Source: a bacterium (GTDB lineage Bacteria; Armatimonadota; Fimbriimonadia; Fimbriimonadales; Fimbriimonadaceae). From it: a DNA stretch of 64,000 bases. Within the stretch, counting starts at the first letter, position 1, and every line of letters starts with the position of its first letter. The notes beneath the pieces were generated by a model that saw nothing but the letters and a program-made list of their open reading frames with translations, ran no database searches and was not told where the DNA came from. The position numbers and the translations under genes are program-made. The stretch spans positions 1,612,001 through 1,676,000 of the forward strand of contig JAIXUN010000002.1 of NCBI GenBank assembly GCA_027483535.1, given 5' to 3'. Below are positions 1 through 64,000 of this stretch, in pieces.

Positions 1-44
1 GAAAGGGAGGCAACCGAGATAGCTAGAAGAGCAAATGCGTTCAT
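1..44 (-). CDS. N-terminus of a secreted or membrane protein (partial)
   Basis: Only the first 14 codons lie in the window. Reading leftward from an ATG at 44 gives MNAFALLAISVASL, a short hydrophobic stretch like the start of a signal peptide. AGGA lies about 11 nt upstream of the ATG. A second ATG at 54 is in another frame and gives no hydrophobic start, so 44 is preferred. It lies downstream of the adenosyltransferase gene on the same strand, 80 bp away. Function cannot be judged from this fragment. Confidence 0.4.
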   Translation of the reverse strand, partial: MNAFALLAISVASL

Positions 45-124
45 GTTTTCCCATTCCTAAGACGATGCGGTGAGTCCCGCGTTCCGTCGACTACCGTCTA
101 AAGTATGCCATTCAAGGCGCATAC

Positions 125-670
125 CTAATCTTTCTTTTGTTCCCAGACGACATCGCTCACGCCGGATTTTGCGTTCTGATATCGGCAAGCGGTGAAGAAC
201 CAATCCGATAGGCGATTGACGTACACGAGCAACTCTTTCCGGAGCAGTTCCCTCTCGTTAAGAGCCAGGAGGGTTCTCTCTACCCGACGCGAAACCGATC
301 GGCACACATGTAATCGAGCGGCTGCCTCTGACCCGCCTGGAAGAATGAATTTCTCAAGCGGAGGGAGCTCGGACGTCATCTGGTCGATCGACGCTTCTAG
401 GGCGCGAATCTCGGCGTCGGTCACGCTCGTTAACATGAAATCCCCACCGGGCTCACAGGCAAGTTCGGCTCCAAGATCGAAGAGTCGGTGCTGAATGGTG
501 GAGAGTTCAGCGGCGATGAAAGAATCTGCAACCACCGCTGCAACTCCAATAAAGGAGTTCAGTTCGTCAACTTCGCCAATGGCATGGATTCGAATGCTGT
601 GCTTTGAAACTCGCGATCCGCCCAGTAGCCCGGTTTTCCCCTCATCGCCCGTTTTTGTATAAATCTTCAT
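125..670 (-). CDS. Cob(I)yrinic acid a,c-diamide adenosyltransferase (PduO type)
   Basis: Transfers the adenosyl group of ATP to cob(I)alamin, making adenosylcobalamin in the cytosol. The 181 residues match the PduO/MMAB family in length and motifs: the N-terminal KTGDEGKTGLLGG (residues 6-18) that binds ATP, GEVDELNS (32-39), FILPGGS (108-114), the arginine-rich SRRVER (127-132) and YVNRLSDWFF near the end. It is the second gene of a two-gene unit; its ATG overlaps the TGA of the WecG-type gene as ATGA. No cobalamin synthesis genes are nearby, so it probably serves salvaged B12. Its product is the likely ligand of the B12-domain regulator at 45084-46094. Confidence 0.93.
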   Translation of the reverse strand: MKIYTKTGDEGKTGLLGGSRVSKHSIRIHAIGEVDELNSFIGVAAVVADSFIAAELSTIQHRLFDLGAELACEPGGDFMLTSVTDAEIRALEASIDQMTSELPPLEKFILPGGSEAAARLHVCRSVSRRVERTLLALNERELLRKELLVYVNRLSDWFFTACRYQNAKSGVSDVVWEQKKD

Positions 671-1410
671 CTCTTGCTCGAAAGAACCCTACGTGCAAAG
701 ACGGGCAGGAGTCTTACTTTGGCGATCTTTTTCGGATTGAGTAGCAATCGCCATGCCCACTCAAGTTTCAGGGCCTGCATCACCTTTGGCGCTCGTTTCA
801 CCTGTCCGGAGTGAACGTCAAAGCTCCCGCCCACTCCAATTCCGATTTTCGCCTTCGTGAGCTCCTTTGTAGCCCAAAGAAACTTTTCCTGCCGAGGGAT
901 TCCCATGGCAACGAGCAGAATGTCTGGGGCAACTGCTCCAATTTCTTTCGCTACATCTTCATCCGAGCGGCCGTTGAAGTACCCGTCCCGGACCCCCACG
1001 ATGCGGCAACCCGGATACTTCTGTTCCAGGCGAGTCTTTGCCGTTTCGGCAACGCCAGGGGCTGCGCCTAGAAAGTAGATGGAGAGACCTTCGCTTACCG
1101 AAATCGCGCAAAGGCGCTCGACGAGGTCGACGCCGCTAACGCGGTGCGTGATCGGCGTTCGAAAGCGGTTCGCCGCCCACAGAATTCCTGCCCCATCCGG
1201 GGTGACAACGGAGGCCTTTCGGTAGAGATCGGCAAGGGCCGGGTCCTCTTGCGCTTGGACAATACCGCTCGCATCGGCGGTGATCAACAGGTGAAACTGG
1301 TTCTCTTTCGCTTTCTGGCGGATCCAAAGAAGGGTCTCCTCCATCGAAATCGGATCGACATGAAATCCGAGAATGTCAACCCTCTCTTTTCCAGTTTCGC
1401 TGTTAATCAT
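667..1410 (-). CDS. WecG/TagA/CpsF-family glycosyltransferase
   Basis: GT26-family enzyme that adds a sugar from a UDP-donor to a lipid-linked acceptor at the inner face of the membrane during cell-surface polysaccharide synthesis. The 247 residues carry the family signatures: TPDG (70-73, with the proposed catalytic Asp), RVSGVDL (90-96), YFLGAAPGVAE and GIPRQEKFLW (170-179). The exact sugars cannot be told from sequence. It leads the unit with the adenosyltransferase (ATGA overlap), a pairing with no obvious biochemical logic. Start ATG at 1410 lies in the intergenic space shared with the divergent pseudopilin gene. Confidence 0.88.
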   Translation of the reverse strand: MINSETGKERVDILGFHVDPISMEETLLWIRQKAKENQFHLLITADASGIVQAQEDPALADLYRKASVVTPDGAGILWAANRFRTPITHRVSGVDLVERLCAISVSEGLSIYFLGAAPGVAETAKTRLEQKYPGCRIVGVRDGYFNGRSDEDVAKEIGAVAPDILLVAMGIPRQEKFLWATKELTKAKIGIGVGGSFDVHSGQVKRAPKVMQALKLEWAWRLLLNPKKIAKVRLLPVFARRVLSSKR

Positions 1411-1505
1411 GAATCTGTTTGATAGAATCGGAACCGCAAGAGTACCCAGCGGTTGCCAGGTTCAAAACCCGTCATTTTTGTCGCAATATCCTAACTCTTT
1501 TAACC

Positions 1506-1521
1506 TTGGCATAACATTTGC
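1506..1521 (+). promoter_or_regulatory. Sigma-54-type -24/-12 promoter for the pseudopilin gene
   Basis: TTGGCAT at 1506-1512, five bases, then TTGC at 1518-1521. This matches the RpoN consensus TGGCAC-N5-TTGC in both elements and in spacing. Transcription would start near 1532, giving a leader of about 66 nt that holds AGGAG ahead of the ATG at 1599. RpoN control of type IV pilin genes is well known in other bacteria; here it is inferred from the motif alone. Confidence 0.55.
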
Positions 1522-1598
1522 GCGCGGTCTACAGTTAGAACATACGTCTGCTGACAACATTGTCAAAAGACGCCTAGAGCCTTCTAGGAGATTCATTT

Positions 1599-2501
1599 AT
1601 GAAGAAAGCCTTCACTCTCATTGAGTTGCTCGTTGTGATCGCAATCATTGCGATCCTTGCCGCGATCCTCTTCCCGGTGTTCGCTCAGGCAAAGGCAGCC
1701 GCTAAGAAAGCCGCCGCCCTTTCGAACCTGAAGCAAAACGCGACCGCCGTCCAGATTTATCTCGCGGACTCGGACGATGTCTACCCACAGAGCGCTTACT
1801 GCGCAGTTGGCTGTGCACCCGGACCCGGTGGATTAGCTCTTCCCGCTCCTGGCGCGCAGATCTACTCCATTTACGACGCGCTGATGCCGTACACAAAGAA
1901 CCGCGACATCTTTACGGACCCAGCAGAACCGCAAGCGATCAACTGGATCACGGCTCTGCAAAACACGGGTCTAAACCTACTTCCGTTCTTGAACGGCGGC
2001 ACGGTGATCGCGAATAGCCAAAACGTGATCAACTTCGCAGGTTCTTCTCCCAACTTCGCGCTTTTCGAAGACCCGGGCATTCCTCCGACACTCGGCGCTA
2101 ACGACGGTGTTCGACCCGCGACCGTTGTCGAGTTCCCTGCTGAGACGAGCATGTTCTTCACCTCGAAGTACGTGCGAACCGGCACGACGAACCCCGAAGC
2201 CGATCCTACGCGCGATCCGAGCCAGAACGGCGTTCAAGCCAACCTGAGAGCGCTGTATCTCAATCCTCCCAGCGCGATCTCCTTCGGCAAAGAGAACTTC
2301 CCCGGTACCGCCCGACACAATGGGCAGCTAGTGGTCAACTTTGCGGACGGACACGCACGAACCTATCGGTTCAACGCTCAAATCGGTCAGAACCTGCTCG
2401 CTCCAGACCCCGTGCTTGGCGGCGGCGCGCTCAACCGCGTTTACAACCTGCCTTACGACCTCAACGGAATCCCCGGCATCATCGCCGAACCGACTCCGTA
2501 G
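1599..2501 (+). CDS. Pseudopilin-like protein with prepilin leader and H-X9-DG C-terminus
   Basis: A 300-residue protein starting [17 protein letters not shown], a textbook prepilin peptidase site (cut after Ala4, methylated Phe5) followed by one hydrophobic helix. The rest is exported. The C-terminal part holds RHNGQLVVNFADGHARTY, the H-X9-DG motif common to the large pseudopilin families of Planctomycetota and Armatimonadota. Likely roles are assembly in a type II secretion or type IV pilus-like fibre, or surface display; the cargo is unknown. AGGAG precedes the ATG. It stands alone between a sigma-54-type promoter and a hairpin terminator. Its leader peptide is almost identical to that of the protein at 10478-11305. 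Confidence 0.85.
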   Translation: MKKAFTLIELLVVIAIIAILAAILFPVFAQAKAAAKKAAALSNLKQNATAVQIYLADSDDVYPQSAYCAVGCAPGPGGLALPAPGAQIYSIYDALMPYTKNRDIFTDPAEPQAINWITALQNTGLNLLPFLNGGTVIANSQNVINFAGSSPNFALFEDPGIPPTLGANDGVRPATVVEFPAETSMFFTSKYVRTGTTNPEADPTRDPSQNGVQANLRALYLNPPSAISFGKENFPGTARHNGQLVVNFADGHARTYRFNAQIGQNLLAPDPVLGGGALNRVYNLPYDLNGIPGIIAEPTP

Positions 2502-2522
2502 TCGTTCGATCAGTGACAATTC

Positions 2523-2555
2523 GAAAAGTCCGGGCAATGTCCGGACTTTTCTTTG
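2523..2555 (+). terminator. Rho-independent terminator after the pseudopilin gene
   Basis: Perfect 11-bp stem GAAAAGTCCGG / CCGGACTTTTC (2523-2533 with 2541-2551), 7-nt loop, followed by a T-rich run (CTTTGTTTTT). It begins 22 nt after the stop. Confidence 0.85.
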
Positions 2556-2616
2556 TTTTTGAAACACTTGAAAGCGGAAATCAGCCTCCCTGAGGTCGTA
2601 GAATGAATTCGTAGCT

Positions 2617-3402
2617 ATGATGGCAACCGCAGTTTCCGCGTCAAAGATTCGCCTAAAGGTTTTGCGCCAAGATGGCCCTAACGCCTCCAAGCACTGGGAG
2701 GAGTTTGAAATTCCGTTCGTTGAGAAGATGAACGTGATTTCGGCATTGATGGAGGTTCGCAAGAAACCTGTCACTACAGACGGTAAGTCCGTTCAGCCTC
2801 CGGCATGGGAAGCAGCTTGTCTCGAAGAAGTTTGCGGAAGTTGCACCATGAACATCAATGGCGGCATCCGACAGGCATGCACGGCCTTGATCGAGGAAGT
2901 GGGCGTGCTCAACGGAGACGCCTTTGAGGTGACCCTGGAGCCGATGAAGAAGTTCCCGCTGGTTCGAGACCTCATCGTCGACCGATCCAAGATGTTCGAA
3001 AACCTGAAGAAGGTCCGAGCGTGGGTTCCGATCGATGGTAGCTACGACCTTGGCATGGCTCAACCGCAAGACGATGGCGTTCGGCAACTTCGATATGCGC
3101 TTTCCCGATGCATGAGCTGCGGTTGCTGCTTAGAAGCTTGCCCGCAGGTGAACGAGAAATCGACATTCGTCGGACCTGCCGCCCTTGGCCAAGCCCTGCT
3201 GTTCAACCTTCACCCGGTCGGCAAGACGCTTGAGAAAGAGCGATTCGAGTTTCTTACGGGCGATGAGGGAATCACGGGTTGCGGTAACGCACAAAATTGC
3301 GTTCGAGTTTGCCCCAAGAGTGTTCCGCTTACCCGAGCGATCGCTCAGTTGAACCGCGACACGACCGTGTACAAGGTCAAGAAATGGGTCGGTCTGGCCT
3401 AA
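2617..3402 (+). CDS. sdhB: Succinate dehydrogenase iron-sulfur subunit
   Basis: Iron-sulfur subunit of respiratory complex II, passing electrons from the flavoprotein to the quinone site. The 261 residues show all three clusters: plant-type [2Fe-2S] at C68-C73-C76...C88, and two ferredoxin motifs, C165-C168-C171...C175P and C222...C228...C232P. It stands alone: no sdhA or membrane-anchor gene lies within the window on either side, which is unusual because these subunits are normally co-transcribed. A TAGAAT box at 2599-2604 lies 12 nt before the first ATG, so the transcript leader may be only a few bases. A second ATG follows directly (2620). Confidence 0.93.
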   Translation: MMATAVSASKIRLKVLRQDGPNASKHWEEFEIPFVEKMNVISALMEVRKKPVTTDGKSVQPPAWEAACLEEVCGSCTMNINGGIRQACTALIEEVGVLNGDAFEVTLEPMKKFPLVRDLIVDRSKMFENLKKVRAWVPIDGSYDLGMAQPQDDGVRQLRYALSRCMSCGCCLEACPQVNEKSTFVGPAALGQALLFNLHPVGKTLEKERFEFLTGDEGITGCGNAQNCVRVCPKSVPLTRAIAQLNRDTTVYKVKKWVGLA

Positions 3403-3428
3403 ACCTCCTGAACTAGGAAAACGCTTCC

Positions 3429-3478
3429 AGAAGCGGCGACGTCTATACTCATAGAATGGTCGCCGCTTCTTTCTTTTT
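3429..3478 (+). terminator. Hairpin with T-run overlapping the next start codon
   Basis: AGAAGCGGCGAC (3429-3440) is perfectly repeated in inverse at 3459-3470, followed by TTCTTTTT (3471-3478). It has the shape of an intrinsic terminator for sdhB, 26 nt after its stop, but its right arm covers codons 2-5 of the next gene and its loop contains that gene's TATACT box and ATG. Confidence 0.55.
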
Positions 3479-3929
3479 GATCGCGAACCTTGCCGTTAGT
3501 TCGGCTTTGATGGGTGAGGAGATCAAGCTCGACGTCTCCCTGGACGCTAAGCCGATCGCTGCAAACCACTATGCCGGAAAAGCCGGGCTCACCTTGCCGG
3601 ACGGGTGGCACAGCTACTCGAACCCGCCTGCAAGCCAGTACGAAACCCCAACCGCGCTTTCGGTAACGACCAAAGACTTCAAGCTCGTGAAGGTGCAATA
3701 TCCAAAGGGAGTTCCAGGGCCGGAGAACAACTCCATTTACGAAGGGTCTCTAGAGATTCCGTTCGAGCTGAAGTGGGTCGGAAAAGGAAAAGCTCCCACC
3801 TCCGTTGTCCTGAGCCTCAAGTATCAGATGTGCGACGATCGCACTTGTCTTCCTCCGACGAGCACTACGGTCAAACTTGCATGGCCTCCCAAAGCTCCTA
3901 AAAAGCCGGCCGGAGTCTTGAAGCCTTGA
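3456..3929 (+). CDS. Secreted protein like the N-terminal (alpha) domain of DsbD
   Basis: A 157-residue protein with a short hydrophobic N-terminus (MVAASFFLIANLAVSSA) that looks like a signal peptide, although without the usual positive charge. The remainder resembles the periplasmic DsbD alpha domain, including LPDGWHSYSNPP and the cysteine pair in QMCDDRTCLPP, which in DsbD relays electrons to DsbC-like partners. No membrane beta domain or thioredoxin domain is fused here, so it would act as a free domain or as a redox-regulated binding protein. Start chosen at 3456: TATACT at 3444-3449 lies 6 nt before the ATG, suggesting a leaderless mRNA. It overlaps kdsA by 4 nt (TTGA). Confidence 0.7.
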   Translation: MVAASFFLIANLAVSSALMGEEIKLDVSLDAKPIAANHYAGKAGLTLPDGWHSYSNPPASQYETPTALSVTTKDFKLVKVQYPKGVPGPENNSIYEGSLEIPFELKWVGKGKAPTSVVLSLKYQMCDDRTCLPPTSTTVKLAWPPKAPKKPAGVLKP

Positions 3930-4744
3930 TCAAAAGCTTTCCAGTAAGAAACCTAACCATTGGCGCCGGGGATCTCACGATCATCGCGGGACCTTGCATG
4001 GCTGAGTCTAAGGCTCTTTGCGAAGAGGTCGCCGGGACGATGAAGGAGCTCTGCGCCGATCTCGGTCTTCCTTACATCTTCAAAGCGAGCTACGACAAAG
4101 CCAATCGAACTTCGGTTGGCTCTGATCGGGGGCTGGGAATGGACGCTGGGCTGGAGATTCTTCGAGACATTTCTGCTTCGATGGATCTTCCAACAACAAC
4201 GGATATCCACCTGCCAGACCAAGCGGCTCCGGTCGCGCAGGTCGTGGACATTCTCCAGATCCCGGCTTTTCTTTGCAGGCAAAGCGACATGCTTGAAGCT
4301 GCGGCCGTTACCGGAAAGCCGGTCAACGTGAAGAAAGGTCAGTTCTTAGCCCCTCAGGACACAATGAACATTGTCGCCAAGCTGGAATCTTTCGGAGCCG
4401 CGGGCACCCTGCTCACGGAACGAGGCACGACCTTTGGCTACAACACGCTGATCGTGGACATGCCCGGTTTGGAAGTCATGCGCAGCTTCGGTGTTCCGGT
4501 TTGCTTTGACGCGACCCACTCCGCTCAGCGTCCAGGTGGCCAAGGCACTTCTTCGGGAGGCGTCCGAGAGTCCATTCCGGCTATGGCTCGGGCCGCGGTT
4601 GCCGTGGGCATAGACGTTCTCTTCTTAGAGGTCCATCCTCAACCCGAAAAGGCTCTGAGCGATGCGGCGACTCAATGGCCGTTGGCACGAGCTCGAGAAC
4701 TCTTGGAGCCAATTCTAGCTATCCGCAACGCGCTGAAACACTAG
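3926..4744 (+). CDS. kdsA: 3-deoxy-8-phosphooctulonate (Kdo-8-P) synthase
   Basis: Condenses arabinose 5-phosphate with phosphoenolpyruvate to Kdo-8-phosphate, the first committed step to the Kdo of lipopolysaccharide, hence a sign of an outer membrane. Family motifs are clear: IAGPCMAES near residue 20, KASYDKANRTS, and DATHSAQRPGG in the last third; 272 residues is the usual length. The Cys in IAGPC is the metal ligand of the metal-dependent class (the metal-free enzymes have Asn there). The start is TTG at 3926, overlapping the previous stop as TTGA; no later ATG would keep the conserved first strand. Its stop shares CTAG (4741-4744) with the convergent esterase gene. Confidence 0.93.
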   Translation: MIKSFPVRNLTIGAGDLTIIAGPCMAESKALCEEVAGTMKELCADLGLPYIFKASYDKANRTSVGSDRGLGMDAGLEILRDISASMDLPTTTDIHLPDQAAPVAQVVDILQIPAFLCRQSDMLEAAAVTGKPVNVKKGQFLAPQDTMNIVAKLESFGAAGTLLTERGTTFGYNTLIVDMPGLEVMRSFGVPVCFDATHSAQRPGGQGTSSGGVRESIPAMARAAVAVGIDVLFLEVHPQPEKALSDAATQWPLARARELLEPILAIRNALKH

Positions 4745-5637
4745 AGGTATCGCGCGAACCATTCCGCGTTCGCTTCCACCATTTGGGGGTGCCAATCATG
4801 CCCCCAATCCAGTTCTAGAAGCTCTTTCGGCCCCGCGATCGCATCGAATAAGGCGCGCACCGTCTCCGGCCGAGTGGCGGGGTCCTTGAGACCTAACGAG
4901 ACGTGAATCGGCTTAGAAACAAAAGACGCGTGCAGGGCGGTATCGAAGTAGGAAAGGGTGTGCATCACTCGCTCTTCGCCAAGAGGGAGCGCATCCATAA
5001 AGTCTCGGAGCTCTTTCAGCGGATAGCGATAGACCTGCGAAGTCAGCGTTCGACCGATGGTGCTCAGGAACGGCATATCCGCGCAGGCGGCTTTGATCAG
5101 CGGATTCCATGCCGCGTTCCAGACGGTGATTCCTCCGCCCTGGCTCATTCCGGCTATGCCAATTCGATCCTCGTCTACTTCTATTTGAGCTTGAAGCACA
5201 CGCGTGGCAATCACTGAATCTTGAAAGATGCGCCGAAAAACCCAGGTCTCTGGCGAGGCGGCGCCGTCTGAAAAGTAGCCCCTTTCAACGATGTACTTCT
5301 CTTGGTGGTAAGCAGATTCACCGTGCAGGTTGAAAGAAAGTGAGACCATTCCGGCCCGCGTTCCGTACGCGTTGGGCAAGACGGATTCTCGGCCGTAGGG
5401 CGGAACCCAAAGAAACGCCGGGTTGCGTCGAGCGCCTTCCGGATAGGCGAACCATCCGTGCAATCTTCGCCCATCAATTCCTCGGAACTGAAGCGAATGG
5501 ACTACGTGCGTGGAGGAACCGACCGGGTCGGCCTGCACCGAGATGTTGTAATCGAGGGGAGCCTGAAGGGCCTCCGCTACCGATTCCTGCCAGAACTCTG
5601 AGAAGTCCTCAGGCAACCCATAAGGTTGATCGACCAT
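4741..5637 (-). CDS. Acetyl xylan esterase / cephalosporin-C deacetylase (CE7 family)
   Basis: Alpha/beta hydrolase that removes acetyl groups from small xylo-oligosaccharides and related esters. The 298 residues hold the AXE1 domain: YGRESVLPNAYG region, nucleophile S165 in AGMSQGGG, acid D252 in GLKDPATRP, base His in DWGHDWHP (280). No signal peptide is visible, fitting the mostly cytosolic CE7 enzymes that finish off imported oligosaccharides. It lies 10 nt downstream of the NIL-domain gene on the same strand and tail-to-tail with kdsA, sharing CTAG. Confidence 0.85.
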   Translation of the reverse strand: MVDQPYGLPEDFSEFWQESVAEALQAPLDYNISVQADPVGSSTHVVHSLQFRGIDGRRLHGWFAYPEGARRNPAFLWVPPYGRESVLPNAYGTRAGMVSLSFNLHGESAYHQEKYIVERGYFSDGAASPETWVFRRIFQDSVIATRVLQAQIEVDEDRIGIAGMSQGGGITVWNAAWNPLIKAACADMPFLSTIGRTLTSQVYRYPLKELRDFMDALPLGEERVMHTLSYFDTALHASFVSKPIHVSLGLKDPATRPETVRALFDAIAGPKELLELDWGHDWHPQMVEANAEWFARYL

Positions 5638-5647
5638 TAAATGGGTA

Positions 5648-5887
5648 CTACGCGCCGACAGCCCGAGACTGTGCTTCGACGTGCATTCCGGTTGTCATGA
5701 GCCATGCCGTGGCGCGTTGAACGTCCTCAACTTCCCCGTCAAGTTCGATCTGCATAAATCCGTAGTCAGCGTCGACGGAAGCGCGAATGATGTTCACGCG
5801 AACGTTGAATTCGCGGCTCAATCGCCAAATCCAAGGCTCATTTACCGACTCGTTTCCTGCGGTCAGATTTACGGCAACCTTTGTCAT
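5648..5887 (-). CDS. Stand-alone NIL domain protein (ACT-like fold)
   Basis: A 79-residue protein that is essentially one NIL domain, the small ferredoxin-like domain found at the C-terminus of MetN transporters and in some ferredoxins, where it senses amino acids. Visible features are the first strand TKVAVNLTAGN, the central ADYGFMQIELDGEVEDVQRATAWL and the closing GMHVEA. It is divergent from leuA with 79 bp between starts. TAGACT at 5900-5905 lies 12 nt before its ATG. Because leuA here lacks its own regulatory domain, a role as a separate amino-acid sensor is tempting, but nothing in the sequence proves it. Confidence 0.72.
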   Translation of the reverse strand: MTKVAVNLTAGNESVNEPWIWRLSREFNVRVNIIRASVDADYGFMQIELDGEVEDVQRATAWLMTTGMHVEAQSRAVGA

Positions 5888-5948
5888 CTCTGCTTCGAGA
5901 GTCTACCTTCCAGCTATTTTGATCGGGCGATTCCCTTCCATGACTTCG

Positions 5949-5954
5949 TATAAT
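5949..5954 (+). promoter_or_regulatory. -10 box of leuA
   Basis: A perfect TATAAT lies 12 nt before the leuA ATG; no convincing -35 at 16-18 bp was seen. The leader would be about 5 nt, too short for a normal ribosome binding site. Confidence 0.5.
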
Positions 5955-5966
5955 CCAGTTACCACT

Positions 5967-7112
5967 ATGTCGAATCGCGTTGTAGTTTTTGACACCACCC
6001 TGCGAGACGGAGAACAGTCTCCGGGAGTCCGACTTTCGCTTCAGGAGAAACTCGAAATCGGAGCCCAACTCGTTCGGCTTGGAGTCGATATCCTTGAGGC
6101 AGGCTTCCCCATCTCTTCCCCGGGGGACTTTGAGAGTGTGAACACCCTTGCTCGAGAGCTTCACGGAGTCACCATTTGCGGTCTTACCCGAGCGCGGGAG
6201 AAAGACATCGAGGTTGCTGCGGAAGCGCTCAAGCCTGCCGCTCGTCGCCGAATCCACACAGGTCTCGGCGTTTCTGAGAACCACCTTCAGCACAAGCTGC
6301 GCATGTCCCGTGAGGAAGCTCTAGAAGTGGGCGTAAAGGCGGTAAAGCATGCCCGGCAATTCACCGACGACATCGAGTATTTCATGGAAGACTCGGGACG
6401 AGCCGACCCAGACTACGTCTACAAAGTCGTTGAGGAAGTGATCAAGGCGGGTGCAACCACCATCAACGTCCCCGACACCACGGGCTACACCTACCCGAAC
6501 GAGTATTACAAGCTCATCCACGGGATCATCAGCAATGTTCCTAACTCGGACAAGGCGGTCTTCTCGTGCCACTGCCACAACGACTTAGGCATGGCTACGG
6601 CCAACACGCTTGCGGGCGTTCTGGGTGGGGCAAGACAAGTCGAGGTGACCGTCAATGGCATTGGTGAGCGAGCTGGAAACACGGCCCTTGAAGAAGTCGT
6701 AATGGCGATGTACGTTCGCAGAGACATTTTTGACTTCGCCACCCGCATCGATACAACGCAGCTTGTGGCGACCTCGCGAATGGTCAGCGAGAAAACAGGC
6801 ATGCTGGTTCAGCGAAACAAAGCGGTCGTGGGCGCAAACGCATACGCTCACTCAAGCGGAATCCACCAAGACGGAGTGCTTAAAGAGCGATCGACTTACG
6901 AGATCATCAGCCCTGAGTTGGTCGGTGCCGAAAAGTCGGAGATCATCCTTACGGCTCGCAGTGGTCGTCACGGACTTCGACACCGATTGCGCGAGTTGGG
7001 CTACGAGTTCACTGAAGAAAGATTCGAGCAGGTCTACAACGAGTTTGTTCAACTCGCTGACACCGTCAAGGAAGTCAACGAAGAGCACCTGCAGAAGCTC
7101 GTCGCTGGCTAA
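5967..7112 (+). CDS. leuA: 2-isopropylmalate synthase lacking the C-terminal regulatory domain
   Basis: Condenses 2-oxoisovalerate with acetyl-CoA, the first committed step of leucine synthesis. The catalytic TIM barrel is complete: [13 protein letters not shown] at the start, [10 protein letters not shown] (metal-binding His pair), NGIGERAGN and [11 protein letters not shown]. The protein ends at 381 residues, shortly after the barrel, whereas the usual enzyme has about 510-520 with a leucine-binding domain at the end. The stop is followed at once by a strong terminator, so a frameshift is not evident. The start is ATG 5967; the open frame continues upstream only as antisense of the NIL gene. 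leuD is far away at 28213. Confidence 0.9.
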
Positions 7113-7130
7113 ATCAGAGTTACCAAAAAA

Positions 7131-7165
7131 AGAGGCGGGCCGGAGATATCTCCGACCCGCCTCTT
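7131..7165. terminator. Bidirectional terminator between leuA and the E2 gene
   Basis: AGAGGCGGG then CCGGAGAT is repeated in inverse with one mismatch (7131-7147 with 7149-7165). A-run on the left and TTTC on the right serve both converging genes. Confidence 0.85.
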
Positions 7166-7177
7166 TCGTTCTCAGAC

Positions 7178-8473
7178 TTACTTGAAGAAGTCGAAGTTCT
7201 GGAGTCGATCGCGAACACTCGCAAGGAATTTTCCTGCGATCATTCCGTCGATGATTCGGTGGTCGTACGTGAGAACCAAGTGCATGATCGACCGCACTGC
7301 GATCATGTCGTTGATGATCACCGGAACCTTTTTGATGGAGTAGGTTCCCAAAATGCCCGCCTGAGGAGCATTGATCATTGGCGTTCCAAACAGAGCGCCG
7401 TAGGTCCCTGGATTCGTTAGCGTGAACGTGCCACCTTGAACATCCGTTACGGAAAGCGAGTTTGATCTTGCCTTCTTGGCGATGGCTTCAAGATCCTTCG
7501 CAATCTCCACCAGCGACTTAGTGTGGCAGTCTCGGATAACCGGAACGATTAGCCCGTCCTCACCCTTGGCCCCAAGGGCAACCGCGATTCCCATGTGCAC
7601 GCCTTTATTCTTGACAATGTTGTTGTCCGGCATAAGCGCGCTGTTCATGAGCGGGAACTCTAGTAGGGACTCGGTCAGTGCCTTGATGAAGAACGGGGTG
7701 TACGTGAGCTTCACTCCGAACTGTTCTTGGAACGACTCCTTGTTTCGGTCTCGGAAGGCCACCATCGAAGTCACGTCGACTTCGGTGATGGTTGAAACCG
7801 TCGGGACTTGCGACGATTTCAGCATATGGTCTGCGATCATCTTGCGCATGCCCACTAGCGGCACAAGTTCTTGATCCGGACCGGCAACCGTCGCTGCGAC
7901 AGGCTTCTCCTCGATTTTCGGAGCAGCCTTGGGTGCTGCGGGTGCAGGGGCTGCTTTCGGAGCACTGCCTGCAAGAAATGCCTCGACATCCTTCTTGGTA
8001 ACTCGACCGCCTTCCCCGCTGCCGGCGATAGACGTGAGTTGAGCTTCGGAAATTCCGTGCTCCTTGGCCATTGCTCGAACCACTGGGGTGAACCACTTTC
8101 GGCTACCATCGGCGGCCGTAACCGAACTCGCAACTTCTGCGACAGGCGCAGCGGCTGCTGCAGGGGCTGATGCTGCTGTTGCAGGCTCTGCCGAAGGAGT
8201 CGGCGCTTCGGTGGAACCCGCTTGGCCCGGAACCCCGGCTGGGTCGATGATTCCCATTGCAGCGAAGACCAGCACTGGGTCTCCTTCTTTAATAAGGATC
8301 TGAGTGAGGACGCCGGATGCAGGTGAGGGCAACTCGGTGTTGACTTTGTCGGTCATGATCTCAACGACCGGCTCGTCTTCCTTAACGAATTCGCCCACTT
8401 TCTTCAACCAGCGACTGACCGTTCCTTCGTGGACCGATTCGCCGAGCTCGGGCATCAAGATCTCGATTGCCAT
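7178..8473 (-). CDS. Dihydrolipoamide acyltransferase (E2) of a 2-oxoacid dehydrogenase complex
   Basis: Core enzyme that moves the acyl group from E1 to CoA. Domains in order: lipoyl domain (residues 1-80, lipoyl Lys43 in TDKV), a long Ala/Pro linker, E3-binding domain (about 128-168, PVVRAMAKEHG...GEGGRVTKKDV), a second Ala/Pro linker and the catalytic domain ending with HRIIDG (His405, Asp409). Sequence alone does not settle whether the substrate is 2-oxoglutarate, pyruvate or branched-chain oxoacids; E1 and E3 genes are not in the window. TAAACT (8482-8487) lies 8 nt before the ATG and no SD is visible, suggesting leaderless translation. Confidence 0.9.
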   Translation of the reverse strand: MAIEILMPELGESVHEGTVSRWLKKVGEFVKEDEPVVEIMTDKVNTELPSPASGVLTQILIKEGDPVLVFAAMGIIDPAGVPGQAGSTEAPTPSAEPATAASAPAAAAAPVAEVASSVTAADGSRKWFTPVVRAMAKEHGISEAQLTSIAGSGEGGRVTKKDVEAFLAGSAPKAAPAPAAPKAAPKIEEKPVAATVAGPDQELVPLVGMRKMIADHMLKSSQVPTVSTITEVDVTSMVAFRDRNKESFQEQFGVKLTYTPFFIKALTESLLEFPLMNSALMPDNNIVKNKGVHMGIAVALGAKGEDGLIVPVIRDCHTKSLVEIAKDLEAIAKKARSNSLSVTDVQGGTFTLTNPGTYGALFGTPMINAPQAGILGTYSIKKVPVIINDMIAVRSIMHLVLTYDHRIIDGMIAGKFLASVRDRLQNFDFFK

Positions 8474-8570
8474 GATATGTTAGTTTACCGATAGGATTTT
8501 CGAAGGTGGTTTCTTCCCTTCACTGTTAACTACGATTCCAGCCTGGGATACGGCACCTTCAGCGATAAAG

Positions 8571-9494
8571 TCAAACGCCTGCTTCCAAGAAACTCTTCAA
8601 GTCAGCTTCGTTAACAACCGGCTCGCCAAGAGCAACATTGTTCAATCGCCCGTTCATCATCCAACTCTCGAGCTCAGTGACGAGTTCAAAGAGGTGGTCG
8701 AACGACTCGACATAGAACAATATCGGCTGATAAGTGTCAATTTCAAAATGTTGATTGATCACCCACTCGAGCTGAATGGGATATCGCTGCACTTCCGCCG
8801 ATTCTATAGCGTGCTCAATCTCCCCATACGAACTGAGCAGACCCGACCCGTAAACCTTGAGTCCGTCCGAATTGGAAGACTTCATCAGTCCAAATTCGAT
8901 GGTGAACCAGAAGAACCGAGCCATCGCGCGGATAATGCTCGAGAGCCGGTGGAGGCTCTGTTCGTCTCGACCAGAACTCGCGGCTATCTCTGCTGCTCGG
9001 TGGGCACAGTCTCCGAACCTCACCAAGGCATCGGCAAATGCCTTATCCGTGTGCATTGGCACGTGCCCCGCGATGTCGTGAAAGATATCCGGTTCCGGCA
9101 GATAGTCAAGCTTCTCCGCTGAGCGAATCGTGATGGTCGTTGGGAATTCTCGATTGCGAAGGCAATCAAAAAAAGTGAACGCGGGGACATAGCCGCTTAC
9201 TGCCTTGGCTCGAAACCCGGTGAGGGGATTGAGAAATCCATTCACGTCCTCCAGCTTTGGGACTCGATCGGGGTTGAAGCACAGGGATTCGATCCCACGG
9301 AGAAAGTGCTCGTTGGCGTACTTTTCCCAACGGTCGTGCATCCGAGCGTAGAGCCGGTTCCAGGCCGTGTGATTCTCTTCCGAGTACAGCTCGTAGGGCT
9401 GGTGAATGTAAAGGTCCCCCGCCGCCCGAGCCTCCTCGATGAAGGGCGCCTGCGTTGTTGTGAGACCGATTCTTGAGCTGGATTGAGCTTCCAC
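8571..9494 (-). CDS. phhA: Phenylalanine 4-hydroxylase (aromatic amino acid hydroxylase)
   Basis: Pterin-dependent, non-heme iron enzyme converting phenylalanine to tyrosine. The 307 residues show the iron site: His139 and His144 in HDIAGHVP and Glu200 in FWFTIEFG, the 2-His-1-carboxylate triad; also GFLNPLTGFRAK and YGSGLLSSYGE. No N-terminal regulatory ACT domain, as usual for bacterial enzymes. The start is GTG at 9494. A perfect dyad GCCGAT-GA-ATCGGC (9527-9540) sits about 33 bp upstream and could be an operator. Its pterin-recycling partner PhhB is not in the window. Confidence 0.92.
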   Translation of the reverse strand: MEAQSSSRIGLTTTQAPFIEEARAAGDLYIHQPYELYSEENHTAWNRLYARMHDRWEKYANEHFLRGIESLCFNPDRVPKLEDVNGFLNPLTGFRAKAVSGYVPAFTFFDCLRNREFPTTITIRSAEKLDYLPEPDIFHDIAGHVPMHTDKAFADALVRFGDCAHRAAEIAASSGRDEQSLHRLSSIIRAMARFFWFTIEFGLMKSSNSDGLKVYGSGLLSSYGEIEHAIESAEVQRYPIQLEWVINQHFEIDTYQPILFYVESFDHLFELVTELESWMMNGRLNNVALGEPVVNEADLKSFLEAGV

Positions 9495-9603
9495 GTTGAA
9501 CCCCGATACTGAGGATCTAGGTTACCGCCGATGAATCGGCGATTGAAATCCAGAGTTCAGAGTTGCTGCGCCCGGAGCAAGCGAGCCTTGCTAACTTTGC
9601 CCT

Positions 9604-9996
9604 TTAAACCTTTTTGAAAAGATTGAACCGACGTCCACCCGATGGTGTGGGTTGATCGTCGTACCCGCCACGGGGTTGAAGAACCCGCTTCGACAGCACA
9701 AAGGCGGCGATGGAAAGAACGATCGGTCCGACCATGCTCACCAAGTGGGCGCCAAAAATGGCCCGTTGGTGATACTTGATCAGAACGTATCGGTACATCT
9801 CGTCCGTTGCAATCGGCATGGATCCTTTGACACCAACAATGAAAGCAAGGATGAGTGGAATGTAGAAGCTCCACCACAGCTTTGCCCGGATGCCGTAGTT
9901 TCTGTAAGCTTGAACAGTTGCAACAAACAAGAAGATTCCAAAGACCATCAGTAGTCCAGGAAGAATGATTATTTGTTTCCACGAATCGGGCAGCAT
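9604..9996 (-). CDS. Small membrane protein, unknown function
   Basis: A 130-residue protein with three hydrophobic segments: about residues 9-28 (IILPGLLMVFGIFLFVATV), 44-58 (FYIPLILAFIVGVKG) and 83-102 (LVSMVGPIVLSIAAFVL). The tail after residue 103 is polar and basic (PRGGYDD...GGRRFNLFKKV), likely cytosolic. No family recognised. It lies between the lipoprotein gene (142 bp upstream, separated by a terminator) and phhA on the same strand, so it is probably its own transcript or a leader gene for phhA. No strong SD seen. Confidence 0.65.
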   Translation of the reverse strand: MLPDSWKQIIILPGLLMVFGIFLFVATVQAYRNYGIRAKLWWSFYIPLILAFIVGVKGSMPIATDEMYRYVLIKYHQRAIFGAHLVSMVGPIVLSIAAFVLSKRVLQPRGGYDDQPTPSGGRRFNLFKKV

Positions 9997-10091
9997 TACA
10001 GTTCACTCGCCCAAATTGGGCACGCTTGTTATGTTGGCAAGTTTGATGCCATTCAACGGCTTAGAAAGCCGAATTTGTTCTTGAATCAACG

Positions 10092-10125
10092 AAAAAAACA
10101 CCCGTTCAAGAATTTGAACGGGTGT
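10092..10125 (-). terminator. Terminator of the lacI-GH13-pseudopilin-lipoprotein unit
   Basis: 12-bp perfect stem ACACCCGTTCAA / TTGAACGGGTGT (10098-10109 with 10114-10125) with a 4-nt loop. On the minus strand it is followed by seven T (A-run 10092-10098). Confidence 0.88.
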
Positions 10126-10138
10126 CGTGATCATAGAA

Positions 10139-10420
10139 TCATCTTCCGCTTGCACCGGCCGGACCTTCTGATCCACCGGATTTCAGCTGCTCGATAAAGT
10201 TCTTCTTCTCTTCCTCGGACATTTCGCGACCGTTGATGGCCGAAATTTTCTGGTCCATGGAGAGAGGGGCCGACTTAAGTTGCTTGAACCACTCTTCATT
10301 CGGCTGGTTCTTGATTGCCTGATTGGCTTGGTCGGCAGAAGCAACATCAGGACCGCCTTCTGCGCAACCGGCAATGAAAAGGCAACCTAACAACGCCGCA
10401 CCCAATAATTTCTTCAGCAT
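10139..10420 (-). CDS. Small lipoprotein, unknown function
   Basis: A 93-residue protein with a lipoprotein signal: MLKKLLGAALLGCLFIAGC, where IAGC (Cys19) is the best lipobox. After it come 74 polar residues rich in Gln, Asn, Glu and Lys (MSEEEKKNFIEQLKSGG) ending in a Gly/Ala/Ser tail, with no recognised domain. GGGAGG lies about 10 nt before the ATG. It is the last gene before the terminator and follows the pseudopilin gene by 57 bp, so it probably belongs to the starch-utilisation operon controlled by LacI. It would sit on the inner or outer membrane. Confidence 0.75.
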   Translation of the reverse strand: MLKKLLGAALLGCLFIAGCAEGGPDVASADQANQAIKNQPNEEWFKQLKSAPLSMDQKISAINGREMSEEEKKNFIEQLKSGGSEGPAGASGR

Positions 10421-10477
10421 CTCTTTCTTCCTCCCAGGAGTGACCCCGGAGAATAGATCTCCGAGGTCAATGGATTC

Positions 10478-11305
10478 TTACTGAACGGAAGGGTCTCCGT
10501 AGGAGAGGCCCCAACCGCGCCAGGTTCGGCTCTCAACGCCGTTCTCCCACTCTTGGAGGGTCGGAACGAGTTGTCGCGTCGGATAGAACTTTGCGTGTCC
10601 ATCAAGGTGAGCAACGTTGGAACCGTTTCCGAACCAGCCCTTGAAGTTTCCGCCCCAGTAGCTAGCGGAAGAACCACCAAGCGAAGCTCCGTTTCCGCAG
10701 ATGCCATCAACGCATCCGCCCGGCCAGTAGGTACCGGCAACCGGGAAGTCGACCCAAACAACAACCTTGGCAACGTTCACGAACGCCGGGTCGGTCATGG
10801 AGCGAGGAACCTCGTGCCAGTCACCGTTGGCGCACTGTCGACCGCCGTTTTGGATCCATGCGTTCCATTCGTAGTCAAGAGGCGGGTAGATGTCGTTGTA
10901 GAAGTTCGCTTGACCGCGCGTGGAAACACCCAGACCAACGCAGGGGCTCGCCGGGTCGATCATGAAGTTGCCGAACGGGTTGTTACCTTGCTTTCGCTGG
11001 TAGGTTCCTTCTCGGAAGCTGGATGCTGGATTCTTGAAGATGTCTCGGTTCTTTGCATAAGGGAAGATCCGAGCAGCGTTTACGTACCAGTGCGGCCAGT
11101 TGGTTACAGGCAGCATATCGTCGTTATCGGAAGCATAAATGATGCCTGCGGTATCGATGTTCTTCAGGTTGGAGAGGTCGGCAGTCTTCTTAGCTGCAAG
11201 CTTGGCTTGGGCGAAAACCGGGAAGAGGATGGCGGCAAGAATCGCAATGATTGCGATAACTACGAGAAGCTCGATGAGCGTGAACGCGTTGCGTCGATTG
11301 ATCAT
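10478..11305 (-). CDS. Pseudopilin-like protein in an amylase operon
   Basis: A 275-residue protein beginning [20 protein letters not shown]: prepilin peptidase site after a 6-residue basic leader, then a hydrophobic helix. The body is rich in Trp, Tyr, Gly and Asn. The C-terminal motif [13 protein letters not shown] resembles H-X9-DG but has Phe where the first His should be. Its ATG overlaps the TAA of the GH13 gene as TAATG, so translation is probably coupled. This ties the fibre-like protein to starch breakdown; it may hold the enzyme or bind substrate at the surface, which is inference only. Confidence 0.83.
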
Positions 11306-13461
11306 TAGTTTATGCTCCGTGCATGTCCCAGACCAAACTTGGGCTGGAAACGAGGCGCGAAACGATGGACGAGCATCGTCGATCGTCGGCCAGGATAATG
11401 GCTGTCTTTTGAGAGAGCAAGAATGATGCCTTGCTTTCCACTAAGAGCAAATTTCTGTCGGGTAGCGCGAAGTTTGTGTTTCTTCCCGCTAAGAACGTCG
11501 ATAACCTCGCGGCCGACAAGCGGCTGAAGCTCGGTTTTAGAGAAATCTAATTCAACTTCTTGCGAAGTTTCGGATCGATTGATCACGGTCACAACCGCAT
11601 CGCTTTTCGTCGATCTTGCGAAGGCGAATGTGCCTGCGTCGTCGTTGGTCGAAAGGATGGTCGGCTTTCCGTGCTGCAGTGCCTCTGATGACCTACGAGC
11701 AGCAACCAACGACTTGTACAGTTGGAGTGTAGGGTTCGAGTCCACCACTAGATCCCATCGCATTCCTCGGCGATTGTCCGGGTCTTCCCCGCCCGTCATG
11801 CCGATCTCTTCTCCGTAAAAGATAGAAGGAACGCCGACCCAAGTGAACTGGACCATGGCCGCTAGGTGGGCCTTGCAAGTGTCTTCGTTGCAAACAGTGA
11901 GGAAGCGCGCTGTATCGTGGCTGCTCAGGAGGTTAAAGAGATTCCTCGAAACCTGCGGCGCATACCGATAGTAGTTCGCCATCAGTTTGGAAGCGAACAT
12001 GGATGGTGGCATCGTTTGCTTGGCGAAGAACTCGATAGAAGCCGTCCGGAAGTCGTAGTTCATGGCCGAGTCCCACTGGTCGCCTCCAAGCCATTGAGAA
12101 GCATCGGTCCAGACTTCACCGAGAATCCAAGAATTCGTATTCTCAGCCTTTGCGACTTTTCTAAGAGCCTTCCAAAGAGACGGATCAACCTCGTTAGCCA
12201 CGTCTAGACGCATCCCGTCCACGCCGCGCTTCAGCCAGAACTTGCTGACATCAAGGAGCTCTTTTTGAACGTCCGGTTCCGTTACTCGCAACTTCGGCAT
12301 CGCCGGGAAGTTCGCCCAAGCGTGGTAGTTCGGCGGGTTCTGCACCTTGATCGGGAAGGAGTGAACCGTGTACCAACTTCGATAAGGGCTGCTTTCGCCC
12401 TTCTCTCGAAGATCCTTAAATGCAAAGTAGTTCACAGACGTGTGGTTGAAAGCGAAGTCGAGAACAACCTTCATGGAGTTCGCTTTCAAGCTTTTGACGA
12501 GAGAATCGAATTCCGGGTTCGTTCCAAAGTCTGGGGCCACTTTGCGATAGTCGTCGGTATCGTAGCGGTGATTCGAAGGCGACTCGAAAATTGGGTTCAA
12601 GTAGAGGGAATTGACACCCAGTTGTCGCAGGTAACCGAGTTTAGATTGAATGCCTGCAATGTCCCCGCCGAGTCGAGTTCGATAGGTTGGCTTTGCATTC
12701 CACGGCTCGGTTCCGGGCAGATCGTTCGTGGCAGAACCGTTCTCAAAGCGATCTGGAAACACCTGATAGAACACCGCAGACTCAATCCAGTTGGGTGTTT
12801 TGAATACTCCGGCTTCCGAACTAAGTGCAAGAAGTTCTGGGTCTGAGAAGCCGTTTCTTCCCCAAGAAATATGTTTGGAACCCAAATCAATATCGAGTCG
12901 ATACGACTTCGTGTTTGATCCGAGAATTGCCTCGTACCACTCGTAAAGATCGTCTGACGTGATCAGAGCGGCGGGCACACTTCCCTTCTCGGTAACAACC
13001 TTTACGCCCTCAACGTCGTCTTTGCGAAGTCGAATGCGGACGTGGATACCATCGGTGTCTCGAACGAGGAACGGAATGGACTGACTATGCGCGACGGCCT
13101 CTTTGGTCAGTTCCGAATCCGTCCGAGAAGCTTTGTTGTCGAACCACTCCGGTGCCACGATGAGAACGGAGTTTGTATTCCCTCCACCGTCGGTTTCGTT
13201 CTTCGGGTTGGTTGGATCCAGCACCCAAGTTGAGCCGTCAATGACAAACTTGTAGCGATGCGAACCGTAAGGAAGCCGAACTTCTGCAGACCATGATTTT
13301 CCATCGTCTGATTTCAGCGGTAGATTCTCCCGGTTCCAATCATTGAAAGTTCCGGCAACGGAAACTGTTTTCGCCGGAGAGGTCGTTCGGAAGACGAACT
13401 TATGCAGTCTCGTCTCGGTTGCGTTTGCTAAAAGTAGAGCTCCCGCAAGCACAAGGTTCAC
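11305..13461 (-). CDS. Secreted GH13 alpha-amylase (cyclomaltodextrinase/neopullulanase-like)
   Basis: Hydrolyses alpha-1,4-glucans. Layout of the 718 residues: signal peptide (1-15), an AMPK/CBM48-like glycan-binding domain (about 18-102, [11 protein letters not shown] and [11 protein letters not shown]), a second beta domain (about 125-210), then the catalytic barrel with nucleophile D420 ([11 protein letters not shown]), acid/base E449 (WILGEVWTD) and D516 (SSHDTARF). MPKLR near 388 recalls the MPKLN signature of GH13_20 enzymes. The ATG overlaps the lacI stop as ATGA. Codons 440-444 contain a perfect copy of the operator found at the head of the operon. The stop joins the pseudopilin start as TAATG. 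Confidence 0.9.
12130..12143. promoter_or_regulatory. Candidate intragenic LacI-family operator
   Basis: AGAATTCGTATTCT, identical over 14 bases to the two sites at 14510 and 14542. It lies inside the amylase gene, about 2.4 kb downstream of them. The site is near-palindromic around a central CpG, as LacI-family operators are. Confidence 0.55.
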
Positions 13462-14480
13462 ATCGACCTCCCGTTTCGAGTCGACGAGCCTCTTGCTTTG
13501 AGTTCCACCGGGATGATCATCCGCTTCTCACGGAACGTCGCCTTGTTTTCAATGGTCCCAAGGAGTCGCCGCACGGCCTCACCAACGATTCGCGAGATGT
13601 TCAAGCTGACGCTGCTCAAGCCACCTTCGGTGAAGTTGCAGTAAGCCGTATCGTTGAAGGAGACGATTCCGAGTTGATCGGGGATGGAAATTTTAAGTTG
13701 GCGCGCGGCCATTACAGCGCCGATCGCCATGTAGTCGTCGAGAACAACCAGGGCATCCGGTCGATTTGGTCCGGAAAGCACTTCTAAAGCATGGTTGTAC
13801 GCCGTCTCCAAACCGAAACCGGCGTGGATGACGTTGATCGGAATCTCCGTGTCTTGCGCGGCGGCTACGTACCCACAGATTCGGTCTTCGGAGACGGTAA
13901 CCCCTCGCGGACCGCCAAGCATCGCAATGCGTCGATAACCTTGCTCGACCAGGTGGCGCGTGGCAAGTTCCCCAGCGAAGACGTTGTCGTTATCAACGGA
14001 CAAGATGCCAGAGAAATCGCCTGGGTTCCCAATGAGGACGAACGGGAAATTGTCTTCTTGAAGCTTAACAATTCGCTCGTCTCGCGCCTCGGATTCAACG
14101 AGAATCAGACCATCTACCCGGCGGGTCCGGAGCATCTCGTCATAAATGGCTTTGTGGCTGGTGCCCTCGGCAACGTGATCGATGCAGAGGTGATAGGGAG
14201 TTCCACTTAGCTTGTCGAGAATGGACCCAATGAGATGAGCGAAGAATGGGTCGTCACCAATGCCACCTTCGGGTCGGTTGATCACGAGACCGATCAAGCC
14301 GGCTCGTTTGCTTCGAAGGGCCCGTGCTCGAACGTCAGGCTTGTAGTTTTGCTCTCGCATCACCCGCATCACGCGGGATCGGATGACTTCTTCCACTCGA
14401 GCATCGCCCGCAAGAACCCGCGAAACCGTGGCTTGGCTCACGTCCGCTAATCTTGCTATGTCTCGCTGAGTCACCCTCAT
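13458..14480 (-). CDS. LacI-family transcriptional regulator of the amylase operon
   Basis: DNA-binding repressor with a periplasmic-binding-protein-like sugar-sensing domain. The 340 residues begin with the LacI helix-turn-helix (VTQRDIARLADVSQATVSRVLAG), the hinge helix (PDVRARALRSKRAG) and then the ligand domain (IGLVINRPEGG..., DDYMAIGAVMAARQL, GIVSFNDTAY). The start is ATG 14480 with GGAG upstream; the open frame runs 20 codons further but would place the operator inside the gene. It heads the operon and overlaps the amylase start as ATGA, so it likely represses itself and the amylase until a maltodextrin-like sugar binds. Confidence 0.9.
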   Translation of the reverse strand: MRVTQRDIARLADVSQATVSRVLAGDARVEEVIRSRVMRVMREQNYKPDVRARALRSKRAGLIGLVINRPEGGIGDDPFFAHLIGSILDKLSGTPYHLCIDHVAEGTSHKAIYDEMLRTRRVDGLILVESEARDERIVKLQEDNFPFVLIGNPGDFSGILSVDNDNVFAGELATRHLVEQGYRRIAMLGGPRGVTVSEDRICGYVAAAQDTEIPINVIHAGFGLETAYNHALEVLSGPNRPDALVVLDDYMAIGAVMAARQLKISIPDQLGIVSFNDTAYCNFTEGGLSSVSLNISRIVGEAVRRLLGTIENKATFREKRMIIPVELKARGSSTRNGRSM

Positions 14481-14509
14481 TGGCACTCCGAAATTCCTGG
14501 AACTTTCCG

Positions 14510-14523
14510 AGAATTCGTATTCT
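14510..14523. promoter_or_regulatory. LacI-family operator, promoter-proximal copy
   Basis: AGAATTCGTATTCT, half-sites AGAATTC/AGAATAC around a central CpG. It lies 30 bp upstream of the lacI ATG and 32 bp (about three helical turns) from the next copy. Confidence 0.75.
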
Positions 14524-14541
14524 TGAAAAGTGTTATACACG

Positions 14542-14555
14542 AGAATTCGTATTCT
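14542..14555. promoter_or_regulatory. LacI-family operator, upstream copy
   Basis: Second identical AGAATTCGTATTCT. It lies between a candidate -35 (GATAAA, rc of 14555-14560) and -10 (TATAAC, rc of 14532-14537) on the minus strand, or at the start point if TATGAT (rc of 14558-14563) is the -10. Either place would block RNA polymerase. Confidence 0.75.
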
Positions 14556-14580
14556 TTATCATATTCACGAAATATTCTCG

Positions 14581-14616
14581 CAAAAAAATCGGGGCATCCT
14601 AAAAGGACACCCCGAT
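14581..14616 (-). terminator. Terminator of the response regulator gene
   Basis: ATCGGGG ... CCCCGAT stem with an inner TCCT/AGGA extension (14588-14616), followed on the minus strand by a run of seven T. It separates this gene from the lacI promoter. Confidence 0.85.
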
Positions 14617-14638
14617 TGTCGTGATCGCTAGAGAGTGA

Positions 14639-15049
14639 TCAGAGGTCGTATCGCTTGCTTCCGCCGCCACCGTTGGGGTCTGCGCCGTCCGTGATTCGCT
14701 TCACGAAGGTCACCAACTCCATTGGGTTGAAGGGCTTGGTCAGATACATGTCAGCCCCGTAGTGATACCCCTCGAAAACGTCCTTGTCCTGTGCCTTTGC
14801 TGTGAGCATGATGACAGGAAGGTTCTCGGTCTCGGGGTCACGTCGCAGGCTCTTCAGAACCTCAAAGCCGTCCATGTACGGCATCATCACGTCGAGGACA
14901 CAGCAGTCTGGCTTTTCGGCACGGATCTTCTCCAGACCCTCTTTGCCATCAAACGCAGTAACAACCGTGTACCCGTTGCGCTCGAGGTTGACCTGGATCA
15001 ATCGCACGATATGTCGCTCGTCGTCACAAACCAGAATCTTTCGCGGCAT
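14639..15049 (-). CDS. Single-domain response regulator (CheY-like)
   Basis: A 136-residue receiver domain without output domain. Phosphorylation site Asp53 (LDVMMP), acidic pocket Asp9-Asp10 (CDDE), Thr83 (MLTAK) and Lys105 (TKPF) are all present. The tail GADPNGGGGSKRYDL is flexible. It would relay a phosphate to a partner such as the motor switch or another kinase. A histidine kinase without receiver lies 2 kb away (17216-18814) but on the other strand. A TATAAT on the minus strand (15070-15075) and AGGAG before the ATG give a conventional promoter and ribosome site. Confidence 0.92.
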   Translation of the reverse strand: MPRKILVCDDERHIVRLIQVNLERNGYTVVTAFDGKEGLEKIRAEKPDCCVLDVMMPYMDGFEVLKSLRRDPETENLPVIMLTAKAQDKDVFEGYHYGADMYLTKPFNPMELVTFVKRITDGADPNGGGGSKRYDL

Positions 15050-15171
15050 TCAGTTCTCCTAAGGCTCGATTATAAGCGAACGAATCGTACCCGAACATAT
15101 GCGGGCTTCGGTTCGATCTCCCTAACATATATCATCTTGGCATCCTGAGGTGGAAAGGTAACCTCTTCTTC

Positions 15172-15957
15172 GTGAAACTTTGCCGGTTTGAACTGAAAAG
15201 TGAGCCCGGGACCTCCCGATCGGGGATTGTCTACAGTGGAAAGGTCTACGAGACCGATGGATCGCAGCCAATCGCGATTCACGAGGCGGCGGATGTAAGA
15301 CCGCTGGCGCCCATCGCGAGCGTTCCCTCAATTCGATTCTTTTCAGCTTCAAACGAAGATCGTGAACCGGACGATCTGCCGTATAACTATGGAAATCCCG
15401 GTTCCATCGCCGGACCCAGCCAGGTCATCGCAACCCCGGTAAAGGGTCTAGAACTGGCCGTATTGCCTTATCTAGCGTGCGTTGTCGTGGATGGAGGATA
15501 TCGATTCGATTTTGCCGAGGTGGATCGAGCCATTCTTGGATTCACGTTGATAAACGTTCTCACTTCCCTAGATTTGAATCGACAAGACGAGGGACTGGGC
15601 ATGAACGGCCGGGCGTACGACCTTGGCGTAAACATGGGTCCGGTCATCACGACCCCCGATGAATTGGCGGACGTTCTTATAGACAGCGAGAGCGGCAGCA
15701 CCTACGCACTCGGCTACTCACTTCGTGTCAATGGCGTGGACAAGGCCAAAGGCGACTGGGCGACGCTTCAAACCACGTTCGAAAGCGCTCTCGTCTCCGC
15801 ATCAGCCAACGCAACTCTTCGAGCGGGAGATGTTATTGCGATCGGGCCGCTTTTCCCGACCGAACTTTGCACCATCTCGCCGAGCGATGAGGTTTCGCTT
15901 AGCGTAGAACGACTCGGCGTCTTGTCGACGAAGGTCTTGACCGACCCCGACCTCTAA
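15172..15957 (+). CDS. Divergent fumarylacetoacetate hydrolase (FAH) family protein
   Basis: A 261-residue protein with the FAH fold: NYGNPGSIAGPSQVI in the first half, GFTLINVLTSLDLN, NMGPVITTPDEL and the closing LRAGDVIAIGPL ... ERLGVLSTKVL. FAH enzymes cleave or hydrate beta-diketo acids with a metal held by an E-x-E pair; here that segment reads GLELAVL, so the first Glu is missing, and the activity may differ or be lost. Start GTG at 15172, 7 nt after a TAACCT box. It is followed 5 bp later by the M16 peptidase gene. The substrate is unknown. Confidence 0.75.
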   Translation: MKLCRFELKSEPGTSRSGIVYSGKVYETDGSQPIAIHEAADVRPLAPIASVPSIRFFSASNEDREPDDLPYNYGNPGSIAGPSQVIATPVKGLELAVLPYLACVVVDGGYRFDFAEVDRAILGFTLINVLTSLDLNRQDEGLGMNGRAYDLGVNMGPVITTPDELADVLIDSESGSTYALGYSLRVNGVDKAKGDWATLQTTFESALVSASANATLRAGDVIAIGPLFPTELCTISPSDEVSLSVERLGVLSTKVLTDPDL

Positions 15958-15962
15958 TTCTT

Positions 15963-17201
15963 ATGTCTGAAATCAACGGAGTTCACAAATTCACCCTATC
16001 CAACGGCGTACGCGTGTTGGTCGAGCCTTTCACCCACGTCCAGTCGGCGGCAATTGGTCTTTGGTGCAAAACCGGGAGTCGTCATGAGTTCGATAACGAG
16101 GCGGGCATTACCCACCTGATCGAGCACCTGCTCTTCAAAGGCACTGAGAAGAGATCGGCCAAAGAAATTGCAGAGTCGATTGAAGGAAGGGGCGGCGTGC
16201 TCAATGCCTTTACAGACAAAGAAAGCACCTGCTATTACTGCCGGACCCTCGCCGACGACACCGCGAACGGCATCGATGTTCTCACGGACATGATGACGAA
16301 CTCTCTCTTCGATCCCGAAGAGATCGAGCGTGAGTCTGATGTTGTTGTTGAAGAGATCAAACGATCCGAAGACGAGCCAGGGGATCACGTTCACGAACTC
16401 CACCTCGGACATCGGTGGGGCGATCACGCCCTCGGCAAGCCGATCATCGGCACGCCAGAATCGGTAAAGTCCTTTGACCGCGACGCCATCCTCGCTTATA
16501 TGGACCGCCGATATCGCGGTGAAAACATCCTGCTGTCGGTAACGGGAAATGTCGATCCAGAGGCAATCCGCGCCATGGCTGAGTCCACCCTTGGGTCGAT
16601 TGCTTCCGGCGTTTCTGACACGCAGCCTTCACGACCCGCCGGTACGGCGAAGGTCGTTCTTGAACCCAAGGACACGGAGCAAGTGCACTTTTGTATTGGC
16701 ACGGACGGAGTCTCGATTTACGACGAGGACGAGTTCTTCACACTCGGAGTTCTGGATTCTGCCCTCGGCGGCAGCATGTCTAGCCGAATCTTCCAAGAGG
16801 TCCGAGAAAAGCGCGGCTTGGTGTACTCGGTCGGGAGCTACACGCTTTCGTACGGAGCCGGGGGAGCATTCACCGTCTACGGAGGAACAAGCATGGAAAA
16901 GTGGCCCACCGTGCAAGAAGTGATCCGAGCAGAGTTCGACAAGGTGATGGCCGACGGTCTAGAGGCAGAGGAGTTGGAGCGGACGAAAACAAGCCTTTGT
17001 GCGCACCTCATCTTGGCGCTTGAGGGCATGTCTAGCCGAATGATGCGAATGGCGAAAAGCGAGCTTCACCACAATCGCCACATCCCGATCGAGGAGACGC
17101 GAGATCGCATTCGTGCCGTGACGAACGAGAGGATCGTGGAAATGGCGCGACGGTTGTTGGATCCCGCGAAGGTGAGCACCACCGCCATCGGACCCTTCTA
17201 A
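15963..17201 (+). CDS. M16 family zinc peptidase (mitochondrial-processing-peptidase-like)
   Basis: A 412-residue peptidase of the M16B type. The inverted zinc motif H51-LI-E54-H55 and the third ligand Glu in VVVEEIKR (about 130) are intact, and the C-terminal half carries SSRIFQEVREKRGLVYSVGSY, the substrate-binding R/Y segment. No signal peptide is present, so it is cytosolic, perhaps cutting small peptides. It lies in one run with the FAH-family gene (5 bp upstream) and the histidine kinase (14 bp downstream). Distinct from the secreted M16 pair at 20561-22875. Confidence 0.92.
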   Translation: MSEINGVHKFTLSNGVRVLVEPFTHVQSAAIGLWCKTGSRHEFDNEAGITHLIEHLLFKGTEKRSAKEIAESIEGRGGVLNAFTDKESTCYYCRTLADDTANGIDVLTDMMTNSLFDPEEIERESDVVVEEIKRSEDEPGDHVHELHLGHRWGDHALGKPIIGTPESVKSFDRDAILAYMDRRYRGENILLSVTGNVDPEAIRAMAESTLGSIASGVSDTQPSRPAGTAKVVLEPKDTEQVHFCIGTDGVSIYDEDEFFTLGVLDSALGGSMSSRIFQEVREKRGLVYSVGSYTLSYGAGGAFTVYGGTSMEKWPTVQEVIRAEFDKVMADGLEAEELERTKTSLCAHLILALEGMSSRMMRMAKSELHHNRHIPIEETRDRIRAVTNERIVEMARRLLDPAKVSTTAIGPF

Positions 17202-17215
17202 CCTCCAAACAATCA

Positions 17216-18814
17216 ATGGCCCACATAGAAGCGACCCGATTTCTCTACGCAGCAGCCAAGGCAAGATCAGAGGACGAACTCCTCAATGAACTTGCCGCGC
17301 TGTCCTCGCTTGTCAGCGAGTCTGACTCGTGCGACATCATGTTCCGGGACAGCTCGGATGGCTTAGTCCTGCGAGCAAGTACGGTCGTGCCCGAACTCGT
17401 TCATCGGCTGAAGCTCGGAAAAGGGATCGGGCTCAGCGGCATGGCACTCAGTGACGGTTGCTCTGTTTTCATAGGAACCGATGCCTTCAAGCATCCTCGA
17501 TACGCGAAGTATCCCGGTCTCGATGAGTCTGATAGCGGCAGTGTGGCGGCCATTCCGCTGCGCGCTCCAGATGGGCTCGTGTTCGGGGTCATCCTCTACC
17601 GCCGGACGCGCCCAACCGATTTCACACCCAAGCGTAAACGGGACCTTGAAGAGATCGCCGAACTCGTGTCTTTGACATTCAAGGTGTTTCGCAGCGGGTT
17701 TCAAGTCGGCAACCAGTCGAACCGCCTTGGAGCCCTCAGTGAGGTCACTCGGACCATCTCCAGCAGCCCGTATCTTGAGGAAGTGCTTCAACTGTTGGTC
17801 CACTTGACCGCGCAGCAGTTCAACTACAAGGTCTGCACCGTCCGACTCTTAGACCAGGCTCGGAACGAGCTCGTTCTACGGGCTACCCAGGCCACGGTGA
17901 AGGCGTACCAACGCAAGCGCGCCATCAAGATCGGCGAATCCTACGCCGGGCGGGCCATCGAAACCGGTCAGACCATCATCGTCCGCGATGTTCAGATCGC
18001 GGATGAATACATTGGACACGATCTGGCCCGTGAACAGGGCCTACGGTCCATGATCTGCGTTCCCCTAGCCATCGGCGGTAAAGCCATTGGCGTTTTGAGT
18101 TGCTACACCGAAGAAATTCGAGACTTCACGACAGACGAAATTCGCGCACTTGAAACTCTTGCCAAGCAGGCGGCGCTCTCCATTGAGAATGCCAAGTTGC
18201 AAGTTCGAGACACATTGATGCAGGAGATGCACCACCGGGTGAAGAACAATCTTCAACAGGTCGCTTCCCTACTTCGACTGCAAATGCGTGCCGCCAACTA
18301 CAAGTCGTTGGAAGAAGCGCTGAACGATATCCTCACGCGGATCCTTGCGATCTCTGCCGTCCACGATCTTCTGAGTCGAGAGGACCTCGACCACGTTGGC
18401 CTGCGGTCTATCGCTGAGGCTCTCGTCCACCACCAGCATGCCTCGCTGATCCTGCCAAACAAGAACATTCAGTTTGTTGTTCGGGGAGAAGAGGTTCGCC
18501 TGAATATGACGCAGGCAACTCAGATCGCTCTGGTTCTCAACGAACTCATTTCGAACGCTGTGGAGCACGGTTTCGCCAAGACGAGCGAAGGCGAGATTCA
18601 CGTGAACGTGGAAGAGAAGAACGACGAGGTCTCGCTGTGGGTCTCGAACAACGGAGATCCACTTCCTCCGAACTTCGACCTAACGGGAACGAACAGTTTG
18701 GGGCTTCAAATTGTTACGTCTCTCACCCGAACAATGGGAGGTCGATTCAAGATGACCGACGTTCTAGGGTGGACGGTTTCAGAAGTGAAGTTCCCTCGCC
18801 AAGGCGCGGAGTAA
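17216..18814 (+). CDS. Soluble GAF-domain sensor histidine kinase (HisKA_2/HWE-like)
   Basis: A 532-residue cytosolic kinase. Two GAF domains come first (about residues 10-160 and 180-325; SMICVPLAIGGKAIGVLSCYT is typical of the second), then the HisKA_2 dimerisation helix with EMHHRVKNNLQ (phospho-His 339 or 340) and an HATPase domain (NELISNAVEHGF, NSLGLQIVTSL). There are no membrane segments, so the signal is intracellular: a small ligand, redox state or a cyclic nucleotide. The partner may be the lone receiver at 14639-15049. It follows the M16 gene by 14 bp. Confidence 0.9.
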   Translation: MAHIEATRFLYAAAKARSEDELLNELAALSSLVSESDSCDIMFRDSSDGLVLRASTVVPELVHRLKLGKGIGLSGMALSDGCSVFIGTDAFKHPRYAKYPGLDESDSGSVAAIPLRAPDGLVFGVILYRRTRPTDFTPKRKRDLEEIAELVSLTFKVFRSGFQVGNQSNRLGALSEVTRTISSSPYLEEVLQLLVHLTAQQFNYKVCTVRLLDQARNELVLRATQATVKAYQRKRAIKIGESYAGRAIETGQTIIVRDVQIADEYIGHDLAREQGLRSMICVPLAIGGKAIGVLSCYTEEIRDFTTDEIRALETLAKQAALSIENAKLQVRDTLMQEMHHRVKNNLQQVASLLRLQMRAANYKSLEEALNDILTRILAISAVHDLLSREDLDHVGLRSIAEALVHHQHASLILPNKNIQFVVRGEEVRLNMTQATQIALVLNELISNAVEHGFAKTSEGEIHVNVEEKNDEVSLWVSNNGDPLPPNFDLTGTNSLGLQIVTSLTRTMGGRFKMTDVLGWTVSEVKFPRQGAE

Positions 18815-18829
18815 TCGAGGGAACTTTAA
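18788..18829. terminator. Hairpin between kinase gene and mqnD
   Basis: AAGTTCCCTCG (18788-18798) is perfectly repeated in inverse at 18816-18826, then TTAAT. Its left arm lies in the last codons of the kinase gene. It could terminate both converging genes; the 17-nt loop makes it less certain. Confidence 0.5.
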
Positions 18830-18837
18830 TCTAGGCG

Positions 18838-19692
18838 TTAGTCGACAACGGAGACTTCGACCGCGGGAACGAGACCGATTCGGGCGCCCTCGCTGAGAAG
18901 CAAGCGAATGGCCTTTACGCCTTCCTCGCCCATGTCGAGCGTTCGCTCGTTCACATACATGCCGACGAACTTGTCGCTGGTCGGAGTGTCCATTCCTCGG
19001 GCGAATTGAAGGGCGTAGTCGAGAGCTTTGGATCGCTCGGAAAGACCCGCCGAAATGCTTTCGCGCATGCATCGACTGACTTCGACAACCGCGTCTTCAC
19101 CCAAATCTTTCCGAACGACGTTGACGCCTAACGGAAGGGGGAGACCCGTCTTCTCATTCCACCAAACGCCCATATCGGCGATTAGGTGCAGGCCGTCGCG
19201 TCCGTAAGTGAGCTGACCCTCGTGGATGATCAGGCCGACCTTGTACTTCCCTTCCTGAATGGCAGGAATGATCTCATCAAAAGGCACGACTTCGTACTTC
19301 AAGTCGGCGGTCGAGCCGAACTGATCTTCGAAGAACAGGTTGAGTTGAAGGAAGGCCGAAGTCAACTTGCCAGGGATAGCGATCGTGATTTCCTTCAGGC
19401 TCTCAATGGAGAGCGGCTCGGAAGAAACCAGCATCGGACCGTAGCTGTCACCGAACGAACCACCGTGACGTAGCAGCGCGTACTTATCTGCGACGTAAGC
19501 GAAGGCGTGAACCGAAACTGCGGTCGATTCCAACTTGCCCTCCATTGCCCACTCGTTGAGGGTCTGGATATCCCGCAGGATGTGTTCGAATTCAAGTTCC
19601 GTCTTGACTTGTCCATTGGCGAGGCCCCAGAACATAAAGGCATCGTCAGAATCGGGGGAATGCCCGAGACGGATCAGTTTGGTGTCGGTCAC
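18838..19692 (-). CDS. mqnD: 1,4-dihydroxy-6-naphthoate synthase (futalosine pathway)
   Basis: Converts cyclic dehypoxanthine futalosine to 1,4-dihydroxy-6-naphthoate on the way to menaquinone. The 284 residues form a periplasmic-binding-protein-like fold with the MqnD start LGHSPDSDDAFMFW, then FEHILRDIQTLNEWA and AVSVHAFAYVADKYALLRHG. MqnA is the close relative; the SPDSDDAFMF opening favours MqnD. Start GTG at 19692 with TAAACT (19699-19704) 6 nt upstream and no SD. The other mqn genes are not in the window. Confidence 0.9.
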   Translation of the reverse strand: MTDTKLIRLGHSPDSDDAFMFWGLANGQVKTELEFEHILRDIQTLNEWAMEGKLESTAVSVHAFAYVADKYALLRHGGSFGDSYGPMLVSSEPLSIESLKEITIAIPGKLTSAFLQLNLFFEDQFGSTADLKYEVVPFDEIIPAIQEGKYKVGLIIHEGQLTYGRDGLHLIADMGVWWNEKTGLPLPLGVNVVRKDLGEDAVVEVSRCMRESISAGLSERSKALDYALQFARGMDTPTSDKFVGMYVNERTLDMGEEGVKAIRLLLSEGARIGLVPAVEVSVVD

Positions 19693-19799
19693 ATCTTTAG
19701 TTTACGCGCCAAAGGTGGGCGAATGCTCCCAACTTTCAATTTTTATCGAAACTTCACGGTGCAGGCAGAGGGCCGGGGTCTCTCTCGTAAAATACGCAC

Positions 19800-20564
19800 G
19801 TGCCTCGAAAACCGCTGATTTCACCCACAAAGATCACGACCTATCTCGCCTGTCCGGTGAAGTACGGTTGGACCTACTTGGATCCTCGTGGCAAGTGGTA
19901 TCTGAAATCGAAGAGCTACTACTCATTCGGGTCGACCCTACACAAGGTGCTCGAACGGTTCCACGACTCTTCGGACACTGGGGTCACAACGGTCGGGGAG
20001 GCGCTGACTCTCTACGAAGATTCTTGGATCGACGCCGGATACGGAAGTGCGGAAGAAATGGCGGAAGCTTTCGGTGAGGGTCGGCTGATCATCGAAAAGC
20101 ACGTGGCGGAGACCCTTGAGCGCAAAGATGAAACCAAAACACTCTTTGTGGAGCACACCGTAAAGATGGAGTTTGAAAAGTTCATCCTGCAAGGTCGGAT
20201 CGACCGAATTGATGAACTTCCAGACGGCACACTCGATATCGTCGACTACAAATCGGGTCGAAGCGGCGTGAGTGCAGACGATGTAGCCGCGGACCTCGCC
20301 ATGAGTTGCTATCAACTCATGCTCCAAGAGCGATATCCCGACCGGAAAATCCAAGCCACCATTCTTGCCCTTCGATCCGGTCAGAGAGCTTCGACTAGCT
20401 TGTCACCCGTGGACATGCAAGTCTTCCGAAATGATCTGGAGTGGATTGGAAATGAGATCATCGCGACCCAACTGTCCGACCACGTCCCGGCCAAGAAGGC
20501 CCTCTGTCCGAACTGCGATTTCCTTCCGCTCTGCTCCAAAGATCAGAACTGGCAGGACAGTTAA
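19800..20564 (+). CDS. RecB/Cas4-like PD-(D/E)XK nuclease with FeS cysteines
   Basis: A 254-residue protein with the full nuclease core: His48 (GSTLHKVLE), Glu118, Asp135 (GRIDRIDE), D149-Y-K151 (VDYKSG) and Gln172 (SCYQLML). Four cysteines, Cys18 near the N-terminus and C236-C239-C245 (CPNCDFLPLC) at the end, match the staple-type 4Fe-4S cluster of AddB and Cas4. No helicase or CRISPR genes are near. It may be a free-standing 5'-3' exonuclease in repair. Start GTG at 19800, 6 nt after TAAAAT (19788-19793). Its stop shares TTAA with the convergent M16-like gene. Confidence 0.85.
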   Translation: MPRKPLISPTKITTYLACPVKYGWTYLDPRGKWYLKSKSYYSFGSTLHKVLERFHDSSDTGVTTVGEALTLYEDSWIDAGYGSAEEMAEAFGEGRLIIEKHVAETLERKDETKTLFVEHTVKMEFEKFILQGRIDRIDELPDGTLDIVDYKSGRSGVSADDVAADLAMSCYQLMLQERYPDRKIQATILALRSGQRASTSLSPVDMQVFRNDLEWIGNEIIATQLSDHVPAKKALCPNCDFLPLCSKDQNWQDS

Positions 20565-21727
20565 AGCTTCTGTATCCAGGACTTGAGAAGGTCTTTCATC
20601 TCCTCAAGTCGCGCCATCTGGGCTTGCTGAAGGAAAGTCTCCTCGTTCCAGTCTCGTCCGGTTTTGAATCGCCAATAAGACCGCCAGGCGGGACTACCTA
20701 TTCGACCCGTATCGGTGTCCTCCGGTCCAACTTGCAGGTAACTGAGCGGCAGAACGCCTTTCATTCCGCTCTCCAAAAGTCGGGTCGCTCGAATCAGGTC
20801 ACCCTCCGACAATCCATCGATGGCCGTGAGGAGCGCTTCCTTTACCGCCACCTTGTCTGCTTTCGATTCCCCGCCCCACTTAAGGCGAATGATCCACCCC
20901 TCCGGAGCCGCGGTCAACATGGCGTCTTGGCGGTAGCTCATTTTCAGGTTCTCACGGACAACTTTGAAGAGGACCGCCTCTTTCCCGTGGGCAAGAATCG
21001 AAAGGCCCACAAAAACCGCGGCGAGGTTGGGATCTGACTTGGGCAATAGACGTGTCGGAACCGCTTCGACAAGCTGATTGCTTGACTGAGGCGCAGTGAT
21101 TCGGCGCTCTCTCACGTACGGTTCTTGCCGCACGGGATTGGGCCAAGACACGGGTCTGGAAGTCCATCGCGAGGTGAGCGATCCTTCCGTGAGGGACGAA
21201 AACACGTGAATCGTCGGCCGGTGATTGCTGACAAACCATCGCCAGTAAGAGCGAGCATCCTCGGAAGTCACCGCGTATGGTGCGCCATCCCGCCGCGATT
21301 CTACGGATTCCCACGGGTCTTCTAGAGTGCGAAACGCCTGGTCGATCGACTTGTCGAGTTCCGCCTTGAGGAGGGTTGGTCGTAGCAGGATGGATTCCAG
21401 AAGCGAATACCCTTCCGACAGATCGTCTTCCGATACCGTGAAGGCGATGCGAACATGGTCTGAGTTCAGAAGGACCGTAGGCGGGGACCAGTTCCGAACC
21501 ACCTTCTTCATTTGGTTGGCGGCAAAATTCTCCGTCCCCTGCGGAATGGTGCGGCAGATGAGTTCCAACAGCCACCTTCGATGGAGTGGGACCTTATCGG
21601 TTGGGATAAGGCACTCGATCTGAACCTCATCCACGACACCGCGCATCGGAATGATGGCGGGTCTCGGGTCAGAGGAGACTTGCGAGAAAGCGCTCAGGAG
21701 GAAAATGGAGCTGTTCAGGAACGTCAT
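20561..21727 (-). CDS. Secreted M16-like protein without zinc site
   Basis: A 388-residue protein with signal peptide MTFLNSSIFLLSAFSQVSS. The overall pattern follows M16 subunits (VFVGLSILAHGKEAVLFKVVRENLKMSYRQDAML matches the R/Y substrate segment), but no HxxEH is present. It follows the zinc-containing M16 gene with an ATGA overlap, so the two probably form the catalytic and substrate-binding halves of one enzyme, as in mitochondrial processing peptidase. Start ATG 21727 chosen over 21748, which would overlap by 25 nt and spoil the signal peptide. Shares stop TTAA with the nuclease gene. Confidence 0.78.
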   Translation of the reverse strand: MTFLNSSIFLLSAFSQVSSDPRPAIIPMRGVVDEVQIECLIPTDKVPLHRRWLLELICRTIPQGTENFAANQMKKVVRNWSPPTVLLNSDHVRIAFTVSEDDLSEGYSLLESILLRPTLLKAELDKSIDQAFRTLEDPWESVESRRDGAPYAVTSEDARSYWRWFVSNHRPTIHVFSSLTEGSLTSRWTSRPVSWPNPVRQEPYVRERRITAPQSSNQLVEAVPTRLLPKSDPNLAAVFVGLSILAHGKEAVLFKVVRENLKMSYRQDAMLTAAPEGWIIRLKWGGESKADKVAVKEALLTAIDGLSEGDLIRATRLLESGMKGVLPLSYLQVGPEDTDTGRIGSPAWRSYWRFKTGRDWNEETFLQQAQMARLEEMKDLLKSWIQKL

Positions 21728-22875
21728 AACGAAATGCCCGCCTTCCATCGCTCATGAGCGAGGGTGATCTCACTTCTCGTTGCTTGCCGGAGAGTGGTAA
21801 CGAGGTCGTTTGGAGACATTGCCGGGTTGACGAGCAAAAGTATTCCCCTCAGCTCCGCCATCCGACTCGGCGATCCTTCGAAAGAGCCAACCCACCGTCT
21901 CAGGGCCGACTGAAGTGACCCCGGGTCGGTGCAATCGGGATCCTCGGTGATGGTCTCGATCGCTTTCTGGATGGACCTGGACGAATACACCGTCATCACC
22001 GAAGGTCTTGGGGAGGGTTGAATGAACGCCGCCGAATCGGGAGTCTGCATGGCTGCTAGAAGCCCCATAGCGACCCCCGCAACACCCGCGGGACGATCGA
22101 TCGGTTCGATCCGCGCCGAAAATGCCTGGTCTCCTCGAGTAGCGATCGTCGATTGCGATCTTGCGCGAAGTTCTTGTTGAGGCCCGGACGGGAGTGTTTC
22201 ACCGATGCTCGTGAGCACCCTTGCCGTGCGGTCAAGATCAAAATCGCCAACCGCAACGAGCGCGATGCCGTTTCCTCTAAGCATCTGCCGCCACATGCCC
22301 TCAAGTTCCTCGGGCGTGATCGAATCAAGACCCTTCTCAGAACCGAATGGATCCAGCGCTGAGTCGTCGAACAGTGTCGTCCACGCTTTGGCGGAGAGTA
22401 ATTCGTCTTTGCGGCGCAAGGCCGACTCATGAGCGATGATCTTTCTCTCCCGCTCGACGATCTCCTTCGAAATCCGAACCGGAGTGAGGATCCTTCGAAT
22501 AGCTTCCAAAGCGATGTCTTCAAGGCCCTTCGGAACGATGATTTCGAACCTCATCCAGTCCCGGGCAGTGGTGGGAACAAGCATGCCTCCCGCCCCCTCG
22601 ATAAAGGAGTCGAGCCCTTGGACCGACCGAGCCGCAACGTGCTCCAGCAGGTGTCGTCGCCCATGCTTTTCGGGTGTATCTTCCGTCCCCGCTGCGGAGA
22701 AGAAAATGTTGAGCGAAGATTGCTTGGCACCTGGGAAGGTTTGGGTGAGACAGACCGCCCCGTTCGACAGCATTTTTCGAAGAGCCGGGGCGATTTGTCC
22801 GCTCTGTTGGAGAGACCCACTTTCCGTAGTGCCACTCAAAAGGAAGGAGGTCGCCAAAAGAAGCGCCGCTGTCAT
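21724..22875 (-). CDS. Secreted M16 zinc peptidase subunit
   Basis: A 383-residue protein with signal peptide (MTAALLLATSFLLSG). The inverted zinc motif is HLLEH in RRHLLEHVAARS, about residue 74, and a third Glu ligand is offered by ERERKIIAHE. The C-terminal half is short and weakly conserved. Coupled by ATGA to the inactive partner gene; both would act in the periplasm. TAATGT (22882-22887) lies 6 nt before the ATG. Compare the cytosolic M16 at 15963-17201, which is longer and single-chain. Confidence 0.82.
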   Translation of the reverse strand: MTAALLLATSFLLSGTTESGSLQQSGQIAPALRKMLSNGAVCLTQTFPGAKQSSLNIFFSAAGTEDTPEKHGRRHLLEHVAARSVQGLDSFIEGAGGMLVPTTARDWMRFEIIVPKGLEDIALEAIRRILTPVRISKEIVERERKIIAHESALRRKDELLSAKAWTTLFDDSALDPFGSEKGLDSITPEELEGMWRQMLRGNGIALVAVGDFDLDRTARVLTSIGETLPSGPQQELRARSQSTIATRGDQAFSARIEPIDRPAGVAGVAMGLLAAMQTPDSAAFIQPSPRPSVMTVYSSRSIQKAIETITEDPDCTDPGSLQSALRRWVGSFEGSPSRMAELRGILLLVNPAMSPNDLVTTLRQATRSEITLAHERWKAGISL

Positions 22876-22965
22876 GCGGATACATTATCGCCAATCAACG
22901 AGGCATCCCGATGAGATCGGCAACAGCCCGGTAAACTTTTAAGGCGATTAGAGGTGTTGTGACTC

Positions 22966-22983
22966 TCGTAGAGCCATCTACGA
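22966..22983. promoter_or_regulatory. Inverted repeat upstream of ald
   Basis: TCGTAGA-GCCA-TCTACGA, a perfect 7-bp dyad 37 bp before the ald start. It could be an operator or a leader hairpin. Nothing else supports a function. Confidence 0.3.
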
Positions 22984-23019
22984 AGCGCGGTTCCTCCGTT
23001 TACCGCTCAAGGAAATCAG

Positions 23020-24141
23020 ATGGTTGTTGGAGTCCCTCGAGAAGTCAAAGAAGATGAATATCGCGTCGCCCTCACCCCTGCCGGGGTTATGACGCTCCGC
23101 GAGCACGGGCATACGGTCTTGGTCGAATCGAATGCGGGTGAAGGAACCTATCTGACCGACCAGATGTACCGCGACGCGGGTGCAGCCATCGTGGACGTGG
23201 ATACGGTCTGGGCTAAGGCAGACATGATCGTCAAGGTCAAAGAGCCCCAAGAGAGCGAATACTCGCGCATTCAGCCAAACCAACTTCTCTTCACCTATTT
23301 CCACCTTGCCGCAGATGAAGATTTGATGCACGCGATGGTCGAATCGAGCGCCTATTGCATTGCCTACGAGACGGTGCAGTTACCAAACGGATCGCTGCCA
23401 CTCCTAACGCCCATGAGTGAGGTCGCGGGCAGGTTGAGCATTCAGCAAGGCGCCAAGTTCCTTGAGAGACCGATGGGTGGTCGGGGCGTTCTTATGAGCG
23501 GCGTTCCGGGAACTCATCCCGCAACCGTAGCGGTTATTGGAGCAGGCGTTGTTGGAATGAACGCGACCCGAGTTGCGGCGGGATTTGGAGCGTTGGTTTA
23601 CGTTCTGGATGTCAACTTGGAGCGCCTTCGCTACATCAACGACGTTTACGGAGACAACGTCATTACTTTGCACTCAAACCCAGCCACGATTCGGCAAATC
23701 CTTCCTTTGGTGGACTTGTTGATCGGGGCCGTGTACTTAACCGGCTCAAGGGCACCTGTCCTCGTGTCGCGAGAGATGCTCGGCTTGATGAAGCCTGGTT
23801 CGGTGATCGTGGACGTTTGTGTGGATCAAGGAGGTTGCTTCGAAACAACCCACCCAACGACGCACAAGAACCCTGTCTACACCGTGGATGGAATCCTTCA
23901 CTACGCGGTGGCGAACATGCCGGGAGCGGTCGCCAACACGAGCACGTACGCTTTGACCAACGCGACGTTGCCTTACGTGGTCCGCTTAGCCAACAAGGGT
24001 CTTTCGGCTCTCACCACAGACGAGGCTCTCCGTAAGGGACTCAATATCGCCAACGGGAAGGTAACGCTCAAAGCCGTTGCCGACCAATATGGCTACGACC
24101 ACCACACCGCCGAACAAATTCTGGAAACCCTGAACGCATGA
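23020..24141 (+). CDS. ald: Alanine dehydrogenase
   Basis: NAD-dependent oxidative deamination of alanine to pyruvate and ammonia, or the reverse. The 373 residues match the family along their length: VGVPREVKEDEYRVALTPAG at the start (substrate Arg and Lys), the catalytic His/Lys region, SEVAGRLSIQQGA, the Rossmann motif IGAGVVGMNATRVAAGFGA and the NVANMPGAVANTSTYALTNAT-like segment near the end. AAGGA lies 8 nt before the ATG. It starts a three-gene run; the next gene overlaps as ATGA. Confidence 0.95.
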   Translation: MVVGVPREVKEDEYRVALTPAGVMTLREHGHTVLVESNAGEGTYLTDQMYRDAGAAIVDVDTVWAKADMIVKVKEPQESEYSRIQPNQLLFTYFHLAADEDLMHAMVESSAYCIAYETVQLPNGSLPLLTPMSEVAGRLSIQQGAKFLERPMGGRGVLMSGVPGTHPATVAVIGAGVVGMNATRVAAGFGALVYVLDVNLERLRYINDVYGDNVITLHSNPATIRQILPLVDLLIGAVYLTGSRAPVLVSREMLGLMKPGSVIVDVCVDQGGCFETTHPTTHKNPVYTVDGILHYAVANMPGAVANTSTYALTNATLPYVVRLANKGLSALTTDEALRKGLNIANGKVTLKAVADQYGYDHHTAEQILETLNA

Positions 24142-24839
24142 AAACCTCTTTCTTCACCCTTGGCGTAGCTCTCATCTCCCTGGGAGCCGGATCGGCTTCC
24201 TCTCACGCTCAAATCACCAAGCAAGGCGATCGATATGTTTTTCGACTTGGCCTGAAAAAGGGCATGAAGTTCACTCTTGAGACGGTGAGCGAGGTCTCGA
24301 TGTCTCCTGGCCAACCGCCAATGAAGTTGAACCTCCCCGTGAAGTTCCATGTTCTAGACGTGAAGAATGGAATCGCAAAGGTTGAGATCGAATCCACCAG
24401 CCCGATGGGCAATGGGAAGCCTCAAAAGTCTGTCCTAAACGTGAAGCCGAACGGGCAGCTAGACGGTGCGGCCGGACCTGCTTCTAACGCGTTCATCATC
24501 CCGTCCAAGCCGCTTAAGCCAGGCGAGGCTTACCGAACTCAAACGAGCATGGGCGGCGGGGGCGCTCCCGGTGGAAATGCCGACGTCACCTACATCTTCC
24601 GAGGGATTCAAAACGTTGGCGGAAAGCAAGTAGCCGCCTTTGATGTTCGAATGGTGCTGAGCGGCATGATGTCGATGCAGGGATCTGGAAAGCAATACAT
24701 GTCCGTTGCCGACGGAATCGTTGTCTCGTCTGACCTTACGCTCACCGTGAACTTGTCCAAGGAGCAACGAGAAGCGCTCGCGAAGCAGGGGCAAAACATG
24801 AGCAAGGTCGGCACCAAAGTGACGGTTCGCCGAAAGTAA
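24138..24839 (+). CDS. Secreted protein of unknown function (DUF6263-like)
   Basis: A 233-residue protein with signal peptide (MKTSFFTLGVALISLGAGSASSHA, cut near Ala24). The mature part is beta-rich, with LGLKKGMKFTLETVSEVSM, a middle segment IPSKPLKPGEAYRTQTSM and a C-terminal VADGIVVSSDLTLTVNLS. The shape recalls DUF6263-type exported proteins, as does the protein at 42728-43732. No catalytic motif seen. Coupled to ald by an ATGA overlap, but there is no known link with alanine metabolism. Confidence 0.65.
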   Translation: MKTSFFTLGVALISLGAGSASSHAQITKQGDRYVFRLGLKKGMKFTLETVSEVSMSPGQPPMKLNLPVKFHVLDVKNGIAKVEIESTSPMGNGKPQKSVLNVKPNGQLDGAAGPASNAFIIPSKPLKPGEAYRTQTSMGGGGAPGGNADVTYIFRGIQNVGGKQVAAFDVRMVLSGMMSMQGSGKQYMSVADGIVVSSDLTLTVNLSKEQREALAKQGQNMSKVGTKVTVRRK

Positions 24840-24842
24840 ATC

Positions 24843-25559
24843 GTGACAACGAAGATCCTTCAGTTTCCAGAGGGCCTTTCACAGGCCCTGCAAACCCACT
24901 CAGGCGTTGCTTCTCAAACAGCGCATGTTGGAGAGGTCTTGGAGTTTGTCACCAATCGATCCCGTTCCGTCTCGATCGCCTCTGAATCCAGTTCACTCCC
25001 GACAATCGGTGGGCTCGTGGAACTCATGGATAACAATCCACTGGTTTGCGCCGATCATGCCTGGGTTCCTGATGAGGCCACAACGCTCTTACTGGCGGCG
25101 TTCGGACCCGTAGCCCTTTCTGGACTCGTCCTGGAGGCGCCGTCTGTCCTTACGAACGCGCCGATAGTCGCAAACGCGATTGAGAGCGGTTTGGAATCGA
25201 TCGCCTGGACGGAGGGAGTCACCCTTGCCGCCGTTCCCGACGACATGGGCGACGTTTACGCCTTGACGTGCCTTGCCAAAGTCGCTCAACCGGATGATTG
25301 GGAAGAACTCGACGACATCTACGAGGAGCGCTACCAGAAGGCGCTTTACATTCGACGAGACGAAACCTCCGACTGGACCCCTGACCTTGTGAGGGGCAAA
25401 AACGAGATCGTCTACCGGCTAAGACTGACCCTGGGTGAGGGCGAGGGACTTCTCTCGATCATGGTCATGGCCGACAAGAACGGTCGGTGTGGTCCAAAGG
25501 GAGCCCTGCACATGATGAACGTGATGTGCGGATTCGAAGAGAGCCTCGGTATCGATTGA
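24843..25559 (+). CDS. Unrecognised cytosolic protein
   Basis: A 238-residue soluble protein, acidic, without membrane segments. No family recognised with confidence. The last residues, KGALHMMNVMCGFEESLGI, look faintly like the C-terminal helix of ArgC-type semialdehyde dehydrogenases (G-A-x-Q-N-M-N-L-M-F-G), but the NAD-binding half is absent, so the likeness may be chance. The start is GTG at 24843, three bases after the previous stop, so it is co-transcribed with ald. A hairpin (25541-25568) follows. Confidence 0.6.
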   Translation: MTTKILQFPEGLSQALQTHSGVASQTAHVGEVLEFVTNRSRSVSIASESSSLPTIGGLVELMDNNPLVCADHAWVPDEATTLLLAAFGPVALSGLVLEAPSVLTNAPIVANAIESGLESIAWTEGVTLAAVPDDMGDVYALTCLAKVAQPDDWEELDDIYEERYQKALYIRRDETSDWTPDLVRGKNEIVYRLRLTLGEGEGLLSIMVMADKNGRCGPKGALHMMNVMCGFEESLGID

Positions 25560-25574
25560 TCGAGGCTCCCCTTT
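25541..25574. terminator. Hairpin between the ald operon and the gluconolactonase-like gene
   Basis: GAGCCTCG (25541-25548) and CGAGGCTC (25561-25568), 12-nt loop, followed by CCCTTTCG. It spans the stop codon of the 238-residue protein gene; a weak terminator is plausible. Confidence 0.4.
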
Positions 25575-25590
25575 CGCAAACAACCGCGCC

Positions 25591-26460
25591 TTAAGGTGCG
25601 ATCCCTTTTACCGTGACTTTCAAGGAGTAGAACCCTTTTCGAGCCGTGACGTATAGGGTCTTTCCATCGCGGGAGAAGCAAAGGTTCGACGGAGTCTCGG
25701 GGAATTTGATCACCTCAAGAATTTGTCCTTCTGGCGAAATGACATTCACCCCGTTCGAACTGGCCGACCAGACTCTCCCTACCGAGTCGACACGAATTCC
25801 ATCCGGTCCCGGCGTCTCCACGAAGATTTTGCCTGCATCCACCGTTCCGTCCGGCAGTACGCCGAAGCTTCGGATGTGTCCCTTAGCAGAATCGGCCACG
25901 TAGAGAACCTTTTCATTGGGAGAGAGGACGATACCGTTCGGCCGGTTGAAGTCATTGGCTAACAGAGTGAGTTTGTCGCCTGCAAGCAGATAGACCCCGT
26001 TGTAGGCTTGCTCTTGCTGGTTTGGTCGAATTCCGTAGGGCGGGTCGGTGAAGTAAATGCGTCCCTTCTTAGAGAGGTAAACGTCGTTCGGGCTATTAAG
26101 CTTCTTGCCCTCATATTGGTCCACGACGGTAGAAACCTTGCCCGAGGAATCGGTACGGGTTACCTTGCGGCTCCCATGCTCGCAGGTGATAACGTTCCCG
26201 GCACCGTCAAGAAAGTTGCCGTTGGCGTTGTCGCTCGGCTCTCGAAAAATGGTGACCTTTCCGTCTTTGAGGCTGTAAATCTTGTTCGCAGGAATATCGC
26301 TAAAGATGACCCGGCCGTCTTTGAGCATGAGCGGACCCTCGGTGAAGAGGTAGTCGCCCGGCTCTTTCACAATGGAGGCTCCGGGGGCGATGAAGGACTC
26401 GGGGGCGATCAACGAGTCCGCGTTCAAAACAGCGAATGCAAAAACCGTGGCTGCCAGCAT
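25591..26460 (-). CDS. Secreted SMP-30/gluconolactonase-like beta-propeller
   Basis: A 289-residue protein with signal peptide (MLAATVFAFAVLNADS) and a six-bladed propeller of the SGL family: EGPLMLKDGRVIFSDIPANKIY, ANGNFLDGAGNVITCEHGSRKV, LNSPNDVYLSKKGRIYFTDPPYG and RPNGIVLSPNEKVLYVADS. The Glu of EGP, the Asn of SPND and the Asp of VADS are the usual metal ligands. It would hydrolyse sugar lactones in the periplasm; the substrate is not certain. TAAAGT (26466-26471) lies 5 nt before the ATG. Confidence 0.88.
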   Translation of the reverse strand: MLAATVFAFAVLNADSLIAPESFIAPGASIVKEPGDYLFTEGPLMLKDGRVIFSDIPANKIYSLKDGKVTIFREPSDNANGNFLDGAGNVITCEHGSRKVTRTDSSGKVSTVVDQYEGKKLNSPNDVYLSKKGRIYFTDPPYGIRPNQQEQAYNGVYLLAGDKLTLLANDFNRPNGIVLSPNEKVLYVADSAKGHIRSFGVLPDGTVDAGKIFVETPGPDGIRVDSVGRVWSASSNGVNVISPEGQILEVIKFPETPSNLCFSRDGKTLYVTARKGFYSLKVTVKGIAP

Positions 26461-26507
26461 GGCTCACTTTACCGGGTTCCAACCCTGCCAGCGTAGACCC
26501 GTTGGCT

Positions 26508-26855
26508 CTACTCGGTGGGTTTGTCGAGGTCCAAGATTTTCCGGGGTTTCTTCTCTTCCTCAATGGCTTGCATGTCTTCTTTGCTTCCCACGAGGTAGTC
26601 GGCCCCTTCCCCTCCTACCTTCTCCCAAACGCCCTTTTCGGCGCGTTTGTACTTTGTAAAGCCTAGTTTTGCCGCTTTGTCTTCGCCTGTATCCACCGAT
26701 AACTGAAAGGTCGCCCGGCTGACGATCTTCTTTACGTCCAGCCCGCAATAGGGGCAAAGTTTCAGCGGTTCGTCGTTGATGCTCTGAATGACTTCCACTC
26801 GACCATCACACATGTAGCAAATGCGATCATCAGGTTCGTATTCGTAAATCGGCAT
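26508..26855 (-). CDS. FmdB-type zinc-ribbon protein
   Basis: A 115-residue protein beginning MPIYEYEPDDRICYMC, the start typical of the FmdB family, with a zinc ribbon made by C13-x2-C16 and C34-x2-C37 (CPYC). The remainder is charged and likely flexible (IEEEKKPRKILDLDKP). FmdB-like proteins are proposed regulators; no firm function is known. It is divergent from the UDG gene with 36 bp between starts, where a TATAAC/GTTATA element can be read on both strands. Confidence 0.8.
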   Translation of the reverse strand: MPIYEYEPDDRICYMCDGRVEVIQSINDEPLKLCPYCGLDVKKIVSRATFQLSVDTGEDKAAKLGFTKYKRAEKGVWEKVGGEGADYLVGSKEDMQAIEEEKKPRKILDLDKPTE

Positions 26856-26891
26856 CGGTAATGGTGGTTATACGCCAATATCAGGGGGTCT

Positions 26892-27575
26892 ATGCCAGAG
26901 ATCCATCTCACTCGCCTCGCTGAATTTGAGGACTTGAACAGGCAGATCGTGGCTTGTTGGGCATGTCCTCGGCTCGTCGAGTGGCGAGAACGGATTGGGA
27001 TTGAGAAGCGAAAAAGCTTTCAAGAAGACACTTACTGGGCGAAAGCGGTGCCGAACTTCGGAGACCCTGACGCGGTTCGGCTCATCGTTGGACTCGCGCC
27101 TGCCGCTCACGGAGCCAATCGCACGGGTCGGATGTTTACGGGTGATCGAAGCGGGGATTGGCTCTATCGGGCACTCCACAAAGCGGGCGTCGCCAACCAG
27201 CCAACATCTACTCGACTGGATGACGGATTGCTCCTTGACGGCGTTCTCATCACGGCGGTGTGTCACTGCGCCCCTCCCGACAATAAGCCAACTCCAGACG
27301 AGATCAAGACTTGCAGTCCATTTTTGCAAACACTGCTTGAAAGTCGTTCCTGGCATTCGATCTTATGCTTAGGGAACCTTGCGTGGGATCGAACTCACCG
27401 GGCGCTGGGGGTGAAGTCCCCAAAGTTTGGTCATTCGACCGTTAGCGAGGTTGAAAGCCTAAAAGGCACGATCAGGCTCGTCGGGTCTTACCACCCATCC
27501 CAGCAAAACACTTTTACAGGTCGTCTCACCGAAGAGATGCTCGACGAAGCGATCCAGAAATTTCTTTCGAGTTAA
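26892..27575 (+). CDS. Uracil-DNA glycosylase, family 5 (UdgB-like)
   Basis: Removes uracil and other deaminated bases from DNA. The 227 residues show motif A GLAPAAHGANRTGRMFTGD (Asp/Asn-poor first motif as in family 5) and motif B HPSQQNTFTGRLT. Cysteines C22 and C25 (CWACPRL), Cys near 122 and Cys in ILCLGN can hold the 4Fe-4S cluster. Its stop shares TTAA with the convergent DUF192 gene. Confidence 0.9.
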   Translation: MPEIHLTRLAEFEDLNRQIVACWACPRLVEWRERIGIEKRKSFQEDTYWAKAVPNFGDPDAVRLIVGLAPAAHGANRTGRMFTGDRSGDWLYRALHKAGVANQPTSTRLDDGLLLDGVLITAVCHCAPPDNKPTPDEIKTCSPFLQTLLESRSWHSILCLGNLAWDRTHRALGVKSPKFGHSTVSEVESLKGTIRLVGSYHPSQQNTFTGRLTEEMLDEAIQKFLSS

Positions 27576-28216
27576 ATGGCGCTGAGGTTCTTTGGAATCG
27601 GGATAACTGAGCCCTTCTTGATGCCTTGCTTTTTCGCCTGTCCGTAAAGCAGTTCCACGACGTATCGATAGTCGCCTCCAGGGGGAAGCGATGTTTCGTT
27701 ACCCGCCACACCCCGGTGGACAGAAACGACCTTGCCGGAATCCTCCACGTAGAGAATGTCTATATCAAAGGTGCAGTTCTTCATCCAGAACCCACGCTGT
27801 CCGTCATCAACTTGCTTCTCCGGGAAGATAAAGAGCATCCCCTCTAACGGCTTAACGTCCCCCGGACGAAGGAACATCATGCCCTCCTGTCGCTTGGAGT
27901 CGGTGTCCATCAGCCAGAGTTTGTAGTTGTCCTTGCCGATCTTGACCTCGGCAATTTTCAACTCATCAAGCTGGTTGATTCGTGAGGGGTTTTCCGAGCG
28001 TTCAAAGGGCGTTTCAGGTGCGGCGGGTTCTTTGTCCTTTGAAGCGTCCGTTGAAACCGTCGATTCGACCTGGGCTGGGTCGGTTGAGGCAACGACGACC
28101 GGTTTATCGCGATTCTCGGCGGTCTCGACAGCCCCTGAGGGTTGGCAACCCTGAACGAGAATAAGGAGACAGGTAAGCGCGAATCCGCCCAGGAATCGTA
28201 AGCGTCGGGCGATCAC
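27572..28216 (-). CDS. DUF192 lipoprotein
   Basis: A 214-residue protein with signal MIARRLRFLGGFALTC and a lipobox-like VQGC (Cys24), an acidic spacer to about residue 85, then the DUF192 domain: LWLMDTDSKRQEGMMFL, GMLFIFPEKQ, FWMKNCTFDIDILYVEDSGKVV and the closing QGIKKGSVIPIP. DUF192 proteins are widespread beta proteins of unknown role. The start is GTG, overlapping leuD as GTGA. Linkage with leuD is probably only transcriptional. Confidence 0.82.
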   Translation of the reverse strand: MIARRLRFLGGFALTCLLILVQGCQPSGAVETAENRDKPVVVASTDPAQVESTVSTDASKDKEPAAPETPFERSENPSRINQLDELKIAEVKIGKDNYKLWLMDTDSKRQEGMMFLRPGDVKPLEGMLFIFPEKQVDDGQRGFWMKNCTFDIDILYVEDSGKVVSVHRGVAGNETSLPPGGDYRYVVELLYGQAKKQGIKKGSVIPIPKNLSAI

Positions 28217-28806
28217 GCCTCTCCTCGGCCGCTGTAGGCGGGCATCTTAGACTCGTACTCACCAATCTCATCCGAGTGGACAAGCGTCGTGCCGATGAGA
28301 TCCAAGCCGTTTACAAGAGCGTGCTTTGTTGCGGGAGCGATATCGAAACCATACTCGCGAGTGCCGATGACCTTTTGGTTTGGAAGGTCAACGGTAACCG
28401 ACCCTCCCTGCCCAAGAGACACCAACTCAGCATGAGCCTCTGCATCCAACTCGACCAGGAGCATGCCGCAGTTCGCTGAGTTCCCGCGAAAGATGTCTGA
28501 GTAGCCGGGCGAATCCGCGTCTTTGCGAGCGATCACCGCCTTGAAACCAGCCTGCTGGATGGCCCAGACCGCGTGTTCTCTGGAAGACCCACAACCGAAG
28601 TTTGTTCCCACAACCAAGATGCTCGCTCCGGACGCCTCCGGCTGATCGAGGGGAAACTCTGGGCCACGAACATCGCTAAAAAGCAGTTCGCCAAACCCCA
28701 CCTTGCTCACCCGAGAAAGGAAACGCGCAGGGATGATTCGGTCGGTATCTACGTGATCCTCGTTATAGATCGCGAGACGGCCTTGATATGTGGTGAAGCC
28801 TTCCAC
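28213..28806 (-). CDS. leuD: 3-isopropylmalate dehydratase small subunit
   Basis: Small swivelling subunit of isopropylmalate isomerase; with LeuC it converts 2- to 3-isopropylmalate in leucine synthesis. The 197 residues show NEDHVDTDRIIPARFL, GTNFGCGSSREHAVWAI (substrate-binding SSRE loop), and NSANCGMLLVEL. The start is GTG at 28806. leuC and leuB are not in the window and leuA is 21 kb away, so leucine genes are scattered. Divergent from trpE with only 37 bp between starts, so promoters must overlap or lie inside the opposite gene. Confidence 0.93.
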   Translation of the reverse strand: MEGFTTYQGRLAIYNEDHVDTDRIIPARFLSRVSKVGFGELLFSDVRGPEFPLDQPEASGASILVVGTNFGCGSSREHAVWAIQQAGFKAVIARKDADSPGYSDIFRGNSANCGMLLVELDAEAHAELVSLGQGGSVTVDLPNQKVIGTREYGFDIAPATKHALVNGLDLIGTTLVHSDEIGEYESKMPAYSGRGEA

Positions 28807-28843
28807 ACTTTTAGTTTGTCACAGGTCCATAATCGTTGCATCG

Positions 28844-30286
28844 ATGCCTGACGCAATCCCTGGAACGAAGACACGATTCAAGCCGCTTGTGAAGGAAATT
28901 CTCGGCGATTTAGAGACGCCGTTGAGCGCCTATTGGAAGCTCGCGCACGACTCCAAGTATTCGTTCTTGTTGGAATCGGTCACGGGCGGAGAACGCCTTG
29001 CCCGATACTCGATTCTCGGCGTGAGACCCAAGCAGGTCGTTCGAACGAAGGGTTCAAAGGTTAGGATCGAGTCGGCTGAAGGAACGGTTGAAGAGACGCT
29101 CGAAGCAGGAACAGACCCTCTCGATCTGCTGAAAAGCCACTTGGAAGCCATGGGACACGTCGCAGAAAGCTTCGGGCACTTTGCAGGCGGAGCGGTTGGA
29201 TTGATGTCTTACGACATTGTTCGATTCTTCGAGAAGTTGCCCGACAGCCAAACGGACGATCTTCAGATTGACGACCTCGCGATGATGCTCGCCGAAGCGG
29301 TGGTGGTCTTTGACCATGCCAAGAACATCATTCGCGTGGTGGTTTTGCAAGACGAGACAAACCCCGAGGTCGCTCAGGAAGAAATGGACTTCATTCTGGG
29401 TCGCCTAGACGGAGCGCTTCCTTCCCTTCCCGAACCCACCAACTCGGAGCATGTTGTCAGCTCGAACGTTTCCCAAGAGCGATACGAAGAGATGGTGCGA
29501 GTGATGAAGGACTACATCACCGCCGGAGATGGCGTGCAGATGGTGCCGAGCCAGCGATTCGAAACATCGTGCGACGTACACCCGGTTCTGGTGTATCGCG
29601 CGCTCCGATCCTTGAACCCGTCGCCGTACATGTTCCTTTTACGATTCGGCGACTTTGACCTTGTTGGGGCCTCTCCAGAGCTGATGGTCTCTTTGCACGG
29701 CAGAAAAGCCAAAGTGCGGCCTATTGCAGGTACTCGGTGGCGTGGTCAGACCCTTGAGGAGGACGACGCCCTCGCGGCGGAGCTCCTGGCTGATGAGAAA
29801 GAGCGGGCTGAACACATCATGCTTGTCGATCTTGGTCGAAACGATCTTGGGCGAGTCTGTAACTGGGGATCGGTGAACGTAGACGACCTCATGGTGATCG
29901 AGCGATACAGCCATGTCATGCACATTGTCAGCGAGGTCACGGGAGAGCTTCGGCAAGAGATGGACGCTTACGATCTCGTCCGGGCGACCTTCCCGGCCGG
30001 AACTGTCAGCGGGGCCCCGAAGGTCCGGGCGATGCAGATCATCGATGAGTTGGAACCCACGAGACGAGGCTCCTATGCCGGGGCGGTGGGACTGGTCGAT
30101 CTCAAGGGCGACCTGGACACGTGCATCGTGCTCCGGACGATCCTGCTGAAAGACGGTAAGGCCTACGTACAAGCCGGGGCGGGAGTTGTATTTGACTCCG
30201 ACCCCACTAAAGAGTTTGTCGAGACTCAGAACAAGGCGAAGGCGCCTCTGAAAGCGGTCGAGATGGCAAAGCGGGGAATTCGCTAG
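28844..30286 (+). CDS. trpE: Anthranilate synthase component I
   Basis: Makes anthranilate from chorismate and ammonia, the first step to tryptophan. The 480 residues include the N-terminal feedback segment with LLESVTGGERLARYS (the Ser of LLES binds tryptophan) and the chorismate-binding domain: FMFLLRFGDFDLVGASPE, PIAGTRWRG, ERAEHIMLVDLGRNDLGRV, PAGTVSGAPKVRAM. Start ATG 28844 chosen, preceded by CATAAT 10 nt upstream; the open frame begins 18 codons earlier within the leuD gene. No trpG partner in the window. Its stop shares CTAG (30283-30286) with the TPR gene. Confidence 0.94.
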   Translation: MPDAIPGTKTRFKPLVKEILGDLETPLSAYWKLAHDSKYSFLLESVTGGERLARYSILGVRPKQVVRTKGSKVRIESAEGTVEETLEAGTDPLDLLKSHLEAMGHVAESFGHFAGGAVGLMSYDIVRFFEKLPDSQTDDLQIDDLAMMLAEAVVVFDHAKNIIRVVVLQDETNPEVAQEEMDFILGRLDGALPSLPEPTNSEHVVSSNVSQERYEEMVRVMKDYITAGDGVQMVPSQRFETSCDVHPVLVYRALRSLNPSPYMFLLRFGDFDLVGASPELMVSLHGRKAKVRPIAGTRWRGQTLEEDDALAAELLADEKERAEHIMLVDLGRNDLGRVCNWGSVNVDDLMVIERYSHVMHIVSEVTGELRQEMDAYDLVRATFPAGTVSGAPKVRAMQIIDELEPTRRGSYAGAVGLVDLKGDLDTCIVLRTILLKDGKAYVQAGAGVVFDSDPTKEFVETQNKAKAPLKAVEMAKRGIR

Positions 30287-31152
30287 GAAACCTTCATTTC
30301 GCGAAGGATTCGATCCAGACGATCGTCGTCGTAGGCGTCCATTTTCGCCGCCTGGTCCTTCTCCATAGCTGCTTCGGCCAATTGATCGTTCGCCTCGTAG
30401 AGTGCCTCTAAGAGACCGTAGTAGAGGTTGTTCGATGGGTCGAGATCGCTTGCTAGGCGAACCGACTTGATCGCTTCGGTCTTCTTCCCTGCCCGCCAAA
30501 AAGCAACGGCGGCGCGAAGGAGGTAAAGATCGTCGCCCGGGCTAAGCTCGATGGCGGCCTTAAAGGATTCAAGAGCTTCGTCGAAACGCTCCAAACGAAT
30601 CTGCAGATCGCCTGTCCAGTAATGGTAGAAGGCATCCTCCGGACTGTTGAGAACGGCTTGCATGGCGCTGAGTAGGGCCTCTTTGGCGTAGCCCGCTTCA
30701 AGCAGAGTTTCGGACAGCTTAAAGTGGATAAAGGCGTTTTGCGGTTCGAGGTCACGCGCCCGCTTTAGCTCTTCAATGGAGTCTTGGAAGCGGCCGTAAC
30801 GTCGAAGAACATCCGAAATACCAACGTGGGGTTCGGCTTGCTCCCCTGCGATCTTCAGCGCCGTTTGGTATTGCCGGAGGGCCTGAGGAAAAAGATCACC
30901 GTACTCATACACGCCCGCAAGATCGACGGCGGAAGCGAACGCCTCGCTGGTTTCTGCGCCTTCCGCTTGTTCGACCGCACGGCGATAGTGCTCAACCGCC
31001 TCTTCGAAACGACCGTCGGCGAGAGATGCCTTGCCAAGTTCGCGACTCTCTGAGGAGTTCTCACCAACCTTTCCGCTTCGCTCCTTCGCCTTTTGAAGGG
31101 CGGCGGGACTAAGACCGAACAGTTCAGCAATCGCGTCGAAACTTTGACTCAC
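30283..31152 (-). CDS. Tetratricopeptide-repeat protein
   Basis: A 289-residue soluble protein built of about six to seven TPR repeats from residue 35 on (for example SRELGKASLADGRFEEAVEHY, ALRQYQTALKIAG, GRFQDSIEELKRARDLEP, ERFDEALESFKAAIELSP). Such proteins are scaffolds; the partner is unknown. The first 30 residues are outside the repeats (AELFGLSPAALQKAKER) and look like a small helical cap. Start GTG 31152, 6 nt after TACAAT (31159-31164). Confidence 0.85.
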   Translation of the reverse strand: MSQSFDAIAELFGLSPAALQKAKERSGKVGENSSESRELGKASLADGRFEEAVEHYRRAVEQAEGAETSEAFASAVDLAGVYEYGDLFPQALRQYQTALKIAGEQAEPHVGISDVLRRYGRFQDSIEELKRARDLEPQNAFIHFKLSETLLEAGYAKEALLSAMQAVLNSPEDAFYHYWTGDLQIRLERFDEALESFKAAIELSPGDDLYLLRAAVAFWRAGKKTEAIKSVRLASDLDPSNNLYYGLLEALYEANDQLAEAAMEKDQAAKMDAYDDDRLDRILREMKVS

Positions 31153-31200
31153 TTCCCTATTGTACGATCTACGCTCCGGCCGACGCGCTCTGGGAGGGTC

Positions 31201-33012
31201 CTAGCGTTGAGCCGGGCGAATCGTGAGGGTCGCTGGATAGCTACTTCCGCTGAGCGGAAGGGTATCGATTCGAACCTCACGTTTCTCGTTGGGCCGCAGA
31301 GTGAAGACCGCAAGGCGCTTTTCTTCTTTTGCCTTGATTCGGTCGTACGACACAGGCTTCCGGTCGACCAGAAAAACGCCCGCGCTGTAGCCCGCACTGG
31401 CTTCGTACACGATCTCAACCTTGGCAGAAGTCTCTAAAGGATTTTCTATGGTCACGTTGACCACGTAGCTCACTCCGAAATTGCCATCGAGCTTGGACCC
31501 TTCGGCGACATTCCCGATCGCCTTCTGACCAACGCGAACAACCGACCACCGGGCACCTACTCGGTAGGACACATTTTCGGTCCGGATTGGGTTCGGGAAG
31601 ATCTCTTTCGAAAGGGTGTACTGCCCACGGTCCCAAGGACGAATCTCGGGCGTACCCACCTCGTGCCAGGGCGTGTTGCTCGCCAAAGCGGGCATCCATC
31701 TAGGCTCGACTTCGAACGGGGGAAAGGCATCCGTTCTGAACAAGAGAGGTTGAGCGCCTTCAAGATGACGTATGGAGCAAAGACCGCTTCCGGTTTGCCC
31801 TGGCTTCAGGCGGCGAAAGGAGATGGGCAAGGTCGATCGTGGGGGAATGGTCACGACTTGGCCACTCTCATAGGCAATCCCTCGCAGAAACTGCTCGCCC
31901 GCTCGGAAGCCCGCCTGAACCGGGTCGCCAAGGGGTGGGGCATCGCCGGGGATGAGATGGACGGTGACCGGCTCGTCGGAATTGTTGATCGCACTCGTGC
32001 GCAGGATCAGAGGCGCACCGGAATCGTTGAGGTGGTGATAGAGCAAGCGGGCAGATTTCTTTGGTTCAAGGATGGCCGCAAAAAGGGGCCCAAACGACTT
32101 CACCCGCTCTGGGTTGTTGGAGTACCACAGCTCATCATCGGAACGCGTTTCCAGACCGATGTTCTGCACTGTCACCCGCACCGTCTCAGAAACAGGAACG
32201 GTCCCGGTCGCCCGAACGTCGACCTTCACGTTTACTTGCGCGGAGCCACCCGGGACCACCGCCGGAATGTATCCAATCTCAAATTTGAGCCTCGATTCCG
32301 GCACCCTCTCAAGCGATTCTTTAAGAGCCCGGTCAATGGCGGTTCGAATGGTTCCCGGTTGGGCGGGCTTTCCTGTTACCTTTGCAATCAGCGTCTCGGG
32401 AATCTTTGCGGCCAGTGGTCGCACTGAAACACTCAGCTTCTTTGTGTAGCCCGTGGCGATCACTTTGAGCGTTGTTTCGCCCGGTCGCAATCCCGAGATC
32501 AACACTCCCCATGAGGTTCGACTCACAGAGAGAACATCGGGGTCGGCGGCCGTCACCGTAGCAACAGATGCAAGCGGACCTTTGATCGAAACCGCGGTCG
32601 ATTTGCCAATCGCAACCAAAGGAAGTGAATCGGGAACCTTGAGAGCGGGTGTGCGGAACGCTTCTCGAAGAGCTCTTACCCACTCCTGTGCCAGTCCCGC
32701 CGGAGTCGTTCCTTGGGCTTTGGCTTCCTCCACCGTGGCTACCGCGAGAGTGCCTTTTCGATTGACGATTTGGAAATCGGGTTTGCCCGGCACGATTCTG
32801 AGTCCGGCAAGACCGTCGGTTTGCAGTCGATTCGCGGTGAGGACAACGAGTTCGTTCGGAAGGAAATTGTCTCTCGGCTGAGTGAATCGAATGACCTTAG
32901 CCCCGTTCACAAAAACGGTGGTCCCTTCACTCACAATCACCGCCCCCTCGGACGCAGCGAAAGTAAGAAGAGCGATGAGTAAAGCGGTGAGTCGTCGGAG
33001 AATGCCTTCCAT
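31201..33012 (-). CDS. Large secreted protein with a secretin-N-like domain, unknown function
   Basis: A 603-residue protein with signal peptide (MEGILRRLTALLIALLTFAASEG). Residues about 110-195 hold a beta domain of the kind found at the N-terminus of pilus secretins (AIGKSTAVSIKGPLASVATV ... DVLSVSRTSWGVLISGLRPG followed by TTLKVIATG). Further beta-rich segments follow, with no catalytic motif and no secretin barrel. It may be a cell-surface or periplasmic scaffold. Start ATG 33012 preferred to TTG 33021 because GGAAGG lies about 10 nt before it. Upstream is the glucan phosphorylase gene, separated by a terminator. Confidence 0.7.
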   Translation of the reverse strand: MEGILRRLTALLIALLTFAASEGAVIVSEGTTVFVNGAKVIRFTQPRDNFLPNELVVLTANRLQTDGLAGLRIVPGKPDFQIVNRKGTLAVATVEEAKAQGTTPAGLAQEWVRALREAFRTPALKVPDSLPLVAIGKSTAVSIKGPLASVATVTAADPDVLSVSRTSWGVLISGLRPGETTLKVIATGYTKKLSVSVRPLAAKIPETLIAKVTGKPAQPGTIRTAIDRALKESLERVPESRLKFEIGYIPAVVPGGSAQVNVKVDVRATGTVPVSETVRVTVQNIGLETRSDDELWYSNNPERVKSFGPLFAAILEPKKSARLLYHHLNDSGAPLILRTSAINNSDEPVTVHLIPGDAPPLGDPVQAGFRAGEQFLRGIAYESGQVVTIPPRSTLPISFRRLKPGQTGSGLCSIRHLEGAQPLLFRTDAFPPFEVEPRWMPALASNTPWHEVGTPEIRPWDRGQYTLSKEIFPNPIRTENVSYRVGARWSVVRVGQKAIGNVAEGSKLDGNFGVSYVVNVTIENPLETSAKVEIVYEASAGYSAGVFLVDRKPVSYDRIKAKEEKRLAVFTLRPNEKREVRIDTLPLSGSSYPATLTIRPAQR

Positions 33013-33034
33013 GGGTTCCAAACCTTCCGATGAA

Positions 33035-33067
33035 CAAAAAACGGGAGCCGGACCATGCCCGGCTCCC
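33035..33067 (-). terminator. Terminator of the glucan phosphorylase gene
   Basis: Perfect 9-bp stem GGGAGCCGG / CCGGCTCCC (33043-33067), followed on the minus strand by a T-run (complement of A-run 33036-33041). Confidence 0.88.
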
Positions 33068-33103
33068 TAAGAGTCTAACCTAGTTTAGAGTTGGCTCGTT
33101 TTC

Positions 33104-35671
33104 TTAACTTTGCCAACGTACCAGGTTGAGTTCGCTCGGAACCCCGACATCTGAGTGCTTCGGAACGACCCGTACGGTGTAGCCCTGGTGCCCCAGTCGA
33201 TCGCAGACCACATTGCAGTGGAAGCGATGCTTGGTGCCTTCAGAATCAGCGAGTTCACAGTCGAGTCCAGCGGTGTGGACGAGCTCACGATTAGGACCCA
33301 CCTTCCCGCTCACAACCTGAACTCGGACGTCTTCCGGTCGAAGGTCAGCGAGTTCGACAACAGCCTCCACTCGGAAAGAAGAACCGACCGTGTTGGAGTT
33401 ATTGACGTTGTCCTTCACCGAAACGACCTGGACTCGCGCCCAGTTGGCCTTGATCCGTTGGCGCCATCCAAGCGCGCTCTTGGTGGCTTCGAGCCCGTTC
33501 TCCGTCATGCGTTTGAAGTTGAACGCAGCCGGAACGTAATAGCGATCCGTGTAGTCCTGAACCATTCGAGCGGTTGAGAAGAACGGTGCGTGCTCCTTCA
33601 ACGATCGTTTGATCATCTGGACCCAGCCGACAGGAATTCCCTTGTCTACACGGTGGTAGAACACGGGGCTGATTTCGTGCTCGATCAGGTGGTAGAGACT
33701 TCGCGAGTCCAGCCAGTCCTGATGGCCGTAATCGTCGATGGTGGATCGATCGCCAATCGCCCAGCCTAGACCCGGCTTGTAAGCCTCGTCCCACCAGCCG
33801 TCTAGGATCGAGCAGTTCAGACCACCGTTCGGAACGACCTTCATACCGCTCGTTCCCGATGCTTCGTAGGGCCTTCGAGGATTGTTCAGCCAGAGGTCGA
33901 CTCCCTGAACCAATCGCCGAGCGACCTGCATGTCGTAGTCTTCAAGGAACACCATGCGGTTTCGGGCGCCTTCGTTGTTGATGAAGTTGACGAGATCCTG
34001 AATGATCTTCTTGCCCGCTTCGTCGCGAGGGTGGGATTTTCCAGCGATCACAATCTGGATCGGCCGCTCGGGGTGGAAGAGCAATTGCTTCAGTCGCTCT
34101 CGGTCGGAGAGCATCAGCGATCCCCGCTTGTACGTGGCGAACCGTCGAGCAAAACCGATGGTGAGCACTCGCGGATCGAGAATGTTGCTGACGAAGTTGG
34201 AATCGGGCTTTGCAAAGCTTCGTCGTTCCAAGTCCTTGCTCAGCTTCCTTCTGGCAAACCGGACAAGCTCACCGCGAAGGTTCTCGATTTCGGCCCAGAG
34301 TTCCTCGTCCGGAATCGAATCGACCTGCTCCCAGTTGGCGGGATCAGACGGGTTACGTCGCCAGCCCGTGCCTAGATACTCATCGAACAGGTTCGCCATG
34401 CGGCGGCTCACCCAAGTAGAGGTGTGAATACCGTTTGTGACAGCACCGATCGGGACCTCGTCTTCCGGATAGTCCGGCCAACGGCCCGCGAACATGCCTC
34501 GTGAAACGGCACCGTGAAGTTGAGCAACACCGTTGACATGGTTCGAGTTCTCCATGGCAAGAATCGCCATGTTGAACGACTCCGCCGGGTTCTCTGGATT
34601 GGTTCGTCCGAGCTTCAGGAACGATTGGAAATCGAGTCCTACCTCGTTCGCGTACGTCGTCATGTACCGCTCAAGAAGGCTTGGGTGGAACATGTCGAAA
34701 CCAGCAGGGACGGGGGTGTGCGTTGTAAAAACGTTTGCGCCTACGGTCGCCTGGCGAGCGGTGCGGAAGTCGGTACCCCGCTCCTTCATGAACTGTCGAA
34801 TTCGCTCGATGGACAAGAACGCGGCGTGTCCTTCGTTCATGTGGCAAACGGTCGGCTTGATGCCAAGTGCTTCAAGAGCCTTTAACCCGCCGATTCCCAA
34901 GATGATCTCTTGGCGAATCCGCATCTCCTCGTCTCCGGAGTAGAGCGAGTCGGTGATCCCTTGGTCGTTGGGAGCATTTTCGAGAACGTTGCTATCGAGC
35001 AGGTAGAGCGGAATTCGACCCACGTCGGCTCTCCAAACCTGACAACTAACGGTGCGATCCGGGAACGGAACTTCGATCCGAATCGGGGAGCCGTCATCCT
35101 TCCGCATGAGCGTCAGGGGCATTTGGTAGAAGTCGTATTGCGGATAGTGCTCTTGCTGCCAGCCGTCGTGACTCAGGCGCTGGCGGAAATACCCTCGGTT
35201 GTAAAGGAGTCCCAGACCCACCAACGGGATGCCAAGATCACTGGCCGCCTTAAGGTGATCACCCGCGAGAACGCCAAGACCGCCCGAGTAAATAGGCAAG
35301 CCCTCGGTGATTCCGAACTCAAAGCAGAAGTAAGCAACCTGAGTGTGCTCCCGCATTCCCGGATAGGCTCGATCGAACCAGGTCTCCGCGCTGAGATAAT
35401 GGTCCAGTTGCTCTGAGCATCCACTGAGGCGGGCAACAAACGAGACGTCCGATGCGAGACGAGCGAGTTTGTCTTGGGAAAGCCGGTTGAGGAAGAGGAC
35501 GGGGTTGTGTTCACACTCGTCCCACAGATCCTTGTCCATGTTCCGGAACAGCTCACGGGGTTCGTGGTTCCAAGTCCACCAGAAGTTGAAAGCAAGCTTC
35601 TTTAGGCTTTGCAACTCGTCTGGGAATTTTCCAACTACTTCAAATGCGCGCGAAAACTTAGGATGCTTCAT
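33104..35671 (-). CDS. glgP: Alpha-glucan (glycogen/maltodextrin) phosphorylase
   Basis: PLP enzyme releasing glucose 1-phosphate from alpha-1,4-glucans. The 855 residues are of the short bacterial/archaeal type: an N-terminal DUF3417 segment (about 10-120, LAFNFWWTWNHEPRELF), YSGGLGVLAGDHLKAASDLG, the catalytic TNGIHTSTWVS and GKSHPRDEAGK, and the PLP site ASGTSGMKVVPNGGLNCS with the Schiff-base Lys. Bounded by its own terminator. Along with the GH13 amylase at 11305-13461 it shows that starch or glycogen is used. Start ATG 35671; no close SD. Confidence 0.94.
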   Translation of the reverse strand: MKHPKFSRAFEVVGKFPDELQSLKKLAFNFWWTWNHEPRELFRNMDKDLWDECEHNPVLFLNRLSQDKLARLASDVSFVARLSGCSEQLDHYLSAETWFDRAYPGMREHTQVAYFCFEFGITEGLPIYSGGLGVLAGDHLKAASDLGIPLVGLGLLYNRGYFRQRLSHDGWQQEHYPQYDFYQMPLTLMRKDDGSPIRIEVPFPDRTVSCQVWRADVGRIPLYLLDSNVLENAPNDQGITDSLYSGDEEMRIRQEIILGIGGLKALEALGIKPTVCHMNEGHAAFLSIERIRQFMKERGTDFRTARQATVGANVFTTHTPVPAGFDMFHPSLLERYMTTYANEVGLDFQSFLKLGRTNPENPAESFNMAILAMENSNHVNGVAQLHGAVSRGMFAGRWPDYPEDEVPIGAVTNGIHTSTWVSRRMANLFDEYLGTGWRRNPSDPANWEQVDSIPDEELWAEIENLRGELVRFARRKLSKDLERRSFAKPDSNFVSNILDPRVLTIGFARRFATYKRGSLMLSDRERLKQLLFHPERPIQIVIAGKSHPRDEAGKKIIQDLVNFINNEGARNRMVFLEDYDMQVARRLVQGVDLWLNNPRRPYEASGTSGMKVVPNGGLNCSILDGWWDEAYKPGLGWAIGDRSTIDDYGHQDWLDSRSLYHLIEHEISPVFYHRVDKGIPVGWVQMIKRSLKEHAPFFSTARMVQDYTDRYYVPAAFNFKRMTENGLEATKSALGWRQRIKANWARVQVVSVKDNVNNSNTVGSSFRVEAVVELADLRPEDVRVQVVSGKVGPNRELVHTAGLDCELADSEGTKHRFHCNVVCDRLGHQGYTVRVVPKHSDVGVPSELNLVRWQS

Positions 35672-35799
35672 GGGGAGCCCAGTAATTATTCTAGGGTACC
35701 TACCCGCCCAGCATCAGGCTATGAGGCGTATTCTTCAGGAATCGCTCATTCCCGATGTCGTGAAAAATCGGTTGGTTGCGGTATGGTGAGTCTTCCGGC

Positions 35800-36501
35800 A
35801 TGCTCGAAATTCGAAACATCGACGTCTACTACGGGGCGATTCAGGCCCTAAACAATGTCTCGCTGACGGTCCAGCCGGGCGAAATCGTAGCGATCATTGG
35901 CTCGAACGGTGCCGGCAAGAGCACGCTCCTGCGAACAATCAGCGGGATTCTGCGCCCGCGAAGCGGTTCACTCTCCTTCAAGGGGCAGGACATCACCGGA
36001 ATGGCCCCGCACGACATCGTTAAGGCAGGCATCAGCCATTCGCCCGAGGGTCGACGGATCTTCACGAACATGTCGGTTTACGAAAACCTTCAACTGGGGG
36101 CGTATCTGCGAAACGACAAGGAGATTGAGAAAGATATTCAGTCGGCGATGGACCGATTCCCTCGTCTTCGCGAGCGGGTGAAGCAAAACTCTGGGACGAT
36201 GTCTGGTGGTGAGCAGCAAATGCTCGCGATCGGTCGCGCGCTCATGTCGCGTCCCGAACTGCTTCTTCTGGACGAGCCCAGCTTGGGTCTCGCTCCCAAC
36301 CTGGTCACCGAGATCTTCAACATCGTTCTAGATGTCAACAAGGCGGGCAAAACGATTTTGATCGTTGAGCAAAACGCAAACCGGGCGCTAGAAATTGCCC
36401 ACCGAGCCTATGTGCTTGAGACGGGCAACGTTGTTCTCAGCGGATCCGGCAAGGAACTCCTTGCCGATCCAAAGGTCAAAGAAGCCTATCTCGGAGGCTG
36501 A
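35800..36501 (+). CDS. livF: ABC transporter ATPase of the LivF (branched-chain amino acid) type
   Basis: Energy-coupling subunit of a high-affinity branched-chain amino acid importer. The 233 residues have Walker A GSNGAGKSTLLRTISG, the Q-loop, signature SGGEQQMLAIGRAL, Walker B LLLLDEPSLGL and the LivF-specific end ENGNVVLSG-like segment. No permease, LivG or binding protein genes are in the window. Instead it is followed 6 bp later by rimI and tsaD, so it is an orphan subunit in a tRNA/ribosome-modification operon. Start ATG 35800 chosen over an upstream TTG; TATGGT lies 12 nt before it. Confidence 0.9.
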   Translation: MLEIRNIDVYYGAIQALNNVSLTVQPGEIVAIIGSNGAGKSTLLRTISGILRPRSGSLSFKGQDITGMAPHDIVKAGISHSPEGRRIFTNMSVYENLQLGAYLRNDKEIEKDIQSAMDRFPRLRERVKQNSGTMSGGEQQMLAIGRALMSRPELLLLDEPSLGLAPNLVTEIFNIVLDVNKAGKTILIVEQNANRALEIAHRAYVLETGNVVLSGSGKELLADPKVKEAYLGG

Positions 36502-36507
36502 TCTACC

Positions 36508-36987
36508 ATGGTCTCGACGCTTCGTTTCGAAACTCTAGATGCCGGTCATATCCCGGCCATTCTAGAAATTGAGAAAGAGGCGAACGGCGCTCCATGGTCG
36601 GAAAAGTCGTTCCAGAACGAGCTCTCCCACCCTCACGGATACTTCCTTGTTGGGCTTGAGCTGGGCACTCCCATCGCCTACGGAGGCATCTGGATGGTCA
36701 TCGACGAGGCTCATATCATCACCCTTGCTGTTGATCGCAAACACCGTCGGAAAGGGATCGGGGAGAAGCTCATGACCCGGCTACTTACCGAAGCAGTGAA
36801 TCGAGGAGCCCAGTGCGCGTCGCTTGAGGTTCGTGCCTCCAATGAACCCGCCATGCGTCTCTACGAGAAATTCGGCTTCGTCCGTGCCGCGGTCCGCAAG
36901 GGCTACTATCCTGACAACAAAGAGGACGCCGTGATCATGTGGCTGTACGATTTGCCTTCGGCAGCGGCGAACTGGCCGAAAGCATGA
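36508..36987 (+). CDS. rimI: Ribosomal protein S18-alanine N-acetyltransferase
   Basis: GNAT enzyme that acetylates the N-terminal Ala of ribosomal protein S18, and perhaps other proteins. The 159 residues contain the acetyl-CoA loop VDRKHRRKGIGEKLM and the RimI ending LEVRASNEPAMRLYEKFGFVRAAVRKGYY. The common pairing with tsaD is seen: its stop overlaps the tsaD ATG as ATGA. It follows livF by 6 bp. Confidence 0.92.
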   Translation: MVSTLRFETLDAGHIPAILEIEKEANGAPWSEKSFQNELSHPHGYFLVGLELGTPIAYGGIWMVIDEAHIITLAVDRKHRRKGIGEKLMTRLLTEAVNRGAQCASLEVRASNEPAMRLYEKFGFVRAAVRKGYYPDNKEDAVIMWLYDLPSAAANWPKA

Positions 36988-38021
36988 CGGTAAGCGATCT
37001 GCTCTTTCCCGGTCGAGTTCTGGCAATAGAGACCAGTTGCGATGAGACATCGGCAGCGGTCGTCCAGCGACGATCCGTGCTGAGCAACGTCGTTGCAACG
37101 CAGATCGAAATGCATCAGAAATGGGGTGGAGTCGTCCCAGAGGCGGCGGCGCGTTCTCATACCGAAGCGATCGTCCCCGTCGTAGACGAGGCATTGCGAC
37201 TGGCAAACCTCGAACTTCAGGATATCGATGGGTTTGCGGTAACGACCCGCCCAGGACTGGTAGGAGCCCTCAGTGTCGGGGCAAGTTTTGCCAAAGGACT
37301 AGCGCTATCGACTCAGAAGCCTATCGTGGGTGTTCATCATATCGAAGGGCATCTGCTCTCGATTCTGGCTGCTGACGAAGAACCTCTTTTTCCGATGGTC
37401 TCGTTAGTGGCAAGCGGGGGGCACAGCGAGTTGGTTCTCATCGAGTCGTTAGGTAGCTACCGACTCTTAGGCGAGACTCGGGACGATGCGGCGGGAGAAG
37501 CATTCGATAAGACCGCTCGTCTGTTGGGTCTTGGGTATCCAGGAGGCCGGGCGATCCAAGAACTGGCACCTTCAGGAAACCCAAAGGCGTTCGATCTGCC
37601 AAGGGCTCTCGGAAAGCGAACCTACGAGATGAGCTTTTCGGGTCTGAAGACAGCGGTACTTCGACACGTTGAGTCTGCCCAGTCTCCCATCAACGCGGCA
37701 GACATGGCCGCTTCGGTACAGGCAGCTATTGTGGATGTGCTGATCGCACGTTTGGAGTACTCCATTCAGGAGAACCACCCTCGTTCCATTGCCCTGGTGG
37801 GCGGCGTCTCTGCTAACAAAGACCTGAGGAATCAGGCAACGAAGCTCGGCGAGCGTTACGGAGTTCAGGTGATTGTTCCTCCGTTCTCCCTTTGTACAGA
37901 CAACGCGGCAATGATTGGATTAGCCGGAGCCTTTCGACTCGGTTCGAACGTATTGATGCATACTGATAGAAATCTATCGGTAATGGGAGTCGACGAGTTG
38001 CCTGGGCTGGTGAGGGAGTGA
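36984..38021 (+). CDS. tsaD: tRNA N6-threonylcarbamoyladenosine transferase
   Basis: Transfers the threonylcarbamoyl group to A37 of tRNAs reading ANN codons, with TsaB and TsaE. The 345 residues show AIETSCDETSAAVV, the metal ligands His119 and His123 in HHIEGH, SGGHSELVLIE and GGVSANKDLRNQ. Start ATG 36984, overlapping the rimI stop by 4 nt; the frame is open 15 codons further but this is inside rimI. The next gene overlaps as GTGA. tsaB and tsaE are not in the window. Confidence 0.95.
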   Translation: MTVSDLLFPGRVLAIETSCDETSAAVVQRRSVLSNVVATQIEMHQKWGGVVPEAAARSHTEAIVPVVDEALRLANLELQDIDGFAVTTRPGLVGALSVGASFAKGLALSTQKPIVGVHHIEGHLLSILAADEEPLFPMVSLVASGGHSELVLIESLGSYRLLGETRDDAAGEAFDKTARLLGLGYPGGRAIQELAPSGNPKAFDLPRALGKRTYEMSFSGLKTAVLRHVESAQSPINAADMAASVQAAIVDVLIARLEYSIQENHPRSIALVGGVSANKDLRNQATKLGERYGVQVIVPPFSLCTDNAAMIGLAGAFRLGSNVLMHTDRNLSVMGVDELPGLVRE

Positions 38022-38239
38022 GCGAATCTGGATTACGTCCAGTGCGTCGTTGCGTTTGCGCATCCATCACTTTCGCTGAGATGAAACTCTCCGGCGCGAA
38101 ATCTCTGGAAGAAATCGGCGACAGGTTTGACGCCGGTATCAACTGCGGATTGTGCGTGCCCTATATCTCACGAATGCTTCAGACGGGCGAGATCGAATTT
38201 GACGCTTCTACAATCACCTACGAATGCGAAGCCGGTTAG
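38018..38239 (+). CDS. BFD-like [2Fe-2S] protein
   Basis: A 73-residue protein with the bacterioferritin-associated-ferredoxin arrangement: C12-x-C14 early (RRCVCASITFAEM) and CGLC at about 44-47 (GINCGLCVPYI), which would hold one [2Fe-2S] cluster on a helical fold. Start GTG at 38018, overlapping the tsaD stop as GTGA. Roles in electron transfer or iron release are known for the family; the link to tsaD may be only transcriptional. It converges on the Xer gene with 6 bp between. Confidence 0.78.
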   Translation: MSESGLRPVRRCVCASITFAEMKLSGAKSLEEIGDRFDAGINCGLCVPYISRMLQTGEIEFDASTITYECEAG

Positions 38240-38245
38240 GCTTCC

Positions 38246-39139
38246 CTATCCTCTAGGGTGCGCTCGGCGATAGTTTTGCGAGATCGCCTCATCTTCCAAC
38301 TGCGTATAAACCTGAGTGGTCACGATGCTTGCGTGCCCCAACAACTCTTGAACGACTCGAAGGTCCGCGCCTCCTTTCAGGAGCGCAACCGCGTAAGAAT
38401 GTCGCAAGGTGTGCGGTCCCGTCGGCTGATTCTTCCCAACTGACCGAGCAAGTTCGTTGACAATGTCGTAGGCCACTTGCCGCGAAAGTTTGTTTCCCCG
38501 GACCGACAAAAGGAGCTTGTCCGTAGGCTTCCGCATGATCTCGGTTCGTCCTCGCATGAGATATGTTTGGATGACCTGATCGACCTCCTCCGGAACGGGC
38601 ACCATCCGCACTTTCTGACGTTTGCCAAGAACTCGGAGGGCGCGGTTCTCCTGGTCGTAATCGTTAAGGCCAAGTTCAATCGCTTCGGAAATGCGAAGGC
38701 CGCAACCAAAGAGGAGTGCGATCAGTGCCTGATTGCGCAACCCGGTTGGCCCCGCCATGTCCGTCTCCATCATCTTGGCAACTAGGGTAGCGGGCATCGC
38801 CTTTGGCAACCGTTTCGGGGTTTTGAATCCGGCGGTGGACGGCAGATCGATCTCTATCTTCACCCCCTGACGCTTCAGGAATCGCAAAAAACTTCTGAAC
38901 GCACTGATTCGTCGTTGGGCGGTGCGCGTCGAACTCGCGGTCTCTAACCACGGGTCTAGCAACGTCAGATGCCTATTTGTGACGTCTCCCCACGTCTTCA
39001 GCGAGGCGGAAGCGAGGAGTTGGACGATCGCGCTGAGATCGCGTCGATAGTTTGAAACGGTGTGCGGAGAGGCCCCTTTCTCAACCAGGAGATGATCGAG
39101 GAACCACTCCACATCCTCTAAGAGCCCTTCCGTTTCCAT
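38246..39139 (-). CDS. Tyrosine recombinase of the XerC/XerD type
   Basis: Site-specific recombinase; XerC/D resolve chromosome dimers at dif. The 297 residues have the SAM-like core-binding domain (WFLDHLLVEKGASPHTVSNYRRDL) and the catalytic residues R (GCGLRISEAIEL), K, H-x-x-R (HTLRHSYAV), H (LGHASIVTTQ) and Tyr (VYTQL). It is the last gene of an operon with HD-GYP proteins and a glycosyltransferase and overlaps the latter by 22 nt. There is no phage or integron context, so it is most likely the housekeeping enzyme. Which of XerC or XerD cannot be told. Confidence 0.9.
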   Translation of the reverse strand: METEGLLEDVEWFLDHLLVEKGASPHTVSNYRRDLSAIVQLLASASLKTWGDVTNRHLTLLDPWLETASSTRTAQRRISAFRSFLRFLKRQGVKIEIDLPSTAGFKTPKRLPKAMPATLVAKMMETDMAGPTGLRNQALIALLFGCGLRISEAIELGLNDYDQENRALRVLGKRQKVRMVPVPEEVDQVIQTYLMRGRTEIMRKPTDKLLLSVRGNKLSRQVAYDIVNELARSVGKNQPTGPHTLRHSYAVALLKGGADLRVVQELLGHASIVTTQVYTQLEDEAISQNYRRAHPRG

Positions 39140-40785
39140 ACCCACACCGTGGGTCCGACATACTCCATGTCCTCCACGAGGATCGTCGGCTTCGGGTTGA
39201 ACACCTTGTCGAGTTCATATTCCTTAGAAAGTTGCTCGGCGAAGGCGGTGTAACGGTCGGCGAGAAGGGATTCGACGTCGGTGAACTTCCTCCCAGCCTT
39301 CTTGAGCGAAGCAATGCGGTCGACGGCCTGCGTTTCAAAGCTGGAGAACACCACCCGATCTGGCTTCAAGTCACTGAGCAGCCGGGTGTCCCAGTCATAG
39401 CGGTCGTTGATGCCTGAATCGGGGATGAACTGAAGCACTCGGAGAGGTGATGCTTCTCGGAACGCCTGAATTCGCTCCGGACCTGCGAATCTTGGGGCCG
39501 CGGTTTCGGGGTAGAGCGTAGGGGTCCAAAACCATGGATCAGAAACGACTCCCACACTCTTGGATGAGTCCTGCTTCAAGTAATCCGCCACAACCGTGCG
39601 AGTGTCTGGAAGACTCATTTGCAGGCCAAACTGTACCGATCCCATCAGGCCGCCTCGGTCAACACCTGCAACTGCGAGGACGGCTCCAACCAGTGCAATC
39701 TTCTTGGTTCGATCTGTAATCTCGCCGGGCAGATTTTGAATGAAGCGTCCGATCCCGATGGCAAGCGGAAGGAAGAGGGGCAAGACGTACCGCATGAACT
39801 TGATCTCTGCCCGAGAAATGGCCACGAGGTAAATCAAGAAGAAGATCAAAGAGAGAATGGCGATGCGGTCTTTCTGCCTGGCGCCTTGAAGAAGACCCGC
39901 CATTCCAAGGATCGAAGCGAGAATTCCAAACCCTAAAACAAAGTTTCCAAGATGATAGATCAGCGCGCTGGGTGTACCGCTGAAAACGATTCCATGGCCC
40001 GTTTTAGTGTGGTCCAGTTCAAATTGAAAGTCTCGCCAAAACGCTTCTTGGTCCAGGAGGGCTCCGGGGGTTGCGACCACAAAGGCGATCGCCGCAACCA
40101 GGCCGGATCCGACGACGCCGGGGATGGCTCCGCCTTTCAATCTCATCCCCAGCGCCACGAACACGGGAAGCAGGCCGACAATTCCAACGTACTTCGTACC
40201 CGCGCTGAGTCCGCAAAAAGCTCCCGCAATCAGAGCCCACTTAAGGGCGGGTTGGTCCTCGTCAAGGATATTGAACGCCGCTACCAAACCCCCGAGCGAA
40301 AGGAGCAACGCCAGCATGTCGACGGTTTGAAATCGAGAATGAACGGAAAGCGCCGGGGCAACGGCCAACATCCCGGCGGCTATTCCCGCCCCTTGCCAAC
40401 TGCCCCTTCTAGAGAGCGCAAGCCAGGCAATGACCGGAAGCAGAGAGCCGAAAACGAGGTTGAGGAAGCGCCCCGCCTTGTGGACGAGCGCAATCCGCTC
40501 CGAAGGCTTTTCAGGATTGCCGCCGTATGTGATGGCAACATCGCCTGCAACCTTCAGGACCGTGAAGTAGAGCGTCCCGTAGTTGTAGACGCCTGGGGTC
40601 AACTTCCCTTTCGCAAGGTCGATCTGCTGGGAGAAAGCGGCGTTGGGATATTCGTCCGGATGCAGACTGAAATCTTGACCCTGGCTCGGAAGCCCCCACG
40701 TCCAGCCCACGAGTCGGAGCAGCATGGAGGCGACGAAAAACCCAATCGCAATCAGGGTGACAGGCTTCAGCTCAACACGATTCAT
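39118..40785 (-). CDS. GT39/ArnT-like membrane glycosyltransferase
   Basis: A 555-residue polytopic protein of the GT-C class. The first extracytoplasmic loop holds the acidic HPDEYPN (about residue 42), where the Asp-Glu pair is the expected catalytic site. About ten to eleven hydrophobic segments follow, and the last 150 residues form a soluble extracytoplasmic domain (DTRTVVADYLKQDSSKS onward). It would move a sugar from a polyprenyl phosphate donor to a lipid or protein outside the membrane; donor and acceptor are unknown. It overlaps the degenerate HD-GYP gene upstream (ATGA). Confidence 0.82.
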   Translation of the reverse strand: MNRVELKPVTLIAIGFFVASMLLRLVGWTWGLPSQGQDFSLHPDEYPNAAFSQQIDLAKGKLTPGVYNYGTLYFTVLKVAGDVAITYGGNPEKPSERIALVHKAGRFLNLVFGSLLPVIAWLALSRRGSWQGAGIAAGMLAVAPALSVHSRFQTVDMLALLLSLGGLVAAFNILDEDQPALKWALIAGAFCGLSAGTKYVGIVGLLPVFVALGMRLKGGAIPGVVGSGLVAAIAFVVATPGALLDQEAFWRDFQFELDHTKTGHGIVFSGTPSALIYHLGNFVLGFGILASILGMAGLLQGARQKDRIAILSLIFFLIYLVAISRAEIKFMRYVLPLFLPLAIGIGRFIQNLPGEITDRTKKIALVGAVLAVAGVDRGGLMGSVQFGLQMSLPDTRTVVADYLKQDSSKSVGVVSDPWFWTPTLYPETAAPRFAGPERIQAFREASPLRVLQFIPDSGINDRYDWDTRLLSDLKPDRVVFSSFETQAVDRIASLKKAGRKFTDVESLLADRYTAFAEQLSKEYELDKVFNPKPTILVEDMEYVGPTVWVWKRKGS

Positions 40786-41405
40786 ATCAAAGATGCCGAG
40801 GCTTCTTCGGGCTCTTCTGCAAAGAGCCTTGTAAGCGCCTGGACGACTTTTGGATCGTACCGCGTGCCTGCACCGAGTGAGATCTTTGCAATGGCGACCC
40901 TTCTGCCAACGAACCGGTCAAACCAAACGAAGTCGGTGGCAACGGCCAGAATCCTGGCCGCCAACGGGGCATCTGGAGCAACCTCGTACGAAAGGTGATG
41001 GGCTCTTACGATGGGCGAGAGAGCTCGATAGGCCGGGATCATTTGGAGGATCGAGGCACCGACCTCGGGGTGTCGCGCGTACATTGACTCATCGGCAACG
41101 GTTCGATCTTCCCTATTCAAGACTTCGTAAGAAACTCCGCTGAGTCCGATATCTCGCAAGTAGGTCGCTAGGCGAAGGTCTTCAAGCGTTCGACCCGTTA
41201 CACCAAGAGCCTTCGCAACGTCCAGAGAAACGACTTCGACCTCCTTTGAAAGCCCAAAGTGACTGTTGCATCGGAGTTCGGTGGCGCGAGAAAACGCCTG
41301 CGCGATTCGAAGGTAGGTGTCCTTCTTCGCGTACGCTCGCCAGAATTCAAAGATCCCGACGGTTAGGATGCATACCAACAGCGTTTGGACGACGAGAGGA
41401 TTCAT
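40782..41405 (-). CDS. Membrane-anchored degenerate HD-GYP protein
   Basis: A 207-residue protein with one N-terminal membrane segment (VVQTLLVCILTVGIFEFW). The rest aligns with the HD-GYP domain of the neighbour but the active site is gone: LLHDIGK is YLRDIGL (metal His lost, Asp kept), and HHERVDGRGYP is HHLSYEVAPDAP. The flanking ARHPEVGASIL and ILAVATDF are retained. It likely binds or regulates rather than cuts cyclic di-GMP. Coupled by ATGA overlaps to the active HD-GYP gene before it and the GT39 gene after it. Confidence 0.75.
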   Translation of the reverse strand: MNPLVVQTLLVCILTVGIFEFWRAYAKKDTYLRIAQAFSRATELRCNSHFGLSKEVEVVSLDVAKALGVTGRTLEDLRLATYLRDIGLSGVSYEVLNREDRTVADESMYARHPEVGASILQMIPAYRALSPIVRAHHLSYEVAPDAPLAARILAVATDFVWFDRFVGRRVAIAKISLGAGTRYDPKVVQALTRLFAEEPEEASASLI

Positions 41406-42646
41406 CTTGCGGCTTTGATCCCCCTCTGTGCCAGGGCCCCTTCCATGGCATGAATGACCGCTTCATCAAACTGTGTTCCGCTGCATCGCTTCAGTTCGGC
41501 GAGCGCTTCTTCCGGAGAGATCGGCTTGCGATACCGCCGAATCGAGTCCTCATCGCTCCCGGTCATCGCGTCAAAAGCGTCGATCGCACAGATGATCTTG
41601 CTTTCGAGGGGGATTTGATCACCGCTGAGTCCTTTCGGATACCCTCTTCCATCTACCCGCTCATGGTGGAACCGAACCCAGTGGGCGACGTTCCCAAATC
41701 CCCCAACGAGGCGGAGAATCCGGGCGCCGTATTCGGGGTGAAGCTTGACCTGCTCGTACTCTTCGTCGGTGAGCTTGCCTGGCTTTTCAAGAATGCGCTC
41801 ATCGACCGCGAGTTTGCCGATGTCGTGCAGGAGGGCGGCGTGTCCTAGCAACTCAAGTCGGCGATCACCGATGCCTAACCTCTTTCCGACCTCTTTGGCC
41901 AGTTCTGCAACCCGACCAGAGTGCGAACCCGTGTAGGGATGGGCGTGATTCAACATGGCGCTCATCGACCGTAGGCAGGTCTCTGCACGCTCGGAAAGCG
42001 TTCGCCTGCGAAAGAGAACGTAGGCTGCTGCAAAACAAGGGACGATGGCGATTCCGACAGATCGGTCTCCGAGAGGTCCCAAAAACACGAGTGCTCGGGT
42101 CGATAGCAAAAGTCCGGAGAAGAGAACGCCCATCTCAAAAATGCTTGGAAAACCAAGTTGCTCCGGCATCGGCGTTACTCGGCGAAGCCCGAGCAGAGCC
42201 GCCGTGGGCAGGAACAGTGCAAGGCAAGCGCCTACCCACGGGTTCATGCCGTTGGCAACACCCATTGAGACGGCAAGCCCAAGGGCGATGTTGGGAACAA
42301 GTGTCAGGCGAGCCGAGCGATAGTCTGCAAAGAGGAAACCGAGGGCGACTCCCTCCACCAGGACCGCAAAAGCAACATGGTCCGGGGCGATGTCGAAGGT
42401 GCCTGCCCAAACCGGCGATAGGATCGCCACGATCGATACCGGAGGGACAGCCTTTAGGCCCGATCTAAGCAGGAAGGGCACCAATAAAGCCCAGGCAAGC
42501 GGCTCTTTAGCAAAACTCGGGAGACCGATCGCGGCGAGTGTGAAAAGGGCAACAACCCCAAGAGCGCGAAAGCGATCTTGGAGCCACCTTTCCTCCACCC
42601 TTGAGCCCCCCACGACTCTGGGCGTTTTCGTTTTTACTAACGCCAT
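41402..42646 (-). CDS. Membrane HD-GYP domain protein, probable cyclic di-GMP phosphodiesterase
   Basis: A 414-residue protein. Residues about 30-205 form seven or eight membrane helices, a sensor-like module, followed by a complete HD-GYP domain: HSGRVAELAKEVG, LLHDIGKLAVDERIL, HPEYGARIL, FHHERVDGRGYPKGL, IDAFDAMTG. It should break down cyclic di-GMP, switching between motility and attachment, which fits the pilin-like and flagellin genes nearby. It heads an operon with the degenerate copy. TAGGGT lies 12 nt before the ATG and GGCAGGGG precedes it. Confidence 0.88.
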   Translation of the reverse strand: MALVKTKTPRVVGGSRVEERWLQDRFRALGVVALFTLAAIGLPSFAKEPLAWALLVPFLLRSGLKAVPPVSIVAILSPVWAGTFDIAPDHVAFAVLVEGVALGFLFADYRSARLTLVPNIALGLAVSMGVANGMNPWVGACLALFLPTAALLGLRRVTPMPEQLGFPSIFEMGVLFSGLLLSTRALVFLGPLGDRSVGIAIVPCFAAAYVLFRRRTLSERAETCLRSMSAMLNHAHPYTGSHSGRVAELAKEVGKRLGIGDRRLELLGHAALLHDIGKLAVDERILEKPGKLTDEEYEQVKLHPEYGARILRLVGGFGNVAHWVRFHHERVDGRGYPKGLSGDQIPLESKIICAIDAFDAMTGSDEDSIRRYRKPISPEEALAELKRCSGTQFDEAVIHAMEGALAQRGIKAAR

Positions 42647-42727
42647 CCCCTGCCCGGCACCCTAGTGCAATTACCGTCCGATTAAGGACGTCATGGGAAC
42701 AGTCTACGATGCTCTTTTGTGGATTCG

Positions 42728-43732
42728 TTATTTAGTTTTGACGGAATTAATCTTGTTCAATTTTAGAGTCGTGCGTCCGCGCAGGTTCGTTTGTAGAATT
42801 GCGTTGGACGCACTGCCTACGTAAATCTCGAATTTGCCTTGAGATTTAGCTGTCGCACGCAGGGTGTGATGAGAAATCGGGTCCAAATCGAAGTCGATTG
42901 CCGCGCTCAGTTCCAAGGGCAGTTTTTTTATCTCGCCCGATGCGTTTTTCTCGCCGAGGAGTTGCGCCGCGTATGCGGCTAGATCGGCTTTCGTTGAGAA
43001 ATCGGCACTGATGCGGAGAATATCCTTCCCAGCCGAGTTCTTCATCTTCCCCTTGTAGGTGAAGGTGTAGTCGAGCCGTTGGACAGCCTGATTGGCATCC
43101 GCTTTGTTCTTTTGCGGCGTAAATCCAACCGTCCGCTTCCAGGTGTCACCGACTTTCACTTTCTCGAGCGGAAGCTTTGGTGCGAAGTCCATGGACGAAT
43201 CGAGGTTGCCGGTGAATAGGGCAAGTCGATACATCTCGCCGACGAACTGACCCAAAAGCCCGGCCGCAACGTTATCGGTCAGATTGTCTTGAAGCACCCG
43301 GAGAGTACGTTGTTGACTTCCCTTTTTCTTGGGATCCTTCGGAGTGAGGTCTACGATGTCAAGAACATCGTTCACCGGCGAGACATCCATCTGAAGTTTG
43401 TATTTCAGGGGGATCTTAATGGTTTGCGGCGCTTCTCCGGCCGACTCTGTGACCTGGGTGATATTCGGCCGCTCGTAGAGAGCCTGGACAATCCCATCAA
43501 CTTTCGGCTTCTGAATGGTGAGCGTGAAGCCGTAGCGCTGGGTGATGTCTTCCGGAATGAAGGTTTGGAGTTCGCCTGACCTCTGCTCAACAGTTAGGCT
43601 TCCCTCCACCGAGTAGTCCAGAACTTGATTCGCCAGAAACTTTCGGGACAGGGAGATCGCCTCACCCTCGGTTTGAACTCGGTTCAATCCGGAAGTTGCA
43701 AGTACCAAGGGAATCATAGAGAGCAAATTCAT
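42728..43732 (-). CDS. Secreted protein of unknown function with start inside an inverted repeat
   Basis: A 334-residue protein with a short signal peptide (MNLLSMIPLVLATSG). Beta-rich, with segments PLEKVKVGDTWKRTVGF, YTFTYKGKMKNSAGKDILRI and a basic C-terminus. The arrangement is like that of the protein at 24138-24839 and of DUF6263-type exported proteins, but similarity is weak. The ATG lies in the loop of a perfect 12-bp inverted repeat (43713-43745), and TATCAT sits 8 nt upstream. Confidence 0.65.
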   Translation of the reverse strand: MNLLSMIPLVLATSGLNRVQTEGEAISLSRKFLANQVLDYSVEGSLTVEQRSGELQTFIPEDITQRYGFTLTIQKPKVDGIVQALYERPNITQVTESAGEAPQTIKIPLKYKLQMDVSPVNDVLDIVDLTPKDPKKKGSQQRTLRVLQDNLTDNVAAGLLGQFVGEMYRLALFTGNLDSSMDFAPKLPLEKVKVGDTWKRTVGFTPQKNKADANQAVQRLDYTFTYKGKMKNSAGKDILRISADFSTKADLAAYAAQLLGEKNASGEIKKLPLELSAAIDFDLDPISHHTLRATAKSQGKFEIYVGSASNAILQTNLRGRTTLKLNKINSVKTK

Positions 43733-43745
43733 CGCTCTCTATGAT
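43713..43745. promoter_or_regulatory. 12-bp perfect inverted repeat around a start codon
   Basis: ATCATAGAGAGC (43713-43724), 9-nt loop holding the start codon, GCTCTCTATGAT (43734-43745). It also contains most of the predicted -10 box. It could be a repressor operator or, in RNA, a hairpin exposing the start in its loop. Confidence 0.5.
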
Positions 43746-43760
43746 ACGGAATAGATGCCG

Positions 43761-44879
43761 CTATCGCAGACACTGTTTTGCGATAACCATGCGTTGAATT
43801 TCGCTACAGCCTTCGCCGATCTCGGTAAGTTTGGCATCCCGCCACAATTTCTCAACCAGGAACTCGTAGGTCATGCCTCGACCGCCGTGCACCTGAATAG
43901 CGCGATTGGTCACACGATTCGCGGTTTCGCTCGCGTAGAGCTTTGCCATCGACGATTCTTTCACAACCGGAAGGCCCATGTCGAACATCTTCGCCCCCTT
44001 GTGCAGAAGAAGCTTAGCAGCCTCGATCTCCATCGCGCTGTCGGCGATGAAGTTTTGAACCGACTGCATGTCGCAGAGACGGCGATTGAACTGCTCTCGC
44101 TGCTTGGAGTACTCGACCATCAGCTCAAATGCCTTCTCGGCGATACCAAGAGCCATCGCTGCGATGCCAAGTCGGCCTCGATAGAGCAGACCAATTGCTT
44201 GCTCGAAGGTGCACGGCGTGTGCCAGCCAATCGCGTCCTTCAGCTTGAAGGCAACTGTGTTGGAGGCAGAAACACCGACGGTGTGAATGCGTTGGTCGAA
44301 GACGTACCCATCTTGCTTGGTCTCCACAAGGAAAGCACTCAGCTCGGTCTCGGAGGTACGGGCGATGAGGATGATCAAGTCAGCCTTGCCACCGTTTGTA
44401 ATGAACATCTTGTGGCCGTTGATCTTGAAGTAGCCCGGGCGATCTTCAATGGGTTCCGCCTTCGTGCGAACGCGTCGGGCGTCAGATCCTGCGTCTGGCT
44501 CCGTGAGACCCCAGGCGAGCTTGATTTCACCGGTCTTGATCCCAGGCAGATACTTCTGCTTCTGCTCTTCGGTTCCGAAGACCTCGATGTGCGCGACGCA
44601 AAGGGCGTTTATCGCAGCGACGTTCATCGAAAGGGCTGGGTCTCCCTTCGCAAGCTCGCGACAGGTTTCCACGTAGCCCATGCACGAGAGACCAAGACCA
44701 CCGTTCTCCTTTGAAAGGGTCATGGAAAGCATGCCGGCCGAGCCGAGCTTCAGCCAAATGTCGTCGTCAAAAGCCTTTTGCTCCTCCCACTTGCGTGTCT
44801 TTGGAAGGACTTCGGCCTCGACAAACGATCGGACCGTCGAAAGAAAATCGTTCTCAGTGGGCGTAATCTCAAGAAACAT
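43761..44879 (-). CDS. Acyl-CoA dehydrogenase
   Basis: FAD enzyme that introduces the trans-2 double bond in acyl-CoA, passing electrons to ETF (genes at 49877-51495). The 372 residues show the N-terminal helices, the FAD segment CHAIQLPELIS-equivalent WGLTEPDAGSDARRV, GHKMFITNGGKADL, and the C-terminal VHGGRGMTYEFLVEKLWRD with catalytic Glu in IGEGCSEIQ. Chain-length preference cannot be told. Start ATG 44879 chosen; a start 14 codons upstream would add an unusual proline-rich stretch. Divergent from the B12-domain regulator. Confidence 0.92.
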   Translation of the reverse strand: MFLEITPTENDFLSTVRSFVEAEVLPKTRKWEEQKAFDDDIWLKLGSAGMLSMTLSKENGGLGLSCMGYVETCRELAKGDPALSMNVAAINALCVAHIEVFGTEEQKQKYLPGIKTGEIKLAWGLTEPDAGSDARRVRTKAEPIEDRPGYFKINGHKMFITNGGKADLIILIARTSETELSAFLVETKQDGYVFDQRIHTVGVSASNTVAFKLKDAIGWHTPCTFEQAIGLLYRGRLGIAAMALGIAEKAFELMVEYSKQREQFNRRLCDMQSVQNFIADSAMEIEAAKLLLHKGAKMFDMGLPVVKESSMAKLYASETANRVTNRAIQVHGGRGMTYEFLVEKLWRDAKLTEIGEGCSEIQRMVIAKQCLR

Positions 44880-44955
44880 CGTTGTAATCCTTGGCTTCGG
44901 CGGGGCGTTTCCCGACTTCAATCGGTTCTACGCATTCCGGCGCTTCGTTGCGCCT

Positions 44956-45063
44956 CTGGTTGTACCAGAACGGGGGATGTATAAAGAGGCCCCTTTAGAG
45001 TTCACTCAACGGTGCCGAATGATATATCAGCCTACGAACGAATCAATTCAGCGTAGAATGATA
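44956..45063. promoter_or_regulatory. Intergenic region with dyads and a repeat upstream of the B12-type regulator
   Basis: In the 204-bp gap between divergent genes: CTGGT-TGT-ACCAG (44956-44968), TAAAGAGG-CCCCTTTA (44982-44997, one mismatch), and the direct repeat GAATGATA at 45017-45024 and 45056-45063. The second copy overlaps a TAGAAT box (45054-45059). These are candidate sites for the regulator; none is proven. Confidence 0.35.
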
Positions 45064-45083
45064 GGAAAGGGATAAAAACCAGC

Positions 45084-46094
45084 GTGAATGTTTACGAAGA
45101 ATTAAGTGAAGCCTCCCGTAGGACGATTTTAAAGGAACTCCTGAAGGGTCCGCGCAATGTCTCGGAACTCGTGGAGCAAACCGGTTTGAAGCAACCGAAC
45201 GTGTCAAACCACCTTGCTCGCATGCGAGCAAAGGGCATCGTTCGCGCTTCAAAAGACGGAAGGCAGGTTTTTTACAGTATTGCTTCAGCGGACATTGAAG
45301 ACGCGGTTCGATCTTTTCTCCGAGAGGGCGAAGACGAAGTTTTTGAAATCAATATCGCGGAGTCGGCAAAGGAATACGCAAAAGCAGCCATTCGGGGCGA
45401 TGAGGGCAAGTGTGCAGAGATCCTCGATCGCTGTCTCAAGGCACGGCTTACGATTCTTGAGATATTTCAAGACTTCTTGGGCGGAGCAATGGCAACCGTG
45501 GGCACCTGGTACAAGGTGGAAGCCATTGACGAGGCGCAAGAGCACATGGCTTCGGCGATCACGGAACGAATGCTTTCAAGGACGGCACAGTTCTTTGGAC
45601 CACGTTCTCGTAGCGAACGATCCGCTATTCTTGGTTGCGCGCCTCACTCGTGGCACGTCATTGGTCTGCGAATGATCAACGACTATCTTCGGTTTTGCGG
45701 ATGGAAGACCCAGTATCTGGGAGCCAACGTGCCCGTAGACAGTTTCGTTGCCTCGGTGCGAGAGAACAAGCCGGACCTTGTCCTAATCAGTTGCTCGGCG
45801 GCGGACAGCATCGAGTCCACCCTTGAGCTCATTCGGTCGCTCACCGAGCTTCGGTCGACGAAGCAGGATTTCTTGGTCGGAGTAGGCGGAGGAGCCGTTC
45901 TGAACTATCCTCATGCGTTTCGAGACGCTGGTGCGGACTTCTCCTCAAGGGACTTGAAGACGTTTGCGCTGGAAGCGCTCCCGGAAATCGAGCGCGTGGG
46001 AAGAGCAAGTGGCGACTGGAACGATGCCCAGTTGAACGGCCTTAAGCAGAAGGCCACCCTTGACGTTTCTGAGCTTGAAACAGCAAACGACTGA
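45084..46094 (+). CDS. ArsR-type regulator fused to a CarH-like B12-binding domain
   Basis: A 336-residue cytosolic regulator. Residues 5-75 form an ArsR-type winged helix (ASRRTILKELLKGPRNVSEL, QTGLKQPNVSNHLARM). Residues about 95-170 are a B12-binding cap: Trp142 and the pair Glu153-His154 recall the W-x9-EH motif that covers adenosylcobalamin in the photoreceptor CarH, with one extra residue here. Residues about 180-300 are a B12-binding Rossmann domain: His191 in SWHVIGL stands for the lower ligand (the usual D/E-x-H has Ser), and GVGGGAV follows. CarH/LitR proteins use a MerR-type DNA-binding domain, so the ArsR head is unusual. Start is GTG with AGGAAAGG upstream. Could sense light or B12 level. 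Confidence 0.85.
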   Translation: MNVYEELSEASRRTILKELLKGPRNVSELVEQTGLKQPNVSNHLARMRAKGIVRASKDGRQVFYSIASADIEDAVRSFLREGEDEVFEINIAESAKEYAKAAIRGDEGKCAEILDRCLKARLTILEIFQDFLGGAMATVGTWYKVEAIDEAQEHMASAITERMLSRTAQFFGPRSRSERSAILGCAPHSWHVIGLRMINDYLRFCGWKTQYLGANVPVDSFVASVRENKPDLVLISCSAADSIESTLELIRSLTELRSTKQDFLVGVGGGAVLNYPHAFRDAGADFSSRDLKTFALEALPEIERVGRASGDWNDAQLNGLKQKATLDVSELETAND

Positions 46095-46117
46095 CGCCGG
46101 ATCGATCGGTAAATACA

Positions 46118-46159
46118 AAAAAGAGAGCGGGGAGCCAATAAGCTCCCCGCTCTCTTTTT
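46118..46159. terminator. Bidirectional terminator between the B12-type regulator and rplT
   Basis: Perfect 18-bp stem AAAAAGAGAGCGGGGAGC / GCTCCCCGCTCTCTTTTT (46118-46135 with 46142-46159), 6-nt loop. T-runs exist on both strands. Confidence 0.93.
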
Positions 46160-46171
46160 CCTTTGTCCTGG

Positions 46172-46525
46172 TTACAGACCCTTTCGAGCTTGTTCGACGA
46201 CTGCTTTGAAAGCGTTCATGTCGGCGATAGCCAGCTCGCTGAGCATCTTTCGGTTGATTTGAATTCCTTGCGAGTTCAAACCGTGGATCAGCTGCGAATA
46301 CTTGATTCCGGCTTCAGCGCACCCTGCGGTGATCCGAACGATCCAGAGGCGGCGGAAGTCGCGCTTCTTTGCTCGGCGGTCTCGGAAAGCGTACTGTCCG
46401 GACTTCATCACCTGCTCATGGGCTCGGCTGAAGACGTTCTTCTTTCGACCCCAATAGCCTGATGCTCTTGCGATGATTTTCTTGTGGCGCTTGTGGCGCA
46501 TTAAACCACGTTTAACACGTGCCAT
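46172..46525 (-). CDS. rplT: 50S ribosomal protein L20
   Basis: Early-assembly protein of the large ribosomal subunit binding 23S rRNA; in several bacteria it also represses this operon. The 117 residues match L20 from ARVKRGLMRHKRHKKIIARA to the end, including GYWGRKKNVFSRAHEQVMKS and RDRRAKKRDFRRLWIVRI. Last gene of infC-rpmI-rplT, the conserved order. GGAGTAATTA precedes the ATG. Confidence 0.97.
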   Translation of the reverse strand: MARVKRGLMRHKRHKKIIARASGYWGRKKNVFSRAHEQVMKSGQYAFRDRRAKKRDFRRLWIVRITAGCAEAGIKYSQLIHGLNSQGIQINRKMLSELAIADMNAFKAVVEQARKGL

Positions 46526-46618
46526 TAATTACTCCTTGTTTGCTTGGTTCACCGCTTCCCAACCGATCCGAATCGGCAGTGACGGTAAAGGACGAAGTGG
46601 GAGCGAACTCCCACGGAA

Positions 46619-46813
46619 CTACATAACGAGAAGACGTCGGATTCTCTTCTTCTCGCCTTGAAAGATCACCGGTTCCCCTTCCAGGGCTCGTCGGGCGCTC
46701 TTTCGCTTATGCAAGAACTGGTGGCTATTGTGCGTCCGTCTCCGGGTGATCTTGCCCGTCCCCGTGATCTTGAACCGCTTCGCCGCCGTCTTGTTTGTCT
46801 TCAGCTTTGGCAT
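46619..46813 (-). CDS. rpmI: 50S ribosomal protein L35
   Basis: Small large-subunit protein. The 64 residues start MPKLKTNKTAAKRFKITGTG and end GEKKRIRRLLVM, as in the L35 family. The start is ATG 46813 (AAGAAAG upstream). Its first 89 nt also encode, in another frame, the C-terminus of IF-3, so the two proteins share DNA and translation is surely linked. Confidence 0.96.
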   Translation of the reverse strand: MPKLKTNKTAAKRFKITGTGKITRRRTHNSHQFLHKRKSARRALEGEPVIFQGEKKRIRRLLVM

Positions 46814-47360
46814 CTTTCTTCTTTGCTCCAGGTTTAGGCGTCAGGATCATGATCATGAGCCTTCCGTCGAGAGCCGGAGCCCTCTCCACGGATCCCGCTT
46901 CGGCGCACAACTCGGCAAAGATTGCTAGTCGCTTCTGTCCAAGTTCAGGGTGAGCGATCTCTCGCGCCCGAAATTGGCAAGTAACTTTAACCTTGTGGCC
47001 CTCTTCCAAGAAGCGAATTGCGTTCTTGGACAAGAAGCCCATGTCGTGCTCCGCGATTCGCGGGCTTATCTTTATACCCTTTACTTCGGCAGAATGCTTC
47101 TTCTTATCCTTTCCGGCCTTGCCTTCCAGATACTTGTGCTTGCCGTAATCAACGATTTTCGCAACGGGAGGGTCCGCCGTCGCGGTGATGAGAACGAGGT
47201 CCAGTCCTTCACCCTGAGCCATGTTTAGGGCTTCGCGTGATGAGAACACTCCAAGCTGCTTGCCCTCAAAATTGATCAGGCGCAGTTCTTTGAATTTGAG
47301 CAGACGCCCATTAATGTCCGGGGCTGGCTCGGGACGGACAGGTCTTCTAAACCTTGCTAT
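46725..47360 (-). CDS. infC: Translation initiation factor IF-3, apparently starting at AUA
   Basis: IF-3 checks start codons on the 30S subunit. The 211 residues comprise the N-domain (ARFRRPVRPEPAPDINGRLL, then LRLINFEGKQLGVFSSREAL), the linker helix and the C-domain (KGIKISPRIAEHDMGFL, FLEEGHKVKVTCQFRAREIAH, GRLMIMILTPK). The start is inferred at ATA 47360: it is 5 nt after GAGGTG, an in-frame TGA lies 12 nt upstream, and the only ordinary in-frame start that is well placed, GTG 47249, would delete the conserved N-domain. IF-3 of E. coli starts at AUU for autoregulation, so a rare start is sensible. The last 30 residues are an acidic extension (KKDAKAEDKQDGGEAVQDHG...) overlapping rpmI by 89 nt. 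Confidence 0.88.
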   Translation of the reverse strand: MARFRRPVRPEPAPDINGRLLKFKELRLINFEGKQLGVFSSREALNMAQGEGLDLVLITATADPPVAKIVDYGKHKYLEGKAGKDKKKHSAEVKGIKISPRIAEHDMGFLSKNAIRFLEEGHKVKVTCQFRAREIAHPELGQKRLAIFAELCAEAGSVERAPALDGRLMIMILTPKPGAKKKDAKAEDKQDGGEAVQDHGDGQDHPETDAQ

Positions 47361-47397
47361 TGTTTCACCTCATTCATACGTTGACGCATTCGACTTA

Positions 47398-47426
47398 AGT
47401 ATAGCTTCGGCAGGGGGGACTGTCAA
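47398..47426 (-). promoter_or_regulatory. Housekeeping promoter of infC-rpmI-rplT
   Basis: On the minus strand: TTGACA (complement of 47421-47426), 17-bp spacer, TATACT (complement of 47398-47403). This is the best sigma-70-type promoter in the window. Start near 47391, leader about 31 nt, holding GAGGTG. Confidence 0.85.
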
Positions 47427-47517
47427 ACTTAGCAGGTCACTTCAATTTTATCGGCGCCGTTCGGTGGAAATGACGAATAGCTGGAAGGTGTAGAACAGAG
47501 GCGGTAGATTAGGCACC

Positions 47518-49755
47518 ATGAATTCCGACTTCGTAGAACACGCCCTCGGGCAGTATCCCTCTGAAGTTAAACGCGTCGCAGTGATAGGAGCAGGCACGAT
47601 GGGGAGCGGAATTGCGGCCCACCTCGCCAACCTTGGCTTCCACGTGATGCTGTTTGATCGAACTCGGCGAGACTGCGAAGAATCTTTCCACCGGGCAAAA
47701 CACATTCGTCCTCCTCACTTTTATGTTCCCTCGACGGCGGCGGCGGTTGAAATTCTTGGAATCGATACGGATATCGAAAGAGTTCGTGAAGCGGATTGGG
47801 TTTGCGAAGCGATCGTGGAACGTCTCGATGTCAAACAAGCACTTTTCGAGCAAATCGAACCCCATCTCCGGCCAGACGCCTTTATCACGACGAACACCAG
47901 CGGACTTCAACTTGCCCTATTAGCCGAGGGACGGTCCGATTCATTCCGTAGCCGATTCGTTGGTTCTCACTTTTTCAATCCCCCTCGTTACTTGAAGCTC
48001 ATGGAGCTCATTCCGACGGATCAAACCGATCCGGCTGTCTTGAGAGCAGTTGAGACGTTTCTTGAAGATAAGGTCGCAAAGCGAGTTGTGGTCGCCAAGG
48101 ACACACCCGGCTTTATCGCAAACCGATTCGGAATGTGGTCGATGTACTACGCGGTGGCGATCGCGGAAAAGCTTCAACTTTCGGTCGAAGAAGTGGATGC
48201 GATCACGGGTTCATTCTTAGGAAGACCCAAGAGCGCCAGCTTCCGGCTTAACGACCTTGTTGGGTTGGATGTCATGGAAGACATCGCCGCGAACTTGGTG
48301 ACGCGCTGTCCGGAAGACCCCCACGTAGGGGTGTTCGACACGGTCAAGTCGATCAAGCATTTGATCGCCCAAGGCGCGATCGGCCAAAAGGTAACCAAAG
48401 GGTTCTATCGAAAGGACGGGAAGGAAATTCTGGTCTACGACATGAGAACTCAGGCATACCGCCAAAGACTCGAGCCCGAACTTCCAATCCTAGACGAACT
48501 GAAAAAGCTGCCTCTTCGCGAGCGCATCGCAAAGGCGATCGAGAGCAAGGACAAGGTCGGCGATTTTCTACGCCACTATCTGATTCCGAGCGTGCAGTAC
48601 GGAATCACCCTGCAGCAAGAAGTCTCGCACTCCATTTCCGATTTCGACAACATCATGAAGTGGGGCTTCGGATGGGAGGCAGGTCCCTTCGAGCTCGCGG
48701 ACATGATCGGCGAAGATCGAGTCGTCTGCCGAGATTTCTCTGGGACCTGGCTCTGTCCGTCCGAATACAAAGACTTCTACCGAGACGGTCAACAACTCGA
48801 CCAAGAATCCGGGGCGTATCGAGCAATTCCTTCTCGACCCGAGTACAAAGCGCTCCACGACTTCCCCATTGTTGAGGCGGCGCAGAACTTCAATGTTCGC
48901 GATCTCGGCGACGGTGTTCTCGCCATTGGGACAACAACCAAGCTCGGCGTCTTTACACCGGATCTCATCAATGAACTCACCGCATTCCTTCGCGATCGCG
49001 AGGATCGATTTGTTCTCACCTCAGAGTCTCCGCAATTCAGCGTCGGTTTTGACCTCAAATTCCTCGTTGGAAGGATTGACGAGGGAGACGCTGCCGGGAT
49101 CGACGAAGCCCTGATCGCGCTTCAAAGTCTTGGCGAGCTGCTGGAAACCAAGCGAGTGGTAAGCGCGGTGCGTGGGTATTGCTTGGGTGGCGGGTTTGAA
49201 GTTGCGATGAGCTGTCCTCAGGTGGTCGCCCTTGCAGAGAGCACGATCGGGCTCCCAGAAGCCAAGGTCGGCCTGATTCCCGGGGGTCGAGGGGTTGTCC
49301 TCAGTCGACTTCGCAACCAGCATTCGGCGCAATCGTTGGTTGATAGCGTGATGTCTCTCACCCTGGGCACTGTTTCCACGAGCGCCGATCACGCTCGTCA
49401 GTTTGGATACCTTCGGGAGACCGACCTCACCTGTTATCACCCAGATATGCTCATCTGGAAGGCCAAGCAGGCTGCTCTAACGGTAGAGCCGCTGCCGAGA
49501 CCCGAGTGGAAAACTGTCGTAGGTCCGGTTACAGGAATGATCGACCGTGCTCAGCAGGAACTGATTTCCAAGGGCGATCTCACGAAGTACGACGAGACGA
49601 TTGGAGACCAACTCAAGGCGATCTACACGAAAGTGGACTCCTACGAGTTGGCTGTTCACCAAGAACGAGCCCGCTTCTTGGAGCTTGTCACCAACTTGCC
49701 GACCGTTCAACGGATCAAGCACATGCTTGAATTCGGGAAGCCGCTTCGAAACTAG
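47518..49755 (+). CDS. Fused 3-hydroxyacyl-CoA dehydrogenase / enoyl-CoA hydratase (FadN type)
   Basis: Beta-oxidation enzyme of 745 residues, with the dehydrogenase first and hydratase last. The NAD domain starts VAVIGAGTMGSGIAAHLAN (22-40), continues with SGLQLALLAEG, GSHFFNPPRYLKLMELIP and DTPGFIANRFG; a second 3HCDH domain follows (FGWEAGPFELADMIG). The C-terminal crotonase domain has SAVRGYCLGGGFEVAMSC and PEAKVGLIPGGRGV, where the catalytic Glu is present. This order is that of B. subtilis FadN, not FadB. TAGATT (47505-47510) lies 7 nt before the ATG. Acts with the acyl-CoA dehydrogenase and ETF nearby; the thiolase is not in the window. Confidence 0.92.
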   Translation: MNSDFVEHALGQYPSEVKRVAVIGAGTMGSGIAAHLANLGFHVMLFDRTRRDCEESFHRAKHIRPPHFYVPSTAAAVEILGIDTDIERVREADWVCEAIVERLDVKQALFEQIEPHLRPDAFITTNTSGLQLALLAEGRSDSFRSRFVGSHFFNPPRYLKLMELIPTDQTDPAVLRAVETFLEDKVAKRVVVAKDTPGFIANRFGMWSMYYAVAIAEKLQLSVEEVDAITGSFLGRPKSASFRLNDLVGLDVMEDIAANLVTRCPEDPHVGVFDTVKSIKHLIAQGAIGQKVTKGFYRKDGKEILVYDMRTQAYRQRLEPELPILDELKKLPLRERIAKAIESKDKVGDFLRHYLIPSVQYGITLQQEVSHSISDFDNIMKWGFGWEAGPFELADMIGEDRVVCRDFSGTWLCPSEYKDFYRDGQQLDQESGAYRAIPSRPEYKALHDFPIVEAAQNFNVRDLGDGVLAIGTTTKLGVFTPDLINELTAFLRDREDRFVLTSESPQFSVGFDLKFLVGRIDEGDAAGIDEALIALQSLGELLETKRVVSAVRGYCLGGGFEVAMSCPQVVALAESTIGLPEAKVGLIPGGRGVVLSRLRNQHSAQSLVDSVMSLTLGTVSTSADHARQFGYLRETDLTCYHPDMLIWKAKQAALTVEPLPRPEWKTVVGPVTGMIDRAQQELISKGDLTKYDETIGDQLKAIYTKVDSYELAVHQERARFLELVTNLPTVQRIKHMLEFGKPLRN

Positions 49756-49876
49756 ACGTGGATTCTAAGCGGCGCAGAGCAAGTTAGGGCGTCGTTCGTA
49801 GAATCAATCCCAAGCAAGTTGCTGGAGGGGGCCAAGAAGGTCCCCTCGGTACACTACAACCCACAACGAAGTGACC

Positions 49877-50614
49877 ATGAAAGCAATCGTTCCAATCAAG
49901 CGCGTCGTGGACCCATACGCTAAGGTCAAGCCAACCGCCGATGGCGCAGGACTTGACTCCGGCGGGGCGAAGTTTGAAATCAATCCGTTTGACGAAATCG
50001 CGGTGGAAGAGGCCGTTCGACAAAAGGAAGCGGGCCGATTCACGGAAGTAGTCGTGGTGTCCGTTGGTAAGGGCGAGTGCGAAGAGCAGCTTCGTAAAGC
50101 ACTTGCCATCGGTGCCGATCGAGCGGTTCTCCTCGAAACCCAGGAGCCTTTGGATAGCCCGGCGGTTGCCAAGGTCCTCAGCGAGTTCGTGGCCGCAGAA
50201 GCGCCTCACGTTGTTCTCATGGGCAAGCAGGCTACCGATGACGACAACAATCAGGCGGGGCAGATGCTCGCCGCCATTCTTGATTGGCCCCAGGCGACCT
50301 TCGCCGCGAAGACCGACTTCGCCGCCGACAAAGCGACGGTTGTTCGCGAAACAGACTCGGGCGAGGAGACTTTGGAACTTCCCTACCCTTGTCTCGTTAC
50401 CACTGACCTTCGATTGAACGAACCGCGCTACATCGCGCTGCCAGGAATCATTAAGGCTCGAAGCAAGCCGCTCGAAAAGCGGCCTTTGGCAAGCGTGCCC
50501 GCTCCTAAGTCTTCTGTCGTTTCCTTTGCTCCGGCCCCGGCTCGTCCCCCAGGACGAAAAGTTGGCTCCGTTGCGGAGCTTGCTCAAGCCATTAAAGATC
50601 GAGGTGTTTTCTAA
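49877..50614 (+). CDS. etfB: Electron transfer flavoprotein beta subunit
   Basis: Beta subunit of ETF, which carries electrons from acyl-CoA dehydrogenases to the quinone pool. The 245 residues match EtfB: MKAIVPIKRVVDPYAKVK, NPFDEIAVEEAVRQKE, GKQATDDDNNQAGQMLAAIL and the recognition loop PGIIKARSKPLE. Start ATG 49877 preferred over GTG 49871. The stop overlaps the etfA ATG by one base (TAATG). Confidence 0.95.
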   Translation: MKAIVPIKRVVDPYAKVKPTADGAGLDSGGAKFEINPFDEIAVEEAVRQKEAGRFTEVVVVSVGKGECEEQLRKALAIGADRAVLLETQEPLDSPAVAKVLSEFVAAEAPHVVLMGKQATDDDNNQAGQMLAAILDWPQATFAAKTDFAADKATVVRETDSGEETLELPYPCLVTTDLRLNEPRYIALPGIIKARSKPLEKRPLASVPAPKSSVVSFAPAPARPPGRKVGSVAELAQAIKDRGVF

Positions 50615-51495
50615 TGTCCCTTCTGGTTATCTGCTTCGACCCGTCTGAACTGAGTCAGGTCGCGGGCTTTGGTGCTAGTTTCGGCACGTACGATGTGCTC
50701 CTTCTCACCGGAGAAGCCGGAAACGCCGGGGCATCGAAGATTCATGTTGCCAATCTCGTAGAGGTGCCTCCAGCCGACAACATTGGAAAATCGGTCGCGT
50801 CGGTGGCGGCTAATTACACTCACGTTGCGGCAGTTTCCTCGATGAGGGCGAAGGACCTCATGGCGAGGGTCGCCGGAATCAATCAGTCGGCCATGATCAC
50901 CGATGTTGTCAAAGTTTTCTCGGAGACCGAGTTTGAACGACCGATGGTCGCCGGTTCTGTGTTGGCGCGAGTGAAGGCCGAGTCCACTCCGATTGTCATG
51001 ACATTTCGGCCCGCAGGCTTCGACAAAACGGTTCCGGGACCCAATGGGTCGGTTGAGAGCATCTCGATTTCCGACACCGGAAGGGTGAAACGAGTCTCAA
51101 CCTCCGCTCGGCAAGGTGGCCGACCAGACCTCTCCCAAGCGAAGTTTGTGGTTTCGGGTGGTCGACCGCTCAAGGATGCGGCAACCTTCGAGCAGGTGAT
51201 CGGTGGCTTTGCCGACAAGTTCGGCGCGGCGGTTGGAGCAACTCGCGCTGCGGTGGACTCTGGAATCGCCCCCAATGATCTTCAGGTCGGACAGACTGGA
51301 AAAGTCGTTGCCCCGGACCTGTATATTGCCGCAGGGATCAGCGGATCCACTCAGCACATGGCGGGAATCAAAGACTCGAAACTCATCGTCGCCATCAACA
51401 AAGACGGTGACGCTCCGATCTTTGATCAGGCGGATCTTGGAATTGTCGGTGATCTCTATGAGGTCCTTCCCGAACTGGAAAAGGCTCTCTCTTAG
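50614..51495 (+). CDS. etfA: Electron transfer flavoprotein alpha subunit
   Basis: Alpha subunit of ETF, holding FAD. The 293 residues have the ETF C-terminal FAD domain: VVSGGRPLKDAATFEQVIGG, GATRAAVDSGIAPNDLQVGQTGKVVAPDLYIAAG, SGSTQHMAGIKDSKLIVAINKD. Slightly short relative to the typical 310-320. Follows etfB by a TAATG overlap, so made in equal amounts. Confidence 0.95.
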   Translation: MSLLVICFDPSELSQVAGFGASFGTYDVLLLTGEAGNAGASKIHVANLVEVPPADNIGKSVASVAANYTHVAAVSSMRAKDLMARVAGINQSAMITDVVKVFSETEFERPMVAGSVLARVKAESTPIVMTFRPAGFDKTVPGPNGSVESISISDTGRVKRVSTSARQGGRPDLSQAKFVVSGGRPLKDAATFEQVIGGFADKFGAAVGATRAAVDSGIAPNDLQVGQTGKVVAPDLYIAAGISGSTQHMAGIKDSKLIVAINKDGDAPIFDQADLGIVGDLYEVLPELEKALS

Positions 51496-51562
51496 GGCCT
51501 CCGACCCTTCTCCGATCTAAAGTTGGGAATCTAAAGCTCGACCTGTTCGTCTTACCTTGCGT

Positions 51563-52522
51563 ATGACGAGACGGCTCGGGCTTTTTGGTTTAGTCGCCCT
51601 TACCTCTTTAGGTCTGCATTCGCATGCGAATGCACAGATCGACTTGAACGCGACCATTGCGGTTGTGAACGGGAAGGACATCAAATACGGCGATTACTAC
51701 CGGCGCATGGAGATGTTGGAAGGGGTGCGCAAATCTGGTCAGAACATCGACATGCCTCCCGGATTCTTGACCCTGGACGCGATGCTGACGGAGTCGATCG
51801 TCTTGCAGTTGGCGACTGAAAAAGGTGCGGCACCTACCGATCTGGAGGTTGCAAATGAGACTGCTAAGCGATTGAAGCGGCAACCAGACCTACTGGAAAA
51901 GTGGAAAGCAACGGGTCGAACCGAAGAAGAGTTGCGGTCAAAGATTCGGTATGAATTGACGCAATTCAAGCTCCAAACGTTAGGGGTTACCGTCACCGAC
52001 GCAGAGATCGACCAGTACGTGAAAGACGATCCGGGCGTTCTTTCAACCCCGGCGATGTACACGTTGCGGATCATCGTCGTCGAATCGGCAATCGACAAGT
52101 TGGCGGTTGACGACCAACTCAAGAAGGGCACCGCTTTTTCGAAGGTGGCAGAAAGTCTCTCCATCGATGAATCAAAGTCTCGTGGCGGTTCCTTCGGAAC
52201 GTTTCCGCTACAGTTGCTTCCCGAAGGTCTCCGCAAAGTTGTCCAGGGCAAATCGAAGGGTCAGTTCACAGACTGGTTCCCGTTCGACAAGTATCAGGGC
52301 AAGATCTATGTGGAAGACCTGAAGCCTGAGTCTAAGAAGACACTCACCCCCGAACTTCGCGCTGATCTTAAGATCGAGTTGATGCTCTTCAAGGGTCGAA
52401 TCAAGAATAACCTTCCAAAGATGGTTTCCGAGGCGCGACAAAAGGCGGTGGTGGACATCAAGCGCCCAGAATTCGCCCAGTTGTACAACGACCTCGTAAA
52501 GTTTGCGGGCAAGGGTGGGTAA
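51563..52522 (+). CDS. Secreted parvulin-type peptidyl-prolyl isomerase (SurA/PrsA-like)
   Basis: A 319-residue exported folding factor. Signal peptide MTRRLGLFGLVALTSLGLHSHANA, an N-terminal helical chaperone domain (AVVNGKDIKYGDYYRRMEML, LTESIVLQLATEKGA), the parvulin domain at about 170-245 (TLRIIVVESAIDKLAVDDQL, KVAESLSIDESKSRGGSFGT) and a C-terminal helical part. In diderms this class helps outer-membrane protein folding. Start ATG 51563 preferred to TTG 51557. Next gene mazG starts 9 bp later. Confidence 0.83.
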   Translation: MTRRLGLFGLVALTSLGLHSHANAQIDLNATIAVVNGKDIKYGDYYRRMEMLEGVRKSGQNIDMPPGFLTLDAMLTESIVLQLATEKGAAPTDLEVANETAKRLKRQPDLLEKWKATGRTEEELRSKIRYELTQFKLQTLGVTVTDAEIDQYVKDDPGVLSTPAMYTLRIIVVESAIDKLAVDDQLKKGTAFSKVAESLSIDESKSRGGSFGTFPLQLLPEGLRKVVQGKSKGQFTDWFPFDKYQGKIYVEDLKPESKKTLTPELRADLKIELMLFKGRIKNNLPKMVSEARQKAVVDIKRPEFAQLYNDLVKFAGKGG

Positions 52523-52531
52523 ACCACCTTT

Positions 52532-53524
52532 GTGCGGATCATTGAAGTTGGCGAGTCACCGACTCTAACTTGGCTTGAAGGCGTTGGGCTGTCCGATCTT
52601 TTGGGTCGGGCTTATTTTCATGCCAATCCCCGAGACTGCTCGGTGCCTGCGCTGAGCAACCTCGGGCTTGCTATCCAGGCATTCGACGCAGACAAAGTTC
52701 AGCCGGGCGATATTGTCTTCGTCCCCGACAATGATCCTCTTCGGGTTCTTCAAACCACGTTGGCGCTGCTGCTTGGGCCCCATGGGTGTCCTTGGGATAA
52801 GAAGCAAACTCACCAAACCTTGGTGAAGCACCTTATCGAGGAAACATTTGAGGCGGCCCACGCAATCGAATCAGGTTCTGATTCGATCGCCGAAGAACTG
52901 GGTGACGTGCTCATGCAACCGATTCTTCACGGGGAGATCGCCACTCGCGCCGGAAAATTCAGTACAGGCACGATCGCCCGGGAGATTTTCACCAAACTGA
53001 TTCGCCGACACCCCCACGTTTTTGGAGATGTTTCCGTTTCGGATTCGGACGAAGTGCTTCGAAACTGGGATGCGATCAAAAAGAGCGAGAAGAAGTCTAA
53101 GGGACCGGAAAGTTCAACTTCCATTCTTGATGGGATTCCCCCAGCCATGCCTGCCTTGGCGCGAGCCCTTGCCATAAGTGAGCGTGCGGCGAGAGCCGGT
53201 TTCGAATGGCCGGATATCGAAGGCGTCTACACGAAACTCGACGAGGAAGTCGAAGAGCTACAAAGGGCAACGACCAAGGCTGAGACTGAGGCCGAAATCG
53301 GAGATCTGCTCTTCACTGTCGTGAACCTCGCCCGGTGGCATAAGGTCGACGCAGAACAAGCATTGAGACGAATGTTGCATCGCTTCACCCTCCGTTTTCA
53401 GCGGATGGAAGCCCTCTCGGAGGCCGACCTCACAAATCTTTCGCCTGAGGAGTGGGACAGGCTTTGGAACCTCGCCAAGCAAGAACTGAGCGACTTTGAG
53501 AACAATTCTCACGAGAAAAGCTGA
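52532..53524 (+). CDS. mazG: MazG nucleoside triphosphate pyrophosphohydrolase
   Basis: House-cleaning enzyme that removes pyrophosphate from non-canonical NTPs. Two MazG domains are visible: GCPWDKKQTHQTLVKHLIEE ... IAEELGDVLMQPILH with the EExxE and ExxD metal ligands, and a second with KLDEEVEELQRATTKAETEAEIGDLLFTVVNLARW. The first 85 residues are extra relative to E. coli MazG; they look like a short remnant of the tetrapyrrole-methylase domain seen fused to MazG in YabN (YFHANPRDCSVPALSNLGLA and FVPDNDPLRVLQTT). Start GTG at 52532. 330 residues. Confidence 0.9.
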   Translation: MRIIEVGESPTLTWLEGVGLSDLLGRAYFHANPRDCSVPALSNLGLAIQAFDADKVQPGDIVFVPDNDPLRVLQTTLALLLGPHGCPWDKKQTHQTLVKHLIEETFEAAHAIESGSDSIAEELGDVLMQPILHGEIATRAGKFSTGTIAREIFTKLIRRHPHVFGDVSVSDSDEVLRNWDAIKKSEKKSKGPESSTSILDGIPPAMPALARALAISERAARAGFEWPDIEGVYTKLDEEVEELQRATTKAETEAEIGDLLFTVVNLARWHKVDAEQALRRMLHRFTLRFQRMEALSEADLTNLSPEEWDRLWNLAKQELSDFENNSHEKS

Positions 53525-53543
53525 AGTTTCCTGTTAGGCAACC

Positions 53544-53570
53544 TAAGGAGATTCCATGTTTCGCCGATGA
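53544..53570 (+). promoter_or_regulatory. Sigma-28-type flagellar promoter
   Basis: TAAG (53544-53547), exactly 15 bases, GCCGATGA (53563-53570), close to the consensus TAAA-N15-GCCGATAA. It lies 52 bp before the flagellin start and gives a leader of about 45 nt with AGGAG. Confidence 0.75.
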
Positions 53571-53622
53571 ATTCCCATGAGAACCGTTTTTACCGGCGGT
53601 TTTACTAGGAGTTGGCAAAACT

Positions 53623-55089
53623 GTGAGTCTAAGAATCAATACCAACGTGCCGGGCATGACCGCCTTGCGCAACCTCGGAAACACGAACGTTGAGGTTGCG
53701 GGTTCGATCAATCGTCTCAGCACCGGTCTTCGAATCGTGAGTGCTGCAGACGATCCTGCGGGCTTGATCATTTCTGAAGGCATGCGCGCGACGATCAGCG
53801 GCATCGAGCAAGCGTCGCGAAACAGCCAAGACGCGGTGAACTTGGCAAAGACCGCAGAAGGGGCAATGGATGAGGTCCAGCGTCTGCTTCGGGGTCTGCG
53901 AGGAATCACCGTCTACGCGGCGAACACCGCCGTTGTCGATAGTGCTCAGCTACAGGCGAACCAAGCGGAGATCCGGTCGGTCATTCAATCGATTGATCGA
54001 ATCGCCACAAGCACGCAATGGTCGAACAAGCGATTGCTCGACGGCACTGCGGGCACCATGGCGAACATCACCAACACTACGGGCGTTGCGGGAGCCTATT
54101 TCGGCTCGACGTTTAACGGCGTGAGCGTTGCCAACGGACCGATCACCGTCACTCAGACGACCACGGCGACCCAAACTCGATTGGATACGAGCGTTGCGTT
54201 CGCAAGCACGTCTGCCGTTCCTGCTGCTGGAACCATTGTGGTTAACGGATATACGTTCTCCACCAACGGCACCACGGACACGGTCCAAAACCTCATTGAC
54301 CGAGTCAATGCTCAGGCCAGCAACACGGGTGTCACGGTTTCGACCTACGCGATCGGTGCCAACGTTGGTCTCCGAATGACGTCGGTGGATCATGGCGCCG
54401 ACTTCCCCATTAACTTTTTCGACCCGTCTGGAGTGCTGCACTCCACGCCGAGCCCAGCGCCCACGGTTGCAGGCACAGATGCTGTTGCAAACGTTCAGGT
54501 GACAACGGCGTCGGGAGTCCAAACCGTTCAGTTCACGGGTGGTCAAGGTGCGAAAACCTCTGGACTCCGGATGACCGACGCGAACGGAAACGCCATTGTG
54601 CTGACCCCTGCCGGGAACGGAAGTGGCGCTCTCACGGGCGGCTCTTCTATTGGAACCCTCACTGCAGGCAATCTTCGATTCCAGATCGGTCCTAACCAAG
54701 ATCAGTCGGTTTCGTTTGGAATGCCGAACGTGAAAGCCTCCAATTTGGGAACCGGAGTCGTATCTGGTCAAAGCCTTGCTTCCGTTGACGTGACCACGCA
54801 ACAGGGCGCTTTGAATGCGATGCGAATCGTTGATTCTGCGATCACGCAACTCAGCCAAATGCGAGGCGAACTCGGTAGCTTCCAAAAGAACTTCCTTGAG
54901 TCGACAGTTCGAACGTTGAACGTCGCACGGGAGAACTTGACCGCCGCCGAAAGCACGATTCGCGATGCAGACATTGCGGAAGAGATGTCGAAATACACGC
55001 GCTTCCAGATTCTGCAACAGAGCGGTATGTCGATCCTTGCTCAGGCAAACAGCCAACCTCAGCAGGTTCTCCAGCTGCTCCAGCAGTAA
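53623..55089 (+). CDS. Flagellin
   Basis: Filament subunit of the flagellum, 488 residues. The conserved ends are intact: N-terminal D0/D1 helices (LRINTNVPGMTALRNL, SINRLSTGLRIVSAADDPAG, ISEGMRA) and C-terminal (TAAESTIRDADIAEEMSKYT, ILQQSGMSILAQANSQPQQV, LQLLQQ). The middle, about residues 140-390, is a variable Thr/Ala/Gly-rich region exposed on the filament, with almost no Lys. Start GTG at 53623 with AGGAG upstream. It is alone: no other flagellar gene in the window. It sits between a sigma-28-type promoter and a terminator. Confidence 0.96.
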   Translation: MSLRINTNVPGMTALRNLGNTNVEVAGSINRLSTGLRIVSAADDPAGLIISEGMRATISGIEQASRNSQDAVNLAKTAEGAMDEVQRLLRGLRGITVYAANTAVVDSAQLQANQAEIRSVIQSIDRIATSTQWSNKRLLDGTAGTMANITNTTGVAGAYFGSTFNGVSVANGPITVTQTTTATQTRLDTSVAFASTSAVPAAGTIVVNGYTFSTNGTTDTVQNLIDRVNAQASNTGVTVSTYAIGANVGLRMTSVDHGADFPINFFDPSGVLHSTPSPAPTVAGTDAVANVQVTTASGVQTVQFTGGQGAKTSGLRMTDANGNAIVLTPAGNGSGALTGGSSIGTLTAGNLRFQIGPNQDQSVSFGMPNVKASNLGTGVVSGQSLASVDVTTQQGALNAMRIVDSAITQLSQMRGELGSFQKNFLESTVRTLNVARENLTAAESTIRDADIAEEMSKYTRFQILQQSGMSILAQANSQPQQVLQLLQQ

Positions 55090-55111
55090 AGATCACCGGA
55101 TCACTCCTAGT

Positions 55112-55143
55112 GGACCTCGCCTTTGCCAGGGCGGGGTCCTTTT
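55112..55143 (+). terminator. Terminator of the flagellin gene
   Basis: Stem GGACCTCGCC / GGCGGGGTCC (55112-55121 with 55130-55139; one G-T pair), then TTTT. It starts 22 nt after the stop. Confidence 0.82.
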
Positions 55144-55162
55144 GCGTTAAACGGGTGGTCCG

Positions 55163-55954
55163 ATGCTTCATAATCTCCCCGTGCCCGTTTGGAGCATTGT
55201 CAATCAAAAGGGCGGCGTCGGAAAGACAACCACGGCCGTCAATCTCGCTGCCTGCCTGGCAGAAGAGGGTCTGCGCGTGCTTCTCGTAGACTGCGATCCT
55301 CAAGGGAATGCAACGACTGGACTTGGGATCGACAAGAACGCTCTGGAAACCACGCTCTACGACGTGATCGAGACCCTAGTCGATAACCCTGACAATCACT
55401 CAGCGCTCGAAAATTCCATTCAGAAATTTTCCGACAACCTTCATCTTGTTCCGGCAACCCTCGACCTTGCCGGTGCCGAGCCCGTTCTACACAACGCGGT
55501 TGGAAAGGAACTCATCCTTCGAGATGCTATCGAGCCGATTCGGGGCAAGTACGACTGGATCATCTTCGATGCTCCACCCAGCCTAGGGTTGATCACGATC
55601 AATATTCTTGCGGCCAGCGACGGGGTGCTTGTTCCGATGCAGTGCGAGTTTTATGCTTTGGAAGGGCTGACACAGCTGATGAAGACGGTTGAAATTGTGC
55701 GACGTAGGCTGAACCCAAGTCTTCAGATTGCAAAGGTTTTGCTCACTATGTACGATGCTCGAAACAAGTCCACTCAACAGGTTCGAGCCGAGGTGGAAGC
55801 GTTCTTTGGAGAGAAAGTCGCCAAGACGGCTATCCCTCGCAACGTGCGGCTGAGTGAAGCTCCGAGCTTTGGAGTGGCCGCCGTGCATTGCTTCCCCGCC
55901 TCCCGTGGAGCAACGGCGTACCGGGAGTTTGTACAGGAGATTTTGAACAAGTGA
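55163..55954 (+). CDS. parA: Chromosome partitioning ATPase ParA (Soj)
   Basis: ATPase that moves origin regions with ParB-parS. The 263 residues have the deviant Walker [29 protein letters not shown], Walker [14 protein letters not shown] and [13 protein letters not shown]. No N-terminal HTH, so chromosomal rather than plasmid type Ia. The stop overlaps the parB GTG as GTGA. No gidA/gidB/dnaA genes are near, so the origin is not shown to be in this window. Confidence 0.95.
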
Positions 55955-56808
55955 GACGCGCTCTTGGAAAAGGCCTAACCCAACTTTTAGGCGAACAGTT
56001 TGATTCAGGCACCAACGAGATTCCGGTGCTATCGATTGTTCCTAATCAACGCCAGCCCCGAACCGAGTTCGACAAGGACGCGCTTGAAGAGTTAGCCGAG
56101 TCGATTCGCGTACACGGCGTTCTTCAGCCCATTCTTGTTCGCCCGCTGAGCGAAGGTAAGTACGAGCTGATTGCGGGTGAACGAAGGTGGCGAGCTTCCC
56201 AACTAGCCGGGCTTGAGAAGGTTCCGGTGATCATCCGATCTGCGGCCGGACAAGAGTCACTCGAGATCGCACTCATTGAGAACGTTCAGCGAGCCGACAT
56301 CTCAGCCTTGGACGCGGCAACGGCCTACAAGCGCCTAGCAGACGAGTTCGGCCTCACCCAAGAAGAGATCGGGCTCCGGGTCGGTAAGACTCGCACTAGC
56401 ATCTCGAACACTTTGCGTTTGCTGAAGCTTCCCAAAGAGGCTCTTGCCGCACTGAGATCGGGACAGATTTCGGAAGGTCACGCCCGCGCTCTCCTTGGCA
56501 TCGCCACGGAATCTAAGCTCATCGGCGCACTGGCGATCGTAGTCGCAAAAGGTCTAAGCGTCCGACAAACCGAGCAACTCGTGGAGTCTCTCAAAGAAGG
56601 GACGCCGGACTCTAAGCAGTCGAAGAAGGAAGTTCGTCGAGCGGAGCCGAAAGACGTTTACACGTTGCAACTCGAATCGGCGATCTCGGAGCGATTCAGT
56701 TCGCCTACGAAAATCGAACGATCAGAGAAGGGCGGGAGACTCGTTGTTGAGTTCTACGGTGACGAGGACCTAGACCGAATCTTGGAGCTTCTCGGGGTCG
56801 AGATTTGA
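55951..56808 (+). CDS. parB: Chromosome partitioning protein ParB (Spo0J)
   Basis: DNA- and CTP-binding protein that loads at parS. The 285 residues start [15 protein letters not shown] (ParA-stimulating N-terminus), then the ParB/Srx core [20 protein letters not shown] and [13 protein letters not shown]-like [56 protein letters not shown] and a C-terminal dimer domain. Start GTG 55951, overlapping parA by 4 nt; the frame is open further upstream only within parA. No parS (TGTTTCACGTGAAACA) was noticed nearby. Confidence 0.95.
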
Positions 56809-57422
56809 CGGTTAGAGTCGTTCCACTCCAAGGATGTCATCTTGAGGCAGCGGTTGAGCTGCAGCGACTCGCCTTCCCACCGCCGTTTGATGAAGAACTT
56901 TTGTGGAAGGCAGAGCATCTGCTTCGGCACATCGCGCTTTTTCCAAACGGTCAGTTTGCCGCTGAGACTGAAGACGGAACGCTCATGGGTACGTGTTCCA
57001 ACACCCGGATCACGGAAGATAACTGGAGTGCTCACCAAAACTGGGACACAACCGTAGGTGGACCATTCTTAACCACCTACGATCCGAACGGGTCCACGCT
57101 TTATGGGCTCGATATCAGCGTTCATCCGGCTTTTCGCCGAATGGGAGTTGGCAGGGCGCTGTACCGAGCTCGATTTGATCTAGTGAGCCGAGAAACTGGG
57201 CTTGTTAGATACGGAACCGCCTGCCGGGTTCCGGGATACGCCCCACATCGCTCAACTTTAAACCCAGAAGCGTATATCCAAGAAGTGGTTCAAGGAACGT
57301 TCTCCGACCCCACCCTTACTCCGCTGCTGAAAATGGGCCTCACCTATCTTGAAACGATCGCCGACTACATGGAAGATGAAGAATCCGGAAATGCAGCCGC
57401 AATGCTGGAGTGGAAACCGTGA
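56805..57422 (+). CDS. GNAT N-acetyltransferase coupled to a nitrilase-family gene
   Basis: A 205-residue acetyltransferase with the acetyl-CoA loop ISVHPAFRRMGVGRALYRARF. The stretch GTACRVPGYAPHRSTLNPEAY near the end is typical of the GNAT half of GNAT/carbon-nitrogen-hydrolase fusion proteins. Here the hydrolase half is the next gene, joined by a GTGA overlap. Start TTG at 56805, overlapping the parB stop as TTGA. The substrate is unknown; the two proteins probably act together. Confidence 0.82.
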   Translation: MTVRVVPLQGCHLEAAVELQRLAFPPPFDEELLWKAEHLLRHIALFPNGQFAAETEDGTLMGTCSNTRITEDNWSAHQNWDTTVGGPFLTTYDPNGSTLYGLDISVHPAFRRMGVGRALYRARFDLVSRETGLVRYGTACRVPGYAPHRSTLNPEAYIQEVVQGTFSDPTLTPLLKMGLTYLETIADYMEDEESGNAAAMLEWKP

Positions 57423-58324
57423 CGTTCAAAGCCGCTGCCGTCAATTTTAAGATTCGCCGAATTCGTTCGGATGGACAGTTTTGGAGTCACACCCTAGACC
57501 TCATCAGCGAAGCGCATGAAAAGGGAGCGTCGCTGGTGGTCCTGCCGGAGTTCTTTAGCGTGGAACTCCTTCACTTGGTCAAGGATCTTGCTCCTGAGAA
57601 AGCTCCTCGATATCTCGTTCAGTACGCGGATGCGCTAGAGAGCTGGTTCAGCCGAATCGCCGAGAACAGTGGTCTGGTGATCGTCGGGGGATCTCACTTC
57701 AAGGAGATCGACGGACGTATTCGGAACGTCTCTCCGGTTGCCTTTCCGGACGGATCGATTCGGCACCAAGAGAAGAACAACTTGACCCGGTATGAGGTCG
57801 ACCCTTGGGACCTTGAACGGGGCTACGGGCTTGCTTCCCTGCCGGGCGGTCTTGGTGTCACGATTTGCTACGATACGGAGTTTCCAGAAGCAGGCAGAGC
57901 GCTTGGAGAAAGCGGAATGCTCGTCCATTGCGTTCCTGCCTGGACAGAAACCCAACGAGGATTTCAACGCGTTCGCTGGTCATGTCTTGCTCGAAGCGTC
58001 GAGAATCAGACGTTTGTGATCCATTCTTCGCTGGTGGGCGATCTTGGTCGTGAGCCGATCCCCGAGAACTACGGCTCGTCGGCAATCATTGCGCCTAGCA
58101 CCGAGCCATTCCCGATTACTGCTGTCCTTGCTGAAACACCAGTTAACGAAGAAGGTGTTGCGATAGCTGAACTCGACCTAGAAGCCCTGATCGATTCGCG
58201 AAATCGCGGAGACGTGCGACCCTGGCTGGACAGGCATCATGGGGCCTGGTCTATCTCTCCGGAGCCCGGCGGTTACGATTCTCGTTCGATTGTGCCTTGG
58301 TATCTTCCGCCGTTCGAGCCCTAA
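57419..58324 (+). CDS. Carbon-nitrogen hydrolase (nitrilase superfamily amidase)
   Basis: A 301-residue amidase of the nitrilase superfamily. The catalytic triad is seen: Glu (VVLPEFFSVELL, about residue 44), Lys (HQEKNNLTRYE, about 121) and Cys (TICYDTEFPEAGRAL, about 156). It would cut a C-N bond of a small amide. Start GTG 57419 gives a GTGA overlap with the GNAT gene; a GTG at 57410 is possible. It ends the parAB operon and converges on the M1 peptidase gene with 24 bp and no terminator. Confidence 0.87.
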   Translation: MTFKAAAVNFKIRRIRSDGQFWSHTLDLISEAHEKGASLVVLPEFFSVELLHLVKDLAPEKAPRYLVQYADALESWFSRIAENSGLVIVGGSHFKEIDGRIRNVSPVAFPDGSIRHQEKNNLTRYEVDPWDLERGYGLASLPGGLGVTICYDTEFPEAGRALGESGMLVHCVPAWTETQRGFQRVRWSCLARSVENQTFVIHSSLVGDLGREPIPENYGSSAIIAPSTEPFPITAVLAETPVNEEGVAIAELDLEALIDSRNRGDVRPWLDRHHGAWSISPEPGGYDSRSIVPWYLPPFEP

Positions 58325-58348
58325 TGGGATGCTGTGGCGGTCACCAGC

Positions 58349-60577
58349 TTACTGGGCGAAAACATCCTGCCAGGCTGTTGTCAGCGGCAGATCCGTTTTG
58401 CCCGTAATGTAGCGTCCTAGTTCGTCTACCAAGGCTAATCTGGCTTTGCCGATATTTGGGATGTACCGAACATTTCCGCAAGCAAAACCGACATTCTTGC
58501 CATTGGGAAGAGGGAGCACACCGCAGGCTCCTCCCGAATTCAAAGAGATGGTTCGCCCTTGGAAAGTGAGGTTGTCTCCGGTTCGAACAAAGCCTGCCTT
58601 CTTCAAGAGGCCGTCGAGTGCGGGGGACTTTCGAGGATCGCCGACAAGCAGCAACCCGGTTGTGTCCACCGGTTCTGGAGAAACTGCTTTTGCCGGACCC
58701 AGACCAAACTGATCCGAAAGGCTCAACCGGACCGTTTTCAACGACCTGCCTAGCTCGACAAACGACGGGAATCGAGGGGGAATGCCTTTCCGCAGCGCAC
58801 GATGTCGTGGGTCGAGTGCGATCCGAGAGGGTCTTTTCACAAGCGGCAATTGGAACGCGCCCCCTGCTCCCAGTTTCGCCGAATCGATCGTTGTGAATCG
58901 GACGATTTTGTCTGTCCCTTCGACCGCGATTTCGATCGGGACCCGCTTTTTCGTCCCTTTCGAAAGGATCTGACCGCTCAGGATGCCTTTCTGCCAAGTA
59001 ACGTTCCGCAACTCGAGATCAACGATGCCGGGTTCGAGAAGCCATTCGTTGACGAAGCCATCCAGATCGTAACTCGGAAGTCGGCGAAGAAGGATCTTTA
59101 CGAAGTCTTCCCAATCCCCTGGCTGACCGACCGGGTGCGTGCGAATCCACTCTTTCATGGCGTCCGTGAGGTTCTTCGTGCCGACCAATTGATCGAGCAT
59201 CGCCAGAACCCTCGCTCCCTTGCCGTAACCCATATCGGACGCGACGGGACCCTTTGCCGCTCCCGTGAGCGCGGGTGCGTTACCCACGTCTGAAGGACCA
59301 GGGCTATTGACCACGACGAAGGCATCTTTCCTATCGGGGGCGGGTTCACCCGCGATCGCCGCGTTTTGGTAGTAGAACCCTTCTGAATACACCGCAAAAG
59401 ATTCGTTCCAGAACGACCCCAGGTAGGTGTTGTTGATAATGCCACCCCACCATGTGTGCGAAGGTTCGTGCGGATCTTCGGTCGGTAATCCGCCTCCGTA
59501 GGTGGCAAAGGTGTAAGCCTCAAGCGCGCCGCCGCCGTACGTGGGGCTATCCAGCGCACCGTACTGCCCAAAGGGAAACTTCCCAAAGGCCCGTGAATAG
59601 AGGGCAATAATCGGAGCGTAGAACTCCGCCTGGTCTTTCATCTTCTGAACGGGGACACGCGGACTCCACATGCCCAACTTCACGCCATTGATGGTTTGAA
59701 AAGACTCTTTCAGCTTGGCAGCGCTGAGGCTCCAATAGGTGACGGGCTGGTCGAGTTTGTACTTCCAAACCTTGTTCTCACCCTGGCGCGTTTCAGAAAC
59801 TTTGTCGCCCATGGTGACCACCGTGAAATCAGCGGGCGCACTCACCTCGAGTTCGACCGTTGATGGTCTGCGAGCGATCATTGGGTACCAGTAGTCGTTG
59901 GTAAGTTGGACGTTGTCTTTGGAAATACTCCCCGCGTAGTTTGGAAGATCGACAATTCCGGCGTAGTCGACTTTCAGGTCGAATTCGGGCTCCTGGGTAG
60001 ACGGAAGGACAACGATGCCACCCGCTTGCGCAAATGGAGCGGGCACGCCGTTTATCTCCACGTTGCGGACCTTGTAGCACGGCGACATTCGGAAAACGAA
60101 CTCACCTGCGGCATCACTTTTCACGCGAATGGTGTCGGAAAAAATGGCTTGTTTCAACCCGATGTTGAATCCAACTTTCAGCTTATGGCTTTGTAGTTGG
60201 ACACCAAAATCAAAGGACTCATCGATGTGGGTGAACTTCCCACCCGGCTCTTCCATCAAAAGGACTTCGCCTATGTCTTGACTGGTGAGCGGTGTGGAAA
60301 CCACAAAGAAGCGCCGCTTGGTAATCGGAGTGACCCCTTCAAAGACCGACCAACCCTTTTCGCCACCTCCATAGGGGCCACCCGCCAGAACGTTGAAGGT
60401 TTCTGGATCGTTCAGGACAAGCGAGTTGAGCGTCTTGATATCCCGCTTTGAGACGAGGTCCGAAAGTCTTGCGAGCGTCGGGTCGCTGTTTTGGAGTCCT
60501 AGAAGAACACCTACGACTGCCGTCGCGATCGAAGCAATGACAACTTTCCTCACCTTCACAAGAGTTTGAACCTTCAC
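58349..60577 (-). CDS. M1-family metallopeptidase (aminopeptidase-like), exported
   Basis: A 742-residue peptidase. An N-terminal hydrophobic segment (VVIASIATAVVGVLLGL) is a signal peptide or anchor. Zinc site: H370-E-P-S-H374 and Glu in FWNESFAVY; the spacing from the second His to the Glu is 17 residues, one less than the canonical 18. GGGALEAYTF stands for the GAMEN exopeptidase motif. An N-terminal beta domain precedes it (about 100-290), and a C-terminal part beyond 540 is beta-rich. Cleaves N-terminal residues outside the cytosol. Start GTG at 60577. Single gene unit. Confidence 0.85.
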   Translation of the reverse strand: MKVQTLVKVRKVVIASIATAVVGVLLGLQNSDPTLARLSDLVSKRDIKTLNSLVLNDPETFNVLAGGPYGGGEKGWSVFEGVTPITKRRFFVVSTPLTSQDIGEVLLMEEPGGKFTHIDESFDFGVQLQSHKLKVGFNIGLKQAIFSDTIRVKSDAAGEFVFRMSPCYKVRNVEINGVPAPFAQAGGIVVLPSTQEPEFDLKVDYAGIVDLPNYAGSISKDNVQLTNDYWYPMIARRPSTVELEVSAPADFTVVTMGDKVSETRQGENKVWKYKLDQPVTYWSLSAAKLKESFQTINGVKLGMWSPRVPVQKMKDQAEFYAPIIALYSRAFGKFPFGQYGALDSPTYGGGALEAYTFATYGGGLPTEDPHEPSHTWWGGIINNTYLGSFWNESFAVYSEGFYYQNAAIAGEPAPDRKDAFVVVNSPGPSDVGNAPALTGAAKGPVASDMGYGKGARVLAMLDQLVGTKNLTDAMKEWIRTHPVGQPGDWEDFVKILLRRLPSYDLDGFVNEWLLEPGIVDLELRNVTWQKGILSGQILSKGTKKRVPIEIAVEGTDKIVRFTTIDSAKLGAGGAFQLPLVKRPSRIALDPRHRALRKGIPPRFPSFVELGRSLKTVRLSLSDQFGLGPAKAVSPEPVDTTGLLLVGDPRKSPALDGLLKKAGFVRTGDNLTFQGRTISLNSGGACGVLPLPNGKNVGFACGNVRYIPNIGKARLALVDELGRYITGKTDLPLTTAWQDVFAQ

Positions 60578-60668
60578 CGCAGTGAATGACTACCCCAGAT
60601 TCACTTCGCCGGAGGGATCACTCCAGGCAGAACGATAAATCGGAAGCAAAGTTCTAAAGAGCGGTCCC

Positions 60669-60696
60669 TTGCATGAAAGATGGGATCAGGTATTCT
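60669..60696 (+). promoter_or_regulatory. Promoter of the tRNA gene
   Basis: TTGCAT (60669-60674), 16-bp spacer, TATTCT (60691-60696), placing the start about 5 nt before the mature tRNA. Confidence 0.55.
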
Positions 60697-60707
60697 TTTG
60701 GTCGCTC

Positions 60708-60784
60708 GGCGGCGTAGCTCAGTTGGTTAGAGCAAACGGTTCATACCCGTTAGGTCGATGGTTCGAGTCCATTCGCCGCTACCA
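60708..60784 (+). tRNA. tRNA-Met (CAU), elongator type
   Basis: 77 nt with encoded CCA. Acceptor GGCGGCG/CGCCGCT (first pair G-U), D arm GCTC...GAGC, anticodon stem AACGG/CCGTT with loop TTCATAC (anticodon CAT at 60742-60744), T arm GATGG/CCATT with TTCGAGT. The anticodon stem lacks the three G-C pairs of initiator tRNA, so it is an elongator Met tRNA, or less likely tRNA-Ile2 whose C34 is modified to lysidine. Confidence 0.95.
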
Positions 60785-60800
60785 CTTTTCTCTTCAGACT

Positions 60801-62009
60801 CTAAGTGGGGTTTGTCGCGGGTTCCATCCGCTCCTCTTCCTTCGATTCCTTGATCCGGGCGAATCCGCGAGTAATCAAAGGCGGTGCGATGATTGCCGTG
60901 ATGAGCGACATCGCAATCACGATTCCGTACAACTTCTCGTCAAAGATCTCGGCCTTGTAGCCCAGGGACGCGATGATGATGCCCACTTCGCCACGAGGCA
61001 CCATGCCAAAGCCGATCACGTTCGCGCTTTGATGACCAAGTTTGCGCGCCCCGAAGTATCCGCCCACCCATTTCCCGAGGGTTGCCAGTGCCGTAACCAC
61101 GAGAATGAAGAGAACGGTATCCATGCTCGAAAGGATTCCGAAGTTCACTTGAATCCCGGTGTACACGAAGAAGAACGGAACGAGAAGCTCCGAGATCGAC
61201 CTCACTTCCTCGGCAAGGGCGTGCTGATGCTTGGTCTCCGCGACGATCATCCCGGCGAGGAAAGCCCCAATGATCGCTGCAAGCCCGATCTGCGCCGCTA
61301 GGAACGCAAGTCCGATACAAAGCGCGATGGACAGCGCGAGTGGCGACTTAGGATTGATTGGTTTATCCAACAGAGCCGGGGCCTTTTTCATCACCCGTGT
61401 GCCCAAGTAGCCGATGAGCACGATGAATCCAATGGCTTGGACAACAACAAGGGCCAGTTCTGCGAGATCGACCTTTCCTTTCGAGACCGAAGACACGACT
61501 CCCAACAGAAGCATCGCCAGAATGTCATCGATAACGGCGGCTCCAAGAATCACTTGACTCTCCCTTTTCGAGAGAAGCCCCTTTTCTTGCAAGACGGCTG
61601 CGGTGATCCCTGCGCTCGTTGCGACAAAGGCTGAGGCGAAGAAGAGTGTCTTTGCAAGAGAATAGTTCTGTGCGGCCCCAAAGCCCGCTGCCAACAAGAA
61701 CGGCACAACGACCCCGAGGCTGCCGACGAGGAAAGCGATCTTTCCAATGCGTCTCATGTCCGCCAGACGTGTTTCTAGCCCAACCGCAAACAAGAGAAAA
61801 ACGGCGCCAAGTTCGGCAAAGAGTTCAAGGGATGGAACCTGATTTTTGCCGATCCAGTTCAGGGCAAAGGGGCCAACCGCACATCCGGCTGCAATCTCCC
61901 CAACAACACCCGGCAACTTAAGACGCTGGGCAATTTCTTTGCCGACTTGGGCTGCAGCAAAGGCGATGAAGACCGCTCCAAGTACCTCAGTCGCTGCAGA
62001 GCCTGCCAT
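60801..62009 (-). CDS. Cation:proton antiporter (CPA2 family)
   Basis: A 402-residue membrane protein with about 12-13 helices, related to GerN/KefB/NapA. The ion-binding pair is D161-D162 in AAVIDDILAMLLLG, and the unwound helix is marked by ASAFVATSAGITAAVLQE. The double Asp suggests an electrogenic Na+/H+ exchanger. There is no C-terminal TrkA-N domain, so no NAD control as in KefB. TAGGCT (62016-62021) lies 6 nt before the ATG. Monocistronic between the tRNA and the ABC permease gene. Confidence 0.9.
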   Translation of the reverse strand: MAGSAATEVLGAVFIAFAAAQVGKEIAQRLKLPGVVGEIAAGCAVGPFALNWIGKNQVPSLELFAELGAVFLLFAVGLETRLADMRRIGKIAFLVGSLGVVVPFLLAAGFGAAQNYSLAKTLFFASAFVATSAGITAAVLQEKGLLSKRESQVILGAAVIDDILAMLLLGVVSSVSKGKVDLAELALVVVQAIGFIVLIGYLGTRVMKKAPALLDKPINPKSPLALSIALCIGLAFLAAQIGLAAIIGAFLAGMIVAETKHQHALAEEVRSISELLVPFFFVYTGIQVNFGILSSMDTVLFILVVTALATLGKWVGGYFGARKLGHQSANVIGFGMVPRGEVGIIIASLGYKAEIFDEKLYGIVIAMSLITAIIAPPLITRGFARIKESKEEERMEPATNPT

Positions 62010-62055
62010 ACAAATAGCCTACCGCAGGTCTGAATGACCTGCGGAACGGCGAGTG

Positions 62056-63288
62056 TTACTCGTGTCGCAGAGCAACAATAGGGTCGAGCTTGGCGGCGCT
62101 CATTGCCGGATAGAAGCCGAAGACCATTCCGATGAAGGCACTGAACGCTCCCGCACCAAGGGCAGCACTCAGCGGGAAAGGAGTCGGAAGACCACCTTCG
62201 CCGGGCCACTTCTGCATCGCGGTTAAGAGGGTGACGATCGACCCCAGTCCGTACGCCAGTCCCATTCCGATCAGCCCACCGACAAGGGAGAGTGTGCCCG
62301 CTTCGATGAGAAACTGCTGAAGGACAACCGCTCGCTTGGCTCCAACACTTTTTCGAAGGCCAATTTCTCGAGTTCGCTCCGTGACCGAGACGAGCATGAT
62401 GTTCATGATGCCAATGCCACCGACTAAAAGACTGAGCGCAGCGATTCCTGCCAAGGCAATTCCGGCGACGTTGAGGATGTTGTTGAACACACCTAGGATA
62501 GATTCCGACGAGTCCACGCGATAGATCGGCTTGTTTCCGCTGCGCTGCATCAGAACTCGCCATATGGAGTCCATCACCGCGTTTACATCCGCTCCCTGAC
62601 GCGCGATACATTGAATGTACGTAACCTTGTTTCCACCCTGCCACTTCTTCTGAACCGTGGTGATTGGTAGCAAGAGGTCTTTTCCGTTGGATTGGCCAAA
62701 CACCGTTACGGGCTTGGTCACCCCAATCACCTCAAGGGTGATGCCGCCAAGGACCACTGTTTTTCCAACCGCACTCTCGGTGCCGAACAGTTGGGCCTTT
62801 ACATCGGGACCAATGAGGCAAACGTTTGCCATGCGCTCCAGGTCGCTTCGTTCCAAAAGCCGACCTTCACTCACTTCGGTGTTGTTAAGGATCTGCGTGT
62901 AGTAGTCCCCACCGAAAATCCGGGGATTGTCGAGGGTTTTGTCGCCAGAGACAACTTTGGTAGAGGGAGCCTGAACCATTGGGGCTACCGTCTCAACGTT
63001 GCTCACGCGGTCGCGCAACATCTGAACATCGGCCATGGTGAGACCGTCGATCGAACCGAGGCTTTGACCTCTTCGTCGGAAACCCGGATCGAAGATGACC
63101 GTGATGGTGTTCGCACCGACCTTTCGGAACTGCTGGGTCATGTACGTCTGAAACCCGTTCGACAGCATGACGATGATCGTCACCGACATGACGCCGATGA
63201 TCACGCCCAGCATGGTCAGGAACGCACGTAACTTGTGCATCCGAAGCATGCCAATGGCAATGAGAAAACTCTGCCAGAGCGTTGTCAC
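62056..63288 (-). CDS. ABC transporter permease of the MacB type
   Basis: A 410-residue permease. One helix (about 18-42, AFLTMLGVIIGVMSVTIIVML), a MacB periplasmic domain (about 50-250), then three helices of the FtsX domain (about 275-310 with GGIGIMNIMLVSVTERTREIGLRKSVGAK, 330-360, 375-400). Unlike E. coli MacB there is no fused ATPase; that must come from a separate gene, likely beyond the window. Start GTG, three bases after the adaptor gene's stop. With the adaptor it makes a tripartite exporter for antibiotics, lipids or peptides. Confidence 0.9.
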   Translation of the reverse strand: MTTLWQSFLIAIGMLRMHKLRAFLTMLGVIIGVMSVTIIVMLSNGFQTYMTQQFRKVGANTITVIFDPGFRRRGQSLGSIDGLTMADVQMLRDRVSNVETVAPMVQAPSTKVVSGDKTLDNPRIFGGDYYTQILNNTEVSEGRLLERSDLERMANVCLIGPDVKAQLFGTESAVGKTVVLGGITLEVIGVTKPVTVFGQSNGKDLLLPITTVQKKWQGGNKVTYIQCIARQGADVNAVMDSIWRVLMQRSGNKPIYRVDSSESILGVFNNILNVAGIALAGIAALSLLVGGIGIMNIMLVSVTERTREIGLRKSVGAKRAVVLQQFLIEAGTLSLVGGLIGMGLAYGLGSIVTLLTAMQKWPGEGGLPTPFPLSAALGAGAFSAFIGMVFGFYPAMSAAKLDPIVALRHE

Positions 63289-63291
63289 GGT

Positions 63292-64000
63292 TTAGCTCCC
63301 GTCTCCACCGAATTGCATCATGCCCTTTCTTGCAGGGCCGTTGAAGTCGGGCATTACGATCTTATCGCCCGGTTTGAGACCGGATGTGATCTCGATTCGC
63401 GAACCGCTCGCAATGCCTACCTTGACCTTCACTCGTGTCGGCTTCCCTTTCGGATCAGTGGGAGCGAGATTAATGAACGTTTCTCCCTTGTCTTTGCCTA
63501 GATACTCCGAGGGGATCACGACAACGTTCTTGCTCGACTGAACCGCAATCGTGCACCGGGCACTCATGCCAGATCGGAGCTTGTCCGACTTGTTATCAAG
63601 CAAAACTTCCACCTCATACTTCACGACGGTATCTGCAGATTGACCCGTGGAACCAGCCGCGCCGGCCTCTTTGCTCGCAGGTGCAATCTTGCTGATCTTG
63701 CCCTTGAAAGACTCGCTGGGTAGCGCGTCGACATCGACCTTGGCTTCCATACCGACCGCCAATTTTGCGGTGTCGATTTCATTGATGGAGAGCTTCACGC
63801 GCATTTTCGTCCGATCTTCAATTCGGAAGATTGCCGTACCTGCCGAGAGCGAGTTCAAACCGATCGCAAGCTCGCCAACCTGAAGATATCGCTTCGTGAT
63901 CACGCCCGTGAGAGGCGAAAGAACCGCCGTTTCTCGGAGTAATCGCTGAGAATCCTCCAGTTGGGTCTGGATCTGAGCCGCGCTGGCAGTTTGCTGGCGA
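63292..64000 (-). CDS. MacA/HlyD-type periplasmic adaptor (5' end outside window)
   Basis: C-terminal 235 residues of a membrane fusion protein; the frame is open to the window edge (the last full codon is at 63997-63999). Visible: end of the coiled coil (QTASAAQIQTQLEDSQRLL), the second lipoyl half (ETAVLSPLTGVITKRYLQVG, LAIGLNSLSAGTAIFRIED), a beta-barrel domain (MRVKLSINEIDTAKLAVGME) and the membrane-proximal domain ending IVMPDFNGPARKGMMQFGG. It links the inner-membrane permease to an outer-membrane duct. Immediately precedes the MacB-type gene. Confidence 0.9.
   Translation of the reverse strand, partial: RQQTASAAQIQTQLEDSQRLLRETAVLSPLTGVITKRYLQVGELAIGLNSLSAGTAIFRIEDRTKMRVKLSINEIDTAKLAVGMEAKVDVDALPSESFKGKISKIAPASKEAGAAGSTGQSADTVVKYEVEVLLDNKSDKLRSGMSARCTIAVQSSKNVVVIPSEYLGKDKGETFINLAPTDPKGKPTRVKVKVGIASGSRIEITSGLKPGDKIVMPDFNGPARKGMMQFGGDGS

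Follow-up and report, generated by a model that had tools for sequence, protein, structure and literature searches.

An ArsR-headed regulator with a predicted cobalamin domain of the CarH/photocobilin kind, paired with an acyl-CoA dehydrogenase gene in Armatimonadota

An open reading frame in the window (the whole 64,000-nucleotide stretch analysed here) encodes an ArsR/SmtB-type DNA-binding head followed by a B12-binding domain of the CarH/photocobilin kind (positions 45084-46094, forward strand; 336 aa, GTG start, one open frame). We consider the protein to be, with somewhat better than even probability, an ArsR-type repressor that acts as a dimer, senses cobalamin, probably adenosylcobalamin (AdoCbl), and controls its own promoter and a divergently encoded acyl-CoA dehydrogenase. 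The protein is distinct from CarH by its head, its clade and two motif positions. The window lies in a 3.77-Mb genome, 99% complete, whose relatives are Fimbriimonadaceae.

Three domains were delimited, all on the forward strand. Residues 1-80 (45084-45323) form an ArsR/SmtB-type winged helix, as revealed by the Pfam family HTH_5 (residues 12-54, 47.3 bits, cut-off 22), the NCBIfam ArsR/SmtB subfamily model NF033788 (70.9 bits, cut-off 55) and the secondary structure of the predicted model. Residues 92-169 (45357-45590) form a four-helix B12 cap with the motif [Y/W]143-x9-E153-H154, delimited by PF02607 (B12-binding_2, residues 96-165, 43.2 bits, cut-off 23), by alignment to Thermus thermophilus CarH (TtCarH) and by conservation. 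Residues 180-301 (45621-45986) form a B12-binding Rossmann domain, delimited by PF02310 (B12-binding, residues 180-286, 69.7 bits, cut-off 32.1) and by conservation. Its motifs are S189-W190-H191-x2-G194-x41-S236, GxxxP at 213-217 and GG at 268-269. With both B12 models over their cut-offs and the lower-ligand His present, the protein falls within the cobalamin-binding superfamily; the winged helix, over its curated cut-offs, places it among the ArsR/SmtB proteins. The chain continues for only ~30 residues past the B12 domain, with a low-confidence helix at 314-334 in the model. No MerR family was among the Pfam matches, and the NCBIfam CarH equivalog NF052513 (TransRegCarH) gave 27.2 bits, far under its cut-off of 400.

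In the model, the head has a recognition helix at 39-49, a wing at 53-66 and an alpha5-like helix at 69-80. The recognition-helix sequence QPNVSNHL is nearly invariant in the family. Many ArsR/SmtB members, though not all, have an alpha3N or alpha5 metal site. Residues 1-90 of the window protein contain no Cys and a single His (H43, in the recognition helix), so the head has no canonical metal site. The protein thus shares the N-terminal winged helix with the ArsR/SmtB metalloregulators, but lacks their metal-site residues and carries an extra 240-residue B12 domain.

The register of the pocket was established against TtCarH, using the reference sequence from plasmid pTT27. The cap aligned without gaps (GEAWHRGEIGVAEEH in TtCarH, GTWYKVEAIDEAQEH in the window protein). 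A130, W131 and H132 of TtCarH correspond to Trp142, Tyr143 and Lys144, and E141-H142 to E153-H154; on the Rossmann side, E175, R176 and H177 correspond to Ser189, Trp190 and His191. The cap register was identical in phmmer alignments to the photocobilins 8j2x and 8j2w. The preliminary description of this DNA had located Trp142, E153-H154, Ser189 and His191 correctly. However, it took Trp142 for the cap Trp and saw an extra residue between it and EH, a one-residue misregister: the counterpart of W131 is Tyr143, with Tyr or Trp in 38 of the 39 family members. It had also cast the His of EH as the light-adduct ligand. In TtCarH, the upper ligand after illumination is His132, right after the Trp (PMC10442372; PMC8156234), and the equivalent residue here is Lys144.

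Conservation was strongest in the residues that would line the cofactor. Position 143 is Tyr in 28 of the 39 proteins, Trp in 10 and Ala in one; position 142 is looser (Trp in 29, the rest Met, Arg, Gly, Ser, Leu or Lys), and position 144 is variable. E153, H154, H191 and G194 are each kept in 38, a frequency that for the EH pair and H191 rules out chance occurrence, and G213 and P217 are kept in all 39. Since overall identity among family members is 35-55%, the retention of the aromatic residue, EH and H191 argues for strong selection on the pocket. The replacement of D/E by Ser before the lower His, rightly pointed out earlier, is family-wide (Asn in 26, Ser in 11; 37 of 39 in total) and should weaken or alter the Co-His ligation. 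In a single protein (L032:6001-6951, forward strand), Y143, E153-H154 and H191 are all gone, a natural pocket loss. Its genome, inferred to be G011 of the same genus, had no acyl-CoA dehydrogenase match at 1e-120.

CarH is defined by the motifs Wx9EH and ExH (PMC8156234). Both are altered here, and we therefore do not file the protein as CarH. The family cap reads [Y/W]-x9-EH, and that of the window protein Y143-x9-E153-H154. The lower motif reads S-W-H-x2-G-x41-S-C-S-x29-GG, against D/ExHx2G/P-x41-SxT/V-x22-27-GG in CarH; the H, G, 41-residue spacing, S and GG agree, and the D/E, T/V and last spacing do not. The light-responsive signature GxxW/EH/GxxH/GxxxP (PMC11796333) is present in part, as GxxY, EH, HxxH and GxxxP, and some orthologues, L013, L015 and L017 among them, carry all four elements. 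With CarH/LitR, the MerR-type AdoCbl photoreceptors found for example in T. thermophilus, the protein shares the order of head, four-helix cap and Rossmann domain, as well as the EH cap, lower-ligand His, GG and GxxxP. It differs from them by its ArsR instead of MerR head, Tyr or Trp for the cap Trp, N/S-x-H for D/E-x-H, and the lack of both a His132 equivalent and the R176/D201 salt-bridge pair, which in the ungapped register is W190/N215.

The AlphaFold model (28 family members) had a mean pLDDT of 90.5. Residues 89-305 matched the photocobilin 8j2w with Z 25.4 (2.0 Å over 208 residues), and 8j2x likewise. The B12 part also matched the B12 domain of CtMerR (8jbt, Z 23.8), MetH (Z 22.9), TtCarH (5c8e, Z 19.6) and the SCHIC domain of AppA (Z 19); folds were also compared with Foldseek. 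Together with the Pfam and NCBIfam matches, this bears out the earlier proposal of an ArsR head on a CarH-like B12 domain. The AlphaFold models carry no cobalamin, and His154 and His191 are placed about the corrin by homology. The SCHIC match brings in another tetrapyrrole, such as heme, as an occupant of the pocket, which we regard as highly improbable: SCHIC has its heme-binding His two residues out of register and Leu/Arg in the cap (PMC9144470), whereas the window protein has its lower His where cobalamin-binding domains have it and retains S236 and GG of the B12 motif.

The solved structures closest to the B12 part are those of validated B12 photoreceptors, and light sensing by the regulator is plausible by analogy. 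The photocobilins SasPcob and AbDPcob have the closest B12 domain both by fold and by sequence search (5e-16), and share the pocket residues AQEH and WH with the window protein; unlike them, the window protein has a DNA-binding head and no biliverdin-binding globin domain beside its B12 domain. CtMerR, a MerR-type B12 photoreceptor of Chloracidobacterium, likewise combines a DNA-binding head with a B12 domain that has no His132 equivalent, but its head is MerR and its GxxW and GxxH are canonical. The His132 position is Arg in CtMerR, Gln in SasPcob and Tyr in AbDPcob, yet all three photoconvert. The Glu of EH reorients in CtMerR and reaches the cobalt via water, and in SasPcob the EH helix shifts by ~2.4 Å (PMC11796333, PMC10979010). 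The missing His132 therefore does not exclude light sensing here, and a light response without bis-His ligation would be possible.

A true green/blue-light photoreceptor of the CarH kind, AdoCbl-loaded and DNA-bound in the dark and freed by photolysis, is thus a real prospect, if short of an even chance. The EH pair, GxxxP, lower His and aromatic cap residue are all kept, and the genome encodes phytoene synthase and photolyase. The substitutions of the cap Trp, of D/E before the lower His and of the R176/D201 pair speak against it, as does the co-occurrence of true MerR-CarH proteins in several relatives. Furthermore, no light-linked gene adjoins the regulator. Homologues of CrtB, CrtI and Phr were not found near the MerR-CarH proteins of Armatimonadota either.

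The cap Trp is critical in CarH, and its replacement by Tyr in most members also counts against our preferred reading of a cobalamin-responsive repressor. Myxococcus xanthus CarA, which has a MerR head, retains the B12 motif but not the Trp, and functions without B12 (PMC8156234, PMC9304148). The regulator might be a similar B12-independent relic that represses without cofactor, and the L032 protein, with all its cofactor residues gone, would suit such a history. We consider this unlikely in view of the retention of the aromatic residue, EH and H191, each in 38 of 39 proteins that are otherwise so divergent.

The probable target of the repressor is the divergent acyl-CoA dehydrogenase gene (43761-44879, reverse strand; 372 aa; Pfam Acyl-CoA_dh N, M and 1). 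It lies divergent from the regulator at a distance of 82-284 bp in 26 of the 38 other loci, or 27 of 39 including the window. In 11 loci the dehydrogenase is kept without the rplT-infC-fadB side found downstream, and the reverse was seen in three, two of them sisters. Six relatives without the regulator have the dehydrogenase directly beside rplT-infC or separated from it by a single unrelated gene, and represent the empty site for the regulator. Conversely, the regulator occurs without an adjacent dehydrogenase in Chthonomonadales and others. The dehydrogenase is probably the regulator's partner, but both kinds of unpaired locus show that the coupling is not obligatory.

Among named models, acryloyl-CoA reductase and other short-chain acyl-CoA dehydrogenases come nearest to the dehydrogenase, each scoring far under cut-off. 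FadB-like and ETF genes are found 2.5-6 kb away within the window. A 334-aa protein with no Pfam or NCBIfam match (42728-43732, reverse strand) is encoded beside the dehydrogenase in many relatives. Two adjacent open frames at 40782-42646 (reverse strand) belong to one homology cluster, in a block conserved in the genus; by eye, the second contains an HD-GYP-like stretch. The preliminary description mentioned neither the conserved divergent dehydrogenase nor the candidate operator described below.

The linked gene is metabolic, and not one for carotenoids or a photolyase. This would suit a dark sensor of cobalamin supply or form (AdoCbl versus MeCbl or OHCbl) without a physiological role in light sensing. 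Short SAerR offers a precedent, as it takes several cobalamins regardless of light (PMC9144470). On the other hand, the protein retains the cap residues through which CarH contacts the adenosyl group, and none of the linked enzymes uses B12. We regard the dark-sensor reading as less likely than not.

A de novo palindrome search identified a candidate operator between the two genes, an imperfect 24-bp inverted repeat at 45004-45027 (ACTCAACG-N8-TGATATAT; family consensus ATATATCA-N8-TGATATAT), with an exact TGATATATCA at 45020-45029. Palindromic expectation maximization on 24 intergenic regions reached a log-likelihood of 92.2, compared to 38-41 in shuffles. A spacing of 8 was the best of 2-14 (z 7.0, for a model built on three sequences and scored on the remaining 21), although other spacings score too, as promoter boxes share A/T. 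Most loci have the palindrome in this intergenic region, mostly ~42 bp ahead of the regulator start, a position at which it would cover the regulator's own promoter. A 24-bp inverted repeat fits an ArsR dimer; the CarH operator, by contrast, consists of tandem 11-bp direct repeats (PMC8156234). The copy in the window is weak, with 13 of 16 positions matching. Half-sites of the form TGATATAT were also present ahead of regulator genes that have no dehydrogenase next to them (L011, L018, L019), and the palindrome does not show in most Chthonomonadales loci.

A second intergenic motif, AGTAGAAT, towards the dehydrogenase, is probably the -10 box of that gene. Between the candidate operator and the start codon lies another imperfect inverted repeat, CTACGAACGAATCAATTCAGCGTAG (45032-45056). 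Scanning the window's own genome with the consensus returned six sites, none of them the window copy, compared to three for the reversed control; the one exact match lies just downstream of an open reading frame. For these reasons, no regulon is claimed.

The repressor that we favor would be a one-component transcription factor, with a metal-site-less ArsR/SmtB winged-helix dimer under a C-terminal cobalamin domain of the CarH/photocobilin kind. Between the Rossmann domain and the four-helix cap, cobalamin would sit in the base-off/His-on state, most likely as AdoCbl, with H191 as lower ligand and the upper face covered by Y143, E153 and H154. With the cap loaded, the arrangement of the two subunits would be fixed, and this would set the affinity of the ArsR dimer for the palindrome between the regulator gene and the divergent dehydrogenase gene. 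Should light or falling AdoCbl remove the upper ligand, the E153-H154 helix would shift, as it does in photocobilins, and DNA binding would be altered.

If this proposal is true, B12 sensing is a plug-in module that works with an ArsR dimer on a palindrome as well as with a MerR tetramer on direct repeats, and one that can do without the defining Trp and D/E of CarH. B12-based gene regulation would then be wider than counted, because signature searches would miss most ArsR-B12 members. Tools for light- or B12-controlled expression would also gain a new part in an ArsR-type AdoCbl switch. A more specific version, rather doubtful at present, is a new class of B12 photoreceptors in Armatimonadota, in which AdoCbl photolysis gates an ArsR dimer at its palindrome through a Tyr-capped N/S-x-H pocket that lacks a second His ligand, and light is linked to fatty-acid oxidation rather than to carotenoid synthesis. 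Fusions of B12 domains to unspecified HTH domains have already been reported (PMC11796333). In the literature searched, which covered few subscription journals, we found no description of the ArsR form with its altered pocket.

AdoCbl should occur in the cell, as the genome encodes a PduO-type ATP:cob(I)alamin adenosyltransferase (window 179-664, reverse strand; PF01923, 194.9 bits), the AdoCbl-dependent class II ribonucleotide reductase NrdJ, and MetH. Together with conservation and fold, these AdoCbl-making and AdoCbl-using genes lend good support to the earlier suggestion of a B12-dependent regulator. PduO would make the ligand proposed for the regulator; as discriminating evidence its presence was discarded, being near-universal in the order (58 of 61) and so uninformative. 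MetH and the regulator are the only PF02310 proteins of the genome. An RNA-family scan of the 64-kb window returned only a tRNA and no cobalamin riboswitch.

In the genome collection, 31 loci were found to encode a full-length relative, nearly all of them with an Armatimonadota label. About 50 of 291 Armatimonadota genomes, from Fimbriimonadaceae and two further families, encode the full-length protein. One locus, L022, has a Methanoregulaceae label, yet is nearly the same as a Fimbriimonadaceae locus on the B12-domain tree; its bin looks mislabelled. No plasmid record reached 80% coverage of the window protein. On the B12-domain tree, which was midpoint-rooted and of limited sampling, the ArsR-B12 family formed one clade (99/99), separate from the MerR/CarH proteins (99/94). 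The genus that has the ArsR form also has canonical MerR-CarH proteins with W-x9-EH, and four genomes (G004, G005, G012 and G019) encode both. In those lineages, the ArsR form is therefore not simply a CarH with an exchanged head.

Two separate ArsR-B12 proteins differ in their pockets. One, from another Armatimonadota family (L105:4372-5598, forward strand), has a fully canonical W-x9-EH and GELH (E-x-H). The other (L104:4933-5931, reverse strand) has its lower-ligand His replaced (GEFN) and for that reason is probably unable to ligate cobalt through this position. Another head/tail combination was seen at L101:5172-6083 (reverse strand), where a B12 domain is followed by a C-terminal helix-turn-helix that by eye looks XRE-type.

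Follow-up and report, generated by a model that had tools for sequence, protein, structure and literature searches.

The question raised by this locus is where translation of infC, the gene for initiation factor IF3, begins, and what the short leader ahead of that start may contribute to its control. The gene lies in the window, i.e., the whole 64,000-nucleotide stretch of DNA analyzed here, from an organism of the genus Fimbriimonas (family Fimbriimonadaceae, phylum Armatimonadota). A preliminary description of the window had proposed that infC starts at AUA and that IF3 controls its own production through this codon. That interpretation is sound, given the conservation of the start and the established E. 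coli scheme for IF3. The AUA start is genuine, but such a start is commonplace for infC and is not new. What the preliminary description missed is a less usual feature, a short AUG-initiated upstream open reading frame (uORF) in the leader, which ends on the AUA. The coordinates are collected in Table 1.

TABLE 1 Features of the infC region of the window
Feature	Position	Strand	Remarks
rplT (L20)	46172..46525	-	Domain match
rpmI (L35)	46619..46813	-	Start lies inside infC, giving an 89-nt overlap with its 3′ end in a different frame
infC (IF3)	46725..47360	-	211 aa, from ATA 47360 to stop; N-terminus conserved in relatives
uORF stop TAG	47357..47359	-	Its T and A also belong to the ATA start (A-UAG overlap)
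uORF ATGCGTCAACGTATGAATGAGGTGAAACAATAG (MRQRMNEVKQ*)	47357..47389	-	Runs through the Shine-Dalgarno sequence; arrangement conserved
infC start codon ATA	47358..47360	-	Sequence and conservation among relatives
Shine-Dalgarno GAGGTGA	47365..47371	-	4 nt before ATA; anti-Shine-Dalgarno found in genome
Small leader hairpin ATGCG-TCAA-CGTAT	47376..47389	-	Predicted fold, z -2.4
Promoter-like TTGACA, 17 nt, TATACT	47398..47426	-	11/12 matches

infC of the window starts at AUA

The sequence leading into infC reads TGA GGT GAA ACA ATA GCA AGG, and the frame is open from 47369 to 46725. As the preliminary description had it, an in-frame stop lies four codons before ATA 47360, 5 nt separate the end of GAGGTG from this ATA, and GTG 47249 follows 37 codons downstream with ATG, GTG, and TTG absent in between. 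The IF-3 homology that it had noticed upstream of GTG 47249 is borne out by a match to IF3_N at residues 22 to 85 counted from the ATA (E 6e-22), of which a start at GTG 47249 would remove residues 22 to 37, and by conservation of the protein from the aligned Ile onward. IF3_C matches residues 92 to 176 (E 3e-29). The product is thus a two-domain IF3, and infC is the sole IF3_N match in the whole genome, where the anti-Shine-Dalgarno (anti-SD) sequence GATCACCTCCTT occurs four times.

Aligning the infC starts of relatives, the check that had been suggested, placed ATA, ATT, or ATC at the same codon in every family member examined, and the relatives keep the stretch I-A-G-F-R-R-P... rather than an unconserved one with ATG elsewhere. 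A start at ATT 47315, a CTG, or GTG 47249 is very improbable. It would fit the fact that PF05198 matches only from residue 22 and that in 10/40 held-out genomes of the family the ATH is followed within a few codons by an in-frame ATG; however, conservation begins at the ATA codon, the SD spacing is conserved, and the gene of the window has no ATG at that place. On the sequence evidence, infC almost certainly starts at AUA 47360. An odd initiator tRNA was considered and rejected, as the tRNA survey, which was nonexhaustive, found one initiator-like tRNA-Met with anticodon CAU.

The operon order is infC-rpmI-rplT. The overlap between infC and rpmI (46725 to 46813) has counterparts of 35 to 134 nt in all 29 measurable loci of the order, a long overlap being present in 0/12 other loci of the phylum and one of at least 30 nt in 1/54 named loci. 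Adjoining rplT is a convergent gene (45084 to 46094) in which an ArsR-type HTH is fused to B12-binding domains. No Rfam leader for infC-rpmI-rplT, the L20 leader included, scored above the gathering score in the window, where a tRNA was the only match.

infC start codons across relatives

infC was present in 79 of the 85 family genomes, the other six having no IF3 match, and its start was ATA in 60, ATT in 11, and ATC in 8. The 86 leaders of the family and its sister family had ATA in 65, ATT in 13, and ATC in 8. Within these genes, ATA is uncommon as an internal Ile codon (127/850, versus 65/86 at the start), and its use as a start is therefore not mere Ile codon usage. GAGGTGA usually lies 6 nt upstream of the start in relatives, and nearly all of a 41-genome sample of the order keep the Ile codon and the SD; G027 resembles a GTG start, and G025 is ambiguous. 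GTG is the likelier infC start in both G027 and L009.

Among 69 named loci of other phyla, ATT was found in 26, ATC in 24, and ATA in 19. The start counts accept only ATH and ACG, and loci with no start by this rule were dropped (11/80 named loci, 1/16 other-order loci, and 12/57 phylum loci outside the family). A codon-blind check, which considered the in-frame codons correctly placed after the best SD (match of at least 6) and excluded loci with shorter SD matches (17/41 in the order, 21/70 in the phylum sample, and 25/80 named loci), gave ATA, ATC, or ATT in 22/24 loci of the order, 44/49 of the phylum sample (13 of whose 70 loci are family members), and 51/55 named loci, with ATG at that position in 0, 0, and 1, respectively. 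In three genomes of the phylum, L156, L293, and L162, two of them of one genus, the infC start is replaced by ACG, preceded by an SD-like site, with neither ATH nor an ordinary start seen there. We know of no explanation for the choice among AUU, AUC, and AUA by an infC. Non-AUG infC starts are widespread, and the new part is a uORF, predicted to be near-leaderless, that stops on the start codon.

A short uORF spans the Shine-Dalgarno sequence

In the window, the uORF has 10 codons, starting from an AUG, with a second in-frame ATG at 47377. From the promoter-like element, transcription is predicted to start at about 47390 to 47391, 1 to 2 nt before the uORF ATG, giving a predicted infC mRNA leader some 30 nt long. 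Both uORF AUGs fall within the predicted hairpin, whereas the majority of leaders with a uORF have no such structure.

A uORF was defined as an ATG within 45 nt whose frame is open through the SD and stops from -2 to +20. This rule was fixed on the first 38 family genomes, where it identified a spanning AUG uORF in 30 (shuffled mean 6.1, maximum 12 in 300 rounds), and then applied to held-out genomes, from which L256 was dropped. The excess was repeated there, in 28/40 (shuffled 5.3, maximum 11), or 28/41 when G198, which has no uORF, is included. A stricter definition gave 62/86 (shuffled 17.1, maximum 31 in 1,000 rounds), i.e., 62/87 leaders of the Fimbriimonadaceae and the sister family with G198 counted. 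Among leaders less than 75% identical, the uORF was kept in 53/74. The sister family contributed 5/7, plus its single held-out member, and the uORF was absent from the members examined of another family, f2.

That the uORF might be a general feature of infC was rejected, its frequency being at chance level in other phylum members (2/45 versus shuffled 3.1) and in the named loci of other phyla (6/69 versus 6.7). The rpsT leaders likewise had no excess (2/25 versus 1.9). The uORF frame changes often, with no fewer than 21 transitions between three states on the IF3 tree, indicating that the pattern was not inherited as a single leader. A conserved leader peptide was also discarded, since the uORF peptides differ except for the residues encoded by the SD.

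By promoter prediction, the first spanning ATG lies 7 to 15 nt after the -10 element in 45/62 uORF leaders. The -35 element is a poor match to TTGACA (3/6 or fewer) in 35/86 leaders and one leader has no -10 in range, so the 5′ ends are uncertain. Initiation close to the 5′ end is plausible in this clade because the family rpsT (L262 to L291) is mostly without an SD and has its ATG shortly after its -10. In this sample of 30 of the 81 genomes with rpsT (25/30 loci gave a start, five being dropped), the pattern suggests a near-leaderless mRNA for a ribosomal protein, and starting at an AUG behind a short leader seems to be native to this clade.

The uORF avoids the infC frame and stops at or near the infC start

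Relative to infC, 38 of the 89 leader ATGs are in frame 1, 47 in frame 2, and only 4 in frame 0, the infC frame, which is closed by the TGA of the SD. The binomial probability of this avoidance is 3.6e-11, a value that, like the other uORF p values, treats the genomes as independent although they are related; in less redundant leaders, the count was 4/77. In each of the 62 uORFs, the stop codon is no more than 14 nt from the infC start, whereas the remaining open frame in these genomes has a stop that close (within +14) in 20/62, with all 42 discordant cases pointing one way. The stop falls on the start codon itself (+1 or +2) in 39/62.

The two frames reach this position differently. Frame-1 uORFs, found only with ATA (31/31), all stop at +1 on the AUA (31/31), which requires AUA plus a purine, and all 31 comply. 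Frame-2 uORFs all stop within +14 (31/31) and are the only ones in ATT/ATC genomes (16/16), the stop being at +2 in 8/10 AUU genomes and at +5 or +11 in AUC genomes. For a frame-1 uORF, the stop can come only from AUA plus a purine, which would explain why AUA is used and not AUU or AUC. In a test paired on the IF3 tree, the association between frame and codon had four supported pairs, too few for significance, and 0 contrary. A programmed frameshift from uORF into infC was rejected, because uORFs occupy both other frames (31 and 31) and would require opposite shifts.

Leaders without an AUG uORF

An AUG uORF was missing from 24/86 leaders by the stricter rule, 22/86 by an alternative rule, and also from G198; it is therefore not essential for AUH infC starts. 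In the window's own genus, 8/20 genomes have no AUG uORF reaching the infC start; G007, read as Fimbriimonas ginsengisoli, is without the AUG uORF. Of the 22 leaders lacking an AUG uORF by the alternative rule, 13 contain a frame that opens with GTG or TTG and ends on the start or at most 11 nt from it (a raw count). The 24 include 10 from a Fimbriimonas set with a hairpin adjoining the SD. Eleven leaders of this set, chosen by eye, were folded, all with z below -1, and two of them also carry a uORF. Overall, uORF-less leaders had more structure, with a mean z of -1.8 (n = 24) against 0.0 (n = 61) for those with a uORF (p 1e-4), a difference that was not significant without the eye-picked leaders (p 0.11). 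Compensatory changes in the hairpin were seen by eye on the folds; the MAFFT alignment did not register its arms.

A model for IF3 self-control and its alternatives

We propose that the infC mRNA begins 1 to 2 nt before the AUG opening the 10-codon uORF, and that ribosomes would start at this near-leaderless AUG, translate across the infC SD, terminate on the UAG built from the AUA plus the next base, and re-initiate at the AUA with the SD already beneath them. Leaderless initiation, re-initiation, and a non-AUG start would then act in series, and infC translation would fall steeply as IF3 rises, since excess IF3 inhibits all three steps in E. coli. There, IF3 overexpression cuts re-initiation almost threefold (PMC2268962), and excess IF3 inhibits leaderless mRNAs (PMC9031893) and noncanonical starts (PMC2268962, PMC5472188). 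From the anatomy of the leader and the analogy with E. coli, we lean, if only just, toward this reading. Translation of the uORF, coupling of the two frames, and action of IF3 at each step are what we infer from its conserved arrangement, which looks like an undescribed tie of IF3 production to IF3 supply.

The uORF could be a bystander to ordinary control of the E. coli type, in which IF3 rejects its own AUA on the 30S complex. This we regard as unlikely. It is in keeping with the wide occurrence of AUH infC starts lacking a uORF, the 69 named loci having a spanning ATG at chance frequency, and with the uORF-less genomes of the window's genus; however, it would predict neither the avoidance of frame 0 (4/89) nor the clustering of stops (62/62), nor the repeated excess in held-out genomes. 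A slightly less likely possibility is that the uORF is a decoy whose AUG competes with the AUA, so that with plentiful IF3 the AUG is chosen, elongating ribosomes cover the SD, and infC expression is lowered. uORF control is known for eukaryotic eIF5, to which such a decoy would be a bacterial parallel. The uORF does cross the SD and begins with the codon favored by IF3, but a decoy has no need of a stop so close to the start (at most 14 nt away in all 62), and the inhibition of leaderless starts by excess IF3 (PMC9031893) would weaken a near-leaderless decoy. Least probable of the three, in our judgment, is protection of the 5′ end, with a poorly initiating AUA mRNA shielded from decay by a ribosome on the uORF or by a 5′-terminal hairpin. 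The greater structure of uORF-less leaders would agree with it; against it, that difference fades once the eye-picked leaders are excluded, and frame avoidance and stop position are left unexplained.

The re-initiation model has counterpoints of its own. The influence of IF3 on re-initiation in E. coli is smaller when an SD is present (PMC2268962), as it is at the AUA site here; low IF3 concentrations are reported to stimulate leaderless translation (PMC9031893); and the leader of the window has a predicted hairpin over both uORF AUGs. Extended to the Fimbriimonadaceae and the sister family as a whole, re-initiation from a leaderless uORF, a stop built on AUA or AUU, and IF3 self-repression at three steps, with the AUG uORF, where lost, being replaced by either a hairpin or a uORF opening with GUG/UUG, is a more tentative proposal, in which our confidence falls a little short of even. 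If it is true, initiation fidelity, re-initiation, and leaderless starts would jointly let IF3 sense how much of it is available. The clade would offer an explanation for the use of a particular codon, since AUA followed by a purine is a weak start and a stop at once, and its natural variants, with frame 1 or 2, no uORF, or a hairpin, lend themselves to a direct test.

Comparison with known systems

Work on non-AUG genes has reportedly been carried out by Gvozdjak and Samanta (cited in PMC9845219). Among the open-licence PMC papers searched, the titles, abstract openings, and passages seen contained no description of an infC uORF that ends at or near a non-AUG start codon. infC is reported to start at AUC in Streptomyces and at AUU in E. 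coli (PMC5472188). The E. coli gene is alike in its non-AUG start behind an SD and in presumed repression by IF3, but there the codon is AUU, whereas here it is AUA, in a short leader with an AUG uORF ending on the start. The infC of Staphylococcus aureus reportedly has the same AUA codon with an extended SD and a Ribo-Ret signal (PMC13009471); a uORF, present here, is not mentioned in the accessible part of that report. Leaderless translation (PMC9031893) is comparable in that an AUG is predicted a few nucleotides from the 5′ end without a preceding SD; in contrast to leaderless mRNAs, the leaderless frame here is a uORF of another gene and the 5′ end is predicted. Termination-reinitiation at ATGA/TGATG junctions (PMC6728339) likewise involves a stop/start overlap with the SD inside the upstream frame. 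It differs in that the start here is AUA (AUAG/AUAA) or AUU (AUUA followed by A or G) and in that the upstream frame is a uORF of 6 to 17 codons and not a gene.
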